A stretch of DNA of 64,000 bases from positions 1 to 64,000 of the forward strand of contig NZ_QXMH01000002.1 of assembly GCF_003568665.1 (NCBI RefSeq), written 5' to 3'. Numbering within the stretch: the first letter of the stretch is position 1; each line of letters opens with the position of its first letter. Origin of the DNA: Chitinophaga alhagiae. GTDB taxonomy: Bacteria > Bacteroidota > Bacteroidia > Chitinophagales > Chitinophagaceae. Both the position numbers and the translations under genes were made by a program. The notes beneath the pieces were generated by a model. It worked only from the letters and a program-made list of their open reading frames with translations. It was not told the DNA's origin and ran no database searches. Of the stretch, positions 1-64,000 are shown piece by piece.

Positions 1-4
1 GATC

Positions 5-117
<113 letters not shown>

Positions 118-124
118 TTATTGG

Positions 125-165
125 AAAAAGCCTTACCGGGTAACTGGTAAGGCTTTTTTGTTTTT
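125..165 (+). terminator. Intrinsic terminator of the rRNA operon
   Basis: AAAAAGCCTTACC at 125-137 pairs with GGTAAGGCTTTTTT at 146-159 across a short loop, and a T-rich run follows. It lies 8 bases after the 5S end. Confidence 0.92.
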
Positions 166-178
166 ATAACGTTCATGC

Positions 179-237
179 GCCTTTTACCCCTAAAAGGCTG
201 CACCCCCGCCCCGCACTACGCACATACCCTGCGTAGT
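179..237 (+). other. Two perfect hairpins between the rRNA terminator and the SDR gene
   Basis: GCCTTTTA (179-186) pairs perfectly with TAAAAGGC (191-198) over a CCCC loop. ACTACGCA (215-222) pairs perfectly with TGCGTAGT (230-237) over a 7-base loop. Neither is followed by a T run, so they are not ordinary terminators. They may be processing or leader structures of the next gene; the function is not known. Confidence 0.5.
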
Positions 238-273
238 AAATCCCTACCTTCACCATCACCTAACTTTTTCATC

Positions 274-1230
274 ATGAAACCATTAGCAGGTAAAATAGCA
301 CTGGTAGCCGGCGCTACCCGCGGCGCCGGCCGGGGCATTGCATGTATGCTGGGAGAAGCCGGCGCAACCGTATATTGTTCCGGGCGCAGTACACGCGGTA
401 ACCTTGCCTCCGGCAGCCACCGTCCCGAAACTATTGATGAAACGGCGGAAATGGTCAGCCAGTACGGAGGAAAGGGCATCGCTGTCAGAACGGACCATAG
501 CAAAGAGGACGAAGTGGCCGCCCTTATCCGCCGTATCAAAACAGAAGCGGGCAAACTGGACATTCTCGTGAATGATGTGTGGGGAGGGGATGAATTAATG
601 ACCTGGGGCAAAAAGTTCTGGGAAACAGACCTTGCCAACGGCTTTAAAATGATGCGCCAGGCTATAGACACGCACATCATCACCAGCAAATACGCCATTC
701 CCCTCATGCTGGAAAAGAGCAGCGGCCTCATCCTGGAGATCACGGACGGAGACGGTTACTTTTACCGCGGGCAACTTTTTTATGACCTGGTGAAAACATC
801 CATTATCCGCCTGGCTTTTGGTACGGCTGAAGAACTGGACGGCTCCGGTATTACCACCGTTGCCCTCACACCGGGTTACCTCCGCTCGGAAGCGATGCTT
901 GAATACAAAGGCGTTACCGAGGCCAACTGGAAAGACGGCACCAAAGTAGATCCCAACTTCATAGCCTCTGAAACCCCTTATTTTGTTGGCCGCGCTGCCG
1001 CCGCACTGGCCGCAGACGCCAATGTAGCCGCCAAGAACGGGCATGTATTCAGCTCGTGGGACCTTTCAGACGAGTATGGCTTTAAAGATATTGATGGTAA
1101 CAGCCCACACTGGGGGCGTTATGTGCAGAACACCATTCCCAAATACCAATACAAACGCTGTGATAACGAGTTTTACAGCTACTGGCGCTTCCTTTCCGGA
1201 GCAAAGATAGGAGAAACAGAATGGAGCTAA
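274..1230 (+). CDS. SDR family NAD(P)-dependent oxidoreductase
   Basis: This 318-residue cytoplasmic protein has a classical short-chain dehydrogenase layout. The N-terminal dinucleotide-binding loop reads AGATRGAGRGIA (a TGxxxGxG-type motif near residue 13), then the NDVWGG segment, and the YDLVK sequence supplies the catalytic YxxxK. The start at 274 is chosen because the protein MKPLAGKIALV begins directly at the first beta strand; an upstream ATG at 175 would add 33 unlike residues and would overlap the hairpins. The residue 13 positions before the catalytic Tyr is Thr rather than the usual Ser, within an ITDGDG segment. The overall pattern recalls the DHRS1-like branch. The substrate cannot be told. 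No clear promoter is seen; the gene stands alone between an rRNA operon and the convergent hisS. Confidence 0.88.
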   Translation: MKPLAGKIALVAGATRGAGRGIACMLGEAGATVYCSGRSTRGNLASGSHRPETIDETAEMVSQYGGKGIAVRTDHSKEDEVAALIRRIKTEAGKLDILVNDVWGGDELMTWGKKFWETDLANGFKMMRQAIDTHIITSKYAIPLMLEKSSGLILEITDGDGYFYRGQLFYDLVKTSIIRLAFGTAEELDGSGITTVALTPGYLRSEAMLEYKGVTEANWKDGTKVDPNFIASETPYFVGRAAAALAADANVAAKNGHVFSSWDLSDEYGFKDIDGNSPHWGRYVQNTIPKYQYKRCDNEFYSYWRFLSGAKIGETEWS

Positions 1231-1261
1231 AGATACGGTTACCCGTCACGATGGGGCAGGA

Positions 1262-1301
1262 GAAATAAAAAGAGGAGTACCAGTTAAGGGTACCCCTCTT
1301 C
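1262..1301 (-). terminator. Intrinsic terminator downstream of hisS
   Basis: Read on the minus strand, AAGAGGGGTACC and GGTACTCCTCTT form a 12-bp stem with one G-U pair over a short loop, followed by TTTTATTT. It sits 17 bases past the hisS stop codon. On the plus strand the stem carries an A-C mismatch, so it would serve the convergent SDR gene less well. Confidence 0.82.
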
Positions 1302-1317
1302 AGATATTTCTACGTTA

Positions 1318-2670
1318 TTAACCGGCAAAGTCAAACGCCGCCAGCTCTTCCGGCTTGATGGCGAACCGCTGTTTCCCGGGAATATTTTTGATAAAGATCG
1401 TGCCCGGCTCATTGTCTTCCAGGTAAGCAATAAAAGGAATGTTACGCTTTTCCGCGTACTTGTATTGTTTGTCCTGCTTGATGTTTTCCGCGTACAGTTC
1501 AGTTATCACACCTTTACCGCGCATCTGCATAACATAATCGAAAGCCTCTGCCATCCTGCTTTCTCCGGGATAAAAGAAAAGTACCTGCGTACCCTGCTGC
1601 GCTGCAGCGGGAAATAGCTGCAGCTCTTCCAGTACATCATAAATACGGTCTACACCAAAAGAAATACCTACGCCGGAGATGCCCGGCAGGCCAAACAGGC
1701 CGGTAAGGTCGTCATAGCGCCCGCCGCCTCCAATACTGCCCATGTTCACGCTGGCCGGGGCTTTTACTTCTACGATCATGCCTGTATAATAGTTCAGGCC
1801 GCGCGCCAGCGTAAGGTCGATCACGGGTGCTTCATGGAAGGTGGTGAACCGGCTGCCTGCAACGTACCGCAGTTCCTCTACGCCTTTCAGGCCGGTTGCG
1901 GAACCGGCTAGCAGCTGGCCGAGCTTTTCAAGTTTTTCTTCATTGCTGCCATCAACGGCAATAAAGTTCATAACGGTGTCAATTTCAGCCGGCAGCAGGC
2001 CCCGTTCGGCCAGTTCCTGCCGCACCCCGCTGTCACCTATTTTGTCCAGCTTGTCTATGGCCACGGTAATATCCGTCATCAGCTCAGGCCGTCCCACCAG
2101 CTCCGCCAGCCCCGTCAGTATTTTGCGGTTGTTGATCTTGAGCTGGTAGCCTTTTAGCCCCAGTTCCGTCAGTACGGTATCGTAAATTTTCAACAGTTCT
2201 ATTTCATTTAGCAGCGAGTTGCTGCCTATCACGTCCGCGTCGCACTGATAAAACTCGCGGTAGCGGCCCCGCTGCGGCCGGTCTCCACGCCATACGGGCT
2301 GGATCTGGTAGCGTTTGAACGGCAGTACCAGTTTGCCCTGGTTCATCACCACGTACCGGGCAAAGGGAATGGTGAGGTCATATTTCATGGCTTTCTCGCA
2401 AAGCAGCAGCCCCAGTTCATGGGCGTCTTTGGCCAACTGCGCCTGTCCGTATATCTGCGGACCGTTGTTAAGTATCTTGAATATCAGCCGGTCGCCTTCT
2501 TCGCCATATTTCCCCAGCAGGGTGGAGGTGTTTTCCATAGCCGGCGTTTCGAGCGGCTGAAAGCCGTACAGCTCAAAGGTTTTACGGATGGTGGCAAAAA
2601 TATAGTTGCGTTTGCGTACTACCTCAGGCCCGAAATCGCGGGTACCTTGCGGGATGCTTAATTTTGTCAT
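1318..2670 (-). CDS. hisS: Histidine--tRNA ligase
   Basis: This 450-residue class II aminoacyl-tRNA synthetase charges tRNA-His with histidine. Motif 1 lies in the first 60 residues (IPQGTRDFGPEVVRKR), motif 2 around RGDRPQRGRYREFYQCD, the histidine-specific loop around ARGLNYYTG, and motif 3 at GISFGVDRI. The C-terminal anticodon-binding HGTP domain covers about residues 355-450. The length is usual for the Bacteroidota form. It follows the phosphatase gene on the same strand after a 29-base gap and is probably co-transcribed with it; a terminator follows at 1262-1301. Confidence 0.97.
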   Translation of the reverse strand: MTKLSIPQGTRDFGPEVVRKRNYIFATIRKTFELYGFQPLETPAMENTSTLLGKYGEEGDRLIFKILNNGPQIYGQAQLAKDAHELGLLLCEKAMKYDLTIPFARYVVMNQGKLVLPFKRYQIQPVWRGDRPQRGRYREFYQCDADVIGSNSLLNEIELLKIYDTVLTELGLKGYQLKINNRKILTGLAELVGRPELMTDITVAIDKLDKIGDSGVRQELAERGLLPAEIDTVMNFIAVDGSNEEKLEKLGQLLAGSATGLKGVEELRYVAGSRFTTFHEAPVIDLTLARGLNYYTGMIVEVKAPASVNMGSIGGGGRYDDLTGLFGLPGISGVGISFGVDRIYDVLEELQLFPAAAQQGTQVLFFYPGESRMAEAFDYVMQMRGKGVITELYAENIKQDKQYKYAEKRNIPFIAYLEDNEPGTIFIKNIPGKQRFAIKPEELAAFDFAG

Positions 2671-2699
2671 TATAATCAGGAATCAGTTGTTAGTAATCA

Positions 2700-3131
2700 T
2701 CAGCCTTTCACTATCCGTTCGCAGGCATTGTAAATGAGCTGGTACACAGGCTCAAACAGCGCATCGTCATACCAGGGGTCCGGTACGGGCTGCTGGTGTT
2801 CCAGCAATAATTGTACCTTGTCACGGTCTGTCTGCCTGCGGGCTTTCCGCAGTACGTCGCGGTAATTGTCCAGGTCCATTACATAGATCTGGTCAAAGGC
2901 GTCAAAATCTTCCGGCTGGAACTGCCGGCCCCGCAGGCCGGAGATGTCTATGCCATGAAGGCGGGCTACCTGTATGGAACGGCGGTCTGGCGGGTGGCCT
3001 ACGTGCCAGTTACCCGTACCCGCGGAGTCAATTTCCCAGGCCAGTTGTTGTTGTGCGGCCAGGTGGCGGAGGATGCCCTCTGCCAGGGGAGACCGGCAAA
3101 TATTGCCGAGGCAAACCATCAAAATTCTCAT
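2700..3131 (-). CDS. Low molecular weight protein-tyrosine phosphatase
   Basis: This 143-residue cytoplasmic enzyme shows the CX5R phosphate-binding loop CLGNICRS near residue 8, immediately after the first beta strand, and the late general-acid segment VPDPWYDD around residue 116. Both are diagnostic of the LMW-PTP family, which removes phosphate from tyrosine residues or small arsenate- or sugar-phosphate-like substrates. It is slightly shorter than the typical 155 residues but both active-site elements are present. It is the first gene of an apparent two-gene unit with hisS and has a candidate promoter at 3218-3249. Confidence 0.93.
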   Translation of the reverse strand: MRILMVCLGNICRSPLAEGILRHLAAQQQLAWEIDSAGTGNWHVGHPPDRRSIQVARLHGIDISGLRGRQFQPEDFDAFDQIYVMDLDNYRDVLRKARRQTDRDKVQLLLEHQQPVPDPWYDDALFEPVYQLIYNACERIVKG

Positions 3132-3217
3132 CGTTAAAAAATATAAAGGGATAAAATACTGTGTATCAGCAGCTTACTTGCCTTTAAAGGAAAGGCGATC
3201 CCTTGTTTTTACCAGCG

Positions 3218-3249
3218 CAAACCTACCGAATTTTCGGGGAAGTCTGCAA
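3218..3249 (-). promoter_or_regulatory. Candidate Bacteroidota promoter for the phosphatase-hisS unit
   Basis: On the minus strand TAGGTTTG (3218-3225) fits the -7 consensus TAnnTTTG exactly. A TTG (3247-3249) lies 21 bases upstream as a -33 element. The implied leader is about 80 bases. The surrounding stretch 3132-3422 (291 bases) holds no gene that I can support. Confidence 0.45.
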
Positions 3250-3422
3250 TGCATTTCAACGCCTTGCATATGTTAAAAATATCCTGCCATATGGAATTTG
3301 CCCCCGCCTGCATCTTCCTGTCAGCATCCCGGAGCCCGGCCGGCACTGGATTTTAACAAACGAATAAAGTTTCTATAACTGAATGAAAACAATTTTTTTT
3401 GTATACTTGTAATTTACCGACA

Positions 3423-3656
3423 ATGCAACAGGAACACGATAGCACGAATAGAAGGCGGAATATCTCATACCGGCCTATGGGAGAATTGATAAGAGGCTTA
3501 TTTTTTATTGTTTTTGGACTATATGCACTGCTGGCAGAACGCATGGGTTGGGGCAAGCTCAGCCTTCCGCAGGAACTGATCTATGCATTGGGCGGCATTT
3601 TGTGTGCGTATGGGCTGTATCGTGTGTACAGGGGGATCAAACAATTATTTTTCTGA
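3423..3656 (+). CDS. Small two-helix membrane protein of unknown function
   Basis: The 77-residue protein has a basic, polar N terminus (about residues 1-19, with RRRN) and two predicted membrane helices, about residues 22-38 (GLFFIVFGLYALLAE) and 51-67 (LIYALGGILCAYGLYRV), ending in a short basic tail. By the positive-inside rule both ends would be cytoplasmic. The ATG at 3423 is preferred over an upstream TTG at 3399 because a -7-like TATACTTG sits at 3402-3409. It lies 35 bases ahead of the PstS-like gene and reads in the same direction, so it is probably the first gene of that operon. I do not recognise the family. Related operons in Bacteroidota carry ExbB/ExbD/TonB genes at this place, which are absent here. 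Confidence 0.7.
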   Translation: MQQEHDSTNRRRNISYRPMGELIRGLFFIVFGLYALLAERMGWGKLSLPQELIYALGGILCAYGLYRVYRGIKQLFF

Positions 3657-3691
3657 CCTGATTATTTTTGTCACTACTTTAGACAGTGCGT

Positions 3692-4612
3692 ATGTTTTTA
3701 AATAAAAAGCTGAAGAGCGTGGTGTTTGCAGTGAGCTGTATTATCTTAGTAACAGCCGGCTGCACACAAAGACAAACAAAGAACGGAGCAGAACAAGACA
3801 CAGCCACGTCAGGCACCATCCGTATATCTGTGGATGAAACCTACCAGCCGCTGATCGAAGCCGAAATAAAAGTATTCCAGTCCCTGTACCCAAAAACGAA
3901 GATCATTGCCGAGTACAAGCCGGAGGCAGACTGCTTTAAAGATCTTTTTAATGACAGCGCGCGTATGATCATCGTAACGCGTGATCTCAAAGCGGATGAA
4001 GTTGAATATTTTAAAAAGGAAAAGATCCGCCCGCAAAGTATGCAGCTGGCAACGGATGCGGTGGCCCTGATCGTCAACAATGCCAACCCTGACTCCATTC
4101 TTACCATGGACCAGGTGCGGGAAATTATGGCGGGTAAGGCAACCAGGCCCTGGCAGATCGTTTTTGACAATCAGAATTCCAGCACCGTGCGTTTCATACA
4201 GGATTCCATCAACAAGGGAGCGCCGCTGCCGGCCAGTACCATGGCTGCCAAAACCAATCCCGAAGTGATCGACTATGTAACGAAAAATAAAAATGCCATG
4301 GGCGTGATCGGGGTCAACTGGATATCAGATACCAGTGACCCGAAGGTGATCGACTTTAATGAGAAAGTGACCACCGTGAAACTGCGGGCTGATGGCTTTA
4401 GTGATTTTGTGAAACCGTACCAGTTTTATATAGGCATGAAATCTTATCCCCTCACAAGGGGCATGTTTTATGTGCTGAAAGAACCCTATCAAGGCCTGGG
4501 CGCGGGGTTTGCCACTTTCCTCGGCGGTCAGGAAGGCCAACTTTTGATAGGCAGGTATAAATTGTATCCGGCAAGACTGAACATTGTTTTCAGGGAGGCT
4601 ACCTTAAAATAG
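3692..4612 (+). CDS. PstS-like phosphate-binding lipoprotein
   Basis: The 306-residue protein begins with a lipoprotein signal peptide whose lipobox VTAGC puts the acylated Cys at residue 24. The mature part follows the type II periplasmic binding fold of PstS-like proteins: a first strand GTIRISVDETYQPLIEAEI, a hinge segment DAVALIVNNANPDSILTMDQ and a ligand-loop-like segment NQNSSTVRF that resembles the SGT...F element of PstS. The ATG at 3692 is taken rather than the GTG two codons earlier. No PstC, PstA or PstB genes are near. Instead, two TPR proteins follow at once, a gene order seen in Bacteroidota beside TonB/ExbBD sets. Its role may be in sensing or scaffolding at the envelope rather than in ABC uptake; this is inference. 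Confidence 0.8.
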   Translation: MFLNKKLKSVVFAVSCIILVTAGCTQRQTKNGAEQDTATSGTIRISVDETYQPLIEAEIKVFQSLYPKTKIIAEYKPEADCFKDLFNDSARMIIVTRDLKADEVEYFKKEKIRPQSMQLATDAVALIVNNANPDSILTMDQVREIMAGKATRPWQIVFDNQNSSTVRFIQDSINKGAPLPASTMAAKTNPEVIDYVTKNKNAMGVIGVNWISDTSDPKVIDFNEKVTTVKLRADGFSDFVKPYQFYIGMKSYPLTRGMFYVLKEPYQGLGAGFATFLGGQEGQLLIGRYKLYPARLNIVFREATLK

Positions 4613-4677
4613 CGCCTGTCTTGCATATCAACTTTTAAACAATAAACACTGATAACACAACTAAAACCGGATTGCTC

Positions 4678-6396
4678 ATGAACAGAAGGAACAGTTTATT
4701 TGTTGCCATGCTCTGCATAGCCAACGGAGCCATGGCACAATCTGTGGAAGATGGTTTGAAGGATTTGTATTATGGCAAATACCAAACCGCGAAGCAGAAT
4801 CTTGAAAAAGCGATTACTGCCAAACCGACGGACGACCGCGCGTATTATTACCTTGGTATTGCCGAACTGGGTCTGGAAAACAAAGACGCAGCAGCAACAG
4901 CCTTCACCAAAGGTCTCACAGCCGTTCCCAACTCCCCCCTGCTTACCGCAGGCTTAGGCCGTATCGATCTCCTCAACGGGAAAACAGCAGAAGCCAAACA
5001 GAAGTTTGAAACCGCTTCCACCGCCACCGAAGGCCGTGATGGCGATGTGGCCCGCGCTATTGCGGACGCCAACACGGAAGTGAAAGGCGGAGACCGCGGC
5101 TACGCGCTCAGCACCATGGAAAAACTGCTGAACAACGAAGGCCGTAAAAAAAGGCAGATGTATACCGCTACCGCGGCTGACTATATTGAGCTGGGCGATG
5201 CCTACCGCTACCTCGGTGGCGAGAACGGCGGTAAAGCCATCAACTCTTACGAAAAAGCGCTGGAGCTGGATGCCAACAGCGCCGAAGCCGTAACCAAACA
5301 AGGCATGGTGAACTATAACGCCCGCCTGCTGCAGCAAGCTGTAGGTGACTGGACCAAAGCCACCAACATGGACGCAAATTATGCGCCCGCCTATTTTGAA
5401 CTGTACCAGTTCTACATCACCCAGCGCAAGGAGCAGTTCTCCCTGCCGCACGCCGCCAAATACCTCCAGAAATATGTGGAAGTGGGCGATCCTTCAGACA
5501 AGATCAAGAACGAATACTACCTGGCTGCTATCTCTTTCTACCAGAAAGATTATGACGCCGCTATCAGCAAGGCAAAGTCCCTGATGGCCTCCGCCAATGA
5601 CGTATATAAAGGTAAACTCACCCTGCTGGCCGCTGACGCGCACCTGCAGAAAGGAGATTCCCTCTCCGCCAAAACCCTGATGGACGAACGCGTGAAAATT
5701 GTAGGCGATGATAAACTGGAGCCGAACGATCTCAAACTGCTCAGCGCCATCTATGGTAAACTGAAAACGGAAGATTCCGCTACCATGGCAGATTACCAGA
5801 CCAAAGCGGGGGGCTACCTGGAAAGGTACGCCGAGGCAGATACCGCCAAAGACGCTGAAAAATTCCGCAACGTGGCAGAATCTTTCAAGGAAATGCGCAA
5901 CTGGGCTAAAGCCGCAGAATGGTATGGCCGCGCACTGGAGTTTAAAGACAACCCCGGCGCCGTACAGGACCACTTCTACAAAGCCTACTACGAGTACTAT
6001 GCGCAGGATTACCCGAAATCCCAGGCTACCTGGGCAGAGTTCACCACCAAGTACCCTGAGCAGCTCACCGGCTTCTACTGGATGGGAATGGCAGGCTTTG
6101 CGCAAGACAACCAGGCCAAAGAAGGTAAAGCCAAGGAAGCGTTTGAAAAATACATTTCCCTGGTGAAACCGGAAGAGGAAGCCAAACACAAACGCTTCCT
6201 CGTAAATGCCTACACCTACCTGATGCTGTATCATTACAACCTGGACGATAAAACCAGCATGCAGCCTTATATGGACAAGCTGGTAGCAATTGACCCGAGC
6301 AATGATGCCGCCCGCCAGGTAAAAGAGTTCCTGGAAGCATCCAACAAATCTGCCAACAGTGAGGCTAAAACAGCCGGCACCAAAGGCAGCAAATAA
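4678..6396 (+). CDS. Exported tetratricopeptide-repeat protein, first paralogue
   Basis: The 572-residue protein starts with a signal peptide ending AMAQ (cleavage near residue 20) and then consists of TPR-type helix pairs through most of its length, for example DDRAYYYLGIAELGLENKD and KAINSYEKALELDANSAEAV. The C-terminal 20 residues are Ser/Ala/Lys-rich and probably disordered. ATG 4678 is preferred to a TTG two codons before it. The gene follows the PstS-like gene after 65 bases with no terminator, so it is likely in the same operon, and it ends at its own terminator (6419-6452). It is closely similar along its whole length to the next gene. A periplasmic protein-protein scaffold is the likely role; the partner is unknown. 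Confidence 0.85.
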   Translation: MNRRNSLFVAMLCIANGAMAQSVEDGLKDLYYGKYQTAKQNLEKAITAKPTDDRAYYYLGIAELGLENKDAAATAFTKGLTAVPNSPLLTAGLGRIDLLNGKTAEAKQKFETASTATEGRDGDVARAIADANTEVKGGDRGYALSTMEKLLNNEGRKKRQMYTATAADYIELGDAYRYLGGENGGKAINSYEKALELDANSAEAVTKQGMVNYNARLLQQAVGDWTKATNMDANYAPAYFELYQFYITQRKEQFSLPHAAKYLQKYVEVGDPSDKIKNEYYLAAISFYQKDYDAAISKAKSLMASANDVYKGKLTLLAADAHLQKGDSLSAKTLMDERVKIVGDDKLEPNDLKLLSAIYGKLKTEDSATMADYQTKAGGYLERYAEADTAKDAEKFRNVAESFKEMRNWAKAAEWYGRALEFKDNPGAVQDHFYKAYYEYYAQDYPKSQATWAEFTTKYPEQLTGFYWMGMAGFAQDNQAKEGKAKEAFEKYISLVKPEEEAKHKRFLVNAYTYLMLYHYNLDDKTSMQPYMDKLVAIDPSNDAARQVKEFLEASNKSANSEAKTAGTKGSK

Positions 6397-6418
6397 GAAA
6401 AGGACATTTTTCTGACAT

Positions 6419-6452
6419 AAAAAGCAGCGCTCTTCCGGGCGCTGCTTTTTTT
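6419..6452 (+). terminator. Intrinsic terminator after the first TPR gene
   Basis: AAAAAGCAGCGC (6419-6430) pairs with GCGCTGCTTTTTTT (6440-6452) over a short loop, with the T run forming part of the stem base. It lies 22 bases after the stop codon. Confidence 0.9.
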
Positions 6453-6651
6453 GCGCCAGCCCCTCCCGGGCGGCCAAAAATTAACTTTTCCTGCATTGTT
6501 ATTACCGGAATAAATAAGTAAATTCAGCAATGGGCTAACCGCTCCTATACATAAAACCCCTACCATTCTGGCATGTTTTTTAGAGCATACAACCCATACT
6601 GCCGCATAAGGCCAAGAGGGCGGCAGGTTTTAACGGATTAAAACTAAAACC

Positions 6652-8373
6652 ATGAAGAAGTGTATCAGTACCGTAATTGCCCTGCTTTGCATGGCTGGCG
6701 GGGTTATGGCTCAATCTATAGAAGACGGGCTTAAAAATCTGTACTACGGCAAATTTGCCGCAGCTAAACAGGATTTCGAGAAGGTGATAGCCGGCAAGCC
6801 TAATGAAGAACGGGCGCACTATTACCTGGGCGTAGCTGAACTGGGGCTGGAAAATAAGACCGGCGCTGCCGCCGCCTTTCAGAAAGGGCTGCAGGCCGTA
6901 CCCAATTCTCCCCTGTTAACGGCGGGCATGGGGCGTATAGACCTGCTGAACGGTGACGCCGCGGCCGCCCGTCAGAAATTTGACGCGGCCAATACCGCCA
7001 CCAAAGGCAAAAACGGGGATGTGGCCCGCGCCATTGCGGATGCCAATACAGAAGTGAAAGGAGGAGACAAACAGTTTGCCCTCAAAGTGATGGAAACCCT
7101 GCTGAACAATGAAGGGGTGAAAAAGAGAGACCAGTATACGCCCACCGCGGCAGACTATATAGAACTGGGTGACGCTTACCGTTACCTGGGCGGAGAAAAC
7201 GGCGGTAAGGCCATTACTGCTTACGAAAAAGCCCTTGAGCTGGACGCCAAGAACGCAGAAGCCGTAGTGAAACAGGGGCATGTTAACTACAATGCCAAAC
7301 TGCTGGAGCAAACGGTGGCGGAATATGCCCGTGCCACCCAGCTGGACCCTAACTACGCCCCCGCGTTCTACGAATTGTACCAGTTTTACTACACCCCCCG
7401 CCCGCGGCAGTTCTCTCTGGCCAAAGCCAAGGAATACCTGCAGAAGTACCTGTCACTGGCAGACCAGGGAGACCGGGTAACCAATGAATACTACCTGGCG
7501 TCCATTATGTTCCTGGACAAGGACTACGATTCCGCCATTGAAAAGGCCAAAGGGCTGATCCCGCAGGCCAATGAGGGGTATAAAATGAAGCTGGAACGCC
7601 TGGTGGCAGATGCTTACCTGCAAAAAGGCGATTCCCTGAACGCCCAGAAGTCGTTTGACGAATACGTTGGCAAGGTAGGGAAAGACAAGCTGGAGCCCAT
7701 TGACTATAAGCTGGGCGCTGAGATCTACAGCCGTTTGAAAAGCACCGATTCCGCTACCCAGGCAAAAAACAGCCAGCTATCACTGGAATACCTGGAGCAA
7801 TATGCCAATGCTGATACGGTGAAAGACCTTGACCGGTACGAAAGTGTGGCAAAAGCCTTCAATGAGGCCCGGTTGTTTGCCAAGGCAGGGGAGTGGTACC
7901 AGAAGTTCGCAGACCTGAAGGTGGAACAAAAACAGAAGCCGGGCGCCATTGACTGGTACAACGTAGGCCTTAACTACTACCTGGCCTCCGCCGGCGAAAC
8001 CATTGATACCACCATGCTGGCCAAATCTTCCGCCGCCTTCGGCAAACTGGCTACCGAGTTCCCCGACCTTACTACGGGGCACTACTGGCGGGGCATGGCG
8101 GCCGCCGCCAATGATGTGGAGGCCAAAACAGGCGTGGCCCTTCCGTATTTTGAAAAATACCTCACCCTGGCCGAGACCGACCCGGTGAAAAACAAGGCCG
8201 GCCTCATCAAGGCGTACACGTACATGATGGTGTACTATTATAACAAGGATGACAAGGCCAATATGCAAAAATTCATGGATAAACTGGCCCCGCTTGACCC
8301 TGCCAGCGAGCCGCTGAAGCAGATCAAAGACGTAATGGCCAGCAAGGCCGCCGCGCCAAAAGCCGGCAGATAG
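6652..8373 (+). CDS. Exported tetratricopeptide-repeat protein, second paralogue
   Basis: The 573-residue protein has a signal peptide ending VMAQ (cleavage near residue 21) and multiple TPR units. Segments such as VARAIADANTEVKGGD and YIELGDAYRYLGGENGG are identical in the preceding gene, and alignment by eye runs from the signal peptide to the C-terminal region, so the two arose by tandem duplication. The C-terminal third is more diverged, with an insertion around GETIDTTMLAKS. It is separated from its twin by a terminator and 255 bases and so probably has its own promoter, although only a weak candidate (TTG-N20-TAAATTCA near 6497-6527) is visible. It has its own terminator at 8397-8435. 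Confidence 0.85.
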   Translation: MKKCISTVIALLCMAGGVMAQSIEDGLKNLYYGKFAAAKQDFEKVIAGKPNEERAHYYLGVAELGLENKTGAAAAFQKGLQAVPNSPLLTAGMGRIDLLNGDAAAARQKFDAANTATKGKNGDVARAIADANTEVKGGDKQFALKVMETLLNNEGVKKRDQYTPTAADYIELGDAYRYLGGENGGKAITAYEKALELDAKNAEAVVKQGHVNYNAKLLEQTVAEYARATQLDPNYAPAFYELYQFYYTPRPRQFSLAKAKEYLQKYLSLADQGDRVTNEYYLASIMFLDKDYDSAIEKAKGLIPQANEGYKMKLERLVADAYLQKGDSLNAQKSFDEYVGKVGKDKLEPIDYKLGAEIYSRLKSTDSATQAKNSQLSLEYLEQYANADTVKDLDRYESVAKAFNEARLFAKAGEWYQKFADLKVEQKQKPGAIDWYNVGLNYYLASAGETIDTTMLAKSSAAFGKLATEFPDLTTGHYWRGMAAAANDVEAKTGVALPYFEKYLTLAETDPVKNKAGLIKAYTYMMVYYYNKDDKANMQKFMDKLAPLDPASEPLKQIKDVMASKAAAPKAGR

Positions 8374-8396
8374 CTGAATATCAGTAATTTATTATC

Positions 8397-8435
8397 GTAA
8401 CGCCTCCGGAAGCTCCCGGGGGCGTTACCGTTTTT
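8397..8435 (+). terminator. Intrinsic terminator after the second TPR gene
   Basis: GTAACGCCTCC (8397-8407) pairs with GGGGGCGTTAC (8418-8428) with one G-U pair, followed by CGTTTTT. It separates the TPR block from the nuo operon. Confidence 0.85.
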
Positions 8436-8524
8436 GTGAGCGGCAGAAACCCCGGAAACCCAATCATTCATATCTTATTATATTACATATACAAAAAAAA
8501 GATTAGATTTTCCATCATCGTCGA

Positions 8525-8555
8525 TTTGAATTATGCTTTACTTGCAGTATTTTTG
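8525..8555 (+). promoter_or_regulatory. Promoter of the nuoA-N operon
   Basis: TTTG at 8525-8528 is followed after exactly 19 bases by TATTTTTG at 8548-8555, an exact match to the Bacteroidota -33/-7 consensus TTTG-N19-TAnnTTTG. The transcription start is expected near 8561, giving a leader of about 24 bases before nuoA. Confidence 0.8.
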
Positions 8556-8584
8556 CGCTTTCGGACAATTTATATGGGAAGCTT

Positions 8585-8980
8585 ATGTTTTTTGCCTCTG
8601 ATTTTTTGACTGCTAATACCACTTCTTTCAGTTATTTCCCTATCGTTTTACAACTGATTGCGGCGCTGGGTTTTGTAGGAATAACCATGCTGGCCACACA
8701 TTTACTCGGCCCTAAACGTAAAACCAGCGACAAGCTGATCAACTTCGAGAGCGGCATTGAGCAAATGGGCAACGCCCGCCAGCCAGTGGCTGTCAAGTAC
8801 TTTCTCACTGCTATTTTGTTCGTGTTATTTGACGTGGAGGTGATCTTTTTCTACCCGTACGCTGTTAATTTCAGGGAACTGGGGTGGGAAGGCTTTATGG
8901 CTGTAGTGGCCTTTGTAGCCTTCTTTATGGGAGGTTTCTTCTATATTATCAAGAAGGGCGCCCTGCGTTGGGAAGATTAA
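8585..8980 (+). CDS. nuoA: NADH-quinone oxidoreductase subunit A
   Basis: This 131-residue membrane subunit of complex I has three predicted helices (about residues 17-39, 75-95 and 100-122). The conserved loop after the first helix, KLINFESGIEQMGNARQPV, and the acidic FDVEVIFFYP element in helix 2 are the signature of NuoA/ND3, which lines the quinone-site entry. It is the first gene of a 14-gene operon. No Shine-Dalgarno is seen before its ATG. Confidence 0.97.
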   Translation: MFFASDFLTANTTSFSYFPIVLQLIAALGFVGITMLATHLLGPKRKTSDKLINFESGIEQMGNARQPVAVKYFLTAILFVLFDVEVIFFYPYAVNFRELGWEGFMAVVAFVAFFMGGFFYIIKKGALRWED

Positions 8981-9004
8981 TGAATTAAGTTAACTATTAA
9001 TAAG

Positions 9005-9012
9005 AAGGAGGG
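9005..9012 (+). promoter_or_regulatory. Strong Shine-Dalgarno sequence of nuoB
   Basis: AAGGAGGG at 9005-9012 lies 7 bases before the nuoB ATG at 9020, an ideal spacing. I found no comparable site before any other gene in the window, which agrees with the general lack of Shine-Dalgarno use in Bacteroidota. Confidence 0.8.
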
Positions 9013-9019
9013 TAAAGAT

Positions 9020-9583
9020 ATGTCTCGTCCTGTTCAGTTTAACAATAAAGTGAAGTTGGTGGAAATGCCGGAAGGTTTGACCGGTGAAGGGTTTTTTGCC
9101 ACCTCTTTCGATAAAGTGATTGGCCTGGCACGTAAAAACTCCATTTGGCCATTGCCGTTCGCTACTTCCTGCTGCGGCATTGAATTTATGGCCACCATGG
9201 CGGCACATTACGACCTGGCCCGTTTCGGCTCGGAAAGGCTGGGTTTTACGCCCCGCCAATGCGACCTGCTGATGGTGATGGGCACCATTGCCAAAAAAAT
9301 GGCCCCTGTTTTACGCCAGGTATACCTGCAAATGGCAGAGCCCCGCTGGGTAATTGCCGTAGGCGCATGCGCCAGCAGCGGCGGTATTTTTGATACCTAT
9401 TCCGTACTGCAGGGTATAGACCAGGTGATACCGGTAGACGTATATGTGCCCGGTTGCCCGCCCCGCCCGGAGGCCATCCTGGACGGTGTGATGCGCATTC
9501 AGGACCTGGTAGGCCAGGAAAGCCTGCGCCGCCGCCATACAGACCGGTATAAAGAACTGATGAACTCATACGGAATAGAATAA
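9020..9583 (+). CDS. nuoB: NADH-quinone oxidoreductase subunit B
   Basis: This 187-residue peripheral subunit holds cluster N2, the last iron-sulfur centre before quinone. The four ligands are visible as Cys51 and Cys52 in TSCCGIEFMA, Cys117 in GACASSGG and Cys146 in VPGCPPRPE. The length is normal. It follows nuoA after 39 bases and is the only gene in the window with a strong Shine-Dalgarno sequence (9005-9012). Confidence 0.98.
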   Translation: MSRPVQFNNKVKLVEMPEGLTGEGFFATSFDKVIGLARKNSIWPLPFATSCCGIEFMATMAAHYDLARFGSERLGFTPRQCDLLMVMGTIAKKMAPVLRQVYLQMAEPRWVIAVGACASSGGIFDTYSVLQGIDQVIPVDVYVPGCPPRPEAILDGVMRIQDLVGQESLRRRHTDRYKELMNSYGIE

Positions 9584-9599
9584 CGTTAATAGCTTATAC

Positions 9600-10121
9600 A
9601 TGTCTTTGACGAACGAGCATATAAAAAACAGGCTGGCAGAGAAGTTTGGCGATGTGCTGACGAATTTTGAAGAGGCTTTCGGCATGATGTCCTTTCACGC
9701 GCCGAAAGAGCTGAACCTTAAGGTAATGCAGTTCCTTTATGATGAAGAGGACCTGCAGTTCCGTTTCCTCTCAGACCTTACGGCCGTACATTACCCCAAC
9801 CAGAAAGGAGCGGAGCTGGCCGTGGTGTACCACCTGCACAATTTTGTTGATAATGTGCGCCTGCGCTTCAAAGTGTTTACAGATATAACAACGCCGCAGG
9901 TTTATACGGCCACCAGCCTCTTTTCCAGCGCCAACTGGATGGAGCGGGAAACGTACGACTTTTTTGGTGTGGACTTCGTGGGGCATCCCAACCTTGTACG
10001 CATCCTGAATGTAGACGAGATGGACTATTTCCCCATGCGCAAGGAATTTCCGCTGGAAGACCAGACGCGTGTGGATAAGGATGACGAAATGTTTGGCCGC
10101 GGCGGGAACGTGGGGATTTAA
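9600..10121 (+). CDS. nuoC: NADH-quinone oxidoreductase subunit C
   Basis: The 173-residue protein is the 30-kDa subunit of complex I, which packs against NuoD near the quinone site. The family signature appears as the stretch ERETYDFFGVDFVGHPN and then RKEFPLEDQTR near the C terminus. It is a free protein here and not fused to NuoD as in enterobacteria. The gap from nuoB is 16 bases. Confidence 0.96.
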   Translation: MSLTNEHIKNRLAEKFGDVLTNFEEAFGMMSFHAPKELNLKVMQFLYDEEDLQFRFLSDLTAVHYPNQKGAELAVVYHLHNFVDNVRLRFKVFTDITTPQVYTATSLFSSANWMERETYDFFGVDFVGHPNLVRILNVDEMDYFPMRKEFPLEDQTRVDKDDEMFGRGGNVGI

Positions 10122-10148
10122 TCAATTGAATTTTATTTAGCTAGGATT

Positions 10149-11366
10149 ATGTCAGAGCAGCAACATATAAAATTACCGGAAGGCTCCATAGAGAAGCAGA
10201 CCAATACGCTCAACCTGGGACCTACGCACCCCGCTACGCACGGGGTGTTCCAGAATGTGCTGGAATTGGACGGTGAGCGCATTGTATCCGCCACGCCTAC
10301 CGTGGGGTACATTCACCGTGCATTTGAGAAAATTGCGGAGCGCAGGCCCTATTACCAGGTCACACCCCTGACAGACCGCCTGAACTATTGTTCTGCTCCC
10401 ATCAATAACATTGGCTGGCACCTTACGGTAGAAAAACTGCTGGGCATCCAGACCCCCAAAAGGGTGGATTACCTGCGTGTGATCATCATGGAGCTGGCCC
10501 GTATTACAGACCACCTGATCTGCAACTCCGTAATAGGGGTAGACAGCGGCGCTTTTACGGGTTTCCTGTACGTAATGCAGTACCGGGAGCTGGTGTACGA
10601 GATCTATGAAGAGATCTGCGGTTCCCGCCTCACTACCAATATTGGCCGCGTAGGCGGTTTTGAAAGGAACTTTACGCCGGCCGCCTTCCAGAAAATTGAA
10701 AAGTTCCTGGCAGAATATCCCGATGTGCTGAAAGAGTTTGAAAACCTCTTCACCCGCAACCGTATTTTTATGGAGCGTACACAGGGTGTGGGCAAAATAA
10801 CCGGGGAAAGGGCTATGAACTATGGCTTTACCGGCCCCAACCTGAGAGCGGCCGGTGTGGATTACGATGTACGCGTAGCCAATCCCTACAGTTCTTACCA
10901 GGATTTTGAGTTCTCCATCCCCGTAGGCACCACGGGCGATACATATGACCGCTTCCTGGTGCGCAACGCGGAAATGTGGCAAAGCCTCGGCATCATCCGC
11001 CAGGCCATGGACAAGCTCAAAACGCTGCCGGAAGATGTGTTCCACGCAGACGTGCCCGCGTACTACCTGCCTGATAAAGATGATGTATATACGAAAATGG
11101 AAGCGCTCATCTATCACTTCAAAATAGTGATGGGCGAGTCAGAGATATTACCGGGTGAGCTGTATCACCCCGTGGAAGGCGCCAACGGCGAGCTGGGCTT
11201 CTACCTCATCAGCGATGGTGGACGTTCTCCTTACCGCCTGCACTTCCGCAGGCCCTGTTTTGTTTATTACCAGGCCTATCCTGAACTGGTGAAAGGGGCT
11301 ATGCTGAGCGATGCCATTATTTGCCTGAGCTCGCTCAACCTGATAGCCGGAGAGCTGGATGCATAA
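10149..11366 (+). CDS. nuoD: NADH-quinone oxidoreductase subunit D
   Basis: This 405-residue 49-kDa subunit forms most of the quinone-binding cavity with NuoB. Typical elements are LGPTHPATHGVFQNVLEL (HPATHG with the quinone-site His), VGYIHRAFEKIAE, NNIGWHLTVEKLLGI and the C-terminal DGGRSPYRLHFRRPCF. It starts 27 bases after nuoC. After its stop comes a 108-base spacer before nuoE in which I see no gene and no terminator. Confidence 0.98.
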   Translation: MSEQQHIKLPEGSIEKQTNTLNLGPTHPATHGVFQNVLELDGERIVSATPTVGYIHRAFEKIAERRPYYQVTPLTDRLNYCSAPINNIGWHLTVEKLLGIQTPKRVDYLRVIIMELARITDHLICNSVIGVDSGAFTGFLYVMQYRELVYEIYEEICGSRLTTNIGRVGGFERNFTPAAFQKIEKFLAEYPDVLKEFENLFTRNRIFMERTQGVGKITGERAMNYGFTGPNLRAAGVDYDVRVANPYSSYQDFEFSIPVGTTGDTYDRFLVRNAEMWQSLGIIRQAMDKLKTLPEDVFHADVPAYYLPDKDDVYTKMEALIYHFKIVMGESEILPGELYHPVEGANGELGFYLISDGGRSPYRLHFRRPCFVYYQAYPELVKGAMLSDAIICLSSLNLIAGELDA

Positions 11367-11474
11367 CTTGTACCGCTGCCGGTGAACATACCCGTGAAAG
11401 TTCTTTTTCCCCTCAGGGCGGATGCAGACAGATCAGGGAACATTTGAAGATCAATAAAATAAAGCGTTTGATAA

Positions 11475-11972
11475 ATGGCCGTTCAATTTTCTGAAGAGAA
11501 GCTGAATAAAGTAAAAGAAATCATTGCGCGCTACCCGGAAGGGAAGCAAAAAAGCGCCTTGATCCCCGTGCTGCACCTGGCGCAGGAATCTTTCGGCGGC
11601 TGGCTGAGTGCGGAAACAATGGACTATGTGGCCGCATTGCTGCAGATCACGCCTATTGAAGTGTACGAAGTGGCCACCTTTTACTCCATGTATAACCTGA
11701 AGCCGGTGGGCAAATACCTTTTTGAGGTATGCCAGACCGGCCCCTGCATGTTAAACGGCTCTGATAACATCATTGCCTACATCAAGGAGAAGCTGGGTAT
11801 TGAAGCTGGGGAAACCACGGCAGACGGCATGTTCACCCTCAAAACGGTAGAGTGCCTGGGCGCCTGCGGCTACGCGCCGATGATGCAGCTCGGGAAGTTT
11901 TACAAGGAACACCTTACCAGAGAAAGGGTAGACCAGATCATTGCCGAGTGCCGCGCGCAAGCCGGTAACTGA
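11475..11972 (+). CDS. nuoE: NADH-quinone oxidoreductase subunit E
   Basis: The 165-residue 24-kDa subunit carries the off-pathway [2Fe-2S] cluster N1a. The four ligands are Cys86 and Cys91 in CQTGPCMLNG and Cys127 and Cys131 in CLGACGYAP. It has the thioredoxin-like fold typical of the family and works with NuoF in the NADH dehydrogenase module. It is followed by a 157-base spacer with a small inverted repeat (TGTTCC 12093-12098, GGAACA 12105-12110). Confidence 0.97.
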   Translation: MAVQFSEEKLNKVKEIIARYPEGKQKSALIPVLHLAQESFGGWLSAETMDYVAALLQITPIEVYEVATFYSMYNLKPVGKYLFEVCQTGPCMLNGSDNIIAYIKEKLGIEAGETTADGMFTLKTVECLGACGYAPMMQLGKFYKEHLTRERVDQIIAECRAQAGN

Positions 11973-12129
11973 ACCGCCGGGCAGCGCGTTGCCGCTGAAG
12001 CGTGCAACGCAACGGACGCGCAATAGCAAGCTCCCCGCCGGGAACAACAACATATCCGCCCTGCCGGTGCAGCGCGGAAGCAAAAAAAATCTTGTTCCGT
12101 ATAAGGAACAGACAATATAAAGCGAGAAA

Positions 12130-13497
<1,368 letters not shown>

Positions 13498-13552
13498 TAT
13501 AAAAATGTTCACCCGGTGAATGGCTTTCCGGGGAATGCAAAGTTTTAGTACA

Positions 13553-14650
13553 ATGGCGGAAGAAAAGAAATTATTCAAGGTTACGATAGATAACATTCCG
13601 GTTGAGGTGGAGCCGGGCACTACCATCCTGAACGCCGCACGGAAAATAGGAGGCGACGTTGTGCCGCCGGCCATGTGTTATTATTCAAAGCTGCAGGGAA
13701 GCGGCGGTAAATGCCGTACCTGCCTGGTAAAAGTGTCTAAAGGCTCCGATGCGGACCCGCGCCCCATGCCCAAGCTGGTGGCCAGCTGCCGCACCACCGT
13801 CATGGACGGGATGGAAGTGGCCAACATCACTTCTCCCGAAGTGCTGGACGCCCGCAAAGGCGTAGTAGAGTTCCTGCTGCTCAACCACCCGCTGGATTGC
13901 CCCGTGTGTGACCAGGCCGGGGAGTGTGACCTGCAGGACCTCAGCTATGAGCATGGCACAGAAGCTACCCGCTACGAATTTAAACGCAGAACTTTCGAGA
14001 AAATAGATATAGGAGATCACATCAAGCTGCACATGACGCGCTGCATCCTGTGCTACCGCTGTGTGTTCACCGCAGACCAGCTCACCAACAAACGGGAGCA
14101 CGGCGTGCTCAACCGTGGCGAGGCCTCCGAGATCGGCACGTATATCAAAAATTCTCTGGACAATGATTTTATAGGCAACGTAATTGACGTATGCCCGGTA
14201 GGCGCGCTTACAGACAGAACGGCCCGCTTCAAGAACCGCGTATGGTTCCTGAAGCCGGTAGACGCACACCGCGATTGTGATAAATGTTGCGGCAAAACCG
14301 TGCTGTGGATGCGTGGGGACGAGGTTTTCCGCGTTACTGCCCGTAAAGACAAGTACGGGGAAGTGGAAGAGTTTATCTGCGATACCTGCCGTTTTGAGAA
14401 AAAAGAGGCGAAAGACTGGGTAGTGGAAGGCCCCCGCAAAGTTTCGCGCCACAGCGTTATTTCACAGGGGCACTATGTAGGCGTACACAAACCGCATGAG
14501 ACCATCCGGGAAGTAATGAGCGGCCGGGACCCGAAACTGCTGATGAACATTCACAGCGTGAGCGAGGTGAACCAGCCTTCGGTAGACCTGAGCAAGATAG
14601 ACGGGCCGGCCCATTCTACAGATTTTCCAAAAATTAACGGCGTTCAATAA
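13553..14650 (+). CDS. nuoG: NADH-quinone oxidoreductase subunit G, short form without the molybdopterin-type domain
   Basis: The 365-residue protein covers only the N-terminal third of an E. coli-type NuoG. It has a ferredoxin-like [2Fe-2S] domain (Cys42, Cys54, Cys57, Cys79), the His-Cys3 cluster (His112, Cys116, Cys119, Cys125) and one [4Fe-4S] cluster (Cys164, Cys167, Cys170, Cys214). Further cysteines at 242, 245, 246, 276 and 279 lie where the N7/bis-MGD region of long NuoG would begin. The molybdopterin-oxidoreductase-like domain is missing; the stop is clean and nuoH follows after 8 bases, so this is a natural short form, as known in Bacteroidota. Start 13553 (MAEEKKLF) is preferred over ATG 13520. 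Confidence 0.93.
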   Translation: MAEEKKLFKVTIDNIPVEVEPGTTILNAARKIGGDVVPPAMCYYSKLQGSGGKCRTCLVKVSKGSDADPRPMPKLVASCRTTVMDGMEVANITSPEVLDARKGVVEFLLLNHPLDCPVCDQAGECDLQDLSYEHGTEATRYEFKRRTFEKIDIGDHIKLHMTRCILCYRCVFTADQLTNKREHGVLNRGEASEIGTYIKNSLDNDFIGNVIDVCPVGALTDRTARFKNRVWFLKPVDAHRDCDKCCGKTVLWMRGDEVFRVTARKDKYGEVEEFICDTCRFEKKEAKDWVVEGPRKVSRHSVISQGHYVGVHKPHETIREVMSGRDPKLLMNIHSVSEVNQPSVDLSKIDGPAHSTDFPKINGVQ

Positions 14651-14658
14651 AGCGAGAT

Positions 14659-15708
14659 ATGACCTTACTTACCATTGCAATTGACTGGGCTTTTGTTATC
14701 GAAAAAATTCTGCTCATATCCGCAGTACTGGGTGTGTCTTTGCTGATAGCCATGTACGAGACTTATGGCGAACGTAAAGTGGCCGCCTGGATACAGGACC
14801 GCCGCGGCCCTAACCGCGCCGGGCCCTTCGGTATCCTGCAGCCGCTGGCAGACGGGGGCAAGCTCTTTTTCAAGGAAGAGATCATTCCCGCCACCGCCAA
14901 CCGCTTCCTCTTTATATTAGGCCCTTCCATAGCCATGCTGGCGGCCTGCCTCACCAGCGCGGTAATACCCTGGGGAGACGTGCTCACCATTGCCGGCCGC
15001 CAAATAAGCCTGCAGGTAGCGGATGTGAACATCGGCGTACTGTGGATCATTGCGGTGCTGGGCATGGGAGTATATGGCATCATGATCGGGGGCTGGGCGT
15101 CCAACAACAAATTTTCCCTGCTGGCCGCCTGCCGTGGCGCCTCCCAGGTAATTTCCTACGAGCTGCCCATGGGCCTGGCATTGATTGCCCTGTTCATGAT
15201 CAGCGGTTCCCTTAGCCTGAAAGACATTGTAGAACAACAGCGGGACGGCGTCTGGTTTGTGCTGCTGCAGCCGCTGGGGTTCCTGATATTCCTGATCTGC
15301 GCCTTCGCGGAGTGTAACCGTACGCCGTTTGACCTGCCCGAGGCGGAGAACGAGCTGAACGGCGGGTACCACCTGGAGTATTCTTCCATGAAACTCGGTT
15401 TCTACCTCTTTGCCGAATACATCAACATGTTCATCAGCTCCGCGCTGATGGCCACCCTGTACTTCGGCGGCTATTCCTTCCCCTTTATGGACAGCCTGGG
15501 CCTCAGCCCCAATATGGTGACCATACTGGGTATTATAGCGCTGTTCCTTAAAACTTTCATCTTCATCTTCTTCTTCATGTGGGTGCGCTGGACCATTCCG
15601 CGCTTCCGTTATGACCAGTTGATGAAGCTGGGCTGGAACGTGCTGATCCCCCTGGCGCTGCTGAACATGCTGGTAACCGGCGCGGTGATATTATATCGCC
15701 AGGGATAA
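14659..15708 (+). CDS. nuoH: NADH-quinone oxidoreductase subunit H
   Basis: The 349-residue integral membrane subunit (ND1 homologue) has about eight predicted helices and links the peripheral arm to the membrane arm. Signature segments are ERKVAAWIQDRRGPNRAGP in the first cytoplasmic loop, with the LQPLADGGKLFFKEE extension, and FAECNRTPFDLPEAENELN (the acidic loop that lines the quinone channel). It starts 8 bases after nuoG. Confidence 0.98.
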   Translation: MTLLTIAIDWAFVIEKILLISAVLGVSLLIAMYETYGERKVAAWIQDRRGPNRAGPFGILQPLADGGKLFFKEEIIPATANRFLFILGPSIAMLAACLTSAVIPWGDVLTIAGRQISLQVADVNIGVLWIIAVLGMGVYGIMIGGWASNNKFSLLAACRGASQVISYELPMGLALIALFMISGSLSLKDIVEQQRDGVWFVLLQPLGFLIFLICAFAECNRTPFDLPEAENELNGGYHLEYSSMKLGFYLFAEYINMFISSALMATLYFGGYSFPFMDSLGLSPNMVTILGIIALFLKTFIFIFFFMWVRWTIPRFRYDQLMKLGWNVLIPLALLNMLVTGAVILYRQG

Positions 15709-15801
15709 ACGATAATTGATTGAATTGTTGAAATATGCATGCATGGCAGGAATATTCCAACAGACAGGAAAAAGACATTACACACTGTTGAAACTTATTA
15801 T

Positions 15802-16317
15802 ATGCAAACATTAACCAACAGGGCGCAACCGGTAGACAGGAGGCCCATGACATTCTGGGAGAAAATGTACCTGCCGGCTATTGCAAAAGGCATGGGCATC
15901 ACCCTTTCGCATATATTCAAAAAGAAGGCCACGGTAAACTATCCTGAAGAGAAACGGCCTTTCAGCCCCGTGTTCCGCGGCCTGCACGTCCTCAACAGGG
16001 ATGAAGAAGGGCGCGAACGCTGCACGGCCTGCGGCTTGTGCGCAGTAGCCTGTCCCGCGGAGGCCATTACCATGGAAGCCGCGGAGCGCCTGCCCGGTGA
16101 AGAGCATCTGTACCGTGAAGAGAAGTATGCCGCCCGTTACGAGATCAACATGCTGCGCTGCATTTTCTGCGGTTTCTGTGAAGAAGCCTGCCCCAAACAG
16201 GCCATCTATATGACCGAAACCTTTGCTCCGGCCAATTATCAGCGTAAAGGATTTATTTACGGAAAAGATGATCTGTTGATCCCCGATCCTAAAAATCCAA
16301 TCACGGTAAAAAAGTAA
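15802..16317 (+). CDS. nuoI: NADH-quinone oxidoreductase subunit I
   Basis: This 171-residue ferredoxin-like subunit carries clusters N6a and N6b. Its two motifs are CTACGLCAVACP and CIFCGFCEEACP, separated by the usual spacing with the EEKYAARYEINMLR linker. Start 15802 (MQTLTNRAQP) matches the N terminus usual in this family; the in-frame ATG at 15739 would add 21 unlike residues. It precedes nuoJ by 7 bases. Confidence 0.96.
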   Translation: MQTLTNRAQPVDRRPMTFWEKMYLPAIAKGMGITLSHIFKKKATVNYPEEKRPFSPVFRGLHVLNRDEEGRERCTACGLCAVACPAEAITMEAAERLPGEEHLYREEKYAARYEINMLRCIFCGFCEEACPKQAIYMTETFAPANYQRKGFIYGKDDLLIPDPKNPITVKK

Positions 16318-16324
16318 AGCAATA

Positions 16325-16816
16325 ATGGGTATACAACAGATTATTTTTATTGTGCTTTCCGCCATAGCCATTGCTGCGGCGCTGGGAGTGATACTGAGCA
16401 GGAACCCCGTTAACAGCGTGTTGTGCATGATCACCTGCTTTGTGGCCATTGCAGGGCATTACATTATGCTCAACGCACAGTTCCTCTTTGTGGTGCACCT
16501 CATTGTTTACACGGGCGCTATTATGGTGCTGTTCCTTTTTGTGCTGATGATGATGAACCTGAACGCGGAAATAGAACCGCAGAAACGCAACTGGCTGAAA
16601 TATGCCGGCGCTATCAGCGGCGGCGCGCTGCTGCTGGTACTGGTGGCCGCCCTGCGCGATGCCAGTATGCCCGCTATTCAGTCCACCTCCACAGAAATAG
16701 GCCTGGTGGCCAACCTGGGTAAAACATTGTTCACCAGCTATGTAGTGCCTTTTGAGCTGAGCAGCGTACTGTTCCTCAGCGCCATGGTAGGGGCCGTAGT
16801 GATTGGTAAAAAATAA
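16325..16816 (+). CDS. nuoJ: NADH-quinone oxidoreductase subunit J
   Basis: The 163-residue membrane subunit (ND6 homologue) has five predicted helices; the conserved third helix reads VVHLIVYTGAIMVLFLFVLM, the region of the pi-bulge that couples quinone reduction to the proton channels. A hydrophilic loop (NAEIEPQKRN) follows it. The gene lies 7 bases after nuoI and 12 before nuoK. Confidence 0.95.
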   Translation: MGIQQIIFIVLSAIAIAAALGVILSRNPVNSVLCMITCFVAIAGHYIMLNAQFLFVVHLIVYTGAIMVLFLFVLMMMNLNAEIEPQKRNWLKYAGAISGGALLLVLVAALRDASMPAIQSTSTEIGLVANLGKTLFTSYVVPFELSSVLFLSAMVGAVVIGKK

Positions 16817-16828
16817 AAAATTATCTCG

Positions 16829-17146
16829 ATGCCGGTTCAATATTACATTTTCCTCAGCATTGCCCTGTTCTGCATAGGCGTAATGGGCGTATTGATGCGC
16901 AGGAACGCGATCATTATTTTCATGTGCATAGAGCTGATGCTCAACGCCGTGAACCTTTTGCTGGTGGCTTTTTCCAAAATGTGGGTGGATGCCGGCCGTG
17001 TAGACGCCGCCTCCGCGCAGCTGTTCGTGTTTTTTGTGATGGTGGTGGCCGCCGCGGAAGTATCCGTAGGCCTGGCCATTATTGTGATGATGTACCGCAA
17101 TACCCATTCGGTAGACATCAATATTCTCAGCAGATTGAAAAACTAA
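16829..17146 (+). CDS. nuoK: NADH-quinone oxidoreductase subunit K
   Basis: The 105-residue subunit (ND4L homologue) has three membrane helices. Helix 2 carries the conserved glutamate in [18 protein letters not shown] and helix 3 a second in [18 protein letters not shown]; both belong to the E-channel of the membrane arm. The length is normal. Confidence 0.96.
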
Positions 17147-17170
17147 GGAATTTAAAAATAGTATAGATCG

Positions 17171-19069
17171 ATGATACATCTTGTTTGGCTGGTACCGTTC
17201 TTACCGTTGTTAGGGTTCCTGATCAATGGATTGGGCAGGAGGTATTTATCTAAATCGCTGACAGGCGTGATAGGTAGCGGAAGTGTGGTAGCGGCTTTTG
17301 TGATCAGTTTGCTGATTTTCTTTGAAGTGCGTACCCCTGGCTTTGCGCCGCAGGTGGTTACGCTGTTCGATTTCATTAACGTAGGCAGCCTGCACATTCC
17401 CTTTGCCTTCCAGGTAGACCAGTTGAGCGCCTTGTTCCTGCTCATCATTACCGGCGTGGGCTCGCTCATTCACATTTACTCCACTTCCTACATGCATGAG
17501 GAAAGCAACGAGGGTTTTGCCCGGTATTTTGCCTACCTCAACCTGTTCGTGTTCTCCATGCTCATACTGGTGCTGGGCGCCAACTATGTGATGATGTTCA
17601 TTGGCTGGGAAGGAGTGGGGCTTTGCTCTTACCTGCTCATCGGCTTCTGGTTCAAAAACATTGACTATAACAAGGCCGCCAACAAGGCGTTCATCATGAA
17701 CCGCATTGGAGACCTCGGCTTTTTGCTCGGCATCTTCCTGCTCATCCAGCAGTTCGGTTCCGTTACTTTTACCGAGGTGTTTGCACAGGTACCCGGTATA
17801 GGCACCGGCAGCACTGTGCTGTTTGCCATTGCCATGCTGCTGTTCATCGGCGCCATGGGCAAATCAGCGCAGATACCGCTGTACACCTGGCTGCCAGACG
17901 CAATGGCGGGCCCCACCCCGGTGTCTGCCCTCATTCACGCCGCTACCATGGTAACCGCGGGTATCTACATGGTGGCCCGCAGCAACGTGATCTATTCGCT
18001 GGCTCCCTGCATCCAGGCCATTATTGCCATCATAGGCCTGGCTACCGCACTGCTGGCGGCTTCCATAGCACTGAAACAGAACGATATTAAAAAGGTGCTG
18101 GCCTACTCCACGGTAAGCCAGTTGGGATACATGTTCCTGGCCCTGGGCGTTGGTGCTTACACGGCCGCGGTATTCCATGTAATGACGCATGCCTTCTTCA
18201 AGGCCCTGCTCTTCCTCGGTTCCGGCTCTGTTATACATGCCATGGGCGGTGAGCAGGACATCCGCAAAATGGGCGGCCTCAAAAAATGGATGCCCGTTAC
18301 CAACATCACCTTCCTGATCGGTTGCCTGGCCATTGCCGGCATACCGGGCCTGAGCGGTTTCTTCTCCAAAGACGAAATACTGGCCCACACCTTTGGCTAT
18401 AACAAGATCATGTACGCCCTGGCGCTGCTGGGCGCGCTGATGACGGCTTTTTATATGTTCCGCCTCTACTACATCACCTTCAGCGGCAAATTCCGCGGTA
18501 CCCATGAGCAGGAACATCACCTGCATGAAAGTCCCGCGGCCATTACCCTGCCCCTGATAGTGCTGGCCGTATTGTCTGTGATAGGCGGTTATGTAGGCAT
18601 GCCGGAGGTATTTGGCGTACCGCACTTCCTGGCGGAATACCTTTCCCCCATCTTTGCGCCTTCCGCGCCTTACCTGCATGCGCACCACCTCAGCCATGCG
18701 CTGGAGTGGGGGCTGATGGGCCTGAGCACCGCCCTGGTGATCGTTATGATCCTGTGGGCGCGCGGCAAATTCAGCAACTACCAGGATGCCGGTACAGAAA
18801 ACACCGGTATTGCAAAAGTGCTGGAGAATAAATGGTATGTAGACGAACTGTACGATGCCATCATTGTAAAACCCCTGATGGCGCTCAGCGGCTTCTTCCA
18901 GAACATGGTGGAAAAGGCGGGCATAGATGCCCTGGTGAACGGCGTGGGCCGCGGGGTGAAATGGGGCAGCGGCCGCGTGAGGCTGCTGCAGAACGGGCAG
19001 GTAGGCTTCTACATTTTTGCCATGGTGATAGGCATGGTGGTATTGCTGGTGATCAGTTTGTTTTTATAA
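17171..19069 (+). CDS. nuoL: NADH-quinone oxidoreductase subunit L
   Basis: The 632-residue antiporter-like subunit (ND5 homologue) is the distal proton-pumping unit. Key elements are the TM5 glutamate in FIGWEGVGLCSYLLIGFW, the SALIHAATMVTAGIYM segment with the TM7-8 His, and the lysine-bearing KKVLAYSTVSQLGYM. The C-terminal part (from about residue 510) gives the lateral helix and last membrane helix. It starts 24 bases after nuoK. Confidence 0.98.
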   Translation: MIHLVWLVPFLPLLGFLINGLGRRYLSKSLTGVIGSGSVVAAFVISLLIFFEVRTPGFAPQVVTLFDFINVGSLHIPFAFQVDQLSALFLLIITGVGSLIHIYSTSYMHEESNEGFARYFAYLNLFVFSMLILVLGANYVMMFIGWEGVGLCSYLLIGFWFKNIDYNKAANKAFIMNRIGDLGFLLGIFLLIQQFGSVTFTEVFAQVPGIGTGSTVLFAIAMLLFIGAMGKSAQIPLYTWLPDAMAGPTPVSALIHAATMVTAGIYMVARSNVIYSLAPCIQAIIAIIGLATALLAASIALKQNDIKKVLAYSTVSQLGYMFLALGVGAYTAAVFHVMTHAFFKALLFLGSGSVIHAMGGEQDIRKMGGLKKWMPVTNITFLIGCLAIAGIPGLSGFFSKDEILAHTFGYNKIMYALALLGALMTAFYMFRLYYITFSGKFRGTHEQEHHLHESPAAITLPLIVLAVLSVIGGYVGMPEVFGVPHFLAEYLSPIFAPSAPYLHAHHLSHALEWGLMGLSTALVIVMILWARGKFSNYQDAGTENTGIAKVLENKWYVDELYDAIIVKPLMALSGFFQNMVEKAGIDALVNGVGRGVKWGSGRVRLLQNGQVGFYIFAMVIGMVVLLVISLFL

Positions 19070-19093
19070 TAGATAGCGGATTAAGATAAAGAT

Positions 19094-20539
19094 ATGTTGA
19101 CAGTATTACTCATATTGATTCCTTTGATAACAGGGCTGGTCACGTTCGGGCTGAAAGGGCCGTCTGCCAAGGTATTCAGCTTGTTATCATCCTTTGCCTC
19201 ACTGGTAGTTGCGGTCATTGCCTGGCAGCAGTTCAGCGCTGCGCCGGAAAGCCTGCAGTTTACCCAAAGCTGGATACCCCAGCTGGGCAGCCAGTTCAAT
19301 GTAGGGTTGGATGGAATGGGCACCATGCTGTGCCTGCTCACGGCCATCTCTTTCCCGCTCATCTTCATCACGGTGTACAACAGGGAGTATGACCGGCCGG
19401 GCGCGTTTTACGGCCTCATGCTGCTGTCCCAGGCCGGCCTCATTGGCGTGTTTACCGCTTATGACGCGCTGCTGTTCTACGTATTCTGGGAGCTGGCGCT
19501 TATTCCCGTGTACTTCCTCTGCTCCATGTGGGGCGGCGAAAGGGCCGTGCCGGTTACCTTCAAGTTCTTCGTATATACTTTTGCCGGCTCCCTGCTGATG
19601 CTGGTCGGCATTATCTATATCTATTTCCAGACGCCTGACCATTCTTTCAGCTGGACGGCCTTTACCTCCCTGCAGATCAGCACGCAGGAACAGTCCTGGT
19701 TGTTCTGGCTCTTTTTTGTGGCCTTTGCCATCAAAATGCCGGTATTCCCCTTCCACACCTGGCAGCCAGATACCTACGAACAATCTCCCACGCCGGTTAC
19801 CATGGTGCTGAGCGGTATTATGGTGAAAATGGGCCTGTTCGGCGTGATCCGCTGGCTGCTGCCGGTACTGCCCCAGGGCGCTTACATGTGGCAGGAAGCG
19901 GCCATTGTGCTGTCTGTGACCGGTATCATCTACGCCTCCTGCATTGCCATTATGCAGTCTGATTTCAAACGCCTGATAGCCTACTCTTCCATTGCCCACA
20001 TCGGGCTGATGAGCGCGGCCATTTTTGCGAACAACGAGCAGAGCATGCAGGGCGTGCAGGTGCAAATGTTCAACCACGGCATCAACATCATCGGTTTGTG
20101 GATAGTGGTAGAAGTGATACAGGATCGCCTCCGCATCAAGGATATGCGGGAAATGGGCGGCATTGCCACCTATGCGCCCAAGCTGGCCATTGTGCTGGTG
20201 GTAATAAGCCTGGCCAATATTGCTCTGCCGCTTACCAACGGGTTCATTGGCGAGTTCCTGATGTTCAGCGGGCTGTTCCAGTACAACCCCTGGTTTGCCG
20301 CGGTAGCTTGTGTGGCCATTATACTGGCCGCCGTGTATATGCTGAACATGCTGCAGAAAGTGATCTTCGGGGAAGCCAATACGCTCACGGCCACCACGGC
20401 AGACCTGAAAACAGGGGAGCTGCTGGCCGCGGGCGCTATCATCGCTGTTATCTTTTTCCTGGGCGTGTACCCCAAACCTTTACTGGAGCTGGTGCAGAGT
20501 ACCACGGCCATTGTGAACGCAACGGCATGGATGAAATAA
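19094..20539 (+). CDS. nuoM: NADH-quinone oxidoreductase subunit M
   Basis: The 481-residue antiporter-like subunit (ND4 homologue) has about 14 helices. It shows the TM5 glutamate in FYVFWELALIPVYFL, the PFHTWQPDTYEQSPTPVTM segment and the lysine-bearing FKRLIAYSSIAHIGLM. It starts 24 bases after nuoL. Confidence 0.98.
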   Translation: MLTVLLILIPLITGLVTFGLKGPSAKVFSLLSSFASLVVAVIAWQQFSAAPESLQFTQSWIPQLGSQFNVGLDGMGTMLCLLTAISFPLIFITVYNREYDRPGAFYGLMLLSQAGLIGVFTAYDALLFYVFWELALIPVYFLCSMWGGERAVPVTFKFFVYTFAGSLLMLVGIIYIYFQTPDHSFSWTAFTSLQISTQEQSWLFWLFFVAFAIKMPVFPFHTWQPDTYEQSPTPVTMVLSGIMVKMGLFGVIRWLLPVLPQGAYMWQEAAIVLSVTGIIYASCIAIMQSDFKRLIAYSSIAHIGLMSAAIFANNEQSMQGVQVQMFNHGINIIGLWIVVEVIQDRLRIKDMREMGGIATYAPKLAIVLVVISLANIALPLTNGFIGEFLMFSGLFQYNPWFAAVACVAIILAAVYMLNMLQKVIFGEANTLTATTADLKTGELLAAGAIIAVIFFLGVYPKPLLELVQSTTAIVNATAWMK

Positions 20540-20569
20540 TTTAAAATAGAGATTCTGTAACGTTAAGAT

Positions 20570-21946
20570 ATGAACGCATTAATTTCTACTGCTTTATTCG
20601 GGATTGTTCTGATGTTTGTAGGCCTGTTTGTGAAGAATAAGCAGCACATTAAATATTATGCCATTGCCGGAGCTATTATTGCCTTTATTGCCAACTGGTA
20701 CGATGGGCAGCTGGCCGGTGGCAGCAGCGTAATGCTGTATGGCATGGTGGAGGTCAGCTCCTTCTCCGTTTTGTTCAATGCCGTTGCCATTGGCTGTACT
20801 TTGCTGTACTTTATGTTATGCGGCAGCGCCTTCGAAAAAGTAGGGAACGATGTAGCGGATTATTTTGCCCTTATATTTTTTATACTGGCCGGTATTATGC
20901 TCTCCGCGTCTTTCAGCAACCTGCTGATGTTGTTCCTGTCCATCGAAATCATTTCCATACCGCAATACATATTGGCCGGGGCCGATAAAAAGAACCTGAA
21001 AAGCAATGAGGCCTCGCTGAAATACTTTTTGATGGGCTCTTTCACCACGGGCATTTTGCTCATGGGCATTGCCCTGCTGTACGGGGCCAGCGGCACCTTC
21101 AACATCCGTGAAATGGGCCTGGGCACCGGAGACCTGTCTCCCCTGGCGCTGAGCGGTATTCTGCTCACCGGTTTTGCGCTGGCCTTCAAAGTGTCTGCCG
21201 CACCCTTCCACTTCTGGACGCCTGACGTATATGACGGTTCACCCACCGTGTTCACCGCATTTATGGCCACCATTGTGAAGGCCGCCGGTTTTATTGCCTT
21301 CATCCGTCTTTTCCATGTGAGCTTCAGCGAAGGCGCCATTGCCGGCCACTGGCAACTGATCATAGCGCTGATAACGGCCGCCACCCTGCTCATCGGTAAT
21401 TTTACCGCCGTGTTCCAGCAGAGCGTGAAAAGAATGCTGGCCTACTCCAGCATTGCCCAGGCGGGCTTTATGCTGTTTGCCATACTGGCTTTTAATGAAA
21501 CGGCCGCCCAGGGCATCATTTTATACGCCATTGCCTACAGCGTGGCTACCATTGGCATTTTTGCCATCCTGCTCAAGCTGAAAGACTATACGTTTGAAGG
21601 CTACAACGGCCTGGCCCGCAGCCAGCCCCTGCTGGCGCTGACCAATACCATATTCCTGCTGTCACTGGCAGGCATCCCCTTAACCGCCGGCTTCTTTGCC
21701 AAATACTTTTTGCTCAGCGCCGTGGTGCAGCAGGGCCATATGCTCTGGCTGGTGATACTGGGCGTGTTATGCGCCGCTGTTAGCGCCTATTATTATTTCA
21801 GGGTGATCATGGCCATGTATTTCAAGCCCGGCGAGGCGGAAACCTCCGTGCAGGTAACCGGCGGCTTCAAGGGCATGCTGGTGATTGCCGCGGCCATTGT
21901 GATCATACTCGGTATTTTCCCCGGCCTGGTGCTGCAGTTCCTGTAA
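20570..21946 (+). CDS. nuoN: NADH-quinone oxidoreductase subunit N
   Basis: The 458-residue antiporter-like subunit (ND2 homologue) closes the operon. Recognisable elements are FLSIEIISIPQYILAG with the TM5 glutamate, AAPFHFWTPDVYDGSPTVFT and VKRMLAYSSIAQAGFML. A terminator at 21970-22006 ends the transcript. Confidence 0.98.
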   Translation: MNALISTALFGIVLMFVGLFVKNKQHIKYYAIAGAIIAFIANWYDGQLAGGSSVMLYGMVEVSSFSVLFNAVAIGCTLLYFMLCGSAFEKVGNDVADYFALIFFILAGIMLSASFSNLLMLFLSIEIISIPQYILAGADKKNLKSNEASLKYFLMGSFTTGILLMGIALLYGASGTFNIREMGLGTGDLSPLALSGILLTGFALAFKVSAAPFHFWTPDVYDGSPTVFTAFMATIVKAAGFIAFIRLFHVSFSEGAIAGHWQLIIALITAATLLIGNFTAVFQQSVKRMLAYSSIAQAGFMLFAILAFNETAAQGIILYAIAYSVATIGIFAILLKLKDYTFEGYNGLARSQPLLALTNTIFLLSLAGIPLTAGFFAKYFLLSAVVQQGHMLWLVILGVLCAAVSAYYYFRVIMAMYFKPGEAETSVQVTGGFKGMLVIAAAIVIILGIFPGLVLQFL

Positions 21947-21969
21947 ACAGCGCCGCTGTCAAAATATTG

Positions 21970-22006
21970 AAAGCGCTTCCCGCCCGGGAGGCGCTTTTCT
22001 TTTTTG
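21970..22006 (+). terminator. Intrinsic terminator of the nuo operon
   Basis: AAAGCGCTTCCC (21970-21981) pairs with GGGAGGCGCTTT (21986-21997) with one wobble pair, followed by TCTTTTTT. It lies 23 bases after the nuoN stop. Confidence 0.9.
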
Positions 22007-22069
22007 CGCCGCTCATCCCGGACCCGCATTTTTAAAGGGGAATTGCATTAACTTTAATTAACCGTAGTT

Positions 22070-23344
22070 ATGAAAGTCAGAGATATTTTTTCCCTCGCGC
22101 TCCGTTCCATCAGTGCAAACCGCCTGCGTGCAGGCCTCACCATTGCCATTATTGCCTTTGGTATTATGGCCCTGGTAGGTATTTTGACGGCTATTGACGC
22201 TATGAAGGGAAAGATCTATGACAGTTTTGCCAGCATGGGGGCCAGCGGTTTCTCCATCCGCAACCGGGAAATGATCATCCGCATGGGCGGCTCCGGCAAT
22301 GCCACCCGCGGTTCCAGCCGTAAAATGCGGGTACGCAGCTCCAACCGGAATAAACTGATCACTTTCAGGGAGGCGATGGATTTCAAGGAACGGTATACTT
22401 TCCCAGCTGTAACCGGTGTTTCCTTCCGTGCCGGCGGCGGCATGACGGTGTATAAGGACGATAAGAAGACCAACCCTACCGTACAGGTAGTAGGGGGCGA
22501 TGAGAGTTACCTGCCGTTGAACAACTACGATCTTTCCACAGGCCGCAATTTCAACAGCGCAGACATGGAATCCGGCCGCAACGTAGCCATACTGGGCAAC
22601 GACGTGGTGAAAAAACTTTTTCCGGACAGGCCGGAACAGGCCCTGAACTCCGCCGTGCGGGTGGGCAATGTACGCTACCGGGTAATAGGCATTCTCAAGA
22701 GCAAGGGCAGCAGCAACGTGTTCAGTGCGGACAACGTGGTGATCACCACCGTAACCAGCACGCGCCGCGTATTCAACCGGCCTAACGCCACCTACCAGAT
22801 CAATGTGAACGTAGACGATATTTCGAAGCTGGAGGCCGCCATTGGCGAAGCCACCGGTGTTTTCCGCATCATCCGCAAAATGGCGGTGAACGAGGAAAAC
22901 AACTTTTATATCAGCCGTAGTGACAGTGTGGCGGAAATGCTGTTCCGCAACCTGAGCACGGTAACAGTGGCCGCCGCCATCATCGGGTTCATCACCCTTT
23001 TTGGCTCCGCCATTGGCCTGATGAACATTATGCTGGTATCCGTGGCGGAACGCACCCGGGAAATAGGGGTGAACAAGGCGCTGGGCGCCACGGCCCCCAC
23101 CATCCGGCAACAGTTTGTGTTTGAGGCCATTATCATCAGCGTACTGGGCGGTTTGCTGGGCGTGGTGCTGGGCATGATGGTAGGCAATATCATGTCATTG
23201 GCGCTGGGCTCCAGCTTTGTAGTGCCCTGGCTGTGGATATGCATTGGCATTGGGCTGTGTGCCATGGTAGGATTGATTTCCGGTATTTATCCCGCTATAA
23301 AGGCCTCCCGGCTTGACCCTATAGTAGCGTTGCGGTACGAATAA
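22070..23344 (+). CDS. ABC transporter permease, MacB/FtsX family
   Basis: The 424-residue inner membrane protein has one N-terminal helix (about residues 22-44, AGLTIAIIAFGIMALVGIL), a periplasmic MacB-type core domain (about 45-290) and a C-terminal FtsX domain with three helices (about 300-420), including the conserved SVAERTREIGVNKALGA element. It would need an ATPase partner, but none is encoded beside it: nuo genes end upstream and a convergent gene lies downstream. The periplasmic segment has a basic, Ser/Arg-rich stretch (RGSSRKMRVRSSNR). A -7-like TAACTTTA at 22049-22056 is a weak promoter candidate. The substrate is unknown. Confidence 0.9.
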   Translation: MKVRDIFSLALRSISANRLRAGLTIAIIAFGIMALVGILTAIDAMKGKIYDSFASMGASGFSIRNREMIIRMGGSGNATRGSSRKMRVRSSNRNKLITFREAMDFKERYTFPAVTGVSFRAGGGMTVYKDDKKTNPTVQVVGGDESYLPLNNYDLSTGRNFNSADMESGRNVAILGNDVVKKLFPDRPEQALNSAVRVGNVRYRVIGILKSKGSSNVFSADNVVITTVTSTRRVFNRPNATYQINVNVDDISKLEAAIGEATGVFRIIRKMAVNEENNFYISRSDSVAEMLFRNLSTVTVAAAIIGFITLFGSAIGLMNIMLVSVAERTREIGVNKALGATAPTIRQQFVFEAIIISVLGGLLGVVLGMMVGNIMSLALGSSFVVPWLWICIGIGLCAMVGLISGIYPAIKASRLDPIVALRYE

Positions 23345-23346
23345 AA

Positions 23347-23378
23347 GAAAGGGCGCCCTGTTATGCAAGGCACCCTTA
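23347..23378 (-). terminator. Bidirectional terminator between permease and secreted-protein gene
   Basis: AAGGGCGCC (23349-23357) pairs with GGCACCCTT (23369-23377) with one mismatch or wobble. On the minus strand it is followed by TCTTTTAT, on the plus strand by only a weak T tract, so it serves the minus-strand gene best. Confidence 0.6.
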
Positions 23379-23392
23379 CGGTATCTCCTGTA

Positions 23393-23848
23393 TTAAAAGA
23401 ACAATTGTGACAATACGTTGGTAACGTCGTTGGTTTTCGGTTTCAGCCCCAGGAACTTGGTATACTGCGCTACCGACAAAACAGTTTTCAGTTTCCCGAA
23501 CAGCCCTTTCTGCAGGCCGGCAAATTTGGTAGTGTAGGCCGCTTTATCTGTTTGAGCAAGGCCCATGATGCCTGATTTATCTTTCAGGAAGCCGGTTACG
23601 GCATTCAGCACGCTTGGTTTTTGTACAGCGCTCAGGCCAAGGGTGGGCGTGAGCTTGCCAAGAATGGAATTGGCCATGCTTTTAACGTCGAAGCCCTGGG
23701 CTTTTGCGGCATCCACCGCCTGCGGGGCAACAGCGGTGGGCCTGGGAGCAGGAGCGGGGGCAGGCGCAGACTTGGGGAGGCTGCTTTGTGCAAAGGCGGC
23801 GGAGCTGGCAAGGGCCGTTAGGAGTACAATAGCTGCTAACTGTTTCAT
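23393..23848 (-). CDS. Small secreted protein of unknown function
   Basis: The 151-residue protein starts with a signal peptide (MKQLAAIVLLTALASSAAFAQ), followed by an Ala/Pro-rich linker (APAPAPAPRP region, about residues 28-42), and a C-terminal helical domain of about 100 residues with short Gly- and Leu-rich segments (SMANSILGKLTPTLGLSAV; KTVLSVAQYTKFLGL). The open frame runs 66 codons further upstream, but those codons cross a duplicated, non-coding-looking stretch, and MKQLAAIVLL is a clear signal-peptide start. I do not recognise the family. The domain is rich in Lys and lacks Cys. The neighbouring genes give no functional hint. Confidence 0.75.
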   Translation of the reverse strand: MKQLAAIVLLTALASSAAFAQSSLPKSAPAPAPAPRPTAVAPQAVDAAKAQGFDVKSMANSILGKLTPTLGLSAVQKPSVLNAVTGFLKDKSGIMGLAQTDKAAYTTKFAGLQKGLFGKLKTVLSVAQYTKFLGLKPKTNDVTNVLSQLFF

Positions 23849-23952
23849 GACAGGATGTGTTTGAGGGGTGATTGGATGATAAAAGAACAATTTTGCCAGC
23901 GAAATTGTTGCGGCACAAGGAGTTGACGAGGCATGCCCGGCTGCCGTCTGCA

Positions 23953-24033
23953 GACAGCCGCAACGCCCGCCACAATGGATGCTGCTGCACTCCCTGGCAA
24001 CTGACAGCCGTAACGCCCGCCACAATGGATGCT
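23953..24033. repeat. 31-bp direct repeat, two copies, 50-bp period
   Basis: The sequence GACAGCCG(C/T)AACGCCCGCCA... occurs at 23953-23983 and again at 24003-24033 with a single C/T difference. The copies are separated by 19 bases. The pair lies between the start of the small secreted protein and the rplI terminator. Confidence 0.9.
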
Positions 24034-24044
24034 TCCCCGGCAAC

Positions 24045-24078
24045 AAAAAAAGGCTGCTCCCGGAGGAACAACCTTTTT
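24045..24078 (-). terminator. Intrinsic terminator of the rpsF-rpsR-rplI operon
   Basis: On the minus strand GGTTGTTCC and GGAGCAGCC form a 9-bp stem with two G-U pairs over a TCCG loop, followed by TTTTTTT. It begins 20 bases after the rplI stop. Confidence 0.87.
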
Positions 24079-24097
24079 AAAGCTTATCGGCAGGCGC

Positions 24098-24544
24098 TTA
24101 CTCGGCTACCACTTCAAATTCCAGCTCGGCGTCATTGCCTTTACCGAAATCGAGGCGGGCTTTGTAGGAACCCAGTTCTTTTACATCGCCGAGGATGTGG
24201 ATACGGCGACGGTCAATTTCATATCCTTTCTGCTCTTTGATAGCGCGGGCGATCTGAACGCCGGTAACACTACCGAAGATCTTGCCGGAAGTACCGGTTT
24301 TGGCGCCGATCTTCACAGGAGATGCTTTCAGCACTTCCACCACTTTCGCGATCTCGGCCAACATCTTCTCTTCTTTCACCTTCTGTACCTTCACGCGCTC
24401 GTTGAGCTGCTTCAGGTTGGAAGGGCTTGCTTCCACAGCAAACTTCTGGGGGATCAGGAAGTTCCTGGCGTAACCGTTCTTCACGCTTACCAGTTCGTTC
24501 TTCTGTCCCAGGTTATCTACGTCTTGTATTAAGATTACTTGCAT
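24098..24544 (-). CDS. rplI: 50S ribosomal protein bL9
   Basis: The 148-residue protein binds 23S rRNA and has the typical elongated two-domain form. The N-terminal domain holds the L9 signature VSVKNGYARNFLIPQKFAV near residue 20, a long connecting helix follows (about residues 41-75), and the C-terminal domain contains FGSVTGVQIARAIKEQKG. It is the last gene of the three-gene ribosomal protein operon. Confidence 0.98.
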   Translation of the reverse strand: MQVILIQDVDNLGQKNELVSVKNGYARNFLIPQKFAVEASPSNLKQLNERVKVQKVKEEKMLAEIAKVVEVLKASPVKIGAKTGTSGKIFGSVTGVQIARAIKEQKGYEIDRRRIHILGDVKELGSYKARLDFGKGNDAELEFEVVAE

Positions 24545-24550
24545 TGTTTC

Positions 24551-24817
24551 TTACTTTAAAAGGTCAGTAACATAAGGCAATAAAGCCATTTGACGAGCTT
24601 TTTTGATAGCCTCAGCCACCTTGCGCTGGAATTTCAGCGAGTTACCGGTGATACGGCGAGGCAGCATTTTGCCCTGATCATTCAGGAATTTTTTCAAAAA
24701 CTCGGCATCTTTGTAATCTACATACTTGATACCCAATTTCTTGAAGCGGCAGTATTTTTTCTGGCGCTTCTCTTGCTTAACCGCGGTTAAGTACTTGATC
24801 TCTTGTTTAACTGCCAT
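24551..24817 (-). CDS. rpsR: 30S ribosomal protein bS18
   Basis: The 88-residue protein shows the bS18 core [19 protein letters not shown] and the [21 protein letters not shown] element. It binds 16S rRNA as a pair with bS6, whose gene is immediately upstream (4-base gap). In Flavobacterium johnsoniae ribosomes bS18, bS6 and bS21 help to hide the anti-Shine-Dalgarno of 16S rRNA; whether this holds here is inference from relatedness. Confidence 0.97.
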
Positions 24818-24821
24818 AACT

Positions 24822-25175
24822 TTAAGCTTCTACGGGTTTAGGTTCAGCATCGTAGGTACCTCTTTTTTTGGCATTGTACGCCTGCGCGTGCTTGTCCAGT
24901 TTGGTGACCATGTAACGCAATACATTTTCATCGCGGTTGAGCTGAATTTTCAGCTTCTCATTGAAGTCGGATGGCGCCTTGAACTCCAGAACCAGGTACA
25001 TGCCCGTGGTTTTTTTCTGGATCGGGTACGCCAGTGATTTTAAACCCCAGGGATTTTCGTGCACCAATTCGCCGCCGTTTTCTGTAACGAGGTCAGCAAA
25101 TTTTTTCTGGGCAGCCTTGTAGTCTTCCTCAGAAAGCACAGGGGTAAAGATCACCATCAATTCGTAGTTTGACAT
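24822..25175 (-). CDS. rpsF: 30S ribosomal protein bS6
   Basis: The 117-residue protein has the bS6 ferredoxin-like fold: [19 protein letters not shown] at the N terminus and [20 protein letters not shown] in the centre. An acidic, Pro-rich tail ends the protein (DAEPKPVEA). It is the first gene of the operon with a promoter -7 element at 25220-25227. No ssb gene lies between rpsF and rpsR, unlike in Firmicutes. Confidence 0.97.
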
Positions 25176-25219
25176 AAATTTTCCCTTGTTTGTAAAGAAT
25201 AAAAAAATAAAATGGAGTG

Positions 25220-25227
25220 CAAAGATA
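25220..25227 (-). promoter_or_regulatory. -7 promoter element of rpsF-rpsR-rplI
   Basis: On the minus strand TATCTTTG fits TAnnTTTG exactly, 44 bases before the rpsF ATG. A -33 TTTG at the expected distance is not visible. The expected start of transcription is near 25214. Confidence 0.55.
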
Positions 25228-25282
25228 GGGGTATTTTTTTGATTCTGCGCTTTATGGGCGCGAATTTACGGCCATCTGGCAT

Positions 25283-25320
25283 AAAAAAAACCGGGGTCAA
25301 TGGCGATACCCCGGTTTTTA
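25283..25320 (-). terminator. Intrinsic terminator after the exported nuclease-like gene
   Basis: AAACCGGGGT (25288-25297) pairs with ACCCCGGTTT (25308-25317) perfectly. T runs lie on both sides, so it can act in both directions; it lies 19 bases after the stop of the minus-strand gene. Confidence 0.9.
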
Positions 25321-25338
25321 TGATTAACTCCTTAACTG

Positions 25339-28300
25339 TCAGCGGTATATGAATACTTTTTTCACCTCTGCCCGGTTCCCGCTCTGCACCCGTAACAGGT
25401 AAATACCCGGCGGCATCTGTCCCACATCTACTGTTTTGACGTTCCGGCCCTTTGTGAACCCCACCTGGGCCTGGTACCGTATATTTCCTTGCATGTCAAT
25501 TAGTTGTATGGATGCAGGCCCGCTTTGCGGCGCATCCAGGTAGATGTGCAGCTGCCGGCCCAGTATAAAACACAGCAGGCGGAACCAGGCTTCCCTGCTG
25601 ATCACCAGCACGCTTTGCACCTCGCTGTACTGCACGGTGCCGTCTTTCCCCACCTGTTTCAGCCGGTAGTGCCAATAGCCGGGCAGCACGCCATCGTCTT
25701 GCCGGAGGTAGGCAGCGCCTTGCCCGTTGGGCGCGGCGGCAGGCACAGTATCTATGGGGCTGAAACTGCGCTGGTGCGCGCTTCTTTCCACAATAAAGTG
25801 CTGGTTGTTGATCTCCCGTTCCGTTTCCCAGCTCAATGCCACCCCGCCGCCGGAGGGCCGGGCAGTGAACCGGCTGATCACCACGGGACGGGCCAGTACC
25901 CGCACATCGTACCGGGTGGCCACGGGGAAGTGGTCTGAAGTACGGCTGGCGTAAGAGGGTATGAGGGTTTCCACGCTCCGCAACACCCTGGCGGATTGTG
26001 GTACATAGGCATACAGCATTTCATTGGTGCCCATGGCATGGTCTATCATATCCGCAAAACTGGCGGTAGACCGCTGCCGCGCCAGGCTCAGGGCATAGGT
26101 GAAAGGCGTGTAATTGGCGGAATCCAGCTTGAAGTCGATGTAGGAGGTGGTGGTATCCGGCATTTCCGTGGTAATGGTGCGGTCAAAATCATCGTTAAAA
26201 TCTCCCAGCACCAGTACGTTTTTATAGGGGAAATACGCATCCAGCGTGTCTTTCAGCTCCTTTGCCCCGTTCTTCCGCCTGTACCAGCTCTCAATTTTGT
26301 CTGCCGCGTTGCCGGTGTTGGCCTTGGCATGTATCGCAATAAAATGGACGCGGGCGGTATCTCCGTTGAGGATCACGGTGCTTTCCATCAGGTAGGGGAA
26401 CCTGCCGGAAGACCAGTTCCTGTACGCTTCCGCGCTGGCGCCTTGCCGCATTACGCCGTACGTACGGAGGTTTTTCACCAGCGAGTGGCGGTATACAAAG
26501 GCCAGTTTCTGGGTGCTGTCATACCCGGGCGCGGTGAGGCTGTCTGCATAAGAGCCAAAGTCTGACACGGTGTAACGGTAACCCGGCATGGAATCTACGA
26601 GGGCCTTGAGGCGGTCGGTATCTACCACTTCGCTGAGCGCGTAAATATCCGCATCCGCGTACCGGAGCACTTTGAGGGCGTTAGCCTGCTGGAGAGCCTC
26701 GTCTGTGGGGCCGAATTGCAGGTGGCCGAACCATTCCATGTTCCAGTTCACCACTTTCAGGGTGCGCAGGGAGGTGCCGGCCAGGGCTACCTGTTGGGCG
26801 GCCAGGCCGGGGGAGCTGAAGCTGATGGCCCCGCTGTAATACTGGTTGGCCGCGCCGGGCGCAAACCGCGCCCAAATGGTAACCGGGCCGGAAGGCGTGT
26901 AGGTGAGGGATGGGAAATATTGCGCCTGGTCACTGGAGATCTCAAAACCCGCGGGCGCCGTTACCTGCAGCGGCCCGGTGAGGTCATTGGCCCAGCACGT
27001 GAATGGCTGCGGCGCGGACCGCTGCCCGGCTTTCACATAGTCAAAATCCAGTTGCTGCGGTGTGGTGGTGACGGAGGGCGGCGGCGGCGTGGCGGCGTTG
27101 GAGAAGTGTACATCGTCCAGCGTCCAGCGGCTGGCCTGCAGTTCCGGTGAGGAGGTGTACACCCAGGCCAGGTAAACGCTTGTGCCTTTAAAGGCGGCCA
27201 GGTTAATGGCGGCGGAAGTTTTCCAGGTATCGGAGCCCACTTCCGGGAACCGGCCGTTCAGGGCCGTCCATGTGGCGAGGCGCGGGTCTCCGCTGCCGCT
27301 ATAGTCTGTTGATATGCGCAGTTCCAGTGCGGGGCCTGCAAACGCGCTGCGGCTGGCAAAGGCCAGCAGCGGGTAGTTGAAGCTGCTGAAGTCCAGTACG
27401 GGAGAGATCAGCCAATCCTCATTTTCCCGGGCGCCGGAGGCAAAACCGTTGATCTGCACGCCCTGCCCGGTTTGCCCGAAGCTGGTGCAATCCCACACCT
27501 GGGCGCCGGTTACGCTGTACTGGCTGAAACCGTTCGGCAGGCCGCCGGTACAATCTGTAAAATCAAAGTCCAGCACTTGCGGGCCGGTGCTGAAATGCCA
27601 GGCAGCGGTATCGGTGATACCGGCAAAGCTATTGCCGTTGGAATCCTGTACGGCGTTACTGTCTACCGTAACGTAATAAGAGCGGTTGCCCCTGGTAGCG
27701 GCGCCAATGCGGAGGCTACTGCCGTCTATGATGATGGAAGGGGATTGCATGCTGATGGTTTGCGCGGCGCCTGCGGTGCGGTCATAGACCGTAACGGCGC
27801 CTGCGTTCTTTTTGATATTTTCATTAAAGGTGATGACCAGCGCTGTTCCCGGCTGTACGTTGGCAGCCCCGGCTATGGGCATGAGCGCGCTAACCTGTGG
27901 TGGAACGGAGTCTCCGCTCACACCGGCCACGGTAACACTGTCTACCGCAAAGGAGGGCCGCGAGCCGCCGCCGCCCATCTGCCGGTTAACCCAGCGGAGT
28001 TGCACCACCGGCCGGTTTTCACAATCTGCCGGCAGTAACACCTCATGATATACCGGGTTTTGGGGGCTGGTTACCCCGGAGGCCGTTTGTTGCGTGGTAT
28101 TGTTCTGGTAGGCCGTGGCCGGCAGGCTGGTAAAGGCCGCAGTGGTATCCGCGCGGTATTGCAGCACAGCTTCGTTGATGCGGGTGTTGGCGGCGCCGTC
28201 ATAAGGGTTGCGTAACGTCATTACCAGGAAACCCACGCGCACGCCGGTATTGCCGGTGGTATTCACGCTCAGCACCAGGGCGTTGTCTGCCGCGCCGCTA

Positions 28301-28587
28301 TTCAGAAAGCCCACTTTGCCGTTATAATTGTGCACGCCGTTGGTGGTGCTGGAAGCGCTGCTGCCCGCGGCCAGGGCCTTGTTGCCGGCTGCCGGGGCCG
28401 TGTTGAAGCTGGCGGACGGTGCGCCGCTTAATGCCCAGCCCTGCCAGCCCGGCGGCAGTACGGTGGCGCTATGGGGCAGCGCGGAAAAATCCTGGAAATA
28501 AGGTAAACCCTGCGGCGCGGGGTTGACGGCCTGTGCCGAAGCCATTACGGGGGCCAGTAAAAACAGGAGGGGTAGCGGTTTGATCAT
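25339..28587 (-). CDS. Exported multidomain endonuclease/exonuclease/phosphatase-family protein with T9SS sorting domain
   Basis: The 1082-residue protein begins with a signal peptide ending ASAQ. An N-terminal beta-sandwich (about residues 25-225) is followed by a bacterial Ig-like domain of the SbsA type (about 232-335, MPIAGAANVQPGTALVITF), a choice-of-anchor-like domain (about 340-500) and a short beta domain (505-605). The EEP catalytic domain covers about 609-895 and shows VVNWNMEWFG, the ALSEV glutamate, IHAKAN, LGDFNDDFD and the terminal SDHFPV His. An FN3-like region follows, then a C-terminal sorting domain (about 1000-1082, PPGIYLLRVQSG...KKVFIYR) typical of cargo of the type IX secretion system. 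It probably degrades extracellular nucleic acid or phosphodiesters; the substrate is inference. It is monocistronic. Confidence 0.88.
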   Translation of the reverse strand: MIKPLPLLFLLAPVMASAQAVNPAPQGLPYFQDFSALPHSATVLPPGWQGWALSGAPSASFNTAPAAGNKALAAGSSASSTTNGVHNYNGKVGFLNSGAADNALVLSVNTTGNTGVRVGFLVMTLRNPYDGAANTRINEAVLQYRADTTAAFTSLPATAYQNNTTQQTASGVTSPQNPVYHEVLLPADCENRPVVQLRWVNRQMGGGGSRPSFAVDSVTVAGVSGDSVPPQVSALMPIAGAANVQPGTALVITFNENIKKNAGAVTVYDRTAGAAQTISMQSPSIIIDGSSLRIGAATRGNRSYYVTVDSNAVQDSNGNSFAGITDTAAWHFSTGPQVLDFDFTDCTGGLPNGFSQYSVTGAQVWDCTSFGQTGQGVQINGFASGARENEDWLISPVLDFSSFNYPLLAFASRSAFAGPALELRISTDYSGSGDPRLATWTALNGRFPEVGSDTWKTSAAINLAAFKGTSVYLAWVYTSSPELQASRWTLDDVHFSNAATPPPPSVTTTPQQLDFDYVKAGQRSAPQPFTCWANDLTGPLQVTAPAGFEISSDQAQYFPSLTYTPSGPVTIWARFAPGAANQYYSGAISFSSPGLAAQQVALAGTSLRTLKVVNWNMEWFGHLQFGPTDEALQQANALKVLRYADADIYALSEVVDTDRLKALVDSMPGYRYTVSDFGSYADSLTAPGYDSTQKLAFVYRHSLVKNLRTYGVMRQGASAEAYRNWSSGRFPYLMESTVILNGDTARVHFIAIHAKANTGNAADKIESWYRRKNGAKELKDTLDAYFPYKNVLVLGDFNDDFDRTITTEMPDTTTSYIDFKLDSANYTPFTYALSLARQRSTASFADMIDHAMGTNEMLYAYVPQSARVLRSVETLIPSYASRTSDHFPVATRYDVRVLARPVVISRFTARPSGGGVALSWETEREINNQHFIVERSAHQRSFSPIDTVPAAAPNGQGAAYLRQDDGVLPGYWHYRLKQVGKDGTVQYSEVQSVLVISREAWFRLLCFILGRQLHIYLDAPQSGPASIQLIDMQGNIRYQAQVGFTKGRNVKTVDVGQMPPGIYLLRVQSGNRAEVKKVFIYR

Positions 28588-28797
28588 AAGATGATGGTTT
28601 TGGGGGAAACTGATTGTTACCCGAATTTACGCCAGTTCCGGCATTCCGGGAGCGGGGCCGGCATGATGTTTTTGTTAATATCCGGTCATCGCCCCCATCA
28701 TCCCGCTAATTCCCCCGTCACCCGGTCATCTTGTCAGCCCCGGGGGCCGTGGCACAGCCTTTGAACGGTGAAATCCCGTTAAAAAACTCATTTTATG

Positions 28798-30630
28798 ATG
28801 CAGAAAGGTGCCATACGTGTACAAACAGAGAATATCTTCCCCATTATTAAAAAGTTCCTTTATTCTGACCACGACATTTTCCTGCGCGAACTGGTGAGCA
28901 ACGCAGTAGACGCTACGCAGAAACTGAAAACCCTTGCCAGCGTAGGCGAGTTCAAAGGAGAACTGGGCAGTACGGACATTACGGTAAGCCTCGACAAAGA
29001 AAAAAAGACCATCACTATTTCAGACCGCGGCGTAGGCATGACGGGAGAGGAAGTAGATAAATACATCAACCAGGTAGCTTTTTCCGGTGCGGAAGAATTT
29101 GTGAAAAAATACAAAGGCCAGGAAAACGGGGCCAACATCATCGGGCATTTTGGCCTGGGCTTTTATTCTTCCTTTATGGTGAGCGGCCAGGTGGAGATCT
29201 TTACCCGGTCATGGCGGCCGGATGCAAAGGCCGTTCGCTGGGAGTGTGACGGCAGCCCGGAATACCAGCTGGAAGAAACGGAAAAGGCGGAGCGCGGTAC
29301 AGACATTGTACTGCACATCAACGAAGAAAGTGAAGAGTTCCTGGATGAGCACCGCATCCGCGCCATCCTCGAAAAATTCTGCCGTTTTCTGCCGGTGCCC
29401 ATCCGGTTTGAAGATAAACAGATCAACAATACCACGCCGGCCTGGGTGAAAAAGCCCAGCGAGCTGAGTACGGAAGACTACGGGAATTTTTATAAAGAAC
29501 TATATCCCTTTGCGGAAGCACCACTGTTCTGGATACACCTGAACGTGGATTATCCTTTCAACCTCACCGGTATCCTGTATTTCCCCAAAATCACCAAAAC
29601 ATACGAAATACAGAAAGACAAGATCAGCCTGTACAGCAACCAGGTATTTGTAACGGACGAAGTGAAGAACATTGTACCGGAATTTCTGATGCTGCTGCAC
29701 GGGGTGATAGACTCGCCGGACATTCCCCTGAACGTAAGCCGCAGCTACCTGCAGGGAGACCCCAATGTGAAAAAGATCAACGCCCACATCACCAAAAAGG
29801 TGGCGGACAAGCTGGACGAGATGTTCCGTACAGACCGCAAGGCGTTTGAAGAAAAGTGGGAGCACATCGGGCTGTTCGTGAAATACGGGATGATGACGGA
29901 AGACAAGTTCCTGGACAAGGCCAACAAGTTCCACATCATGGGAGACGTGAACGGCCAGGATTTTTATACGCTGGAAGAGTACCGTACCGCCGCCGCCCCG
30001 CTGCAAACCAATAAAGACAACAAGCTGGTGATACTGTACGCTACCAACACCGTGCAGCAAGACAGTTACATCAAAGCCGCCGAAGCCAAAGGCTACAAAG
30101 TGGTGAAGCTGGATACGATGGTAGACGCCGGTTTCATCAACCAGATGGAAATGAAATGGGAAAACGTGCAGTTTACCCGCGTGGATGCAGACATTGCAGA
30201 CAACCTGATCAATAATGAAGCATCCGCGCAAAGCGTGTTAAGTGAAGCGCAGGAAGGCCAGCTGAAAGACCTGTTTGGCCAGCAGCTGCCGCAGCCCAAC
30301 ATCAAGGTGGAGCTGAAGGGCCTGAACGCGGCGGAGCAGCCGGTGATCGTAACACGGTCAGAGTTTATGCGCCGCATGAAAGACATGGCGGCCATGGGAG
30401 GTTCCATGAGCAGCTGGGCCGCCAATATGCCGGATGAAATTACGATGACGGTAAACGCCAACCACCCCATCTACCAGCAGATATTGAAAGAAGGCAATAC
30501 AGACCGGCAGCAGAAGCAGGTGCGCAACCTGGCGGACCTGGCGCTGCTTTCGCAAAATTTATTGACGGGAGCAGACCTCACCGCCTTTGTGCAAAGGAGC
30601 GTGGAATTGATGGGAACAGAATCAGCGTGA
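28798..30630 (+). CDS. htpG: Chaperone protein HtpG (Hsp90)
   Basis: The 610-residue ATP-dependent chaperone has the N-terminal GHKL ATPase domain with FLRELVSNAVDATQKL (the ATP-binding Asn/Asp region), ISDRGVGMTGEEVDKY and IGHFGLGFYSSFMV, the middle domain with NVSRSYLQGDPNVKK, and the C-terminal dimerisation domain (about residues 500-610). Two ATGs are adjacent (28795 and 28798); the second gives the common N terminus MQKGAIRVQTENIFP. It is a single-gene unit with a perfect terminator. No CIRCE element is visible upstream, and I could not find a convincing promoter in the 210-base region 28588-28797. Confidence 0.97.
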   Translation: MQKGAIRVQTENIFPIIKKFLYSDHDIFLRELVSNAVDATQKLKTLASVGEFKGELGSTDITVSLDKEKKTITISDRGVGMTGEEVDKYINQVAFSGAEEFVKKYKGQENGANIIGHFGLGFYSSFMVSGQVEIFTRSWRPDAKAVRWECDGSPEYQLEETEKAERGTDIVLHINEESEEFLDEHRIRAILEKFCRFLPVPIRFEDKQINNTTPAWVKKPSELSTEDYGNFYKELYPFAEAPLFWIHLNVDYPFNLTGILYFPKITKTYEIQKDKISLYSNQVFVTDEVKNIVPEFLMLLHGVIDSPDIPLNVSRSYLQGDPNVKKINAHITKKVADKLDEMFRTDRKAFEEKWEHIGLFVKYGMMTEDKFLDKANKFHIMGDVNGQDFYTLEEYRTAAAPLQTNKDNKLVILYATNTVQQDSYIKAAEAKGYKVVKLDTMVDAGFINQMEMKWENVQFTRVDADIADNLINNEASAQSVLSEAQEGQLKDLFGQQLPQPNIKVELKGLNAAEQPVIVTRSEFMRRMKDMAAMGGSMSSWAANMPDEITMTVNANHPIYQQILKEGNTDRQQKQVRNLADLALLSQNLLTGADLTAFVQRSVELMGTESA

Positions 30631-30674
30631 ATGGATTTTATATGATAAATCCTGATGCATTATGAAAATAACGT

Positions 30675-30714
30675 AAGCTGGTAGCGGGTTTCAGCGCTAC
30701 CAGCTTCTTTTTTT
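30675..30714 (+). terminator. Intrinsic terminator of htpG
   Basis: AAGCTGGTAGCG (30675-30686) pairs perfectly with CGCTACCAGCTT (30695-30706), followed by CTTTTTTTT. Confidence 0.95.
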
Positions 30715-30788
30715 GGTACAATACTTGTCTCCTGGCCACGTTATTGAGAGACCATATTTTTATTTACCGTATCACAGAAAAACCTGAC

Positions 30789-31628
30789 ATGACGCAATTC
30801 AAAAATCCTGCTGCAAAAGCGGCCGCGCTGGGGCTTGCCTGCTTATTGATGTTCTCCGCGTGCTCGCGTGACGAAGGCAGCGCCGAAGTAACTCCCGCTA
30901 CCGGGAAAACCGAAGTAAAACCAACACCTGCGCCCACACCCACTACACCTGACGGAGACGCCGGCAACTTTGTGAACCAGCAAACCGGTGTAACGTTCAA
31001 AAAGGTGAACGGGGCTACCACCGTAACAGATTACGTACTGCAGATACCTGCCAGCTACAACGAGAAAAAGACCACCAAATGGCCCGTGATCATTTATTTG
31101 CATGGTGTAGGGGAGCGGGGAACAGACCTGAACCTGGTGAAGCGCTCCGGTCTGGCCGTACGCGCCGCCGGCGAAGCTGATTTCCCTTTTATTGTAGTGT
31201 CTCCGCAATGCAAGCCCAATATGACCTGGGACGTGGCGGCCCTCAACATCCTGTATGCAGACATCCTGAAGCAGTACAACATTGACCCTTCCCGCGTATA
31301 CCTTACCGGCCTGAGCATGGGCGGGTACGGCGTATGGGACTGGGCCGTGAAGTTCCCGGAAAAATTTGCCGCGGCCGTGCCCATTTGCGGCGCCGGTACC
31401 CCTTCCAGGGCCTGCGCATTGAAAGACATGCCTGTTTGGGCCTTTCATAATGCGGATGACTATACCGTAGGCGTCGCAGGCTCCCGCAACATGGTAAATG
31501 CCATTAAAGCCTGCGGCGGCACCCTGGTGAAGTATACTGAAAACCCCACCGGGGGCCATAATGCATGGACAAAGGCCTATAATGACCCGGCGTTGTATAC
31601 CTGGCTGAACCAGCAAAAGAAAAAATAA
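30789..31628 (+). CDS. Alpha/beta hydrolase lipoprotein (predicted esterase or peptidase)
   Basis: The 279-residue protein is a lipoprotein with the lipobox LMFSAC (Cys25). A Thr/Pro-rich linker (about residues 40-55) joins it to an alpha/beta hydrolase domain. The nucleophile is Ser176 in the elbow GLSMGGYG, the acid is likely Asp223 or Asp224 in HNADDYTVG, and the base His257 in GGHNAW. YLHGVGERG gives the oxyanion-hole HG. The pattern fits the COG4099-type peptidase/esterase and LpqC-like group; feruloyl or acetyl esterase activity is possible. ATG 30789 is chosen because it starts a proper signal peptide; an upstream ATG at 30744 would bury it. Confidence 0.88.
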   Translation: MTQFKNPAAKAAALGLACLLMFSACSRDEGSAEVTPATGKTEVKPTPAPTPTTPDGDAGNFVNQQTGVTFKKVNGATTVTDYVLQIPASYNEKKTTKWPVIIYLHGVGERGTDLNLVKRSGLAVRAAGEADFPFIVVSPQCKPNMTWDVAALNILYADILKQYNIDPSRVYLTGLSMGGYGVWDWAVKFPEKFAAAVPICGAGTPSRACALKDMPVWAFHNADDYTVGVAGSRNMVNAIKACGGTLVKYTENPTGGHNAWTKAYNDPALYTWLNQQKKK

Positions 31629-31649
31629 CGCATTGGCACCTGCTGAAAA

Positions 31650-31681
31650 AGAGGGGCTGACCAAAAAGTAACGGTCAGCCC
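31650..31681 (-). terminator. Terminator at the 3' side of recJ, bidirectional stem
   Basis: GGGCTGACC (31654-31662) pairs perfectly with GGTCAGCCC (31673-31681). On the minus strand the stem is followed by CTCTTTTT, which fits termination of transcripts coming from recJ; on the plus strand only TAATTTA follows. Confidence 0.75.
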
Positions 31682-31762
31682 TAATTTATTCGGGTACCTG
31701 GCGGAGACCTGTCATTGTTTAAGGCAATTCTCAAACCTTTCAGTTTACTTTTTGGCCAGCCC
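31654..31762. repeat. 18-bp inverted repeat flanking the recJ/hydrolase spacer
   Basis: GGGCTGACCAAAAAGTAA (31654-31671) and TTACTTTTTGGCCAGCCC (31745-31762) are reverse complements with one mismatch. The left arm also forms the terminator hairpin with 31673-31681, so two mutually exclusive structures are possible. Confidence 0.85.
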
Positions 31763-31801
31763 TTTCATTAAAGTGATACTATTTTAACAGGTGTTCACCT
31801 A

Positions 31802-31851
31802 CGCTTCTCCTTCGCTTCTCGTTCGCTTCACGTTCGCTTGAGGTTCGGTTG
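31802..31851. repeat. Tandem array of an 11-bp unit, about 4.5 copies
   Basis: The unit CGCTTCnCnTT starts at 31802, 31813, 31824 and 31835, and a degenerate CGGTTG starts at 31846. The period is exactly 11 bases. The array sits 31 bases beyond the recJ stop codon in the non-coding spacer, next to the palindrome-like AGGTGTTCACCT. Confidence 0.9.
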
Positions 31852-31881
31852 GGCAGGGTGGTAATATAATATCATGAGGGG

Positions 31882-33585
31882 CTATTTGGAGGGCAGGATG
31901 TCTATCGCCTTGAGTTGCAGGCTGATATTGCCGTTCCATTCGTTCTCCTCCAGGGTAAATACCATATCGAACGGTTTTTTGCTGGCAACAATGTCAAATT
32001 TGTCTGCCATAAAGAAGCCGATGCCGGAAAACGCTGTGCTGTTAGATTGTTTGACAGACAGTTTCAGGTGTTCTTCCTTCACTATTTTGGAATAGCCGGT
32101 GTCTGTGAGGTTGCGGGCCAGGAACACGGGCCGCAGGTTTTCCGGGCCCAGCGGTTCAAACTGCCGCATGATATTGTAAAAGGACGGGGTGAGATCTGCC
32201 AGGTTGATTTCCGTATCTATCACAATTTCGGGTATCAGCATGTCCGGGTGGATAGTGGCGGCCACTACGTCCTCAAACTTCTGCTGGAAGGCCTCCACGT
32301 TTTCCGGCTTCAGGGTCATGCCCGCGGCATAAAAGTGCCCGCCGTAGTTCTCCAGCAGGTCTTTACACTGGTGAATGGCTTCATACACGTTAAAGCCGGA
32401 TACGGAGCGGGCGGAGCCGGCCACCTTGTCGTTACTCTGGGTGAGGATGATGGTGGGGCGGTAATAATATTTGTCAATGAGGCGGGACGCCACAATACCC
32501 ACTACGCCCTTGTGCCAGTGCGGCTGGAACAGTACGGTAGATTTGCGGGTATGCAGCGCAACGTTGTTCTGTATAATGCTAACGGCCTCCTGCGTGATGT
32601 TCATGTCTATTCCCTTCCTTTCCAGGTTGTCCCCATGCAGCATTTCGGCAAAAGCGTAGGCTTTGTCGAAATCTTTTTCAATGAAGAGGTTCACGGCCTT
32701 GCGCGCATCGTCCATTCTGCCGGCGGCATTGACCCTGGGGGCAATTACGAACACCAGGTTGGAAGTGGTCAGTTTTTCTTTCAGGTTGCTGAGCTGTATC
32801 AGTGCGCGGATGCCCGCGCTGGGCGTTTCGTTCACCTGTTTTACGCCATGGTAGGCCAGGATGCGGTTTTCTCCCGTCATGGGCACAATGTCTGCCGCAA
32901 TGCTGGTGGCCACCAGGTCCAGGTAGCCGTATACCTGCTGCATGGGCAGCCCCTTTTTCTGGGCCAGGGCGCTGATCAGCTTGAAACCGATGCCGCAGCC
33001 GCTCAGCTCTTTGTAAGGGTAGGGGCAGCCGGCCTGCTTGGGGTTCAGGATGGCGGCGGCGGCGGGCAGGTCCGCGTCAGGGAGGTGGTGGTCGCAAATA
33101 ATGAAATCTATGCCGGCCTCGCGGGCATATGCAATATGCGCTATGGACTTGATACCGCAATCCAGCGCAATTACCAGCGAAAAATCGTTCTCCTTTGCAT
33201 AGTCTATACCCTGGTAGGAGATGCCGTAGCCTTCCCGGTAGCGGTGGGGGATATAAAATTCGATATTATCGTATATGCTGTGTAAAAAACCGTATACAGT
33301 GGCCACGGCGGTAGTGCCGTCTACGTCATAATCGCCGTATATCAATATTTTTTCATGTCTGAAAAAGGCTTCTTCGAGGCGGGAAATGGCTTTGTCCATG
33401 TCTTTCATGATCCAGGGATCATGAAGGTGCTCCAGGGATGGCCGGAAAAAATGCCGGGCTTCTTCAAACTTTGTAATACCCCTCTGAACAAGCAGCCTGC
33501 ACAGTAAGGGATGTATCTTTAAAGCGGCCTGCAGTTGTTGTTCCTTGTTTGGTTGATATTTCTTGAGTGACCAGCGTTTCTGCAT
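31882..33585 (-). CDS. recJ: Single-stranded-DNA-specific exonuclease RecJ
   Basis: The 567-residue DHH-superfamily 5'-3' exonuclease acts in recombination, mismatch and base-excision repair. Motif I is YGDYDVDGT (about residue 83), the DHH motif reads ICDHHLPD, motif IV is GCGIGFKL and the DHHA1 domain shows GSARSVSGFNVYEAI and GGHFYAAGM. An OB-like domain ends the protein. The length is usual. It is on the same strand as the polyprenyl synthase upstream (132-base gap), without a clear promoter of its own. Confidence 0.97.
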   Translation of the reverse strand: MQKRWSLKKYQPNKEQQLQAALKIHPLLCRLLVQRGITKFEEARHFFRPSLEHLHDPWIMKDMDKAISRLEEAFFRHEKILIYGDYDVDGTTAVATVYGFLHSIYDNIEFYIPHRYREGYGISYQGIDYAKENDFSLVIALDCGIKSIAHIAYAREAGIDFIICDHHLPDADLPAAAAILNPKQAGCPYPYKELSGCGIGFKLISALAQKKGLPMQQVYGYLDLVATSIAADIVPMTGENRILAYHGVKQVNETPSAGIRALIQLSNLKEKLTTSNLVFVIAPRVNAAGRMDDARKAVNLFIEKDFDKAYAFAEMLHGDNLERKGIDMNITQEAVSIIQNNVALHTRKSTVLFQPHWHKGVVGIVASRLIDKYYYRPTIILTQSNDKVAGSARSVSGFNVYEAIHQCKDLLENYGGHFYAAGMTLKPENVEAFQQKFEDVVAATIHPDMLIPEIVIDTEINLADLTPSFYNIMRQFEPLGPENLRPVFLARNLTDTGYSKIVKEEHLKLSVKQSNSTAFSGIGFFMADKFDIVASKKPFDMVFTLEENEWNGNISLQLKAIDILPSK

Positions 33586-33717
33586 GAAAAAATTGGCTTG
33601 CGGGAATTGCTTCCGGTGTTGAATCAGTCTTGTTGTTGTAATATAAGGATGATTAGTGTATTATCGCTGCAATGCGCAGGATGTTTATGCCAAAACCGGG
33701 AAAATTACAGGGAACGG

Positions 33718-34683
33718 TTAAAATTTACGGTCGGTGGTGTAACGTACGAGGGACTCAAGCCCGTTGCGGACGGTGCTTTCCGGGAAGCGGTGCAGTATGG
33801 CCAGCGCTTCGTCCCGGTACCCGAGCATTTTCTCGCGGGCATAGTCTATGCCGCCGCTTTCCCGCACCATGGCAATTACTTCGTTCACCTTGTCTTTGTC
33901 CGTATGATGGTTCTTTACGATGTTGATAATGTGCCTTTTCTGGTCTGGCGGGCAGTGCTGCAGGGTATAAATGAGGGGGAGCGTCATTTTCTTTTCCCGG
34001 ATGTCGTTACCAGTGGGTTTGCCGATGTTGGCGGAGCCGTAGTCGAAGAGGTCGTCCTTGATCTGGAAGGCGATGCCTACCTTTTCGCCGAAAAGGTGCA
34101 TCTGTTCCACCGTTTCATCGTTTTCTGTGGTGCTCCAGGAGCCGGCGGCACAGGCGGAGGCCAGGAGGGAGGCGGTCTTGCGCCGTATGATCTCGAAATA
34201 GATATCTTCCTGGATGTCCAGCTTGCGTGTTTTTTCCAGCTGCAGCAGTTCGCCTTCGCTCATTTCCCTGACGGCGGTGGTCAGTATCTCCAGGCTGCGG
34301 AAGTCTTTGTTATTGAGAGACAAAAGCAGGCCTTTGGTGAGCAGGTAGTCTCCTACCAGTACGGCGATCTTGTTTTTCCAGAGGGCGTTCACGGAGAAAA
34401 AGCCGCGGCGCTCGAGGGAGTCGTCCACCACATCGTCATGCACGAGGGTGGCCGTATGGAGCAGTTCCACTAGGGCGGCGGCGCGGTAGGTGGTCTCGTT
34501 GATCTGCGGGCTGAAGAGGCGGGCGGAGAGAATAACGAACATGGGTCTGATCTGTTTGCCTTTCCGCTTTACAATATAGTGCATTATACGGTCCAGCAGG
34601 GGAACATTGCTCTTCACTGCATCCGCAAACTTACCTTCGAAATCCTGTAATTCCTTCCCGATCAGTTGTTTAATTTCCTCCAT
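33718..34683 (-). CDS. Polyprenyl diphosphate synthase
   Basis: The 321-residue trans-isoprenyl diphosphate synthase has the first aspartate-rich motif VHDDVVDDS at residues 82-89 and the second in FQIKDDLFDY, plus GKQIRPMFV for diphosphate binding. The residues before the first motif are small (HTATL), which in the family goes with long-chain products, so it could make the menaquinone side chain. Start 34683 (MEEIKQLIG) is preferred; the frame stays open 15 codons upstream through the promoter region. Candidate promoter at 34704-34736. Confidence 0.92.
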   Translation of the reverse strand: MEEIKQLIGKELQDFEGKFADAVKSNVPLLDRIMHYIVKRKGKQIRPMFVILSARLFSPQINETTYRAAALVELLHTATLVHDDVVDDSLERRGFFSVNALWKNKIAVLVGDYLLTKGLLLSLNNKDFRSLEILTTAVREMSEGELLQLEKTRKLDIQEDIYFEIIRRKTASLLASACAAGSWSTTENDETVEQMHLFGEKVGIAFQIKDDLFDYGSANIGKPTGNDIREKKMTLPLIYTLQHCPPDQKRHIINIVKNHHTDKDKVNEVIAMVRESGGIDYAREKMLGYRDEALAILHRFPESTVRNGLESLVRYTTDRKF

Positions 34684-34703
34684 GTATATAATAAAAAGGT
34701 TCG

Positions 34704-34736
34704 CTAAACTAGGCCTAAAATACCACATTTTGCAAA
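34704..34736 (-). promoter_or_regulatory. Candidate promoter of the polyprenyl synthase gene
   Basis: On the minus strand TTTG (34733-34736) is followed after 21 bases by TAGTTTAG (34704-34711), one mismatch from TAnnTTTG. The start codon is 20 bases downstream. Confidence 0.4.
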
Positions 34737-34830
34737 TTTGGCCCCGAATTTGTATACATTACCTGAATGTTCTTTAATTTAACCTCTAGTTTTGAGGCAG
34801 TTATCAATACAAATAAAATCGCAAGAAAAA

Positions 34831-34861
34831 TTTGTATATTCATTTAGGATTTTTACCTTTG
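34831..34861 (+). promoter_or_regulatory. Promoter of the OmpA-family gene
   Basis: TTTG (34831-34834) and TACCTTTG (34854-34861) are separated by exactly 19 bases, a perfect Bacteroidota promoter. The leader is about 53 bases and A-rich just before the ATG at 34921, as is common in well-translated genes of this phylum. Confidence 0.82.
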
Positions 34862-34920
34862 CTTGGTAAAAAACGCGTTAATTGTAAAATCTTTAACAGT
34901 TTTTAAATAAAAAAACAATT

Positions 34921-36465
34921 ATGGCAAGCAAAAAGTACTTACTACTGGCAGGTGCAATGACTCTTCTGGCAGCATCTCCAGGTTTTGCGCAGGTTAAACC
35001 CTCATATGACGCCCTGGACTCCTCTAAAGTTTCGGCTAAGAATATGGCGCAATTCAACAGCTTCAGGAACAACCAGTCCGACTACCCGGCGAAACCCAGA
35101 AACATGTGGGAACTCGGTTTGCATGGTGGTTACCACTTTATTAAAGGCGACGTTGCCTCCCTGCCCGGTTTTGGCGGCGGTATCTCAATCAGAAAAGCAC
35201 TGGGTCATACCTTCTCCATCAGAGGTGAGTATACCGGTTCTTTCGACTACGGTCTGGATTATCAATTGAAACCCAATACTGTAGGTGGTGCGTACAACAC
35301 TACTGCCAATGCTAACGGCGGTATGGTCGTTCCCGCTTACAAAACTGCCACTCACCAACTGTCTTTGGACGTGATCGCTTCTCTGAGCAACATCCTGTTC
35401 TACAAAGCACAGCCTAAAGTGAACTGGTATGTATTGGCCGGTTACGGTATCATGGCTGCTGACGTTGACGTAGACGCACTGGGTCCCAATGGCGGTGCTT
35501 ACAACTACGGTAACTTCAACTTTGGTCGTAAGAAAAAAGACATCCGCGACGAGCTGAAAAATCTGCATGACAAGAAGTATGAGCAAAACGCTCCTTCTCA
35601 GGGCAACCGCATCCAGATCGGCCGTAACGATGACAACCAGCTCCTGCGCCATGCACTGGAAGTAGGTACTGGTATCGCTTTCAAAGTGTCTAAACGTTTC
35701 AACATCGGTGTTGAAGAAAAACTGACCCTGCCCTTCGACGATTACCTGGACGGTTACACCGCCGGTGCTTTCGATGGCAGCAAAGACTTCTTCTCTTACA
35801 CCAGCGTTCGCCTGAACTTCAACCTGGGCAACCCCAACAAACGTGTTGAACCGCTCTGGTGGGTTAACCCGCTGGACTTCGCTTACAACGAGCTGAACAG
35901 CCCCCGCCGCATGAAACTGCCTACTCCGGTTCTGCCTGATTCTGACGGTGACGGCGTAACTGACCAGTTCGACCGCGAGCCCAACACCCCTGCAGGTGCA
36001 CCTGTTGATTCTCACGGTGTAGCTAAAGATACAGACGGTGACGGCGTTCCTGACTACAAAGACAAACAACTCATCACTCCGACTTATTGCCAGCCTGTTG
36101 ACGCTGACGGCGTAGGCAAATGCCCGGATCCTGAGTGCTGCAAAAACATGGTTCAAGCTACCCCTTGCGCTAGCCTGGTTCTGCCCAGCGTAGCTTTCAA
36201 AGGCAGCTCTACCAAAATTTCCAGCGATAACGAAGCTATCCTGAGCAGCGTGGCTAACTCCCTGCGCTCCAATCCTTCTTGTAATGTACTGGTTACCGGC
36301 CACGCTGGTGCCAAAGGCAAGAAAGGCGGTGTAGACCTGAGCAGCCGTCGTGTTGACGCTGTGATCGACTACCTGGCTGACAAACAAGGTATTGACCGCG
36401 GCCGCTTCATCAAACAAAACACTCCGGGTGAATCTTCAACTGTAGACCTGGCTCCCGCCAACTAA
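34921..36465 (+). CDS. OmpA-family outer membrane protein with thrombospondin type 3 repeats
   Basis: The 514-residue protein has a signal peptide ending GFAQ, an N-terminal beta-barrel-like region (about residues 55-305), Asp-rich calcium-binding-type repeats (DSDGDGVTD from residue 340, DTDGDGVPD following), a Cys-rich segment and a C-terminal OmpA-like domain (about 415-514). In that domain the usual GHTDxxG reads GHAGAKG (460-466), so the aspartate that holds diaminopimelate is Gly463, while the LSSRR arginine (476) remains. The gene prefers GGT, GCT, GTT and CGT codons more than its neighbours, which suggests high expression; the strong promoter agrees. It ends at a strong terminator. 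Confidence 0.9.
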   Translation: MASKKYLLLAGAMTLLAASPGFAQVKPSYDALDSSKVSAKNMAQFNSFRNNQSDYPAKPRNMWELGLHGGYHFIKGDVASLPGFGGGISIRKALGHTFSIRGEYTGSFDYGLDYQLKPNTVGGAYNTTANANGGMVVPAYKTATHQLSLDVIASLSNILFYKAQPKVNWYVLAGYGIMAADVDVDALGPNGGAYNYGNFNFGRKKKDIRDELKNLHDKKYEQNAPSQGNRIQIGRNDDNQLLRHALEVGTGIAFKVSKRFNIGVEEKLTLPFDDYLDGYTAGAFDGSKDFFSYTSVRLNFNLGNPNKRVEPLWWVNPLDFAYNELNSPRRMKLPTPVLPDSDGDGVTDQFDREPNTPAGAPVDSHGVAKDTDGDGVPDYKDKQLITPTYCQPVDADGVGKCPDPECCKNMVQATPCASLVLPSVAFKGSSTKISSDNEAILSSVANSLRSNPSCNVLVTGHAGAKGKKGGVDLSSRRVDAVIDYLADKQGIDRGRFIKQNTPGESSTVDLAPAN

Positions 36466-36488
36466 TACAGCTCACCCTGGTAAATATT

Positions 36489-36526
36489 AAAAAAAGAGGC
36501 CCGCGGGAAAGCGGGCCTCTTTTTTA
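36489..36526 (+). terminator. Intrinsic terminator of the OmpA-family gene
   Basis: AAAAAGAGGCCCGC (36491-36504) pairs perfectly with GCGGGCCTCTTTTT (36511-36524). Confidence 0.95.
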
Positions 36527-36588
36527 TTATGCCCATCCTGTCCTCTCCCCGTACCGCCAAATTTTCCTACCCGCATTATAATAATCAC

Positions 36589-36596
36589 TACATTTG
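36589..36596 (+). promoter_or_regulatory. -7 promoter element of kup
   Basis: TACATTTG fits TAnnTTTG exactly and lies 22 bases before the GTG start of kup. A clear -33 TTTG is lacking (TTTTC at 36562-36566 is the nearest match). Confidence 0.5.
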
Positions 36597-36618
36597 ACCT
36601 CTATAAGTTGTATCTAGC

Positions 36619-38586
36619 GTGGTTAAAGACTTCAATAAAGCTACCCTGGCCGGCCTCATTGTGGCACTGGGGATTATCTACGGCGATATCGGCACCTCTC
36701 CGCTCTACGTTTTCAAGGCAATTGTGGGCACTAATGAGATCAGCGACCTGCTGGTGATAGGTGGCATTTCCTGCATTATCTGGACGCTTACCCTGCAAAC
36801 TACCATTAAGTACGTGGTGCTCACCCTCAAGGCTGATAATAAAGGGGAAGGCGGCATTTTCTCCCTCTACGCCCTGGTGCGGCGGCACGGCAAATGGACG
36901 GTCGTTTTCGGGATGATAGGCGGCGCCGCTCTGCTGGCAGACGGCATCATCACCCCGCCCATCACCGTCACTTCCGCTATTGAAGGTTTGCGCACCCTCC
37001 CCGTGTTCCGGGACCTGGGGGAGTGGACCATCGTAAAAATTGTACTGGCCATTATCAGCGGCATGTTTTTCATGCAGCAGTTCGGTACCATGAGCATCGG
37101 CAAGATGTTTGGGCCCATCATGATCATCTGGTTCAGCATGCTGGCCGTATTGGGCATTTCCCATATTGCGGATGACCTGTCCGTACTCAAGGCCTTCAAC
37201 CCCTGGTACGCCATAGAACTGCTGACGCTCTACCCCCATGGCTTCCTGATCCTGGGCGCCGTTTTCCTCTGTACCACCGGGGCGGAGGCGCTGTATTCAG
37301 ACCTTGGCCACTGCGGCCGGGGCAACATCCGTATTTCGTGGATCTTCGTAAAATCGTCCCTTATACTCAATTATTTAGGCCAGGGCGCCTGGCTGCTTAC
37401 CCAGCGCGGAAGGGTGCTGACGGGAGAAAACCCCTTTTTCAGCATTATGCCGGAGTGGTTTGTGATCTTCGGGGTACTGATAGCTACTATTGCTTCCATC
37501 ATTGCCAGCCAGGCCCTTATTTCAGGCTCATTTACCCTCATTTCAGAGGCTATGCGGCTCAACCTGTGGCCCAAGCTCAAAATCAATTATCCAACGGAAT
37601 TAAGGGGGCAATTGTACATTCCCGGCATTAACCTGATGCTGTTTGCCGGCTGTGTGGCCATTGTACTGATATTTAAGGAGTCTTCCGCCATGGAAGCGGC
37701 CTACGGCCTGTCTATCACCATTTGCATGCTGATGACCTCCTGCCTGTTCGCATTTTACCTGTATACCCGCAGGGTACGGCTGTTATGGATAGGGCTGTAC
37801 CTGGCCGTATACCTCACCATAGAGTTCTCGTTCCTCTTTGCCAACCTTGTAAAGTTCATGCATGGCGGTTATGTGACCGTTATTGTGGCCGGCGGCCTGT
37901 TCCTGGTCATGTACGTATGGTTCCGCTCCAGGAAGATCAAGAACCGTTACGTGGAGTTTGTCAAGCTGGAAGATTACCTGCCTATATTGCAGGAGCTGAG
38001 TAACGATTCTTCCATTCCCAAATATGCCACCCACCTGGTGTATATGACCAGTGCGGACAATCCCAAGGAAGTAGAGCACAAGATCATCTATTCCATACTC
38101 AACAAAAAGCCGAAGCGCGCCGATATTTACTGGTTCGTACACGTAGATGTGGTGGATGAGCCGTACATGAGCGAGTACACGGTGCAAACCATCATTCCCA
38201 ATGAAGTGATCAGGATAGAGTTCAGGCTGGGTTTCAGGGTGGAGCAGCGCATCAACCTCATGTTCAGGATGGTGGTGGAAGACATGGTGCGCAACAAGGA
38301 AGTGAATATCACCAGCCGTTATGAATCTCTCAGCAAAAACAATGTAGTGGGCGATTTCCAGTTCATTGTGATGGAAAAGTTCCTCTCGCACGATAATGAC
38401 CTGCCCCTGCATGAGCGCATCGTTATGCGCCTGTATTTTATACTGAAAAAGATGGGCCTGTCCGAAGAGCGCGGCTTTGGCCTTGATTCCAGCTATGTGA
38501 CCATCGAGAAATTCCCGCTGGTAGTGGCGCCCGTAACCAACCTGCAGCTGCGGCGGGTGGCAGACCGGTACCGGTACGAAGATTAA
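36619..38586 (+). CDS. kup: Kup-family potassium uptake protein
   Basis: The 655-residue protein has about twelve membrane helices in residues 8-440 and a cytoplasmic C-terminal domain (about 450-655). Family hallmarks are the N-terminal LGIIYGDIGTSPLYVFKA, the GEGGIFSLYAL loop and the TGAEALYSDLGHCG segment in the helix 6-7 region. Kup proteins bring in K+ with protons. The start is GTG at 36619; no in-frame ATG fits the conserved N terminus, and the -7 element at 36589 makes a more distal start impossible. The gene is followed by the GH123-like gene after 11 bases, so the two may be co-transcribed. Confidence 0.95.
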   Translation: MVKDFNKATLAGLIVALGIIYGDIGTSPLYVFKAIVGTNEISDLLVIGGISCIIWTLTLQTTIKYVVLTLKADNKGEGGIFSLYALVRRHGKWTVVFGMIGGAALLADGIITPPITVTSAIEGLRTLPVFRDLGEWTIVKIVLAIISGMFFMQQFGTMSIGKMFGPIMIIWFSMLAVLGISHIADDLSVLKAFNPWYAIELLTLYPHGFLILGAVFLCTTGAEALYSDLGHCGRGNIRISWIFVKSSLILNYLGQGAWLLTQRGRVLTGENPFFSIMPEWFVIFGVLIATIASIIASQALISGSFTLISEAMRLNLWPKLKINYPTELRGQLYIPGINLMLFAGCVAIVLIFKESSAMEAAYGLSITICMLMTSCLFAFYLYTRRVRLLWIGLYLAVYLTIEFSFLFANLVKFMHGGYVTVIVAGGLFLVMYVWFRSRKIKNRYVEFVKLEDYLPILQELSNDSSIPKYATHLVYMTSADNPKEVEHKIIYSILNKKPKRADIYWFVHVDVVDEPYMSEYTVQTIIPNEVIRIEFRLGFRVEQRINLMFRMVVEDMVRNKEVNITSRYESLSKNNVVGDFQFIVMEKFLSHDNDLPLHERIVMRLYFILKKMGLSEERGFGLDSSYVTIEKFPLVVAPVTNLQLRRVADRYRYED

Positions 38587-38597
38587 TATAAACAGCT

Positions 38598-40328
38598 ATG
38601 ATAAGACACGTTTGCGCCGCCCTGCTACTCGCGGCCTTTGCTACTGCTGCTCATGCCCAGCAAATCAATTACAGGGAACTGCCAGATCCGAGACCGGTAG
38701 ACCCGGTTGCCTGGAGCACCGTTAAACCCGGCGCCCATGCTTTTTTTGGTACGGCCGATGTTCGCTACGACAAGATCTTTGCGCCCGATGCGTCCACCCT
38801 GCGCTCCTCCTGGAAAACCCGGGCCTGGAAAGGGGAGAAAGTACACAGCCAGTTTGTGATCTACACCACCAGGGCGCTCAAAAATGTCAGCATCGAAAAA
38901 TCAGACCTGAAAGACGGTAAAGGCAACAAGATCCCTGCTTCCGCCATTACGCCCGGTTTTGTGCGGTACGTGATGACGGATGAACTGAACAGTGAAGGCG
39001 GCGGCTGCGGCCACCGCAAGCCGGAAGATTTTGATTCTTCTCTGGTGGCGGATGGTATTGACATCATTCCCGCCATAGACGTTAACGCCAATAACGTACA
39101 GCCCGTATGGCTGAGCGTGACCGTGCCGCCGCAAACACCGGCCGGCGTTTACAAAGGGTCTGTCAGCGTGAAAACCGCCACGGGCTACCTGTCTGCCAGG
39201 CTGCCGTATGAAATAACGGTGCTGGAGCATACCCTGCCCCAGCCGAAAGACTGGGCCTTTCACCTGGACCTCTGGCAGAGCCCCTATGCCATAGCCCGCG
39301 TGCATAACACGCCGCTGTGGAGCAAGGCACATTTTGACGCCATGCGCCCGTATATGAAAATGCTGGCCAACGCCGGGCAGAAAGTGATCACCACCAGTAT
39401 TATTTACGACCCCTGGAACAGCCAGACCTATGATATTTATGGAGACATGATCAAGTGGACGAAGAAAAAAGACGGTTCCTGGAACTTTGACTATACGGTA
39501 TTCGACAAATGGGTGTCTTTCATGCAGGAGACCGGTATCAACAAGCAGATAGCCTGTTTCAGCATGATACCCTGGAACCTGAAGTTCTACTATCACGATG
39601 AGGCCAGCGGTAAGGATGAAGTGCTGGTAGCCAAGCCCGGTACGCCGGAGTATGACCGGCACTGGCGCCCCATGCTCACGGACTTTGCCCGTCACCTGAA
39701 ATCAAAAGGCTGGTTTGACATTACCTGCATTGCCATGGACGAGCGCCCGCTGGAATCCATGCAGCAGGCTATTGCGTTGGTGCGCAGCGTAGACAAGGAT
39801 TTCAAGATATCCCTGGCCGGCCTGTACCACAAAGAGCTGGTGAACGATATTTATGATTACTGCGTAGCGTCAGGACTTGATTTTACGGCGGAAGAAAAAA
39901 AGGAACGGCTGGGCAAAGGCTGGCCCAGCACGGTATACACCTGTTGCTCTGAAGGGTTTCCCAATACCTTCACCTTTTCTCCACCGGCAGAATCCGCCTG
40001 GCTGGGCTGGCATGCCGCGGCTAGAAACTATTCCGGCTACCTGCGCTGGGCGTACAATTGCTGGGTGAAAGATCCCCTGCAGGATTCCCGGTTCAAGACC
40101 TGGGCGGCCGGCGATACGTACCTGGTATACCCGGGCCCCCGCTCTTCCATCCGCTTTGAAAGAATGATAGAAGGCGTGCAGGCATATGAAAAGATAAGGA
40201 TACTGAAAGCAGCGGGTAAGGGCGCGGAGATAGACCCGGTGCTGAAGAAATTCGAGATCAACGCACTGAAGCAGAAGAAGGCGGAAGATATGGTGAATGC
40301 GGCTTCTGAGGTGTTGAACAGCTTGTGA
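38598..40328 (+). CDS. Exported DUF4091 / GH123-like glycoside hydrolase
   Basis: The 576-residue protein has a signal peptide ending AHAQ. An N-terminal beta-sandwich (about residues 30-215) leads into a TIM-barrel-like catalytic part (about 220-540). The adjacent acid pair Asp381-Glu382 in IAMDERPLES corresponds to the Asp-Glu pair that GH123 enzymes use in substrate-assisted cleavage of N-acetyl-beta-galactosaminides. The segments FHLDLWQSPYAIAR and YLRWAYNCWVKDPL resemble the family. The real substrate is unknown. It lies just after kup in the same direction, without SusC/SusD partners, so it is not in a normal polysaccharide utilisation locus. Confidence 0.82.
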   Translation: MIRHVCAALLLAAFATAAHAQQINYRELPDPRPVDPVAWSTVKPGAHAFFGTADVRYDKIFAPDASTLRSSWKTRAWKGEKVHSQFVIYTTRALKNVSIEKSDLKDGKGNKIPASAITPGFVRYVMTDELNSEGGGCGHRKPEDFDSSLVADGIDIIPAIDVNANNVQPVWLSVTVPPQTPAGVYKGSVSVKTATGYLSARLPYEITVLEHTLPQPKDWAFHLDLWQSPYAIARVHNTPLWSKAHFDAMRPYMKMLANAGQKVITTSIIYDPWNSQTYDIYGDMIKWTKKKDGSWNFDYTVFDKWVSFMQETGINKQIACFSMIPWNLKFYYHDEASGKDEVLVAKPGTPEYDRHWRPMLTDFARHLKSKGWFDITCIAMDERPLESMQQAIALVRSVDKDFKISLAGLYHKELVNDIYDYCVASGLDFTAEEKKERLGKGWPSTVYTCCSEGFPNTFTFSPPAESAWLGWHAAARNYSGYLRWAYNCWVKDPLQDSRFKTWAAGDTYLVYPGPRSSIRFERMIEGVQAYEKIRILKAAGKGAEIDPVLKKFEINALKQKKAEDMVNAASEVLNSL

Positions 40329-40441
40329 TGAAAGGTAGTGCGATGTGGATTGAAACTGAAGGCGGTTGACCAGAAAGCCGAACATGCAGCGGGGCAATGT
40401 GCCGCAAGCTGAAAGGTCACGCTGCAGGAATGTATTTACAC

Positions 40442-40476
40442 AAAAAATCCTCCGAGGAATCGGAGGATTTTTTTTT
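40442..40476. terminator. Bidirectional terminator between the GH123-like gene and ftsZ
   Basis: AAAAAATCCTCCG (40442-40454) pairs perfectly with CGGAGGATTTTTT (40461-40473). A and T runs flank the stem so it can end transcripts from both sides. Confidence 0.93.
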
Positions 40477-40520
40477 AACACAACTAAAAAACAATCAAAC
40501 GTAATATCATCTAAAATTCG

Positions 40521-42287
40521 TCAATCCGGCTTTTTCCCATCTAAGAAGGTATTGATCGTATTGATTTCTGCCTGGTTCTCGTGGTTATTGCCCACGGTAT
40601 ACCCGGAGTAGATCTGCTGCTCGGCGGAGCCGGCGCCATTGTCCAGGTCTATATTGCGGCGGAGGTAAGCAGGAACGTTCTCGATCTCCTGGTTATTCTC
40701 CATGTTTTTCACGTTAAAGCTGATGCTGCGCAGCTTGGCCACTCTTTCCAGCTGTTTGCGTTTCTGTTCTTCCACCTGGTCATCCTGCAGCTGCTGCGGC
40801 AGGGGGGCCTGCTGGGCAACAGGCTGCTGCGGCTCGGGCGTGGCAGGAGCGGTTTCTTCTTCTTCTTCCCTGAACACCATTTTCATTTCCGGCTGGTCAT
40901 CCGCGGCGCTATTGCCGGCCGGCTCTACGTAGATGTTGGAGGGGCGGCTCAGGTACCCGCCAGATGCCGTGTTGCCCTGTGCGGGCTGCGGGGCGGCCTG
41001 CTGCGCGGGTTGTTGCTGCGGCGCGGGCTGTACCGGCTGCGGCGCGGGTGTATCTACCGGCTCAATGTTGAGCGTATAGGTTTCCCGCGCGGGGGGAGGG
41101 GTGGGCTGAACAAATGCGGCGGCGGGAGCGGGGTGCGCCACCTGCGGCTCCACCAGGCGGGGCGCCATCAGGTCTTTTTCTTCCACCTCATCGCTGAACA
41201 GCATGCCCTGGTTGTTCATTTTCTTTTCTTCGCCATCCTGCCCCAGCGTCATCACAATTTTGGGCTCTTCTTTGGGTTGGGCCTGCACATGAGCGGCAGC
41301 GGGCTTTTGCTGCTGGATGGGGTTCTGTTCAAAGCCGGTGGCTATGATGGTAACGCCCAGGTTGCGTTCCAGGGTATGGTCGTACCCCACGCCCAGGATC
41401 ACGTCACATTCTTCGCCCGCCATGCTTTGTACATAGGCCTGTATGGTATCCATTTCATCCAGCGTATGCTCAAATTCGCCTTCGGCGGATGAAATGTTGA
41501 TCAGTATCCATTTGGCGCCTTTGATATCGTTATCATTCAGCAGCGGAGAGGTAAGGGCCTCTTCAATGGCTTTCTGCGCGCGGTATTCGCCTTCGGCCAC
41601 GGCCGCGCCGAGAATGGCCACGCCGCCGTTGCGCATAACGGTGCAAACGTCCGCAAAGTCAACGTTGATCTGGCCGGTGGAGTTGATAACGTCTGTAATA
41701 CATTTGGCGGCGGTAGCCAGTACGTTATCCGCTTTTTCAAAGGCGGCCTTGAATTTGAGGTCGCCGAACTTCTGCCGCAGCTTGTCGTTGGAAATGATCA
41801 GCAGCGTATCCACATAATCTTTCAGGCGGTTGATGCCTTCTTCCGCCTGCAGCATTCTTTTCTTTCCTTCGTAAGAAAAGGGCGTGGTCACAATGCCTAC
41901 GGTGAGGATGCCCAGCTCCTTGCATATTTTGGCAATAATGGGCGCGCCGCCGGTGCCGGTGCCGCCGCCCATGCCTGCGGTAATGAACGCCATTTTGGTG
42001 TTCACCTCCAGTATCTTTTTGATTTCTTCAAAGGATTCTTCCGTGGCCTGCTCGCCGATCCGCGGATTGGCGCCGGCCCCCAAACCCTGTGTGAGGTGTG
42101 GCCCCAGCTGCACCTTATTGGGAACGGGGCTGTTTGCAATAGCCTGTGCGTCGGTATTGCATATAATGAAGTTCACCCCGTCTATGTTCTGGTTGAACAT
42201 GTGGTTCACCGCATTGCTTCCACCGCCACCAATGCCTATCACTTTGATGATGGAGGACTTTTCCTTTGGAAGATCAAAATGTATCAT
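40521..42287 (-). CDS. ftsZ: Cell division protein FtsZ
   Basis: The 588-residue tubulin homologue forms the division ring. The GTP-binding signature GMGGGTGTGGAP is at residues 105-116 and the T7 loop around QINVDFADV. The GTPase core ends near residue 320. A long, Pro/Gln/Ala-rich linker of about 210 residues follows, then the conserved C-terminal peptide VPAYLRR at 538-544, and a further 44 residues. FtsZ of E. coli has 383 residues, so the linker and the tail after the peptide account for the difference; long forms are known in Bacteroidota. It is the last gene of the dcw cluster. Confidence 0.97.
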   Translation of the reverse strand: MIHFDLPKEKSSIIKVIGIGGGGSNAVNHMFNQNIDGVNFIICNTDAQAIANSPVPNKVQLGPHLTQGLGAGANPRIGEQATEESFEEIKKILEVNTKMAFITAGMGGGTGTGGAPIIAKICKELGILTVGIVTTPFSYEGKKRMLQAEEGINRLKDYVDTLLIISNDKLRQKFGDLKFKAAFEKADNVLATAAKCITDVINSTGQINVDFADVCTVMRNGGVAILGAAVAEGEYRAQKAIEEALTSPLLNDNDIKGAKWILINISSAEGEFEHTLDEMDTIQAYVQSMAGEECDVILGVGYDHTLERNLGVTIIATGFEQNPIQQQKPAAAHVQAQPKEEPKIVMTLGQDGEEKKMNNQGMLFSDEVEEKDLMAPRLVEPQVAHPAPAAAFVQPTPPPARETYTLNIEPVDTPAPQPVQPAPQQQPAQQAAPQPAQGNTASGGYLSRPSNIYVEPAGNSAADDQPEMKMVFREEEEETAPATPEPQQPVAQQAPLPQQLQDDQVEEQKRKQLERVAKLRSISFNVKNMENNQEIENVPAYLRRNIDLDNGAGSAEQQIYSGYTVGNNHENQAEINTINTFLDGKKPD

Positions 42288-42396
42288 GACTCTACTCTTT
42301 AAAATGGGTTAGTATTTGGTGTACCGTTACCTACACGCCTGTTTTTGACCGGTATTTTTAAAATTGATTATTACTCGCAACAATCACGCCACAGCT

Positions 42397-43809
42397 TTAC
42401 AGCCGTGCGTCTTCTTCTTCCGTGAACATGTCTATGATCTTTGTTTTCATCCTGTCCAGGAAGCCTTTCAGAGAGGCGTTCCTTTCTTTCGCCTTTCTGG
42501 CCTGCCGTGCGGCCGCGGTTTCCTGCATGTCTTCTTCCTCTTCTTCCGTCCATTCTTCCCCGTCTTGCAGGCGGGCCGCTTTTTCTTTGGCCAGGTAGCT
42601 GGTATTGATCTTTACATAGTTCTCTTCGAGCGCTCTTTTATCATTCTCGTAGTCGTTATACCCTTTCAGTATCAGGCCTACGCAGGTGGCATACATGGGC
42701 TTGGTAAGCTCGTCCGTATGGCCGCTGGCCAGGTGCTCGTTAGGGTAGCCGATGCGGGCGCTTACGCCGGTGGTGTACTCGGTCAGCTGTATGAGGTGTT
42801 TCAGCTGGGAGCCGCCACCGGTGAGTATAATGCCGCCGTTCAGCATTTTATTGTCCATCCCGATCTGTTTCAGGTGGTACACTACAAAGTCCAGTATCTC
42901 GCTCATACGGGCCTGGATGATGTGGGCGAGGTTCTTCACCGAAATTTCTTTCGGGCTCTGGCCGCGCAGGCCGGGAATGGTGATGTAGGCGTTGTTTTTG
43001 GCCTCATCCGCCAGCGCGTAGCCGAACTGCACCTTCATTTGCTCCGCCTGTGTTTTGAGCACGCCCAGGCCGTTCTTGATATCGTTGGTGATGTTCTCGC
43101 CGCCGTAGGGGATCACTGCGGTATGTTTCAGCACCCCTTCGTAAAACACGGCCAGGTCCGTAGTGCCGCCGCCTATATCTACAATCGCAACACCGGCCTC
43201 AAAGTCCATATCGCACATTACCGCGGCGGCGGAGGCCAGCGGCTGCAGCACAAGGTCTTTGATCCGCAGGCCGGATTTTTCCACGCTGCGGTTAATATTA
43301 CGGATGGCATTCTTGTCGCCCGTAATGATGTGGAAATTGGCCCCTACTTTCACACCGCTCATGCCAATGGGATAAGTGATGTTCTGCAGGCTGTCAACAA
43401 TGTACTGCTGGGGGATCACGTCAATGATCTGGTCACTGGCGGGGATCACCGTTTTATACTGGTCGTTGATCAGCTGGTCAATGTCTTTCTGGGATATTTC
43501 AGCGTCCGTATCGCTGCGCACAATGTCGCCGCGGGTTTGGAGGCTTTTTATGTGATGGCCCGCAATACCTACGTACACCTCGTTGATTTCGAGGTTGGGG
43601 TTAGATGCATAGCAGTTTTCCAGAGCCTGTCTGATAGCCTTGATAGTTTGATCGATGTTCAGTACCATACCGTGCTGAACACCAAATGATGGGGCTTTCC
43701 CGAATCCGAGGATTTCCAATTTCCCGTATTCATTCTTCCTTCCTGCGATGGCTGCTATCTTCGTGGTTCCAATGTCGAGACCTACAATGATGGGAGCTTC
43801 CTGATTCAT
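42397..43809 (-). CDS. ftsA: Cell division protein FtsA
   Basis: The 470-residue actin-like protein tethers FtsZ to the membrane. The phosphate 1 motif GLDIGTTKIAAIAG is at about residue 9, phosphate 2 at VAIVDIGGGTTDLAVF and the adenosine motif at GGIILTGGGSQLKHL. A Glu/Lys-rich linker near residues 400-440 precedes an amphipathic C-terminal segment (GFLDRMKTKIIDMFTEEED) that fits the membrane-targeting helix. It lies 109 bases before ftsZ and 15 bases after ftsQ. Confidence 0.97.
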   Translation of the reverse strand: MNQEAPIIVGLDIGTTKIAAIAGRKNEYGKLEILGFGKAPSFGVQHGMVLNIDQTIKAIRQALENCYASNPNLEINEVYVGIAGHHIKSLQTRGDIVRSDTDAEISQKDIDQLINDQYKTVIPASDQIIDVIPQQYIVDSLQNITYPIGMSGVKVGANFHIITGDKNAIRNINRSVEKSGLRIKDLVLQPLASAAAVMCDMDFEAGVAIVDIGGGTTDLAVFYEGVLKHTAVIPYGGENITNDIKNGLGVLKTQAEQMKVQFGYALADEAKNNAYITIPGLRGQSPKEISVKNLAHIIQARMSEILDFVVYHLKQIGMDNKMLNGGIILTGGGSQLKHLIQLTEYTTGVSARIGYPNEHLASGHTDELTKPMYATCVGLILKGYNDYENDKRALEENYVKINTSYLAKEKAARLQDGEEWTEEEEEDMQETAAARQARKAKERNASLKGFLDRMKTKIIDMFTEEEDARL

Positions 43810-43824
43810 GGTTCTATATTGTTT

Positions 43825-44844
43825 TTAGTTGCGATTACGATTATTTCTGTTTGGTTTATATACCGCCTTGGGCTTTTCCGCCTGGGCCTTTGCGGGCTTC
43901 CTGGCTTCGGGCTTGCGGGCGGCGGCCGGTTTGTTCTCCTTTGCTTTCGGTTTTGCCGCCGGCGCGGGCGCAGGGGCCGCAGCGCGACTGTCATCATCGT
44001 CTACCGTAACGTCTGCCACGGTAGAATCTTTGTACATGGGCGGCGGCGGCGCGCTTTTGCCGTCTCTTCTCGTTCCGATCACTTCATCCTGGTAAGCAAT
44101 ATTGATCCTTGAATATGTATTCCATCCTGCCTTGTTCAACCCTTGGCGGTAGAAGATGAGCAGTTTGGCGAATTTGTTCCCGATGTCTGTTCCTTCTCCC
44201 ACTACGATCACATGGTTGCCGAACTTGGGCGTGATCTCGAACTTGCGGTCTCCGGTGATCATGATCTGTTCTACCTGCGCGTTCCAGAAAGTGTCTGCCG
44301 CCACAAAGCGGGCCAGGTCACGCATCTGGCTGTAGAGCAGGCTGTCTTCTTTTTTCAGCCGCACCGCATCCGTGGGGAACCCCGTGAAAACCGGTACCCT
44401 GGCGGAGAAGCGGTCAGATACGGGAATACGCTCCCCATCCCCGTCCAGGTAAAAACTGTTGCCGGAAAAGGTGAACACGCGGGCCAGCGGGTCCCGTTGC
44501 TCCACTACCACGTTCAGCATCTGCTGGTTGTCGAAATACAGTTCGGCGCTGCGTACCCAGGGATCGCGCTCTACGGTTTTTTCGAGGTTGGCAATGTTTA
44601 CCTCGCTGATCATTTTGCCCACCGGGTTGTTTTTACCATCGCTGTTGATCAGGGCCTTGATGTCTTTTTTGTCAATAAAGGCATTCCTGTCATCTCCTTT
44701 CAGCGTTACCTTGATGCCCTGGCATTTGGTGCTTTCCCGGTCGTTCACGGCAGCAACCAGCAGTACGGAAAAGCCTGCCAGCACAGTGCCCCAGAGGAGC
44801 ATGCGGCCAATGCGCTTGAAGGCTGTTTTCGTTTTAGGTTGCAT
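43825..44844 (-). CDS. ftsQ: Cell division protein FtsQ with basic C-terminal tail
   Basis: The 339-residue bitopic protein has one membrane helix (about residues 14-32), a POTRA-like domain after it (VTLKGDDRNAFIDKKDIKAL) and a beta domain up to about residue 255. Its last 70-80 residues are low-complexity, with an Asp run (VTVDDDDS) and then Ala/Lys/Pro-rich repeats ending in YKPNRNNRNRN. By topology the tail is periplasmic. The start at 44844 (MQPKTKTAFKR) places a short basic segment before the helix; the frame is open for 20 further codons. Identity rests on position between murC and ftsA and on the domain layout. Confidence 0.9.
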   Translation of the reverse strand: MQPKTKTAFKRIGRMLLWGTVLAGFSVLLVAAVNDRESTKCQGIKVTLKGDDRNAFIDKKDIKALINSDGKNNPVGKMISEVNIANLEKTVERDPWVRSAELYFDNQQMLNVVVEQRDPLARVFTFSGNSFYLDGDGERIPVSDRFSARVPVFTGFPTDAVRLKKEDSLLYSQMRDLARFVAADTFWNAQVEQIMITGDRKFEITPKFGNHVIVVGEGTDIGNKFAKLLIFYRQGLNKAGWNTYSRINIAYQDEVIGTRRDGKSAPPPPMYKDSTVADVTVDDDDSRAAAPAPAPAAKPKAKENKPAAARKPEARKPAKAQAEKPKAVYKPNRNNRNRN

Positions 44845-44976
44845 GATGCGTGTTCGTTTATTAACCTTTAATTTGTTTAATTCTCCGCCAAATGAACGTT
44901 CCAACAGAATATTGACCCCTAAGTGCTACAGCCAGGCTACATTGCATATAACCCCTCCACAAGTGCAAGGCATTTC

Positions 44977-46335
44977 TCAGCGAGACGCCAATATCTCCTT
45001 CACCGGTTCCCTCAGTAAATCAATATCTCCCGCTCCCGCCGTTATCACCAGTTCCGCAGGCTGCTTTTCCAGCCAGGCGGGCACCTCGTCCCGCGGTATG
45101 ACCTGTACTGCCGGGCCTTTGATGCGGCCGGCTATCATTTGGCTGGTAACCCCTTCTATGGGCAGCTCCCGGGCGGGGTAAATGGGCAGCAGCACCACTT
45201 CGTCTGCCAGGGCAAGCGTTTCGGCAAAGCCGTCCGCAAAATCCCGCGTGCGGGTAAAGAGGTGCGGCTGGAAAATGACCGTACACTTTTTCCCGCGGAA
45301 CAGTGATTTGGCGCTGGTAATAAGCGCCCGCAGCTCTTCCGGATGGTGGGCATAATCATCTATGTACACCACCCTGTTCTTTTTCACCAGGTATTCGAAG
45401 CGGCGGCGTATGCCTTTGAAATCGGCCACGGCCGTCCTTATTTTATCGTTGCTGATACCCAGCAGGTGCGCCACGCCAATGGCCGCTACGGCGTTTTCCA
45501 CGTTGTGCATGCCGCCTATGTGCAGTTGCACATTGTCTATCATCCAGCCCTGCTGCATCACGTCAAATTCATAGCCGCCGTTGTCCATGCGGATGTTGGT
45601 GGCATAAATGTCTGCCGCATCGTTCTGCAGGCTGTAGGTGAGCTTGTTGTCTCCCTTCAGTTCGGAGCCGCGGGGCAGGCCGTGCCGGGCCAGCAGGGTG
45701 CCGTTGGGCTTGATGTTTTGGGTATACTGGATGAAAGCGGCCTCTACTTCCGCCGGGGTGCCGTAAATGTCCAGGTGGTCAGGGTCCATGGCGGTGAGCA
45801 GGGCAATGTCTGGGTTCAGTTTCAGGAAGGAACGGTCATATTCGTCCGCTTCTATCACTGCCACCGGTTTTTCGCTGCTCCAGAAATTTTTGCCGTAGTT
45901 GGAGCTGATACCGCCCAGGAAGGCATTGCAGCCGTACCCGGAGTGGCGCAGCAAATGCGCCACCATGGTAGATACGGTGGTTTTGCCGTGCGTGCCGGCC
46001 ACGGTGATGGCAAACAGCTCCCGGGTGATCTCCTGCAGGACGTCACTGCGTTTCACCACTTTGTACCCGTTTTCCCGGTAATACACCAGTTCTTTTTGCG
46101 TGGCGGGGATGGCGGGGGTGTACACTACCAGGTTGGCCGCCTTGTCTATCTGCGCCAGGTCTTCTGTATAGTGGATGGGGATGCCTTCCGCCTCCAGCTG
46201 CTGTGTAAGCTGGGTGGAGGTACGGTCATACCCGCTCACTGCCACGCCCTTTTCATGAAAGAAGCGGGCAATGGCGCTCATACCGATGCCGCCTATGCCA
46301 ACAAAATAGATCCTATGTATCTGTTTCAATTCCAT
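44977..46335 (-). CDS. murC: UDP-N-acetylmuramate--L-alanine ligase
   Basis: The 452-residue Mur ligase adds L-alanine to UDP-MurNAc. The N-terminal Rossmann segment is YFVGIGGIGMSAIAR, the ATP P-loop AGTHGKTT is at residues 113-120, and the EADEYDRSFL and MDPDHLDIY elements follow. The C-terminal domain contains YIDDYAHHPEELRAL, typical of MurC. It starts 14 bases after murG. Confidence 0.97.
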   Translation of the reverse strand: MELKQIHRIYFVGIGGIGMSAIARFFHEKGVAVSGYDRTSTQLTQQLEAEGIPIHYTEDLAQIDKAANLVVYTPAIPATQKELVYYRENGYKVVKRSDVLQEITRELFAITVAGTHGKTTVSTMVAHLLRHSGYGCNAFLGGISSNYGKNFWSSEKPVAVIEADEYDRSFLKLNPDIALLTAMDPDHLDIYGTPAEVEAAFIQYTQNIKPNGTLLARHGLPRGSELKGDNKLTYSLQNDAADIYATNIRMDNGGYEFDVMQQGWMIDNVQLHIGGMHNVENAVAAIGVAHLLGISNDKIRTAVADFKGIRRRFEYLVKKNRVVYIDDYAHHPEELRALITSAKSLFRGKKCTVIFQPHLFTRTRDFADGFAETLALADEVVLLPIYPARELPIEGVTSQMIAGRIKGPAVQVIPRDEVPAWLEKQPAELVITAGAGDIDLLREPVKEILASR

Positions 46336-46349
46336 CCGGGAATTTATAT

Positions 46350-47441
46350 TTAAACAAGCCCGAGTACGGCCCGGGCTATGGTCATATCTGCGTTCGTATT
46401 GCCCAGCGGGGCCATGTTCGTTTCCAGCTGCTCCATCAGCGCCTTGTTCTGCACCAGGCTCAGCGCCTCATTTACCAGCCTGCTGCCTGCTTCGTCATTC
46501 TTGATGATGAGGGCGGCGTTTTTCTGCACCAGGCTCATGGCGTTTTTGGTCTGATGATCTTCCGCCGCAAAAGGATAGGGCACAAAGATCACCGGTTTTT
46601 TCACCACACACAGTTCCGCAATGGCCAGGGCGCCCGCCCGTGAAATAACGGCGTCTGCCGCTTTGTAGGCAAAGTCCATGACGTTGATGAAGTCATGCAC
46701 TTTTACATGCGTGGCAAACGGCGCGGCGGCGGCTTTGGCCTGTTCGTAAAACAGGGTGCCGGTTTGCCAGATGAGCTGTATGTCTTTATTCACAAAATCC
46801 GCCAGGCGGGGCAGCAGGGCCTCGTTGATGGCCTTGGCGCCCAGGCTGCCGCCTACGGCCAGTATGGTGGGCTTGCCCATCATGAGGCCAAAGTGGCGCA
46901 GGGCATCGTCTTTGCTCACGGCGCTTTGCGAAATGGCGCTCCTCACCGGGTTGCCGGTATAAAGCAGCTTTTCCGCCGGGAAAAACTTGTCCATGCCTTC
47001 GTAGCCCACACAAATTTTACCGGCTTTGCGGCCGAGTATCTTGTTGCTTTTACCGGCATAGGAATTTTGTTCCTGTATGAGGGTGGGGATGCCTTTTTTC
47101 TGTGCCGCCCTCAATATGGGGAAGCTGGCATAACCACCCACACCCACCACTACGTCCGGCTGGAAACGTGCCAGTATGGTACGTGCCTGCCGGAGGCTTT
47201 TCAGGAGCTTGAACGGCAGCAACAGGTTTTTCAACATGTTGCTGCGGTTAAAGCCCGCGATCTCCAACCCTTCGATTGGATAGCCTGCCTGCGGCACTTT
47301 CTCCATTTCCATTTTGCCGGTGGCGCCCACAAAGAGAATATCAGCATCGGGCTCCAGTTTGCGGAGCGCGTTGGCAATGGCAATGGCCGGGAAGATGTGC
47401 CCTCCTGTGCCGCCGCCTGCTATGATTACTTTGTGTGCCAT
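46350..47441 (-). CDS. murG: UDP-N-acetylglucosamine--lipid I transferase
   Basis: The 363-residue glycosyltransferase makes lipid II on the inner face of the membrane. The N-terminal loop IIAGGGTGGHIFPAIAIA is the first family signature; QEQNSYAGKSNKILGRKA and VISRAGALAIAELC (UDP-GlcNAc-binding loop) follow. It lies 17 bases after ftsW. Confidence 0.98.
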   Translation of the reverse strand: MAHKVIIAGGGTGGHIFPAIAIANALRKLEPDADILFVGATGKMEMEKVPQAGYPIEGLEIAGFNRSNMLKNLLLPFKLLKSLRQARTILARFQPDVVVGVGGYASFPILRAAQKKGIPTLIQEQNSYAGKSNKILGRKAGKICVGYEGMDKFFPAEKLLYTGNPVRSAISQSAVSKDDALRHFGLMMGKPTILAVGGSLGAKAINEALLPRLADFVNKDIQLIWQTGTLFYEQAKAAAAPFATHVKVHDFINVMDFAYKAADAVISRAGALAIAELCVVKKPVIFVPYPFAAEDHQTKNAMSLVQKNAALIIKNDEAGSRLVNEALSLVQNKALMEQLETNMAPLGNTNADMTIARAVLGLV

Positions 47442-47458
47442 TTAATATTATATATGCT

Positions 47459-48628
47459 TTATGCCGCTGCCGCGGTATTGGTAACTTCCTGTTTTTTCCC
47501 TTCTGCTTCTTCTACGTGCCTGGACACGCTGAGAATGATACCGATGGCCAGGCTGGTGAATATCACCGAAGACCCGCCCATGCTCACCAGCGGCAGGGTC
47601 AACCCTGTAACCGGCAGCAGGTGAACATTTACCGCCATATGCATCAGCGCCTGTATGACCAGCGTTACGCTCAGGCCCAGGGCCAGGAACGCGCCGAAAG
47701 CATAGGGGCAGTTCTTGAATATGCTGATACTTCTCAAGAGCAAGAGGAGGTACGCCGCCAACACCAAAAAGGCGCCAAAGATACCATACTCTTCAAGAAT
47801 TATTGCATAAATAAAATCAGAATACGGGTGCGGCAAAAAGTTTCTTGCCGTACTGTTGCCCGGGCCTTTGCCCAGGGTGCCGCCGCCTGCAATGGCAATC
47901 ATGGATTGCTGCACCTGGTAAGGCACGTCTTCATCCGCTTTGCTGAAAAAGCTCTCTATCCTCGTTTTCCATACGTTGGTACGCCCCTTGTCTCCTGTAA
48001 AGGCAGCAATGGCGAACATCAGTATCACCAGCAGCAGTGCGCCGGCCACCATAGACAGCAGGTATTTCAGCGGTACGCGGCCAATGAAGCAGAGCAGCAT
48101 GCAGCTGGCGCCCAGCAGCAGGGCCGTACTCATATTGGCCGGCATGATCAGCGCGCAGATGATGCCTACCGGCACAATGATGGGCAGAAAACCTTTCCTG
48201 AAATCCGTGATCACCTGCTGCTTGCGTGACAACTGGCGGGACACGTACATGAACAGCGCCAGTTTGGCAATGTCTGATGTCTGGAACGTGAGGTTGATCA
48301 CCGGCAGCCGTATCCACCGGCTGGCGTCGTTCAGGTTGGAACCGAAGGCCAGGGTGTAGATCAGCAGCGGAATAGACAACAGGAAACCTATTTGTGCCAC
48401 CCGGGAATAGATGGTGTAGTTCACCCGGTGGGCAAAATAGATGATCACCACGCCCAGCAGCAGTACAGACAGCTGCTTGAACAGGTAGTATTCCGTATGC
48501 CCGCTGTATACGCGGTATGCCAAAGAGCCGGTTGAACTGTACACTGCCAACAGGCTTACAGCAGACAGGAAGAACACAATGGTCCAGATCACCTTGTCAC
48601 CTTTCGTCCTTTGAAGAATGTTGTTCAC
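47459..48628 (-). CDS. ftsW: Peptidoglycan glycosyltransferase FtsW
   Basis: The 389-residue SEDS-family polymerase has about ten membrane helices. Family markers are SRWIRLP after the fourth helix, YHVNLSTALLLG-like PANMSTALLLG, GNSTARNFLPHPYSDFIYA with the SDFIF-like element, and the C-terminal PLVSMGGSSVIFTSLAIG. It works with the transpeptidase FtsI encoded in the same cluster. It lies 18 bases after murD. Confidence 0.95.
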   Translation of the reverse strand: MNNILQRTKGDKVIWTIVFFLSAVSLLAVYSSTGSLAYRVYSGHTEYYLFKQLSVLLLGVVIIYFAHRVNYTIYSRVAQIGFLLSIPLLIYTLAFGSNLNDASRWIRLPVINLTFQTSDIAKLALFMYVSRQLSRKQQVITDFRKGFLPIIVPVGIICALIMPANMSTALLLGASCMLLCFIGRVPLKYLLSMVAGALLLVILMFAIAAFTGDKGRTNVWKTRIESFFSKADEDVPYQVQQSMIAIAGGGTLGKGPGNSTARNFLPHPYSDFIYAIILEEYGIFGAFLVLAAYLLLLLRSISIFKNCPYAFGAFLALGLSVTLVIQALMHMAVNVHLLPVTGLTLPLVSMGGSSVIFTSLAIGIILSVSRHVEEAEGKKQEVTNTAAAA

Positions 48629-48646
48629 GTGTATGTTTTAAAAGAT

Positions 48647-49981
48647 TTAAAGTTCCCTTACTGCTTCTTTGAACTGGCGGCCCCGTTCTTCATAGTTCTT
48701 GAAGAGGTCGAAGCTGGCGCAGGCGGGGGAGAGCAATACCACATCGCCCTTGCTGGCCAGTTGGAAGGCTGCGTTAACGGCATCCTTCATATTGTCTGTA
48801 TTCACCATTACTTCCATGTCTTTGGACAGCGCCTCGTGAATGGGGCGGTTGTCTACCCCCAGGCAAACAATGGCTTTGACCTTTTCACGCACCAGCTCGC
48901 GGATGGCGCTGTAATCGTTGCCTTTGTCTACCCCGCCCATGACCAGGATCACCGGGCGTTCCATGCTTTCCAGGGCAAACCATACGGAATTGACGTTGGT
49001 TGCCTTGCTGTCATTGATAAAATCTACACCGCGCACAGTGGCCACGTACTCCATCCGGTGCTCCAGGCTTTTGAAAGTGCTGAGGCTTTCGCGGATCTTT
49101 TCTTTCCGTATATCCATGGTGCGGCCTGCAATACCTGCTGCCATTGAATTATACAAATTATGTTTACCTTTTAAAGCCAGGTCGTACATAGACATAATTA
49201 CCGGTTCATCTTTCACGTTAATGTTCACCTGGTCGTTCTCGATAAATCCACCTTCTTTCAATTGTTCCATAATGCTAAAAGGTATTGGTTCTGAATAAAT
49301 GGGTTTTGTTGCCAAATAACTCCGGATCTCCGGATCATCCATGCAATAGATAAAATAATCGTCTTTCGTCTGGTTCATGGCTATGCGGAATTTTGACGCC
49401 ACATAGTTCTCCATTTTATAATCATAGCGGTCCAGGTGGTCTGGCGTAATGTTCAGGAGGATGGCTACATCCGGTTTGAACGCTACGATATCATCCAGCT
49501 GGAAGCTGCTGATCTCTATGATATAATAGTCAGCGGGCTCTATGGCTACCTGGCGGGCATAGCTTACGCCTATGTTACCAACCAGGGCGGCGTTGAGGCC
49601 GGCTGTTCTGAAAATGTGGTAAGTGAGCGCCGTGGTGGTGCTTTTACCGTTGCTTCCCGTAATGGCAATGATCTTCTTGTCTTTGCTGAACCGCCAGGCC
49701 AGCTCTATTTCCGAAATAACCGGTACGCCCCGTTCCCGCACTTTTTTCATCAGCTCCGATTTTTCCGGTATGCCGGGGCTTTTCACAATTTCATCCGCGC
49801 CGAGTATCACGTCCCAGGAGTGGTGGCCTTCCTCAAAGGCTATCTGGTTCACGGCCAGTTCCTGTTTATAAATATCTTTTATCTGCCCCCCGTCTGACAC
49901 AAACACGTTATATCCCTGTTTTTTTCCCAGCAACGCCGCGCCAATGCCGCTTTCTCCTGCTCCAAGTATCACCAGCTTCAT
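48647..49981 (-). CDS. murD: UDP-N-acetylmuramoylalanine--D-glutamate ligase
   Basis: The 444-residue Mur ligase adds D-glutamate. The N-terminal segment is VILGAGESGIGAALLG, the P-loop GSNGKST is at residues 109-115, and NITPDHLDRYDYKMENY and NDSKATNVNSVWFALE follow. The start at 49981 (MKLVILGAGE) is preferred over an ATG 14 codons upstream, which would overlap mraY by 40 bases. The spacing to mraY is then 2 bases. Confidence 0.97.
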   Translation of the reverse strand: MKLVILGAGESGIGAALLGKKQGYNVFVSDGGQIKDIYKQELAVNQIAFEEGHHSWDVILGADEIVKSPGIPEKSELMKKVRERGVPVISEIELAWRFSKDKKIIAITGSNGKSTTTALTYHIFRTAGLNAALVGNIGVSYARQVAIEPADYYIIEISSFQLDDIVAFKPDVAILLNITPDHLDRYDYKMENYVASKFRIAMNQTKDDYFIYCMDDPEIRSYLATKPIYSEPIPFSIMEQLKEGGFIENDQVNINVKDEPVIMSMYDLALKGKHNLYNSMAAGIAGRTMDIRKEKIRESLSTFKSLEHRMEYVATVRGVDFINDSKATNVNSVWFALESMERPVILVMGGVDKGNDYSAIRELVREKVKAIVCLGVDNRPIHEALSKDMEVMVNTDNMKDAVNAAFQLASKGDVVLLSPACASFDLFKNYEERGRQFKEAVREL

Positions 49982-49983
49982 GC

Positions 49984-51237
49984 TTATCTCATTTTTAAGG
50001 TGGCAATGCCAAACACCACGCACATCACCGTCACGATCCAGAAACGCACGGCTATTTTGCTTTCATGATAACCCAGCTTCTGGTAGTGATGGTGCAGGGG
50101 GCTCATCAGGAACACCCTTCTGCCTTCGCCGTATTTCCGTTTGGTGTATTTGAAGTAGGCTACCTGTATCATTACGCTCAGGCTTTCCACGAAAAACACA
50201 CCGCAGATGATGGGCAGCAACAGCTCTTTACGAACAATGATGGCCAGGGAGGCAATGATGCCGCCGAGCGCCAGGCTGCCTGTATCTCCCATGAACACCT
50301 GGGCGGGGTAGGCATTGTACCAGAGAAAGCCCACGCAGGCGCCTACAAAGGCCGCAATGAAAATAGACAGCTCGCCCAGGTTGGGGATGTACATGATGTT
50401 GAGGTACTCCGCAAACTGGATGTTGCCGCTTACATAGGCAAAAATGCCGAGGCCAATGCCTATTACGGCGGAAACGCCGGTGGCCAGCCCGTCCAGCCCG
50501 TCTGTCAGGTTGGCGCCGTTAGATACGGCGGTAATGATGAGGATCACTACCAGTATGTAGAGCACGAACGTGTATTTCTCCGCGCCGGGGCCCATCCAGG
50601 AAATGAGCTTGGCGTAGTTGAACTCGTGGTTCTTTACGAAGGGGATGGTGGTGATGGGCGTTTTCACGTCTACGAACCGCTGCCCGTCTTCCGTTACGCG
50701 TTCCGTGCTGGAGATCACCCTTTCGTAGGGGGCCAGTTTCTTGTCTGTCATGATCTCGCGGCTCATCACCACGTTCTCGTTGAAGTACAGCGTAGCGCCT
50801 ACAATGAGGCCGAGGCCTACCTGCCCCAGTATCTTGAAGCGGCCGGCCAGCCCTTCCTTGTTCTTTTTGAATACCTTGATATAGTCATCTATGAACCCGA
50901 TCAGCCCCAGCCAGATGGTGGAGAGCAGAATGAGCAGGATGTATACGTTCATGACCCGGGCAAACAGCAGGGTGGGGATGATGATGGCGGCGAGGATGAT
51001 GAGGCCGCCCATGGTGGGGGTGCCTTTTTTGGTCTGTTCGCCGGCCAGGCCGAGGTCACGGATGGTTTCACCGATCTGTTTCCGCTGCAGGTATTTTACG
51101 ATGCGCTTGCCCAGGAGCAGGGAGATCACGAGAGACAACAGCAAGGCCATGGTTACCCGGAAGGTAATGTACTGCCACATGCCGGTGCCTGTGTAGTTAA
51201 ACTCGGTTTTTAAATAATTGAACAGATAATATAACAT
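49984..51237 (-). CDS. mraY: Phospho-N-acetylmuramoyl-pentapeptide transferase
   Basis: The 417-residue integral membrane enzyme transfers phospho-MurNAc-pentapeptide to undecaprenyl phosphate to give lipid I. Signatures are [57 protein letters not shown] and the histidine-rich [12 protein letters not shown]. It is longer than the 360 residues of E. coli because of a hydrophilic insertion at about residues 170-230 (around [19 protein letters not shown]), usual for the phylum. It follows murE after 9 bases. Confidence 0.98.
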
Positions 51238-51246
51238 ATCGTGATC

Positions 51247-52713
51247 TTACTTTTCAAATAGTTCAAACATTTCTTCCAGCACCTTTTTATCATCAAACGG
51301 GTGTTTCACGCCGCTGACCTCCTGGTACTTTTCGTGCCCCTTGCCGGCCACGAGTATGATATCTTCCTGCTGCGCCAGGCTGCAGGCAGTTTTGATGGCT
51401 TCCCGGCGGTCTGCGATAGAAATGGTCTTTTTCCGCTGATGCACGGCCACGCCGGCTTCCATTTGCCGGATAATTTCCCCGGGGTCTTCAGACCGCGGGT
51501 TGTCTGACGTGAATATCACCTTGTCACTGTGCTCTGCGGCTACTTCGCCCATTACCGGGCGTTTGGCCGTATCCCGGTCTCCCCCGCAGCCCACCACGGT
51601 AATGATCTGCTCATGGCCCTGGCGCAAGTTCTTGATGGTGGCCAGCACATTGAGCAGCGCATCAGGCGTGTGAGCGTAGTCTACAATGCCTATTACGCGC
51701 ATGTTCTGTGAAATGATATAATCGAAGCGGCCTTCGGCGCCCTGTATGTTGCTGAGGGCGGCCAGCACGCGGTCTTTATCTTCTTCCAGCAACACCGCCG
51801 CGCCGTATACGGCCAGCAGGTTGTAGGCGTTGAACTCGCCGATGAGGCGGAAGTGGACTTCCTTTTCACCTACCTGCATCACCAGCCCGGTGAGGTTGTT
51901 CTCCAGTATCCTGCCCTTGAAGTCTGCCATGCTGCGCAGGCTGTAGGAGGCTTTGCGGGCTTTGGTGTTTTGCAGCATCACGTTCCCGCGTTTATCGTCC
52001 AGGTTGGTGAGCGCAAAGGCCTGTGTGGGCAGCTGGTCAAAGAAGCTCTTTTTTACACGGATGTATTCGTCAAATGTTTTATGGTAGTCCAGGTGGTCAT
52101 GCGTGATATTGGAAAAGATGCCCCCGGCAAACTTCAGTCCGGCAATACGTTGCTGGTGAATGGCATGGGAGCTTACTTCCATAAACGCAAAGAGGCAACC
52201 TTCCGCCACCATGTCTGCCAGCAGCGCGTTGAGGCTGACGGGGTCAGGCGTGGTGTGCGTGGCGGGCACTATCCGCTCGCCTATCTGGTTCTGCACGGTG
52301 GAGAGCAGGCCGCAATGGTAGCCCAGCCCGGTGAAGAGGCGGAACAGGAGAGTGGCAATGGTGGTTTTGCCGTTGGTGCCTGTAACGCCTACCAGTTTCA
52401 GCTGGTGGGAGGGGTTATCATAAAAGTTGCCGGCCATTACGCCGCTGGCCTGGGCACTGCTGGCCACCTGCACATAACAAACATTGGGCGCCAGGGTATC
52501 CGGCAGGGTTTCGCAAACCACGGCCGCGGCGCCCTGCGCTATGGCGGTGGGGATATACGCATGCCCGTCTGCCGCCGCGCCGCGAATGGCAAAGAATACG
52601 CTGCCTTCCGTTACCCGCCTTGAATCTATAAACAGCGCCCGTACGGCAATGTCGTTATTGCCCTGTACGTTCAGGATGTTTACGTTGTATAATATTTCGC
52701 GCAGCGTTTTCAT
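51247..52713 (-). CDS. murE: UDP-MurNAc-tripeptide synthetase, meso-diaminopimelate type
   Basis: The 488-residue Mur ligase adds the third stem-peptide residue. The P-loop GVTGTNGKTT lies at residues 109-118 and EVSSHAIHQQRI and NITHDHLDYHKTFDEY follow. The DNPR motif (FTSDNPRSEDPG, about residue 405) is the mark of enzymes that add meso-diaminopimelate instead of lysine, so the peptidoglycan is of the DAP type. murF, which usually follows murE, is not in this cluster. Confidence 0.97.
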   Translation of the reverse strand: MKTLREILYNVNILNVQGNNDIAVRALFIDSRRVTEGSVFFAIRGAAADGHAYIPTAIAQGAAAVVCETLPDTLAPNVCYVQVASSAQASGVMAGNFYDNPSHQLKLVGVTGTNGKTTIATLLFRLFTGLGYHCGLLSTVQNQIGERIVPATHTTPDPVSLNALLADMVAEGCLFAFMEVSSHAIHQQRIAGLKFAGGIFSNITHDHLDYHKTFDEYIRVKKSFFDQLPTQAFALTNLDDKRGNVMLQNTKARKASYSLRSMADFKGRILENNLTGLVMQVGEKEVHFRLIGEFNAYNLLAVYGAAVLLEEDKDRVLAALSNIQGAEGRFDYIISQNMRVIGIVDYAHTPDALLNVLATIKNLRQGHEQIITVVGCGGDRDTAKRPVMGEVAAEHSDKVIFTSDNPRSEDPGEIIRQMEAGVAVHQRKKTISIADRREAIKTACSLAQQEDIILVAGKGHEKYQEVSGVKHPFDDKKVLEEMFELFEK

Positions 52714-52748
52714 TAAAATCCGAATGTTCCTTTTACGTTTTATGCCTG

Positions 52749-54851
52749 TCAGCTCAATTCGATCACTATTGTCTGTTCTTTCCCCACGGGGCTGCCGCCC
52801 TGGATGGATTGGGAACTGACTTTCCCGGCTCCTTTTATGACTACCCGAAGGCCTGCGTTTTCCAGCAGGTAGAGGGCGTCTTTGAGGCCCATGCCTTTCA
52901 CGTTTGGCACCAGCCCGGAGGCTGCTGTTACCGGTGTAAAGCTGAGCTTGTTGTTCTTTATGTCCGCGCTCACCCAGTTAGAGGTGGTGAGCGGCCCTTC
53001 AAAGGGAATATTGAGGGTGCTGGCCACGCTTCTCCACTCGCTGCCTTTGCCGCCCTTCATGGCCATGAGGGTATCCAGCGCGGTGTTGCCGTTGAGGGAA
53101 CGCGGTTTTTGAACGGCCAGGGCGTACAGTTTGTCTGCCACTTCGCGGAAAACGGGCCCTGCTACGGTACCGCCGTAAAACTTGGCGGCGTGCGGCCTGT
53201 TCTTGATCACCACCACGCAGGTGTACTGGGGATCGTCTGCCGGGAAGTAACCTGCAAAAGACGACTGGTAGATCTTGTCCGCGTAACCGCGGTTGCCATT
53301 GGCTACCAGCGCCGTGCCTGTTTTGCCGGCAAAGCGGTAGTAGGGCGTTTGCAGCTTGGAGGCCGTACCGTTCAGCACCACGCCTTCCAGCATGTCTTGC
53401 AATTGCGCCAGCGTGCGGGAGGTGCAGATGCTGTCTTCCATCACCACCGGGTCAAACTGGCGGATGGGCTGGCCGTATTCCATAATGGAGTTGACCAGGT
53501 AAGGCTTCATCATTTTGCCCTTGTTGGCCACGGCATTGTACAGCATGGCCGTTTGCAGGGGCGTTTGCAGCACGTTATACCCAAAGGCCATCCAGGGCAG
53601 GGTTACCGCGCTCCAGTGTTTGCTGGCAGTGGTGGGTATGGTGGGGGCGCCTTCTCCGGCCAGGTCTATGCCGGTGCGCCTGTCCAGGTGCAGCTTTTTC
53701 AGGTGGGCGGCAAACTCGTCCGGTTTCTTGTAATAGAACTGGTAGGCGAGTTTGGCCATGCCTACGTTGGAGCTGCGTTCAAAAGCTTTCTTCACCGTTA
53801 CGGTGGTGAGGTGATGCGGCTCGGAATCATATACCACGCGGCGGTTAATGGGCCATTTGCCGTAGTTGAGGTCTACAAGGGTATTGGCGTTAACGTATCC
53901 GTCTTCCAGCACGGCTATCATGGTGGCCAGCTTGAAGGTGGAGCCGGGCTCGCTCACCTGTATGGCATAGTTCATGTCTTCCCAGTAGCTGCCGTCTTTC
54001 TGGCGGCCCAGGTTGGCAATGGCCTTTATTTTCCCTGTTTTGACCTCCATGAGTATGCAGGTGCCGTGTTCGGCCTCGTTCTGCACCATCATTTTCATGA
54101 GGGCGTTCTCCACAATGTCCTGCATGTTCACGTCCAGGGTGGTTACCACATCTTTCCCGTTTTCCGGCTCAATGTCATAGCCTTCTACCGGCATGTAGGT
54201 ACCGCCGGCAATGCGGCGCATGAGGCGTTTGCCGGTCACGCCGCTGAGGCTGCTGTCATACGTTCTTTCCAGCCCCACGTTCTGGGCGTTCTCGCGGGAG
54301 AGGCCAATGGTGCGGTTGGCAAGCAGTTTGAAGGGGTTGATGCGTTTGTTCTTGGTTTCCGCAATGAGGCCGCCTTTGTTACGGCCCAGGCGGAACATGG
54401 GAAAGGTGCGTACGGCCTGGTATTCATCAAAGCGGATATCCCGCTTCAGCAGAAAGTAGCGGTCTTTATCGGCATAGCCTTCCTTCAGCAGTTTTTTGTA
54501 CTGGGTGGCGGTACGGTCTCTGAAGAGATCGGCGAGGTACCAGGACAGGGAGTCTACATTATCCTTGAAGATCGTCTTCTTGGGGTCTTGCAGTCCGTCT
54601 GCCCTGAAGTCTATACGGAGGTCGAAGTAGGGGATGGAGGTGGAGAGCATGCGGCCTTCTTCGGAGTAAATGGTGCCGCGGTCTGCATCGAGGTCCATAA
54701 AAGAGGTATGGAGGCTGTCTGCCAGGCTGCGCCATTTGTTGCCTTCCACATGCTGGATGAAGAACACTTTGCCGAGGATGGCCACGGCAAATACACCCAT
54801 GCCAATAAAGCAGAGGTATGCTCGCCATAGTATGTCCTTTTTAATCTCCAT
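52749..54851 (-). CDS. ftsI: Peptidoglycan transpeptidase FtsI/PBP with PASTA domain
   Basis: The 700-residue class B penicillin-binding protein has a cytoplasmic start, one membrane helix (about residues 10-30), a dimerisation domain and a transpeptidase domain. The active-site motifs are STFK (Ser304, Lys307), SSN (360-362) and KTG (510-512). A PASTA domain of about 60 residues ends the protein (about 640-700, LVPNVKGMGLKDALYLLENA), as in PBP2x and SpoVD and unlike E. coli FtsI. It lies 30 bases after ftsL. Confidence 0.96.
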   Translation of the reverse strand: MEIKKDILWRAYLCFIGMGVFAVAILGKVFFIQHVEGNKWRSLADSLHTSFMDLDADRGTIYSEEGRMLSTSIPYFDLRIDFRADGLQDPKKTIFKDNVDSLSWYLADLFRDRTATQYKKLLKEGYADKDRYFLLKRDIRFDEYQAVRTFPMFRLGRNKGGLIAETKNKRINPFKLLANRTIGLSRENAQNVGLERTYDSSLSGVTGKRLMRRIAGGTYMPVEGYDIEPENGKDVVTTLDVNMQDIVENALMKMMVQNEAEHGTCILMEVKTGKIKAIANLGRQKDGSYWEDMNYAIQVSEPGSTFKLATMIAVLEDGYVNANTLVDLNYGKWPINRRVVYDSEPHHLTTVTVKKAFERSSNVGMAKLAYQFYYKKPDEFAAHLKKLHLDRRTGIDLAGEGAPTIPTTASKHWSAVTLPWMAFGYNVLQTPLQTAMLYNAVANKGKMMKPYLVNSIMEYGQPIRQFDPVVMEDSICTSRTLAQLQDMLEGVVLNGTASKLQTPYYRFAGKTGTALVANGNRGYADKIYQSSFAGYFPADDPQYTCVVVIKNRPHAAKFYGGTVAGPVFREVADKLYALAVQKPRSLNGNTALDTLMAMKGGKGSEWRSVASTLNIPFEGPLTTSNWVSADIKNNKLSFTPVTAASGLVPNVKGMGLKDALYLLENAGLRVVIKGAGKVSSQSIQGGSPVGKEQTIVIELS

Positions 54852-54881
54852 GCCGGGTCAGTGTCAGTATCTTGTTTTAAA

Positions 54882-55259
54882 TTATTGCGCTTGTTCAGGT
54901 GCTTTCACTTCTATCCGCTGCGGGGGCGTGCTCAGTTCTTTCAATCCCAGCGGTTCCACGGCTTTGCTCACTTCACTCAGTTTGCTGCGGAACATCAGTT
55001 CGCTTTTTACGCTCAGGTATTCCCATTTCAGCTCTTTTATTTCCCTGCTCAACTTGTTGATCCTGCGTACCTTTTTTTCGGCCAGGTGGCTGTTGGCGAT
55101 GTAGATCAGCGCAATCACGGCCAGGAAAAGGATGAAGGGCAGGTTCTGCGTGATCAGCCTGTAGTTGATCCGCAGGCGCCATTCTTTCTTCGGCTCCCTG
55201 GGCAGCGGTTCCCCGCCGGCCTCTTCTGCTATGATATGCTTTTCTTCTTCCCGCAACAC
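54882..55259 (-). CDS. ftsL: FtsL-like division protein
   Basis: The 125-residue bitopic protein has an acidic then basic cytoplasmic N terminus (about residues 1-35), one membrane helix (about 39-58, LPFILFLAVIALIYIANSHL) and a periplasmic coiled coil (about 60-100, KKVRRINKLSREIKELKWE). Size, topology and position between rsmH and ftsI fit FtsL, although sequence conservation in this family is low. It would pair with a DivIC-like protein and FtsQ. Confidence 0.87.
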   Translation of the reverse strand: MLREEEKHIIAEEAGGEPLPREPKKEWRLRINYRLITQNLPFILFLAVIALIYIANSHLAEKKVRRINKLSREIKELKWEYLSVKSELMFRSKLSEVSKAVEPLGLKELSTPPQRIEVKAPEQAQ

Positions 55260-55336
55260 TTACAAGGTTTATCAACAGTTAATACGATGTCTATTTTTCC
55301 GGTAACAGGGGGATAGGATGGAAGCAACGTCAACGG

Positions 55337-56245
55337 TCATATTTTTTCTGCCACCCGCAGCTTGGCGCTGCGGCTCCGGGGGTTAGCCCTTAATTCCTTC
55401 TCACTGGCCGTTACCGGTTTTTTCGTGATCAGTTTGAACAGCCTGGGCGGTGTTTCGAAACTGTAGGGATTTTCATCCGCCGTTTCAAAACTGCCGGCCT
55501 TCATATAGTTTTTCACCAGCCTGTCTTCCAGCGAGTGGAAGGTGATGATGGCCAGTTTGCCGCCCGGTCCCAACACGGTTGAAGACTGGGTAAGCAGGTC
55601 TTTGAGGGCGCCCAGCTCATCGTTCACTTCTATTCTCAGCGCCTGGAACACCTGTGCCAGGTACTTTGCGGGGTTGCCTTTTACGATGGGCTGTATGAGT
55701 GATTTAAACTCCGCAATGGTCTTCAGGGGGTGGGCTTTGCGCAGTTGCACAATTGTTTTGGCCAGGGTGCGGGAGTTGGTGACTTCTCCGTAATTCTGGA
55801 ACAACTGGTGCAGGTGCTGTTCGGAATAGGTCTGCAGGATGTCTGCCGCCGTCACCTTGTTGCGCGTGTCCATCCGCATGTCCAGGTTGCCGTCAAACCG
55901 GGTGGAAAATCCCCGGGCGCCGGTATCGAACTGGTGGGAGGATACCCCGAGGTCTGCCAGCAGCCCGTCTGCGTCCAGCGCTTTATGCAGCTTCAGGAAG
56001 CGGTGCAGGTGCCGGAAATTCTCGCGGACAAACACCACCCTTTCGTCAGGGATGCGGTTGCGGTAGGCGTCTTCATCCTGGTCAAACACGATCAGCCGGC
56101 CCTGGGGGCCCAGTTGCTCCAGGATAGCCTTGGAGTGGCCGCCGCCGCCAAAAGTGGCGTCTATGTACGTGCCGTCTGGCCTGATCTGTAAGTTTGCCAC
56201 CACTTCGTGGAGCAAAACGGGCAGGTGGTATCCGGGTGTTTCCAT
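55337..56245 (-). CDS. rsmH: 16S rRNA (cytosine(1402)-N(4))-methyltransferase
   Basis: The 302-residue SAM-dependent methyltransferase modifies C1402 in 16S rRNA. The N-terminal signature YHLPVLLHEVVANL is followed by the SAM loop DATFGGGGHSKAIL, LIVFDQDEDAY, LADLGVSSHQFD and the C-terminal NPRSRSAKLRVAEK. The length is normal. It starts 10 bases after mraZ. Confidence 0.98.
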   Translation of the reverse strand: METPGYHLPVLLHEVVANLQIRPDGTYIDATFGGGGHSKAILEQLGPQGRLIVFDQDEDAYRNRIPDERVVFVRENFRHLHRFLKLHKALDADGLLADLGVSSHQFDTGARGFSTRFDGNLDMRMDTRNKVTAADILQTYSEQHLHQLFQNYGEVTNSRTLAKTIVQLRKAHPLKTIAEFKSLIQPIVKGNPAKYLAQVFQALRIEVNDELGALKDLLTQSSTVLGPGGKLAIITFHSLEDRLVKNYMKAGSFETADENPYSFETPPRLFKLITKKPVTASEKELRANPRSRSAKLRVAEKI

Positions 56246-56255
56246 ATTGGCCGCT

Positions 56256-56726
56256 TTACAGTACAGGGTTTGAGCCGTCTCCTCCGCCCATTACCTGTTG
56301 CGCCAGGCTACTGAAGGCTTCCGGTGAAAAATTATCAAAGAACTCCTGGTATTTCGTTTTATCCCAGATCTCTATCTTGTTGTTGGCCGCCGTGAGCACA
56401 ATGTCTTTGTCTAACCCCGCATGCGCCATCAGGTTTTTGGGGATGTTCAGCCTCCCCGCGCTATCCAGTTCCAGGATGGTGGCCCCATTGAGAAAATAGC
56501 GGCGAAATTCCCTAACTTTCGGATCAAAATCGTTCAGCTTGCCGATCTTCTCCTGTATGGGCTGCCACTCGTTCATGGGGTACAGCGTCAAACACTTTTC
56601 AAAGCCGCGGTTCAGCACAAACTGGTTACCCGCACTTTCTGCTATCTGCCGTTTAAACCCGGCAGGGAGCAGGAAGCGCCCTTTGGCGTCCAGCGTGGCT
56701 TCATATTCTCCCAGAAAACCCGTCAT
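56256..56726 (-). CDS. mraZ: Transcriptional regulator MraZ
   Basis: The 156-residue protein has two SpoVT/AbrB-type domains: FLGEYEATLDAKGRFLLPAG near the N terminus and ATILELDSAGRLNIPKNL near residue 86. MraZ binds DNA repeats in front of the dcw cluster and controls its own operon in E. coli. The start at 56726 (MTGFLGEYEA) fits the family; the frame is open for 12 further codons. The 311-base region ahead holds a -7-like TTATTTTG (56762-56769, minus strand) with one mismatch. Confidence 0.95.
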   Translation of the reverse strand: MTGFLGEYEATLDAKGRFLLPAGFKRQIAESAGNQFVLNRGFEKCLTLYPMNEWQPIQEKIGKLNDFDPKVREFRRYFLNGATILELDSAGRLNIPKNLMAHAGLDKDIVLTAANNKIEIWDKTKYQEFFDNFSPEAFSSLAQQVMGGGDGSNPVL

Positions 56727-57037
56727 GCTTCGTTTTAGGTGTTGATTTCCATTTTCTAACACAAAATAACACTTTTTCCCACTTTTAACCGAAAAAATGG
56801 ATTATATATTTTTTCCACAGCCATATTGTGCCTGCCAGAAAGGGGTTAAGGGGTGGTGAATGCGACAGGGGTGTGGATAGTTAGTTGGTCAATGTGAATA
56901 AAGTGTGCATATGTGGATTTCAGGTGTGGATATGCCGCAATCGTCCTCAAAATCACCGTTTTTGCAAAATTTTAACTTCGCCTATTATAGCATTACCGTT
57001 TTTTGCTTTTAATTCGTACCTTCGCGACTCTTTTTTT
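56727..57037. other. Divergent spacer between mraZ and bamD
   Basis: This 311-base stretch holds no gene that I can support. On the minus strand there is a near-consensus -7 element TTATTTTG (56762-56769) for mraZ. On the plus strand TACCTTCG (57017-57024) lies before bamD. Three TGGAAA-like words occur on the minus strand (56746-56751, 56775-56781, 56812-56817) without regular spacing. Confidence 0.6.
57017..57024 (+). promoter_or_regulatory. Candidate -7 element of bamD
   Basis: TACCTTCG differs from TAnnTTTG at one base and ends 13 bases before the bamD ATG. A fitting -33 element is not visible. The transcript leader would be only a few bases long. Confidence 0.35.
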
Positions 57038-57871
57038 ATGAGGAAAATTCTCTTATATATTGGCCTGCTGGCCTTTGCCGTGGGTACAGTCTCCTGTAAC
57101 AAGGAGCTACGGCGTATTGAAAAAAGCAATGACCTGGAGAAAAAACTGGCCTATGCTGACAAAATGTACGAAAAGAAGAAGTACCAGATGGCGCAAACGC
57201 TATATGAGGAAATGATCCCCGTATTTAAAGGTACCGAGAAGTTTGAAGGGCTGTATTACAAGTACGCCTACTGCTCTTTCTACCTGAAAGATTACCAGCA
57301 GGCGGGTTTCCACTTCAAAAACTACCTGGAAGCGCTGCCCAGCAGCCCCCGGGCGCAGGAAATAGACTATATGCAGGCTTACTGCTATTATAAACTGTCT
57401 CCCAAACCGGCGCTTGACCAGACCAATACGGAAAAGGCCATTGCCGCCATGCAGACCTTCATCAACTCCTATCCCAATTCCGAGAAATCAGCCGAGGCCA
57501 ACGTGATCATAGAGCTGTTGCGCCGCAAGCTGGAACAGAAGGAGTTCAACGCCGCGGAACTGTATTACAACCTGGGGCACTACAAGGCCGCCGGGGTGTC
57601 TTTCCAGAGCCTGATGCGCGCCTACCCGGATTCTGACAAGAGTGACAGTTATAAGTACATGGCTATCAAGGCTTATTACCTGTACGCCAAGAACAGCATC
57701 CCCGCCAAGCAGAAAGACCGCTATGAAACGGTGCTGACCGAGTACCTGGAGTTCTCGGACCGGTACCCGGATAGCAAATTGCGCTCTGATGCCGAAAAAT
57801 ACTTTACCTTAGCAAAAAATAATCTTAAACACCTGGAAAATGAGCAAAATAAAGAGAAGTCTAACCAGTAG
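57038..57871 (+). CDS. bamD: Outer membrane protein assembly factor BamD
   Basis: The 277-residue lipoprotein has a signal peptide with lipobox GTVSC (Cys20) and then TPR-type helix pairs (for example KYQMAQTLYEEMIPVFKG, YQQAGFHFKNYLEALPSS, YPNSEKSAEANVIIELLRRKL), the layout of BamD, which supports BamA in folding outer membrane proteins. ATG 57038 is used because it begins the lipoprotein signal; the frame is open 51 codons further up. Its 3' end overlaps rpoZ by 32 bases. The order bamD-rpoZ-coaBC is common in Bacteroidota. Confidence 0.94.
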   Translation: MRKILLYIGLLAFAVGTVSCNKELRRIEKSNDLEKKLAYADKMYEKKKYQMAQTLYEEMIPVFKGTEKFEGLYYKYAYCSFYLKDYQQAGFHFKNYLEALPSSPRAQEIDYMQAYCYYKLSPKPALDQTNTEKAIAAMQTFINSYPNSEKSAEANVIIELLRRKLEQKEFNAAELYYNLGHYKAAGVSFQSLMRAYPDSDKSDSYKYMAIKAYYLYAKNSIPAKQKDRYETVLTEYLEFSDRYPDSKLRSDAEKYFTLAKNNLKHLENEQNKEKSNQ

Positions 57872-58181
57872 CATGAACCCCTGGGTAGAGACCAGGAACA
57901 CCACTGACATCAAGAACAGAACCGGTAACCTGTACGAGTCCATTGCCATTATTGCCAAAAGGGCAAACCAGATCAATATCACCGTAAAGGAAGAGCTGCA
58001 TTCCAAACTGGAAGAGTTTGCCAGCCATACGGACAACCTGGAGGAAGTGCATGAGAACAAGGAGCAGATAGAGATCTCCCGTTTTTATGAGAGACTGGCC
58101 AATTCCGCTATCCAGGCTACCAACGAGTTCCTGGAGAACAAAATTTACTTCCGTAAGAACGATGACGATCTGTATAGCTGA
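57840..58181 (+). CDS. rpoZ: RNA polymerase omega subunit, Bacteroidota type
   Basis: The 113-residue protein matches the Bacteroidota omega form (RNA polymerase Rpb6-like), with the conserved NLYESIAIIAKRANQI segment at about residues 30-45 followed by a helical region with Glu and Lys. It stabilises the beta' subunit. ATG 57840 overlaps the end of bamD in another frame; an internal ATG at 57873 (MNPWVETRN), just past the bamD stop, is a possible alternative start. A hairpin with a T-rich tail follows at 58216-58250. Confidence 0.85.
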   Translation: MSKIKRSLTSSMNPWVETRNTTDIKNRTGNLYESIAIIAKRANQINITVKEELHSKLEEFASHTDNLEEVHENKEQIEISRFYERLANSAIQATNEFLENKIYFRKNDDDLYS

Positions 58182-58215
58182 TCTCACCGTTTATCACGAA
58201 AAATATTAACTTCAT

Positions 58216-58250
58216 AGCGGCAGAATGTTTTGTTCTGCCGCTTTTGTTTT
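58216..58250 (+). terminator. Hairpin terminator directly ahead of coaBC
   Basis: AGCGGCAGAA (58216-58225) pairs perfectly with TTCTGCCGCT (58233-58242), followed by TTTGTTTT. It ends only 5 bases before the coaBC ATG, so it is either the end of the bamD-rpoZ transcript or an attenuator in front of coaBC. Confidence 0.75.
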
Positions 58251-58255
58251 GTGAC

Positions 58256-59461
58256 ATGCTACAAGGGAAAAAAATTCTTTTAGGGGTTTCCGGCAGCATT
58301 GCGGCCTACAAGGCGGCCATACTGGTGCGCCTCCTGGTAAAGGAGGGGGCCCAGGTAAAGGTGCTGATGACGCCGGCCGCCTGCGATTTCATTACCCCGC
58401 TTACGCTTTCTACCCTTTCCAAAAACGAAGTGGGGGTTACCGTCAGCGAAAACGGCACCTGGGCTAACCACGTGATGCTGGGCCGCTGGGCAGACGTGAT
58501 GCTGATAGCCCCGGCCTCCGTGAACACCATCGCCAAAATGGCCAACGGCATTTGCGATAACCTGCTGCTGGCCGTGTACCTCTCCGCCACCTGCCCGGTG
58601 CTGTTTGCGCCGGCCATGGATGAGGACATGTGGCTGCACCCCGCCACCAAAGCCAATGTGGCCCGCCTGCTGGCCTATGGCCACCGGCAGTTGCCTGTAC
58701 ATAAAGGGGAACTGGCCAGCGGCCTCTTCGGCGAAGGCAGAATGGCCGAGCCGGAAGCCATCGTAGCATACCTCTACAGCTTTTTCAGCGGCGAACAGCA
58801 GCAAAAACCGCTGGCCGGCAAAACGGCCCTGGTATCTGCCGGCCCCACGCAGGAGCCTATAGACCCCGTGCGTTTCATCAGCAACCATTCCAGCGGTAAA
58901 ATGGGCATTGCCCTGGCAGAAGCCCTGGCGGAAGCCGGCGCTACGGTGGAGCTGGTGCTGGGCCCTACACACCTGGGCACGCTCCACAAAGGCGTGCATA
59001 TCCATCGTGTGGTAACGGCGGCAAATATGTTTGACCAATGCACGGCACTGGCCCCTTCCGCGGATATCATGGTGATGGCCGCGGCGGTGGCCGACTACAG
59101 GCCCCGCAGCGTGGCGGATAAAAAGATCAAGAAGAAGGAGGAAGACATGCGCCTGGAACTGGAGAAAACGGCAGACATTGCCCGCACCCTGGGCGCGCAG
59201 AAAAAGAACGGCCAGGTGTTGGTGGGCTTTTCGCTGGAAACCAACAACGAAAAAGAATATGCGCTGAAGAAATTACAGGACAAGAACCTGGACATGGTGG
59301 TGCTCAACTCCCTGAACGACGCCGGCGCCGGGTTCAACCATGATACCAATAAAGTGACACTGCTCTCCCGCAGCGGGCAGGAGCAGGTGCTGCCCCTCCA
59401 GTCCAAACAGGAGGTGGCCCGCAACATTGTAATGGCTATAATTGATCTGCAACATGCTTAA
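58256..59461 (+). CDS. coaBC: Bifunctional phosphopantothenoylcysteine decarboxylase/synthetase
   Basis: The 401-residue protein makes 4'-phosphopantetheine for coenzyme A. The FMN-binding CoaC domain (about residues 1-180) has LLGVSGSIAAYKAAILVRLL, the catalytic His in TWANHVMLGRWAD, and APASVNTIAKMANGICDNLL; the substrate clamp reads PAMDEDMW. The CoaB domain (about 185-401) has GPTQEPIDPVRFISNHSSGK, AAAVADYRP and the KKIKKKEE lysines. ATG 58256 fits the family start. It overlaps the next gene by 8 bases. Confidence 0.97.
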   Translation: MLQGKKILLGVSGSIAAYKAAILVRLLVKEGAQVKVLMTPAACDFITPLTLSTLSKNEVGVTVSENGTWANHVMLGRWADVMLIAPASVNTIAKMANGICDNLLLAVYLSATCPVLFAPAMDEDMWLHPATKANVARLLAYGHRQLPVHKGELASGLFGEGRMAEPEAIVAYLYSFFSGEQQQKPLAGKTALVSAGPTQEPIDPVRFISNHSSGKMGIALAEALAEAGATVELVLGPTHLGTLHKGVHIHRVVTAANMFDQCTALAPSADIMVMAAAVADYRPRSVADKKIKKKEEDMRLELEKTADIARTLGAQKKNGQVLVGFSLETNNEKEYALKKLQDKNLDMVVLNSLNDAGAGFNHDTNKVTLLSRSGQEQVLPLQSKQEVARNIVMAIIDLQHA

Positions 59462-60371
59462 ACGGATTGTATTCTTTTCCCTTTGCCTGCTGGCCTGTTA
59501 CCGTTCAGACGCCCAGGAGCTGAGAGCCAACGTATCTGTGCAGGCGGCCCAGCTGGGCACCAGTACAGACAAAAAAGTATTTGCCACCCTGCAAACGGCC
59601 CTTTCGGAATTTATCAATAACCGCCGCTGGTCTGATGACGCTTATGCGCCCGCGGAACGCATAGAATGCAACTTCCTGCTGAACGTTACCCAGGCTTTGG
59701 GCAACAATACCTACAAGGCATCCCTCACCATACAGGCCACCCGGCCGGTGTACAACTCCGGCTACACCACCAGCCTGCTCAATACGCAGGATAACAACGT
59801 GGTGTTCAAATACGTGGAGTTCCAGCCGCTGGAGTTCAACGAGCAGCGCATTGTAGGCAATGACCCGCTGGTATCCAACCTCACCGCCATACTCGCGTAT
59901 TACAACTACATCATACTGGGCCTGGATTACGACTCGTTCTCTCCCCGCGGCGGCGACGCTTTTTTCAAAAAGGCGCTTAACGTGGTGAACAACGCGCCAG
60001 ACGGCAAAGACATTTCCGGCTGGAAGGCGTTTGAAGGCAACCGCAACCGCTACTGGCTGCAGGATAACCTGCTGAACGTGAAGTTTGCCCGTTTTCATGA
60101 CGTGATGTACCAGTACCACCGCATGGGGCTTGACCAGATGTATGAAGATACCAACAAGGGCCGCGCCGCCGTTATGAACTGCCTCACGCTGCTCATGGGC
60201 ATTCACGAAGAGCTGCCCAACTCCATGCTGCTGGCCGCTTTCTTCAATGCCAAAAACGACGAACTGTTTAAAATATTCTCCAAGGCGCCCCCGCAGGAAA
60301 AAACCAGGGCGGGGCAGATGCTGGCGCAACTGGATGTGCCCAATGCAAATAAATACCAGCAATTAAGATAA
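59454..60371 (+). CDS. DUF4835 family exported protein
   Basis: The 305-residue protein has a signal peptide ending SDAQ and a mature domain typical of DUF4835: QELRANVSVQAAQLGTSTDK at the start, NNRRWSDDAYAPAERIECNF, and YYNYIILGLDYDSFSPRGGD. The family occurs in Bacteroidota next to coaBC, and from memory some annotations call it PorD and link it with the type IX secretion system. It overlaps coaBC (ATG within the last codons) and is followed directly by the DUF4296 gene, so the three are translationally coupled. The molecular role is not known to me. Confidence 0.9.
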   Translation: MLKRIVFFSLCLLACYRSDAQELRANVSVQAAQLGTSTDKKVFATLQTALSEFINNRRWSDDAYAPAERIECNFLLNVTQALGNNTYKASLTIQATRPVYNSGYTTSLLNTQDNNVVFKYVEFQPLEFNEQRIVGNDPLVSNLTAILAYYNYIILGLDYDSFSPRGGDAFFKKALNVVNNAPDGKDISGWKAFEGNRNRYWLQDNLLNVKFARFHDVMYQYHRMGLDQMYEDTNKGRAAVMNCLTLLMGIHEELPNSMLLAAFFNAKNDELFKIFSKAPPQEKTRAGQMLAQLDVPNANKYQQLR

Positions 60372-60833
60372 ATGATGAACCTGAGAAAGACAGTCGGCGT
60401 TTTATTGTTCAGCGTGCTGCTGGCCTGCGGACAGGCAGACAGAACGCCGAAGGGCGTATTGCCCCCTGAAAAGATGCGGGATATTTTGCTGGATATGAAC
60501 TATGCGGAAGTATATGGCCGTGACCAGGGCGTAGACACCGTGCATATTGCGGATAGCGTGAGGGAGCAGCATATCAAGCGGTACTATGTGCAGATACTGC
60601 AGTTGCACAACGTTACGAAAGACGAGTTCCTGAACAGTTACCGGTTCTATGAGTTGCATTCGGACCGGCTGGAAGAAATATACAAGCAGATGCAGGCTAT
60701 TGTGCAAAGGCGGAGGGAAGTGATGGATTCCATTGAGCGCAAACAATCCGACCTGAAATATGGCATTGAACGGCGCACGCACTGGGACTCGCTGTACTGC
60801 CCGGCAGACAGCCTGCGGCTGATTTTACCCTGA
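60372..60833 (+). CDS. DUF4296 lipoprotein
   Basis: The 153-residue lipoprotein has lipobox VLLAC (Cys19) and a mature helical domain beginning [18 protein letters not shown], typical of DUF4296. A long Glu/Lys/Arg-rich helix follows ([19 protein letters not shown]). The ATG is the base after the preceding stop codon; a second ATG lies at 60375. It is the last gene of the coaBC unit and is probably anchored in the outer membrane. No function is known to me. Confidence 0.85.
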
Positions 60834-60852
60834 ACCACCACAACACCAAAAC

Positions 60853-61545
60853 ATGCAGAAAGTAATTGTTAACGCTGACGAGGCCGTGAAAGACATTCCC
60901 AGCGGCGCCACGCTGATGCTGGGCGGCTTTGGCCTGTGCGGCATTCCCGAAAACAGCATTGCGGCGCTGGTACGCAGCGGCATCAACAACCTCACCTGTA
61001 TTTCCAACAACGCGGGGGTAGATGACTTTGGCCTGGGCCTGCTGCTGAAAACCCGGCAGATCAGGAAAATGATGGCTTCTTACGTGGGGGAGAACGCGGA
61101 ATTTGAACGGCAGCTGCTCTCCGGCGAGCTGGAGGTAGACCTCATTCCGCAGGGCACCCTGGCCACGCGCATACAAATGGCGGGGATGGGCATCCCGGCG
61201 TTTTTTACCCCCGCCGGTTATGGTACCGAAATAGCCGAAGGCAAGGAAACCCGCCGCTTCAACGGCAAGGATTACCTGATGGAACTGGCGCTGCATGCGG
61301 ACTTTGCCATTGTAAAGGCCTGGAAAGGGGATACGATGGGCAACCTCGTATTCCGCAAAACCACCCGCAACTTCAGCACCTCCATGGCCAAAGCGGGCCA
61401 TATCACCATTGCCGAAGTGGAGCACCTGGTGCGGCCGGGTGAGCTGGACCCGGACCAGGTACATGTTCCCGGTATTTATGTACACCGCATTTTCCAGGGG
61501 AGCGGTTATGAAAAACGCATTGAGCGAAAAACAGTTAAAATCTAA
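60853..61545 (+). CDS. scoA: 3-oxoacid CoA-transferase subunit A
   Basis: The 230-residue subunit has the family I CoA-transferase signature [13 protein letters not shown] near residue 24 and a GxGxE-type segment [15 protein letters not shown]. It pairs with subunit B next to it to move CoA between succinyl-CoA and a 3-oxoacid such as acetoacetate. The start is 20 bases after the DUF4296 stop. The substrate cannot be fixed from sequence. Confidence 0.95.
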
Positions 61546-61556
61546 AACCTGCTGTT

Positions 61557-62213
61557 ATGGCCCTCGATAAATTTGGTATTGCAAAACGTATTGCGCAGGA
61601 GCTGCGTGACGGTATGTACGTGAACCTGGGCATCGGTATTCCCACGTTGGTATCCAACTTTGTGCCCGCCGGCATTTCCATTATGCTGCAGTCTGAGAAC
61701 GGGATGCTGGGCATGGGCCCTTACCCCGCGGAAGCGGAGATAGACGCAGACCTTATCAACGCCGGCAAGGAAACGGTAACCGTGCTGCCCGGCGGCGCCT
61801 TTTTTGACTCGGTCGAGAGTTTTGGCATGATACGCGCGGGTAAGGTAGACCTGACCGTGCTGGGCGCCATGGAAGTGTCTGATACGGGAGATATCGCCAA
61901 CTGGAAAATACCCGGAAAAATGGTGAAAGGCATGGGCGGCGCCATGGACCTGGTGGCATCTGCCCAAAACATCATAGTGGCCATGATGCATACCAACCCC
62001 AAAGGGGAAAGCAAACTGCTGCCGCAATGCTCGTTACCGCTCACCGGTGTTAAATGTGTAAAAAAAATAGTGACGGAGCTGGCTGTGCTGGATGTTACGC
62101 CGGAAGGCTTTCAGCTACTGGAACGCGCGCCGGGCGTGAGTGTGGAGGAGATAAAAGCTAAAACGGCCGGGCGCCTGGTCATAAAAGGCGATGTGCCTGA
62201 AATGGTTTTATAA
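61557..62213 (+). CDS. scoB: 3-oxoacid CoA-transferase subunit B
   Basis: The 218-residue subunit has [17 protein letters not shown] at the start and the catalytic glutamate in [14 protein letters not shown] (about residue 46). It carries the second half of the active site of the alpha2-beta2 enzyme. It starts 12 bases after scoA. Confidence 0.96.
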
Positions 62214-62227
62214 TCGTAACTTACAGT

Positions 62228-63058
62228 ATGCAATTGTGTTATAACGGAAAATTCATGGCGGCTGATAAACCGTTGCTGACCGTAGATAATCGCAGTTTCA
62301 GGTATGGCGACGGATGTTTTGAGACCATGAAGGTGTACCAGGGGCAACTGTTGCTGGCCGACCTCCATTTTGAGCGGCTGATGATGAGCCTGCACATTCT
62401 TCATTTTCACATTCCACCGCACTTCACCAAAGAATACTTTACCGGCCTTGTGCTGGAACTGTGCCGCGCCAGCGGCGTAAGTGACCTGGCCCGTGTGCGC
62501 CTCACCGTATGGCGGGCCGGAACAGGACTGTACGATCCCGTAGACCATACGCCGGAATTTATCATCCAGTGCTGGAAGCTGCCAAGGCATATTTTTGAGC
62601 TGAACCAGGCCGGCCTCACCATGGACGTGTTCCCGGACGCTATCAAACCGGGAGACAAACTGTCAAGCGTAAAATCCAACAACTGCCTGCCCTACGTACT
62701 GGCCGCCCTTTACGCCAAAGAGCACCAGATCAGCGAGTCACTGTTGCTGAACCAGTACGGCCGCGTGGCAGACAGTACCATTGCCAATGTTTTTATTGTT
62801 AAGGGGAACGATATACTAACCCCGCCGCTCAGCGAAGGCTGCGTGTGCGGCGTGATGCGCAAGCACCTGCTGCAGACCGAAATACCTTTCAAGATAAAAG
62901 AACAGCCGCTCCGGATCAGCGATCTGGAGAACGCTGACGAAATATTTCTCACCAACGCCATTTACGGCATCCGTTGGGTAGGGCAGTTCCGCGATACCAG
63001 TTACGGGAACGCTGCTTCCGTGATCCTGCATGACCTGCTGTACGAGTCTATGTTGTAA
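62228..63058 (+). CDS. PLP-dependent aminotransferase class IV
   Basis: The 276-residue protein has the fold-type IV features: DNRSFRYGDGCFETMKVYQG at the N terminus, the catalytic Lys in KLSSVKSNNCLPYVLA, and the cofactor segment GRVADSTIANVFIVKG, where Asp stands for the usual Glu. LTPPLSEGCVCGVMRK follows. It could be a 4-amino-4-deoxychorismate lyase (PabC), a D-amino acid or a branched-chain aminotransferase; the sequence does not decide between them, although the small size and the short first motif lean to PabC-like. It starts 15 bases after scoB and converges with mqnD, with no terminator visible in the 9-base gap. Confidence 0.88.
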   Translation: MQLCYNGKFMAADKPLLTVDNRSFRYGDGCFETMKVYQGQLLLADLHFERLMMSLHILHFHIPPHFTKEYFTGLVLELCRASGVSDLARVRLTVWRAGTGLYDPVDHTPEFIIQCWKLPRHIFELNQAGLTMDVFPDAIKPGDKLSSVKSNNCLPYVLAALYAKEHQISESLLLNQYGRVADSTIANVFIVKGNDILTPPLSEGCVCGVMRKHLLQTEIPFKIKEQPLRISDLENADEIFLTNAIYGIRWVGQFRDTSYGNAASVILHDLLYESML

Positions 63059-63067
63059 GCGGGCATC

Positions 63068-63853
63068 TCAGGCCACCATCGATTTCAGTTGCTCAATGGC
63101 CGTTCGGCCTTCTTCGCCCAGGTCAAGGCTGAACTGGTTAACGTAAAGGTCTATATGCTGGCGCATCACCTGCTCGTCCATTTCCTGGGCATGCGCTTTT
63201 ACATAGGGAGAAAGCACAGGGTAAGCGGCAAAGGCCTGCTGCAGGCTGCTGCGGATCAAAGCGTCTACCTGCTGCTGTATTTCCTCCGGCACGTCTTTCC
63301 GTATAAAAATACCGCCTAATGGAATGGGCTGGCCTGTTTTGTTTTCCCAGAACTCTCCCAGGTCCGCCAGTTTGACCAGTCCTTTTTGCTGATAGGTGAA
63401 ACGGTTTTCATGGATGATAACGCCGGCGTCTGCGGCGCCGCTCAATACGGCGTTCTCGATGTCTGAGAACAGCATGATCTTTTTATGCCGGGCATCCGGG
63501 TAGGCAATGCTGAACAGCAGGTTGGCCGTGGTGTTTTCCCCGGGAATGGCTACCGTGAGGTCTTTCACCCTTGCGGCCTCCACAGGCTCGCGGGCTATCA
63601 GCAGCGGGCCGCAGCCTCTTCCCAGCGCGCTGCCGCTGTTGAGCAGGCAGTATTGGTCCGCCACTTTGAGGCCGGCGGCAAAACTCAGCTTGGTGATGTG
63701 CAGTTTGCCGTGCATAGCCCACTGGTTGAGCGTTTCCACATCTTCCAGCAGGGTATTGAATTGCAGGCCGTTGGTGTTGAGCTGGTGGTTGACCAGCGCA
63801 TCAAATATGAACGTATCGTTCGGGCAGGGCGAAAAGCCCAGTGTCAGTTCCAT
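63068..63853 (-). CDS. mqnD: 1,4-dihydroxy-6-naphthoate synthase
   Basis: The 261-residue enzyme catalyses the cyclic-dehypoxanthine futalosine cleavage of the futalosine menaquinone pathway. The N-terminal GFSPCPNDTFIFDALVN and the centre GENTTANLLFSIAYPDAR with HENRFTYQQKGL (catalytic His in the family) are characteristic. It follows mqnB after 6 bases on the same strand, which supports the pathway assignment. Confidence 0.95.
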   Translation of the reverse strand: MELTLGFSPCPNDTFIFDALVNHQLNTNGLQFNTLLEDVETLNQWAMHGKLHITKLSFAAGLKVADQYCLLNSGSALGRGCGPLLIAREPVEAARVKDLTVAIPGENTTANLLFSIAYPDARHKKIMLFSDIENAVLSGAADAGVIIHENRFTYQQKGLVKLADLGEFWENKTGQPIPLGGIFIRKDVPEEIQQQVDALIRSSLQQAFAAYPVLSPYVKAHAQEMDEQVMRQHIDLYVNQFSLDLGEEGRTAIEQLKSMVA

Positions 63854-63859
63854 ATCCGG

Positions 63860-64000
63860 TTATTCTTTTTGACGCAGCTCTTCCAGCAGGGAGCGCAGCG
63901 TATTGTTTAGGTTTTGCAGGGCAAGGGAAATGTTCCATTTGCTTTTGTCCCGCGGTTCCACATAATTGGAAATGCTGCGCAACTGTACAAAAGGTACCTG
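63860..64000 (-). CDS. mqnB: Futalosine hydrolase, C-terminal part (cut by window edge)
   Basis: The last 46 codons of a minus-strand gene are present; the 5' part lies beyond position 64000. The translation contains VPFVQLRSISNYVEPRDKSK and WNISLALQNLN, which match the C-terminal signature of MqnB, a nucleoside-phosphorylase-like enzyme that removes hypoxanthine from futalosine. The stop codon is 6 bases before the mqnD ATG, which fits a mqnB-mqnD operon. Confidence 0.85.
   Translation of the reverse strand, partial: QVPFVQLRSISNYVEPRDKSKWNISLALQNLNNTLRSLLEELRQKE

Follow-up and report, generated by a model that had tools for sequence, protein, structure and literature searches.

OmpA-like domains are commonly assumed to bind peptidoglycan on the strength of their fold. 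What becomes of this function when the residues that grip the wall are missing? The question is raised by one gene in the 64,000-nucleotide stretch of Chitinophaga alhagiae DNA that we analysed (hereafter the window), which encodes an OmpA-family outer-membrane protein. A sequence-only reading of this DNA had noticed that the first ligand motif of the protein reads GHAGAKG, without the ligand aspartate, and that LSSRR is retained. Both points were confirmed, at residues 460-466 and 473-477.

An OmpA-family protein with an altered ligand pocket

Between residues 63 and 302 of the protein, eight strands were predicted from secondary structure, and in structure comparison the predicted barrel is close to that of OmpA (9fzc, Z 17.0) and to 4rlc (Z 16.1). 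The predicted structure thus places an 8-stranded barrel ahead of the OmpA-like domain, as in proteins of the OmpA/OprF type (Table 1). The profile PF00691 matches residues 426-497 with 34.4 bits (cut-off 27.2), covering only profile positions 2-75 of 98. None of the 16 OmpA-related equivalog families of NCBIfam that were listed (PA1041 anchor, YiaD, Pal and others) scored above its cut-off, the best reaching 61.9 against 250 bits. Modelled alone, the C-terminal domain gave a pLDDT of 84.9 and a pTM of 0.77, and its model superposes on 9uu2 (Z 15.0, 98 residues, 1.9 Å) and on 3td5, the Acinetobacter domain with bound pentapeptide (Z 13.2, 102 residues, 2.5 Å). Structure prediction against known OmpA-like domains, proposed earlier as a check, therefore indicates that the fold is kept.

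Table 1. Positions in the window of the OmpA-family gene, its parts and flanks, and of murE
Feature	Coordinates	Strand	Basis
Bacteroidota-type promoter candidate TTTG-N19-TACCTTTG, upstream of the OmpA-family gene	34831..34861	+	pattern match; weak
OmpA-family outer-membrane protein gene, 514 aa	34921..36465	+	ORF, profile matches, secondary structure
Signal-like N-terminus			judged by eye
Predicted 8-stranded beta-barrel, residues 60-305	35098..35835	+	secondary structure; matches to OmpA, OprF and NspA barrels
TSP3-like repeats, residues 338-384	35932..36072	+	12.3 bits, under the Pfam cut-off of 25; 5wtl match
Conserved C390, C401, C406, C407 (residues 390-407)	36088..36141	+	91 to 95 of 96 rows
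Compact OmpA-like domain without NRR segment, residues 411-514	36151..36462	+	predicted structure, alignment
C416, putative disulfide partner of C454	36166..36168	+	alignment
C454, putative disulfide partner of C416	36280..36282	+	alignment
GHAGAKG (460-466) where GHTDxxG is expected; ligand Asp lost	36298..36318	+	motif, alignment, HMM
K468	36322..36324	+	alignment; 150/150 Chitinophagaceae rows
LSSRR (473-477), R477 at the kept ligand arginine position	36337..36351	+	motif, alignment, HMM
Terminator-like hairpin 3' of the OmpA-family gene	36490..36525	.	called on - strand; palindrome, A run before, T run after
murE, DAP-adding ligase with DNPR motif	51247..52713	-	profile match

Promoters of Bacteroidota follow the consensus TTTG-N19-TACCTTTG, and the candidate found here is weak, since the pattern matches twice in the window, where 1.05 matches are expected, and at least twice in 27 of 100 shuffles. 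Terminator-like sites are as scarce as chance would have them (2 in the region, 2.4 expected). The protein had been called abundant, which codon usage does not prove: its ENC of 39.0 ranks 7th among 65 ORFs of at least 250 aa, antisense shadows counted in.

The motif for peptidoglycan binding is described as TD(x)7NxxLSxxRA, and its key residues are Asp, Asn and Arg (PMC5104382). In the window protein the ligand Asp position falls on G463 if the alignment is anchored on GH and on A462 if it is anchored on LSxxR, and neither is acidic. An HMM built from 54 canonical orthologues aligns the protein with Gly for Asp, Gly for Asn and Arg for Arg, with one deletion. The ligand Asp is thus missing, the Asn is a Gly and the Arg is present as R477. 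The change is larger than the sequence-only reading had it, because it extends to the ligand Asn, takes one residue out of the loop and leaves no NRR segment. From G460 to R477 the loop counts 18 residues, against 19 in 55 of 55 canonical rows and 15 to 18 in family rows (n=115). Its net charge is +4, with a mean of 1.35 in the family and of 0.53 in canonical rows. Over residues 455-512, however, the family is less basic (mean net charge 0.39 against 1.96), which counts against a repurposed basic site. We rejected chance or sequencing error as the source of GHAGAKG, since GHAG is common to all 54 rows of at least 70% identity, a set in which two C-terminal fragments from split genes and a number of identical copies are counted along with the window row.

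Distribution and conservation of the change

The comparison covered 218 rows after duplicate removal. Of these, 150 carry the label Chitinophagaceae: 90 from genomes of the window's family, whose code f1 we took to be Chitinophagaceae from the named matches, and 60 named. Among the 147 genomes searched for the orthologue, 144 had a match and 87 gave counted rows, the rest including identical copies. Left out were matches that stopped short of query residue 480 (L032, L105), copies of the window and repeats (L009, L132, L136) and six rows with identical C-termini. The neighbours of the locus, which we take to be a recJ-type and a polyprenyl-synthase-type gene, were sought within at most 6 kb on either side in 68 loci. 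The recJ-type gene was present in 49/49 loci labelled Chitinophaga and 10/19 other named loci, and the polyprenyl-synthase-type gene in 49/49 and 13/19. By these shared neighbours, the OmpA-family genes are positional orthologues in most named loci.

The strict motif TD(x)7NxxLSxxR occurs in none of the 150 Chitinophagaceae rows, against 53 of the 64 rows outside the family, and the NRR segment in none against 55 of 64. Alignment of orthologues had been suggested as a way to learn whether the loss is shared, and it is common to all 150 rows compared. The motif is also missing from four unlabelled rows of the family type (L082, L091, L096 and L098), which are not counted in the 150. The ligand-Asp column holds Asp in 58 of the 64 outside rows; in the family it holds Asp in 2 rows and Glu in 14, which counts against a repurposing of the pocket. 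Residue 477 is always basic in the family (132 R, 17 H, 1 K), and with Arg kept in so many rows the old ligand could still be bound.

Some rows of f4 and f8, two other families of the same order, have an intermediate pocket, in which the NRR segment is lost, a lysine stands at the K468 column and the Asn is kept. In f8 (L205, L206, L219 and L228-L230) the ligand-Asp column holds Glu (5 rows) or Gly (1 row), and these six are the only outside rows without Asp. In f4 (L227, L232) the Asp is present in a longer loop.

A tree of 179 rows, for which 13 of the 51 Chitinophaga-like rows were retained, was built from the barrel and linker only, the C-terminal domain being excluded. Apart from L103 and L104, the family rows fall into a single clade of 113 rows (SH 96), none of which has the motif. 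The family label changes five times on this tree, not once, with L103 and L104 outside the clade and three unlabelled rows inside it. The placement of L103 and L104 is doubtful, as both have a short N-terminal part and carry a long-branch warning. The distribution over the 218 rows and the 113-row clade are most simply explained if the loss of the motif is old and shared in the family and if f4 and f8 underwent a partial change of their own.

Several loci depart from the common gene structure. Two Chitinophaga records (L083, L099) have the orthologue divided between two or three frames, by assembly error or because the gene is broken. One match (L032, in G054) stops at query residue 451, the end of a 467-codon open frame; the pocket half may be absent from this copy, or the contig or frame may be interrupted at that point. 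Adjacent copies of the gene occur in some family genomes (G082:C33, G098:C10, G073:C79). A metagenome-assembled genome named Flavihumibacter (L070) carries a Chitinophaga-type gene with 73% identity and the same three neighbours, which makes its label doubtful.

Selection was compared on 52 Chitinophaga-type rows only, using 400 random pairs and region borders set by us. The pocket half of the domain (residues 457-514) is under strong purifying selection within Chitinophaga, with 95.5% identity and a dN/dS of 0.083, the best conserved of the regions compared. The linker (306-410) is nearly as constrained (91.0%, 0.088), followed by residues 1-59 (78.6%, 0.167) and the barrel (73.3%, 0.227). 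The first part of the domain, residues 411-456, is the least conserved (70.7%, 0.319). The pocket half has fewer synonymous differences as well (pS 0.351), and part of its conservation may therefore come from codon bias.

Cysteines set the family apart too. Relative to orthologues outside the family, the window protein has gained C416/C454 and K468; the two cysteines occur together in 149 of 150 family rows and in 0 of 64 outside, and in the window protein they are the sole pair within the OmpA-like domain. In a set of 115 rows, with Chitinophaga-like rows thinned, further cysteines come in pairs: 462 with 505 (29/29), 474 with a column near 500 (11/11) and 425 with 507 (2/2). No row has two of these pair kinds; two other cysteines follow residue 455 in L179, and L188 carries an unpaired one. 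The paired extra cysteines might form alternative disulfides around the former ligand loop. We dropped covariation as proof of disulfides and treat it as suggestive only, since its independent origins are too few: 462/505 gave only 3 independent pairs on well supported branches (sign test, p 0.25).

Other OmpA domains, wall type and known systems

A pocket without its Asp could reflect an altered wall, which we consider unlikely. That the cell has DAP-type peptidoglycan had been read from the DNPR motif of MurE, and this was borne out: over the 485 of its 488 residues that were scanned, MurE scores 622.9 bits with the DAP-ligase model NF001126 (cut-off 373). The genome of the window has 9 OmpA-domain matches in 8 ORFs, and all three ligand residues stand together in a domain of each of the 7 other ORFs. 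For four additional family genomes, loci were obtained for 30 of 35 OmpA-domain matches. Three of these are orthologues, without Asp and Asn, and each of the 27 others holds a domain with Asp, Asn and Arg, the ligand residues being assigned across an insertion in MotB-like proteins. A DAP-adding MurE and intact paralogues make the wall ordinary by these signs, so the change belongs to this OmpA-family protein.

One ORF of the window genome (G000:C1:1596625-1597275; L007, L008) has two OmpA domains, the first copy lacking Asp and Arg and the second canonical. A similar two-domain protein (L267, in G106), which belongs to the 27 non-orthologous loci, has Asn for Asp in the first copy.

The closest precedent for an OmpA domain without the Asp is domain 3 of Tp0624 from Treponema pallidum, described as having an OmpA-like fold, the ligand Asp changed to Ala, the Arg kept and a basic pocket (PMC5104382). 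In the experiments described there, soaking and calorimetry found no DAP binding (PMC5104382). The likeness to the window protein extends to the fold (predicted here), the lost Asp, the kept Arg and the proposed basic pocket. In the description consulted, in contrast, Tp0624 has three domains and no barrel is mentioned (PMC5104382). The wall of Treponema is given as having ornithine in place of DAP (PMC5104382), and the change in Tp0624 fits such a wall, whereas here MurE is of the DAP type and the other domains keep Asp, Asn and Arg. Our case would thus differ from this precedent by its DAP-type wall and by involving a whole barrel-bearing orthologue group.

The window protein shares an 8-stranded barrel or an OmpA-like C-terminal fold, both predicted, with Acinetobacter OmpA (3td5), OprF (4rlc, 5u1h) and Capnocytophaga OmpA (5wtl). 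Compared with canonical OmpA-family proteins, it lacks the Asp, the Asn, one loop residue and the NRR segment. PorE is another OmpA-like domain of Bacteroidota, and it keeps the residues at issue: Asp576, Asn584 and Arg591 of its C-terminal domain, whose structure was determined together with a peptidoglycan fragment, are described as binding that fragment (PMC7192894, 6top). Mutation of the Asp has been studied in Acinetobacter OmpA, in a paper that also reports earlier calorimetry with D271A and R286A (PMC6572160). Among the matches listed in a literature search, no title concerned loss of the pocket motif in Chitinophagaceae.

Possible roles of the altered domain

Asp and Asn are lost in 150 of 150 family rows, the paralogues are intact and MurE is of the DAP type. 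We infer from this, on good support, that the usual mode of DAP binding should not be open to the domain. The earlier suggestion that the protein may not hold the cell wall thus stands as far as the usual DAP grip is concerned. Two of the three wall-holding residues are gone, yet the region is strongly conserved, so the pocket-altered protein has probably taken on another job. We put the probability that the canonical DAP grip is lost and the domain repurposed at about 0.6.

Under repurposing, the C-terminal domain would descend from a normal peptidoglycan-binding OmpA domain, whose DAP grip would have been lost in the ancestor of the Chitinophagaceae. The alignment shows what this entailed: other residues took the places of Asp and Asn, the ligand loop lost length and the NRR segment disappeared. 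The predicted OmpA-like fold would be kept, braced by putative disulfides, and the old pocket face would present the invariant K468 beside the old arginine position 477 (R, H or K). Instead of anchoring the protein to DAP, the domain would then offer a periplasmic docking surface to a partner protein or an anionic group, and wall anchoring would fall to those other OmpA-domain proteins in which Asp, Asn and Arg are intact. A more specific version is offered tentatively, at somewhat less than even odds: a DAP-walled family may have turned one OmpA pocket into a conserved, disulfide-braced basic site for some other ligand in the periplasm, either a partner protein or a wall-peptide carboxylate, with the DAP grip left to its other OmpA proteins.

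Peptidoglycan might still be bound in a different pose, with K468 and R477 holding stem-peptide carboxylates (that of D-Glu or of DAP) in place of the DAP amine. All 150 family rows have both K468 and a basic residue at 477, and conservation of the pocket half within Chitinophaga is strong, as such binding would have it. The authors of the Tp0624 study also speculate that its similar Asp-less basic pocket coordinates D-Glu (PMC5104382). We nevertheless hold this pose to be unlikely, given that Asn and Asp are both lost, that the loop is shortened and that in 29 of 115 rows a Cys pair would link the loop with the turn that precedes the last strand.

It is more doubtful still that another acid (E504, D472, or the Glu at 463 of some species) replaces the Asp and lets DAP bind normally. 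Residue 504 has the attraction of being acidic (Asp or Glu) in 141 of the 150 family rows and of adjoining position 505, where a Cys in other species goes together with Cys 462; an acid is also found there in 48 of 64 outside rows, however, so E504 is not a new replacement, though it might still stand in for the Asp. Some acid lies between residues 460 and 472 in 109 of 150 rows, at varying positions, and between 461 and 471 in 62, again at varying positions; both counts speak against repurposing. Asp 472 occurs in only 50 of 150 rows, all Chitinophaga-like, and Glu 463 in only 14, so no single loop acid is common to the family, and the Asn that went with the Asp is lost as well. Neutral decay, which would leave a relic that merely folds, could account for the joint absence of several ligand features and for the low conservation of residues 411-456, and is hardly credible when the altered half shows the highest identity and lowest dN/dS of the regions compared within Chitinophaga and K468 is invariant across the 150 family rows.

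Repurposing of the domain is thus our preferred reading. Binding inferred from the fold alone would misread one outer-membrane protein across the whole family. Since a cell with a DAP-type wall here carries intact domains side by side with altered ones, the Chitinophagaceae also offer an internal comparison of what the OmpA-like fold does without its DAP residues.
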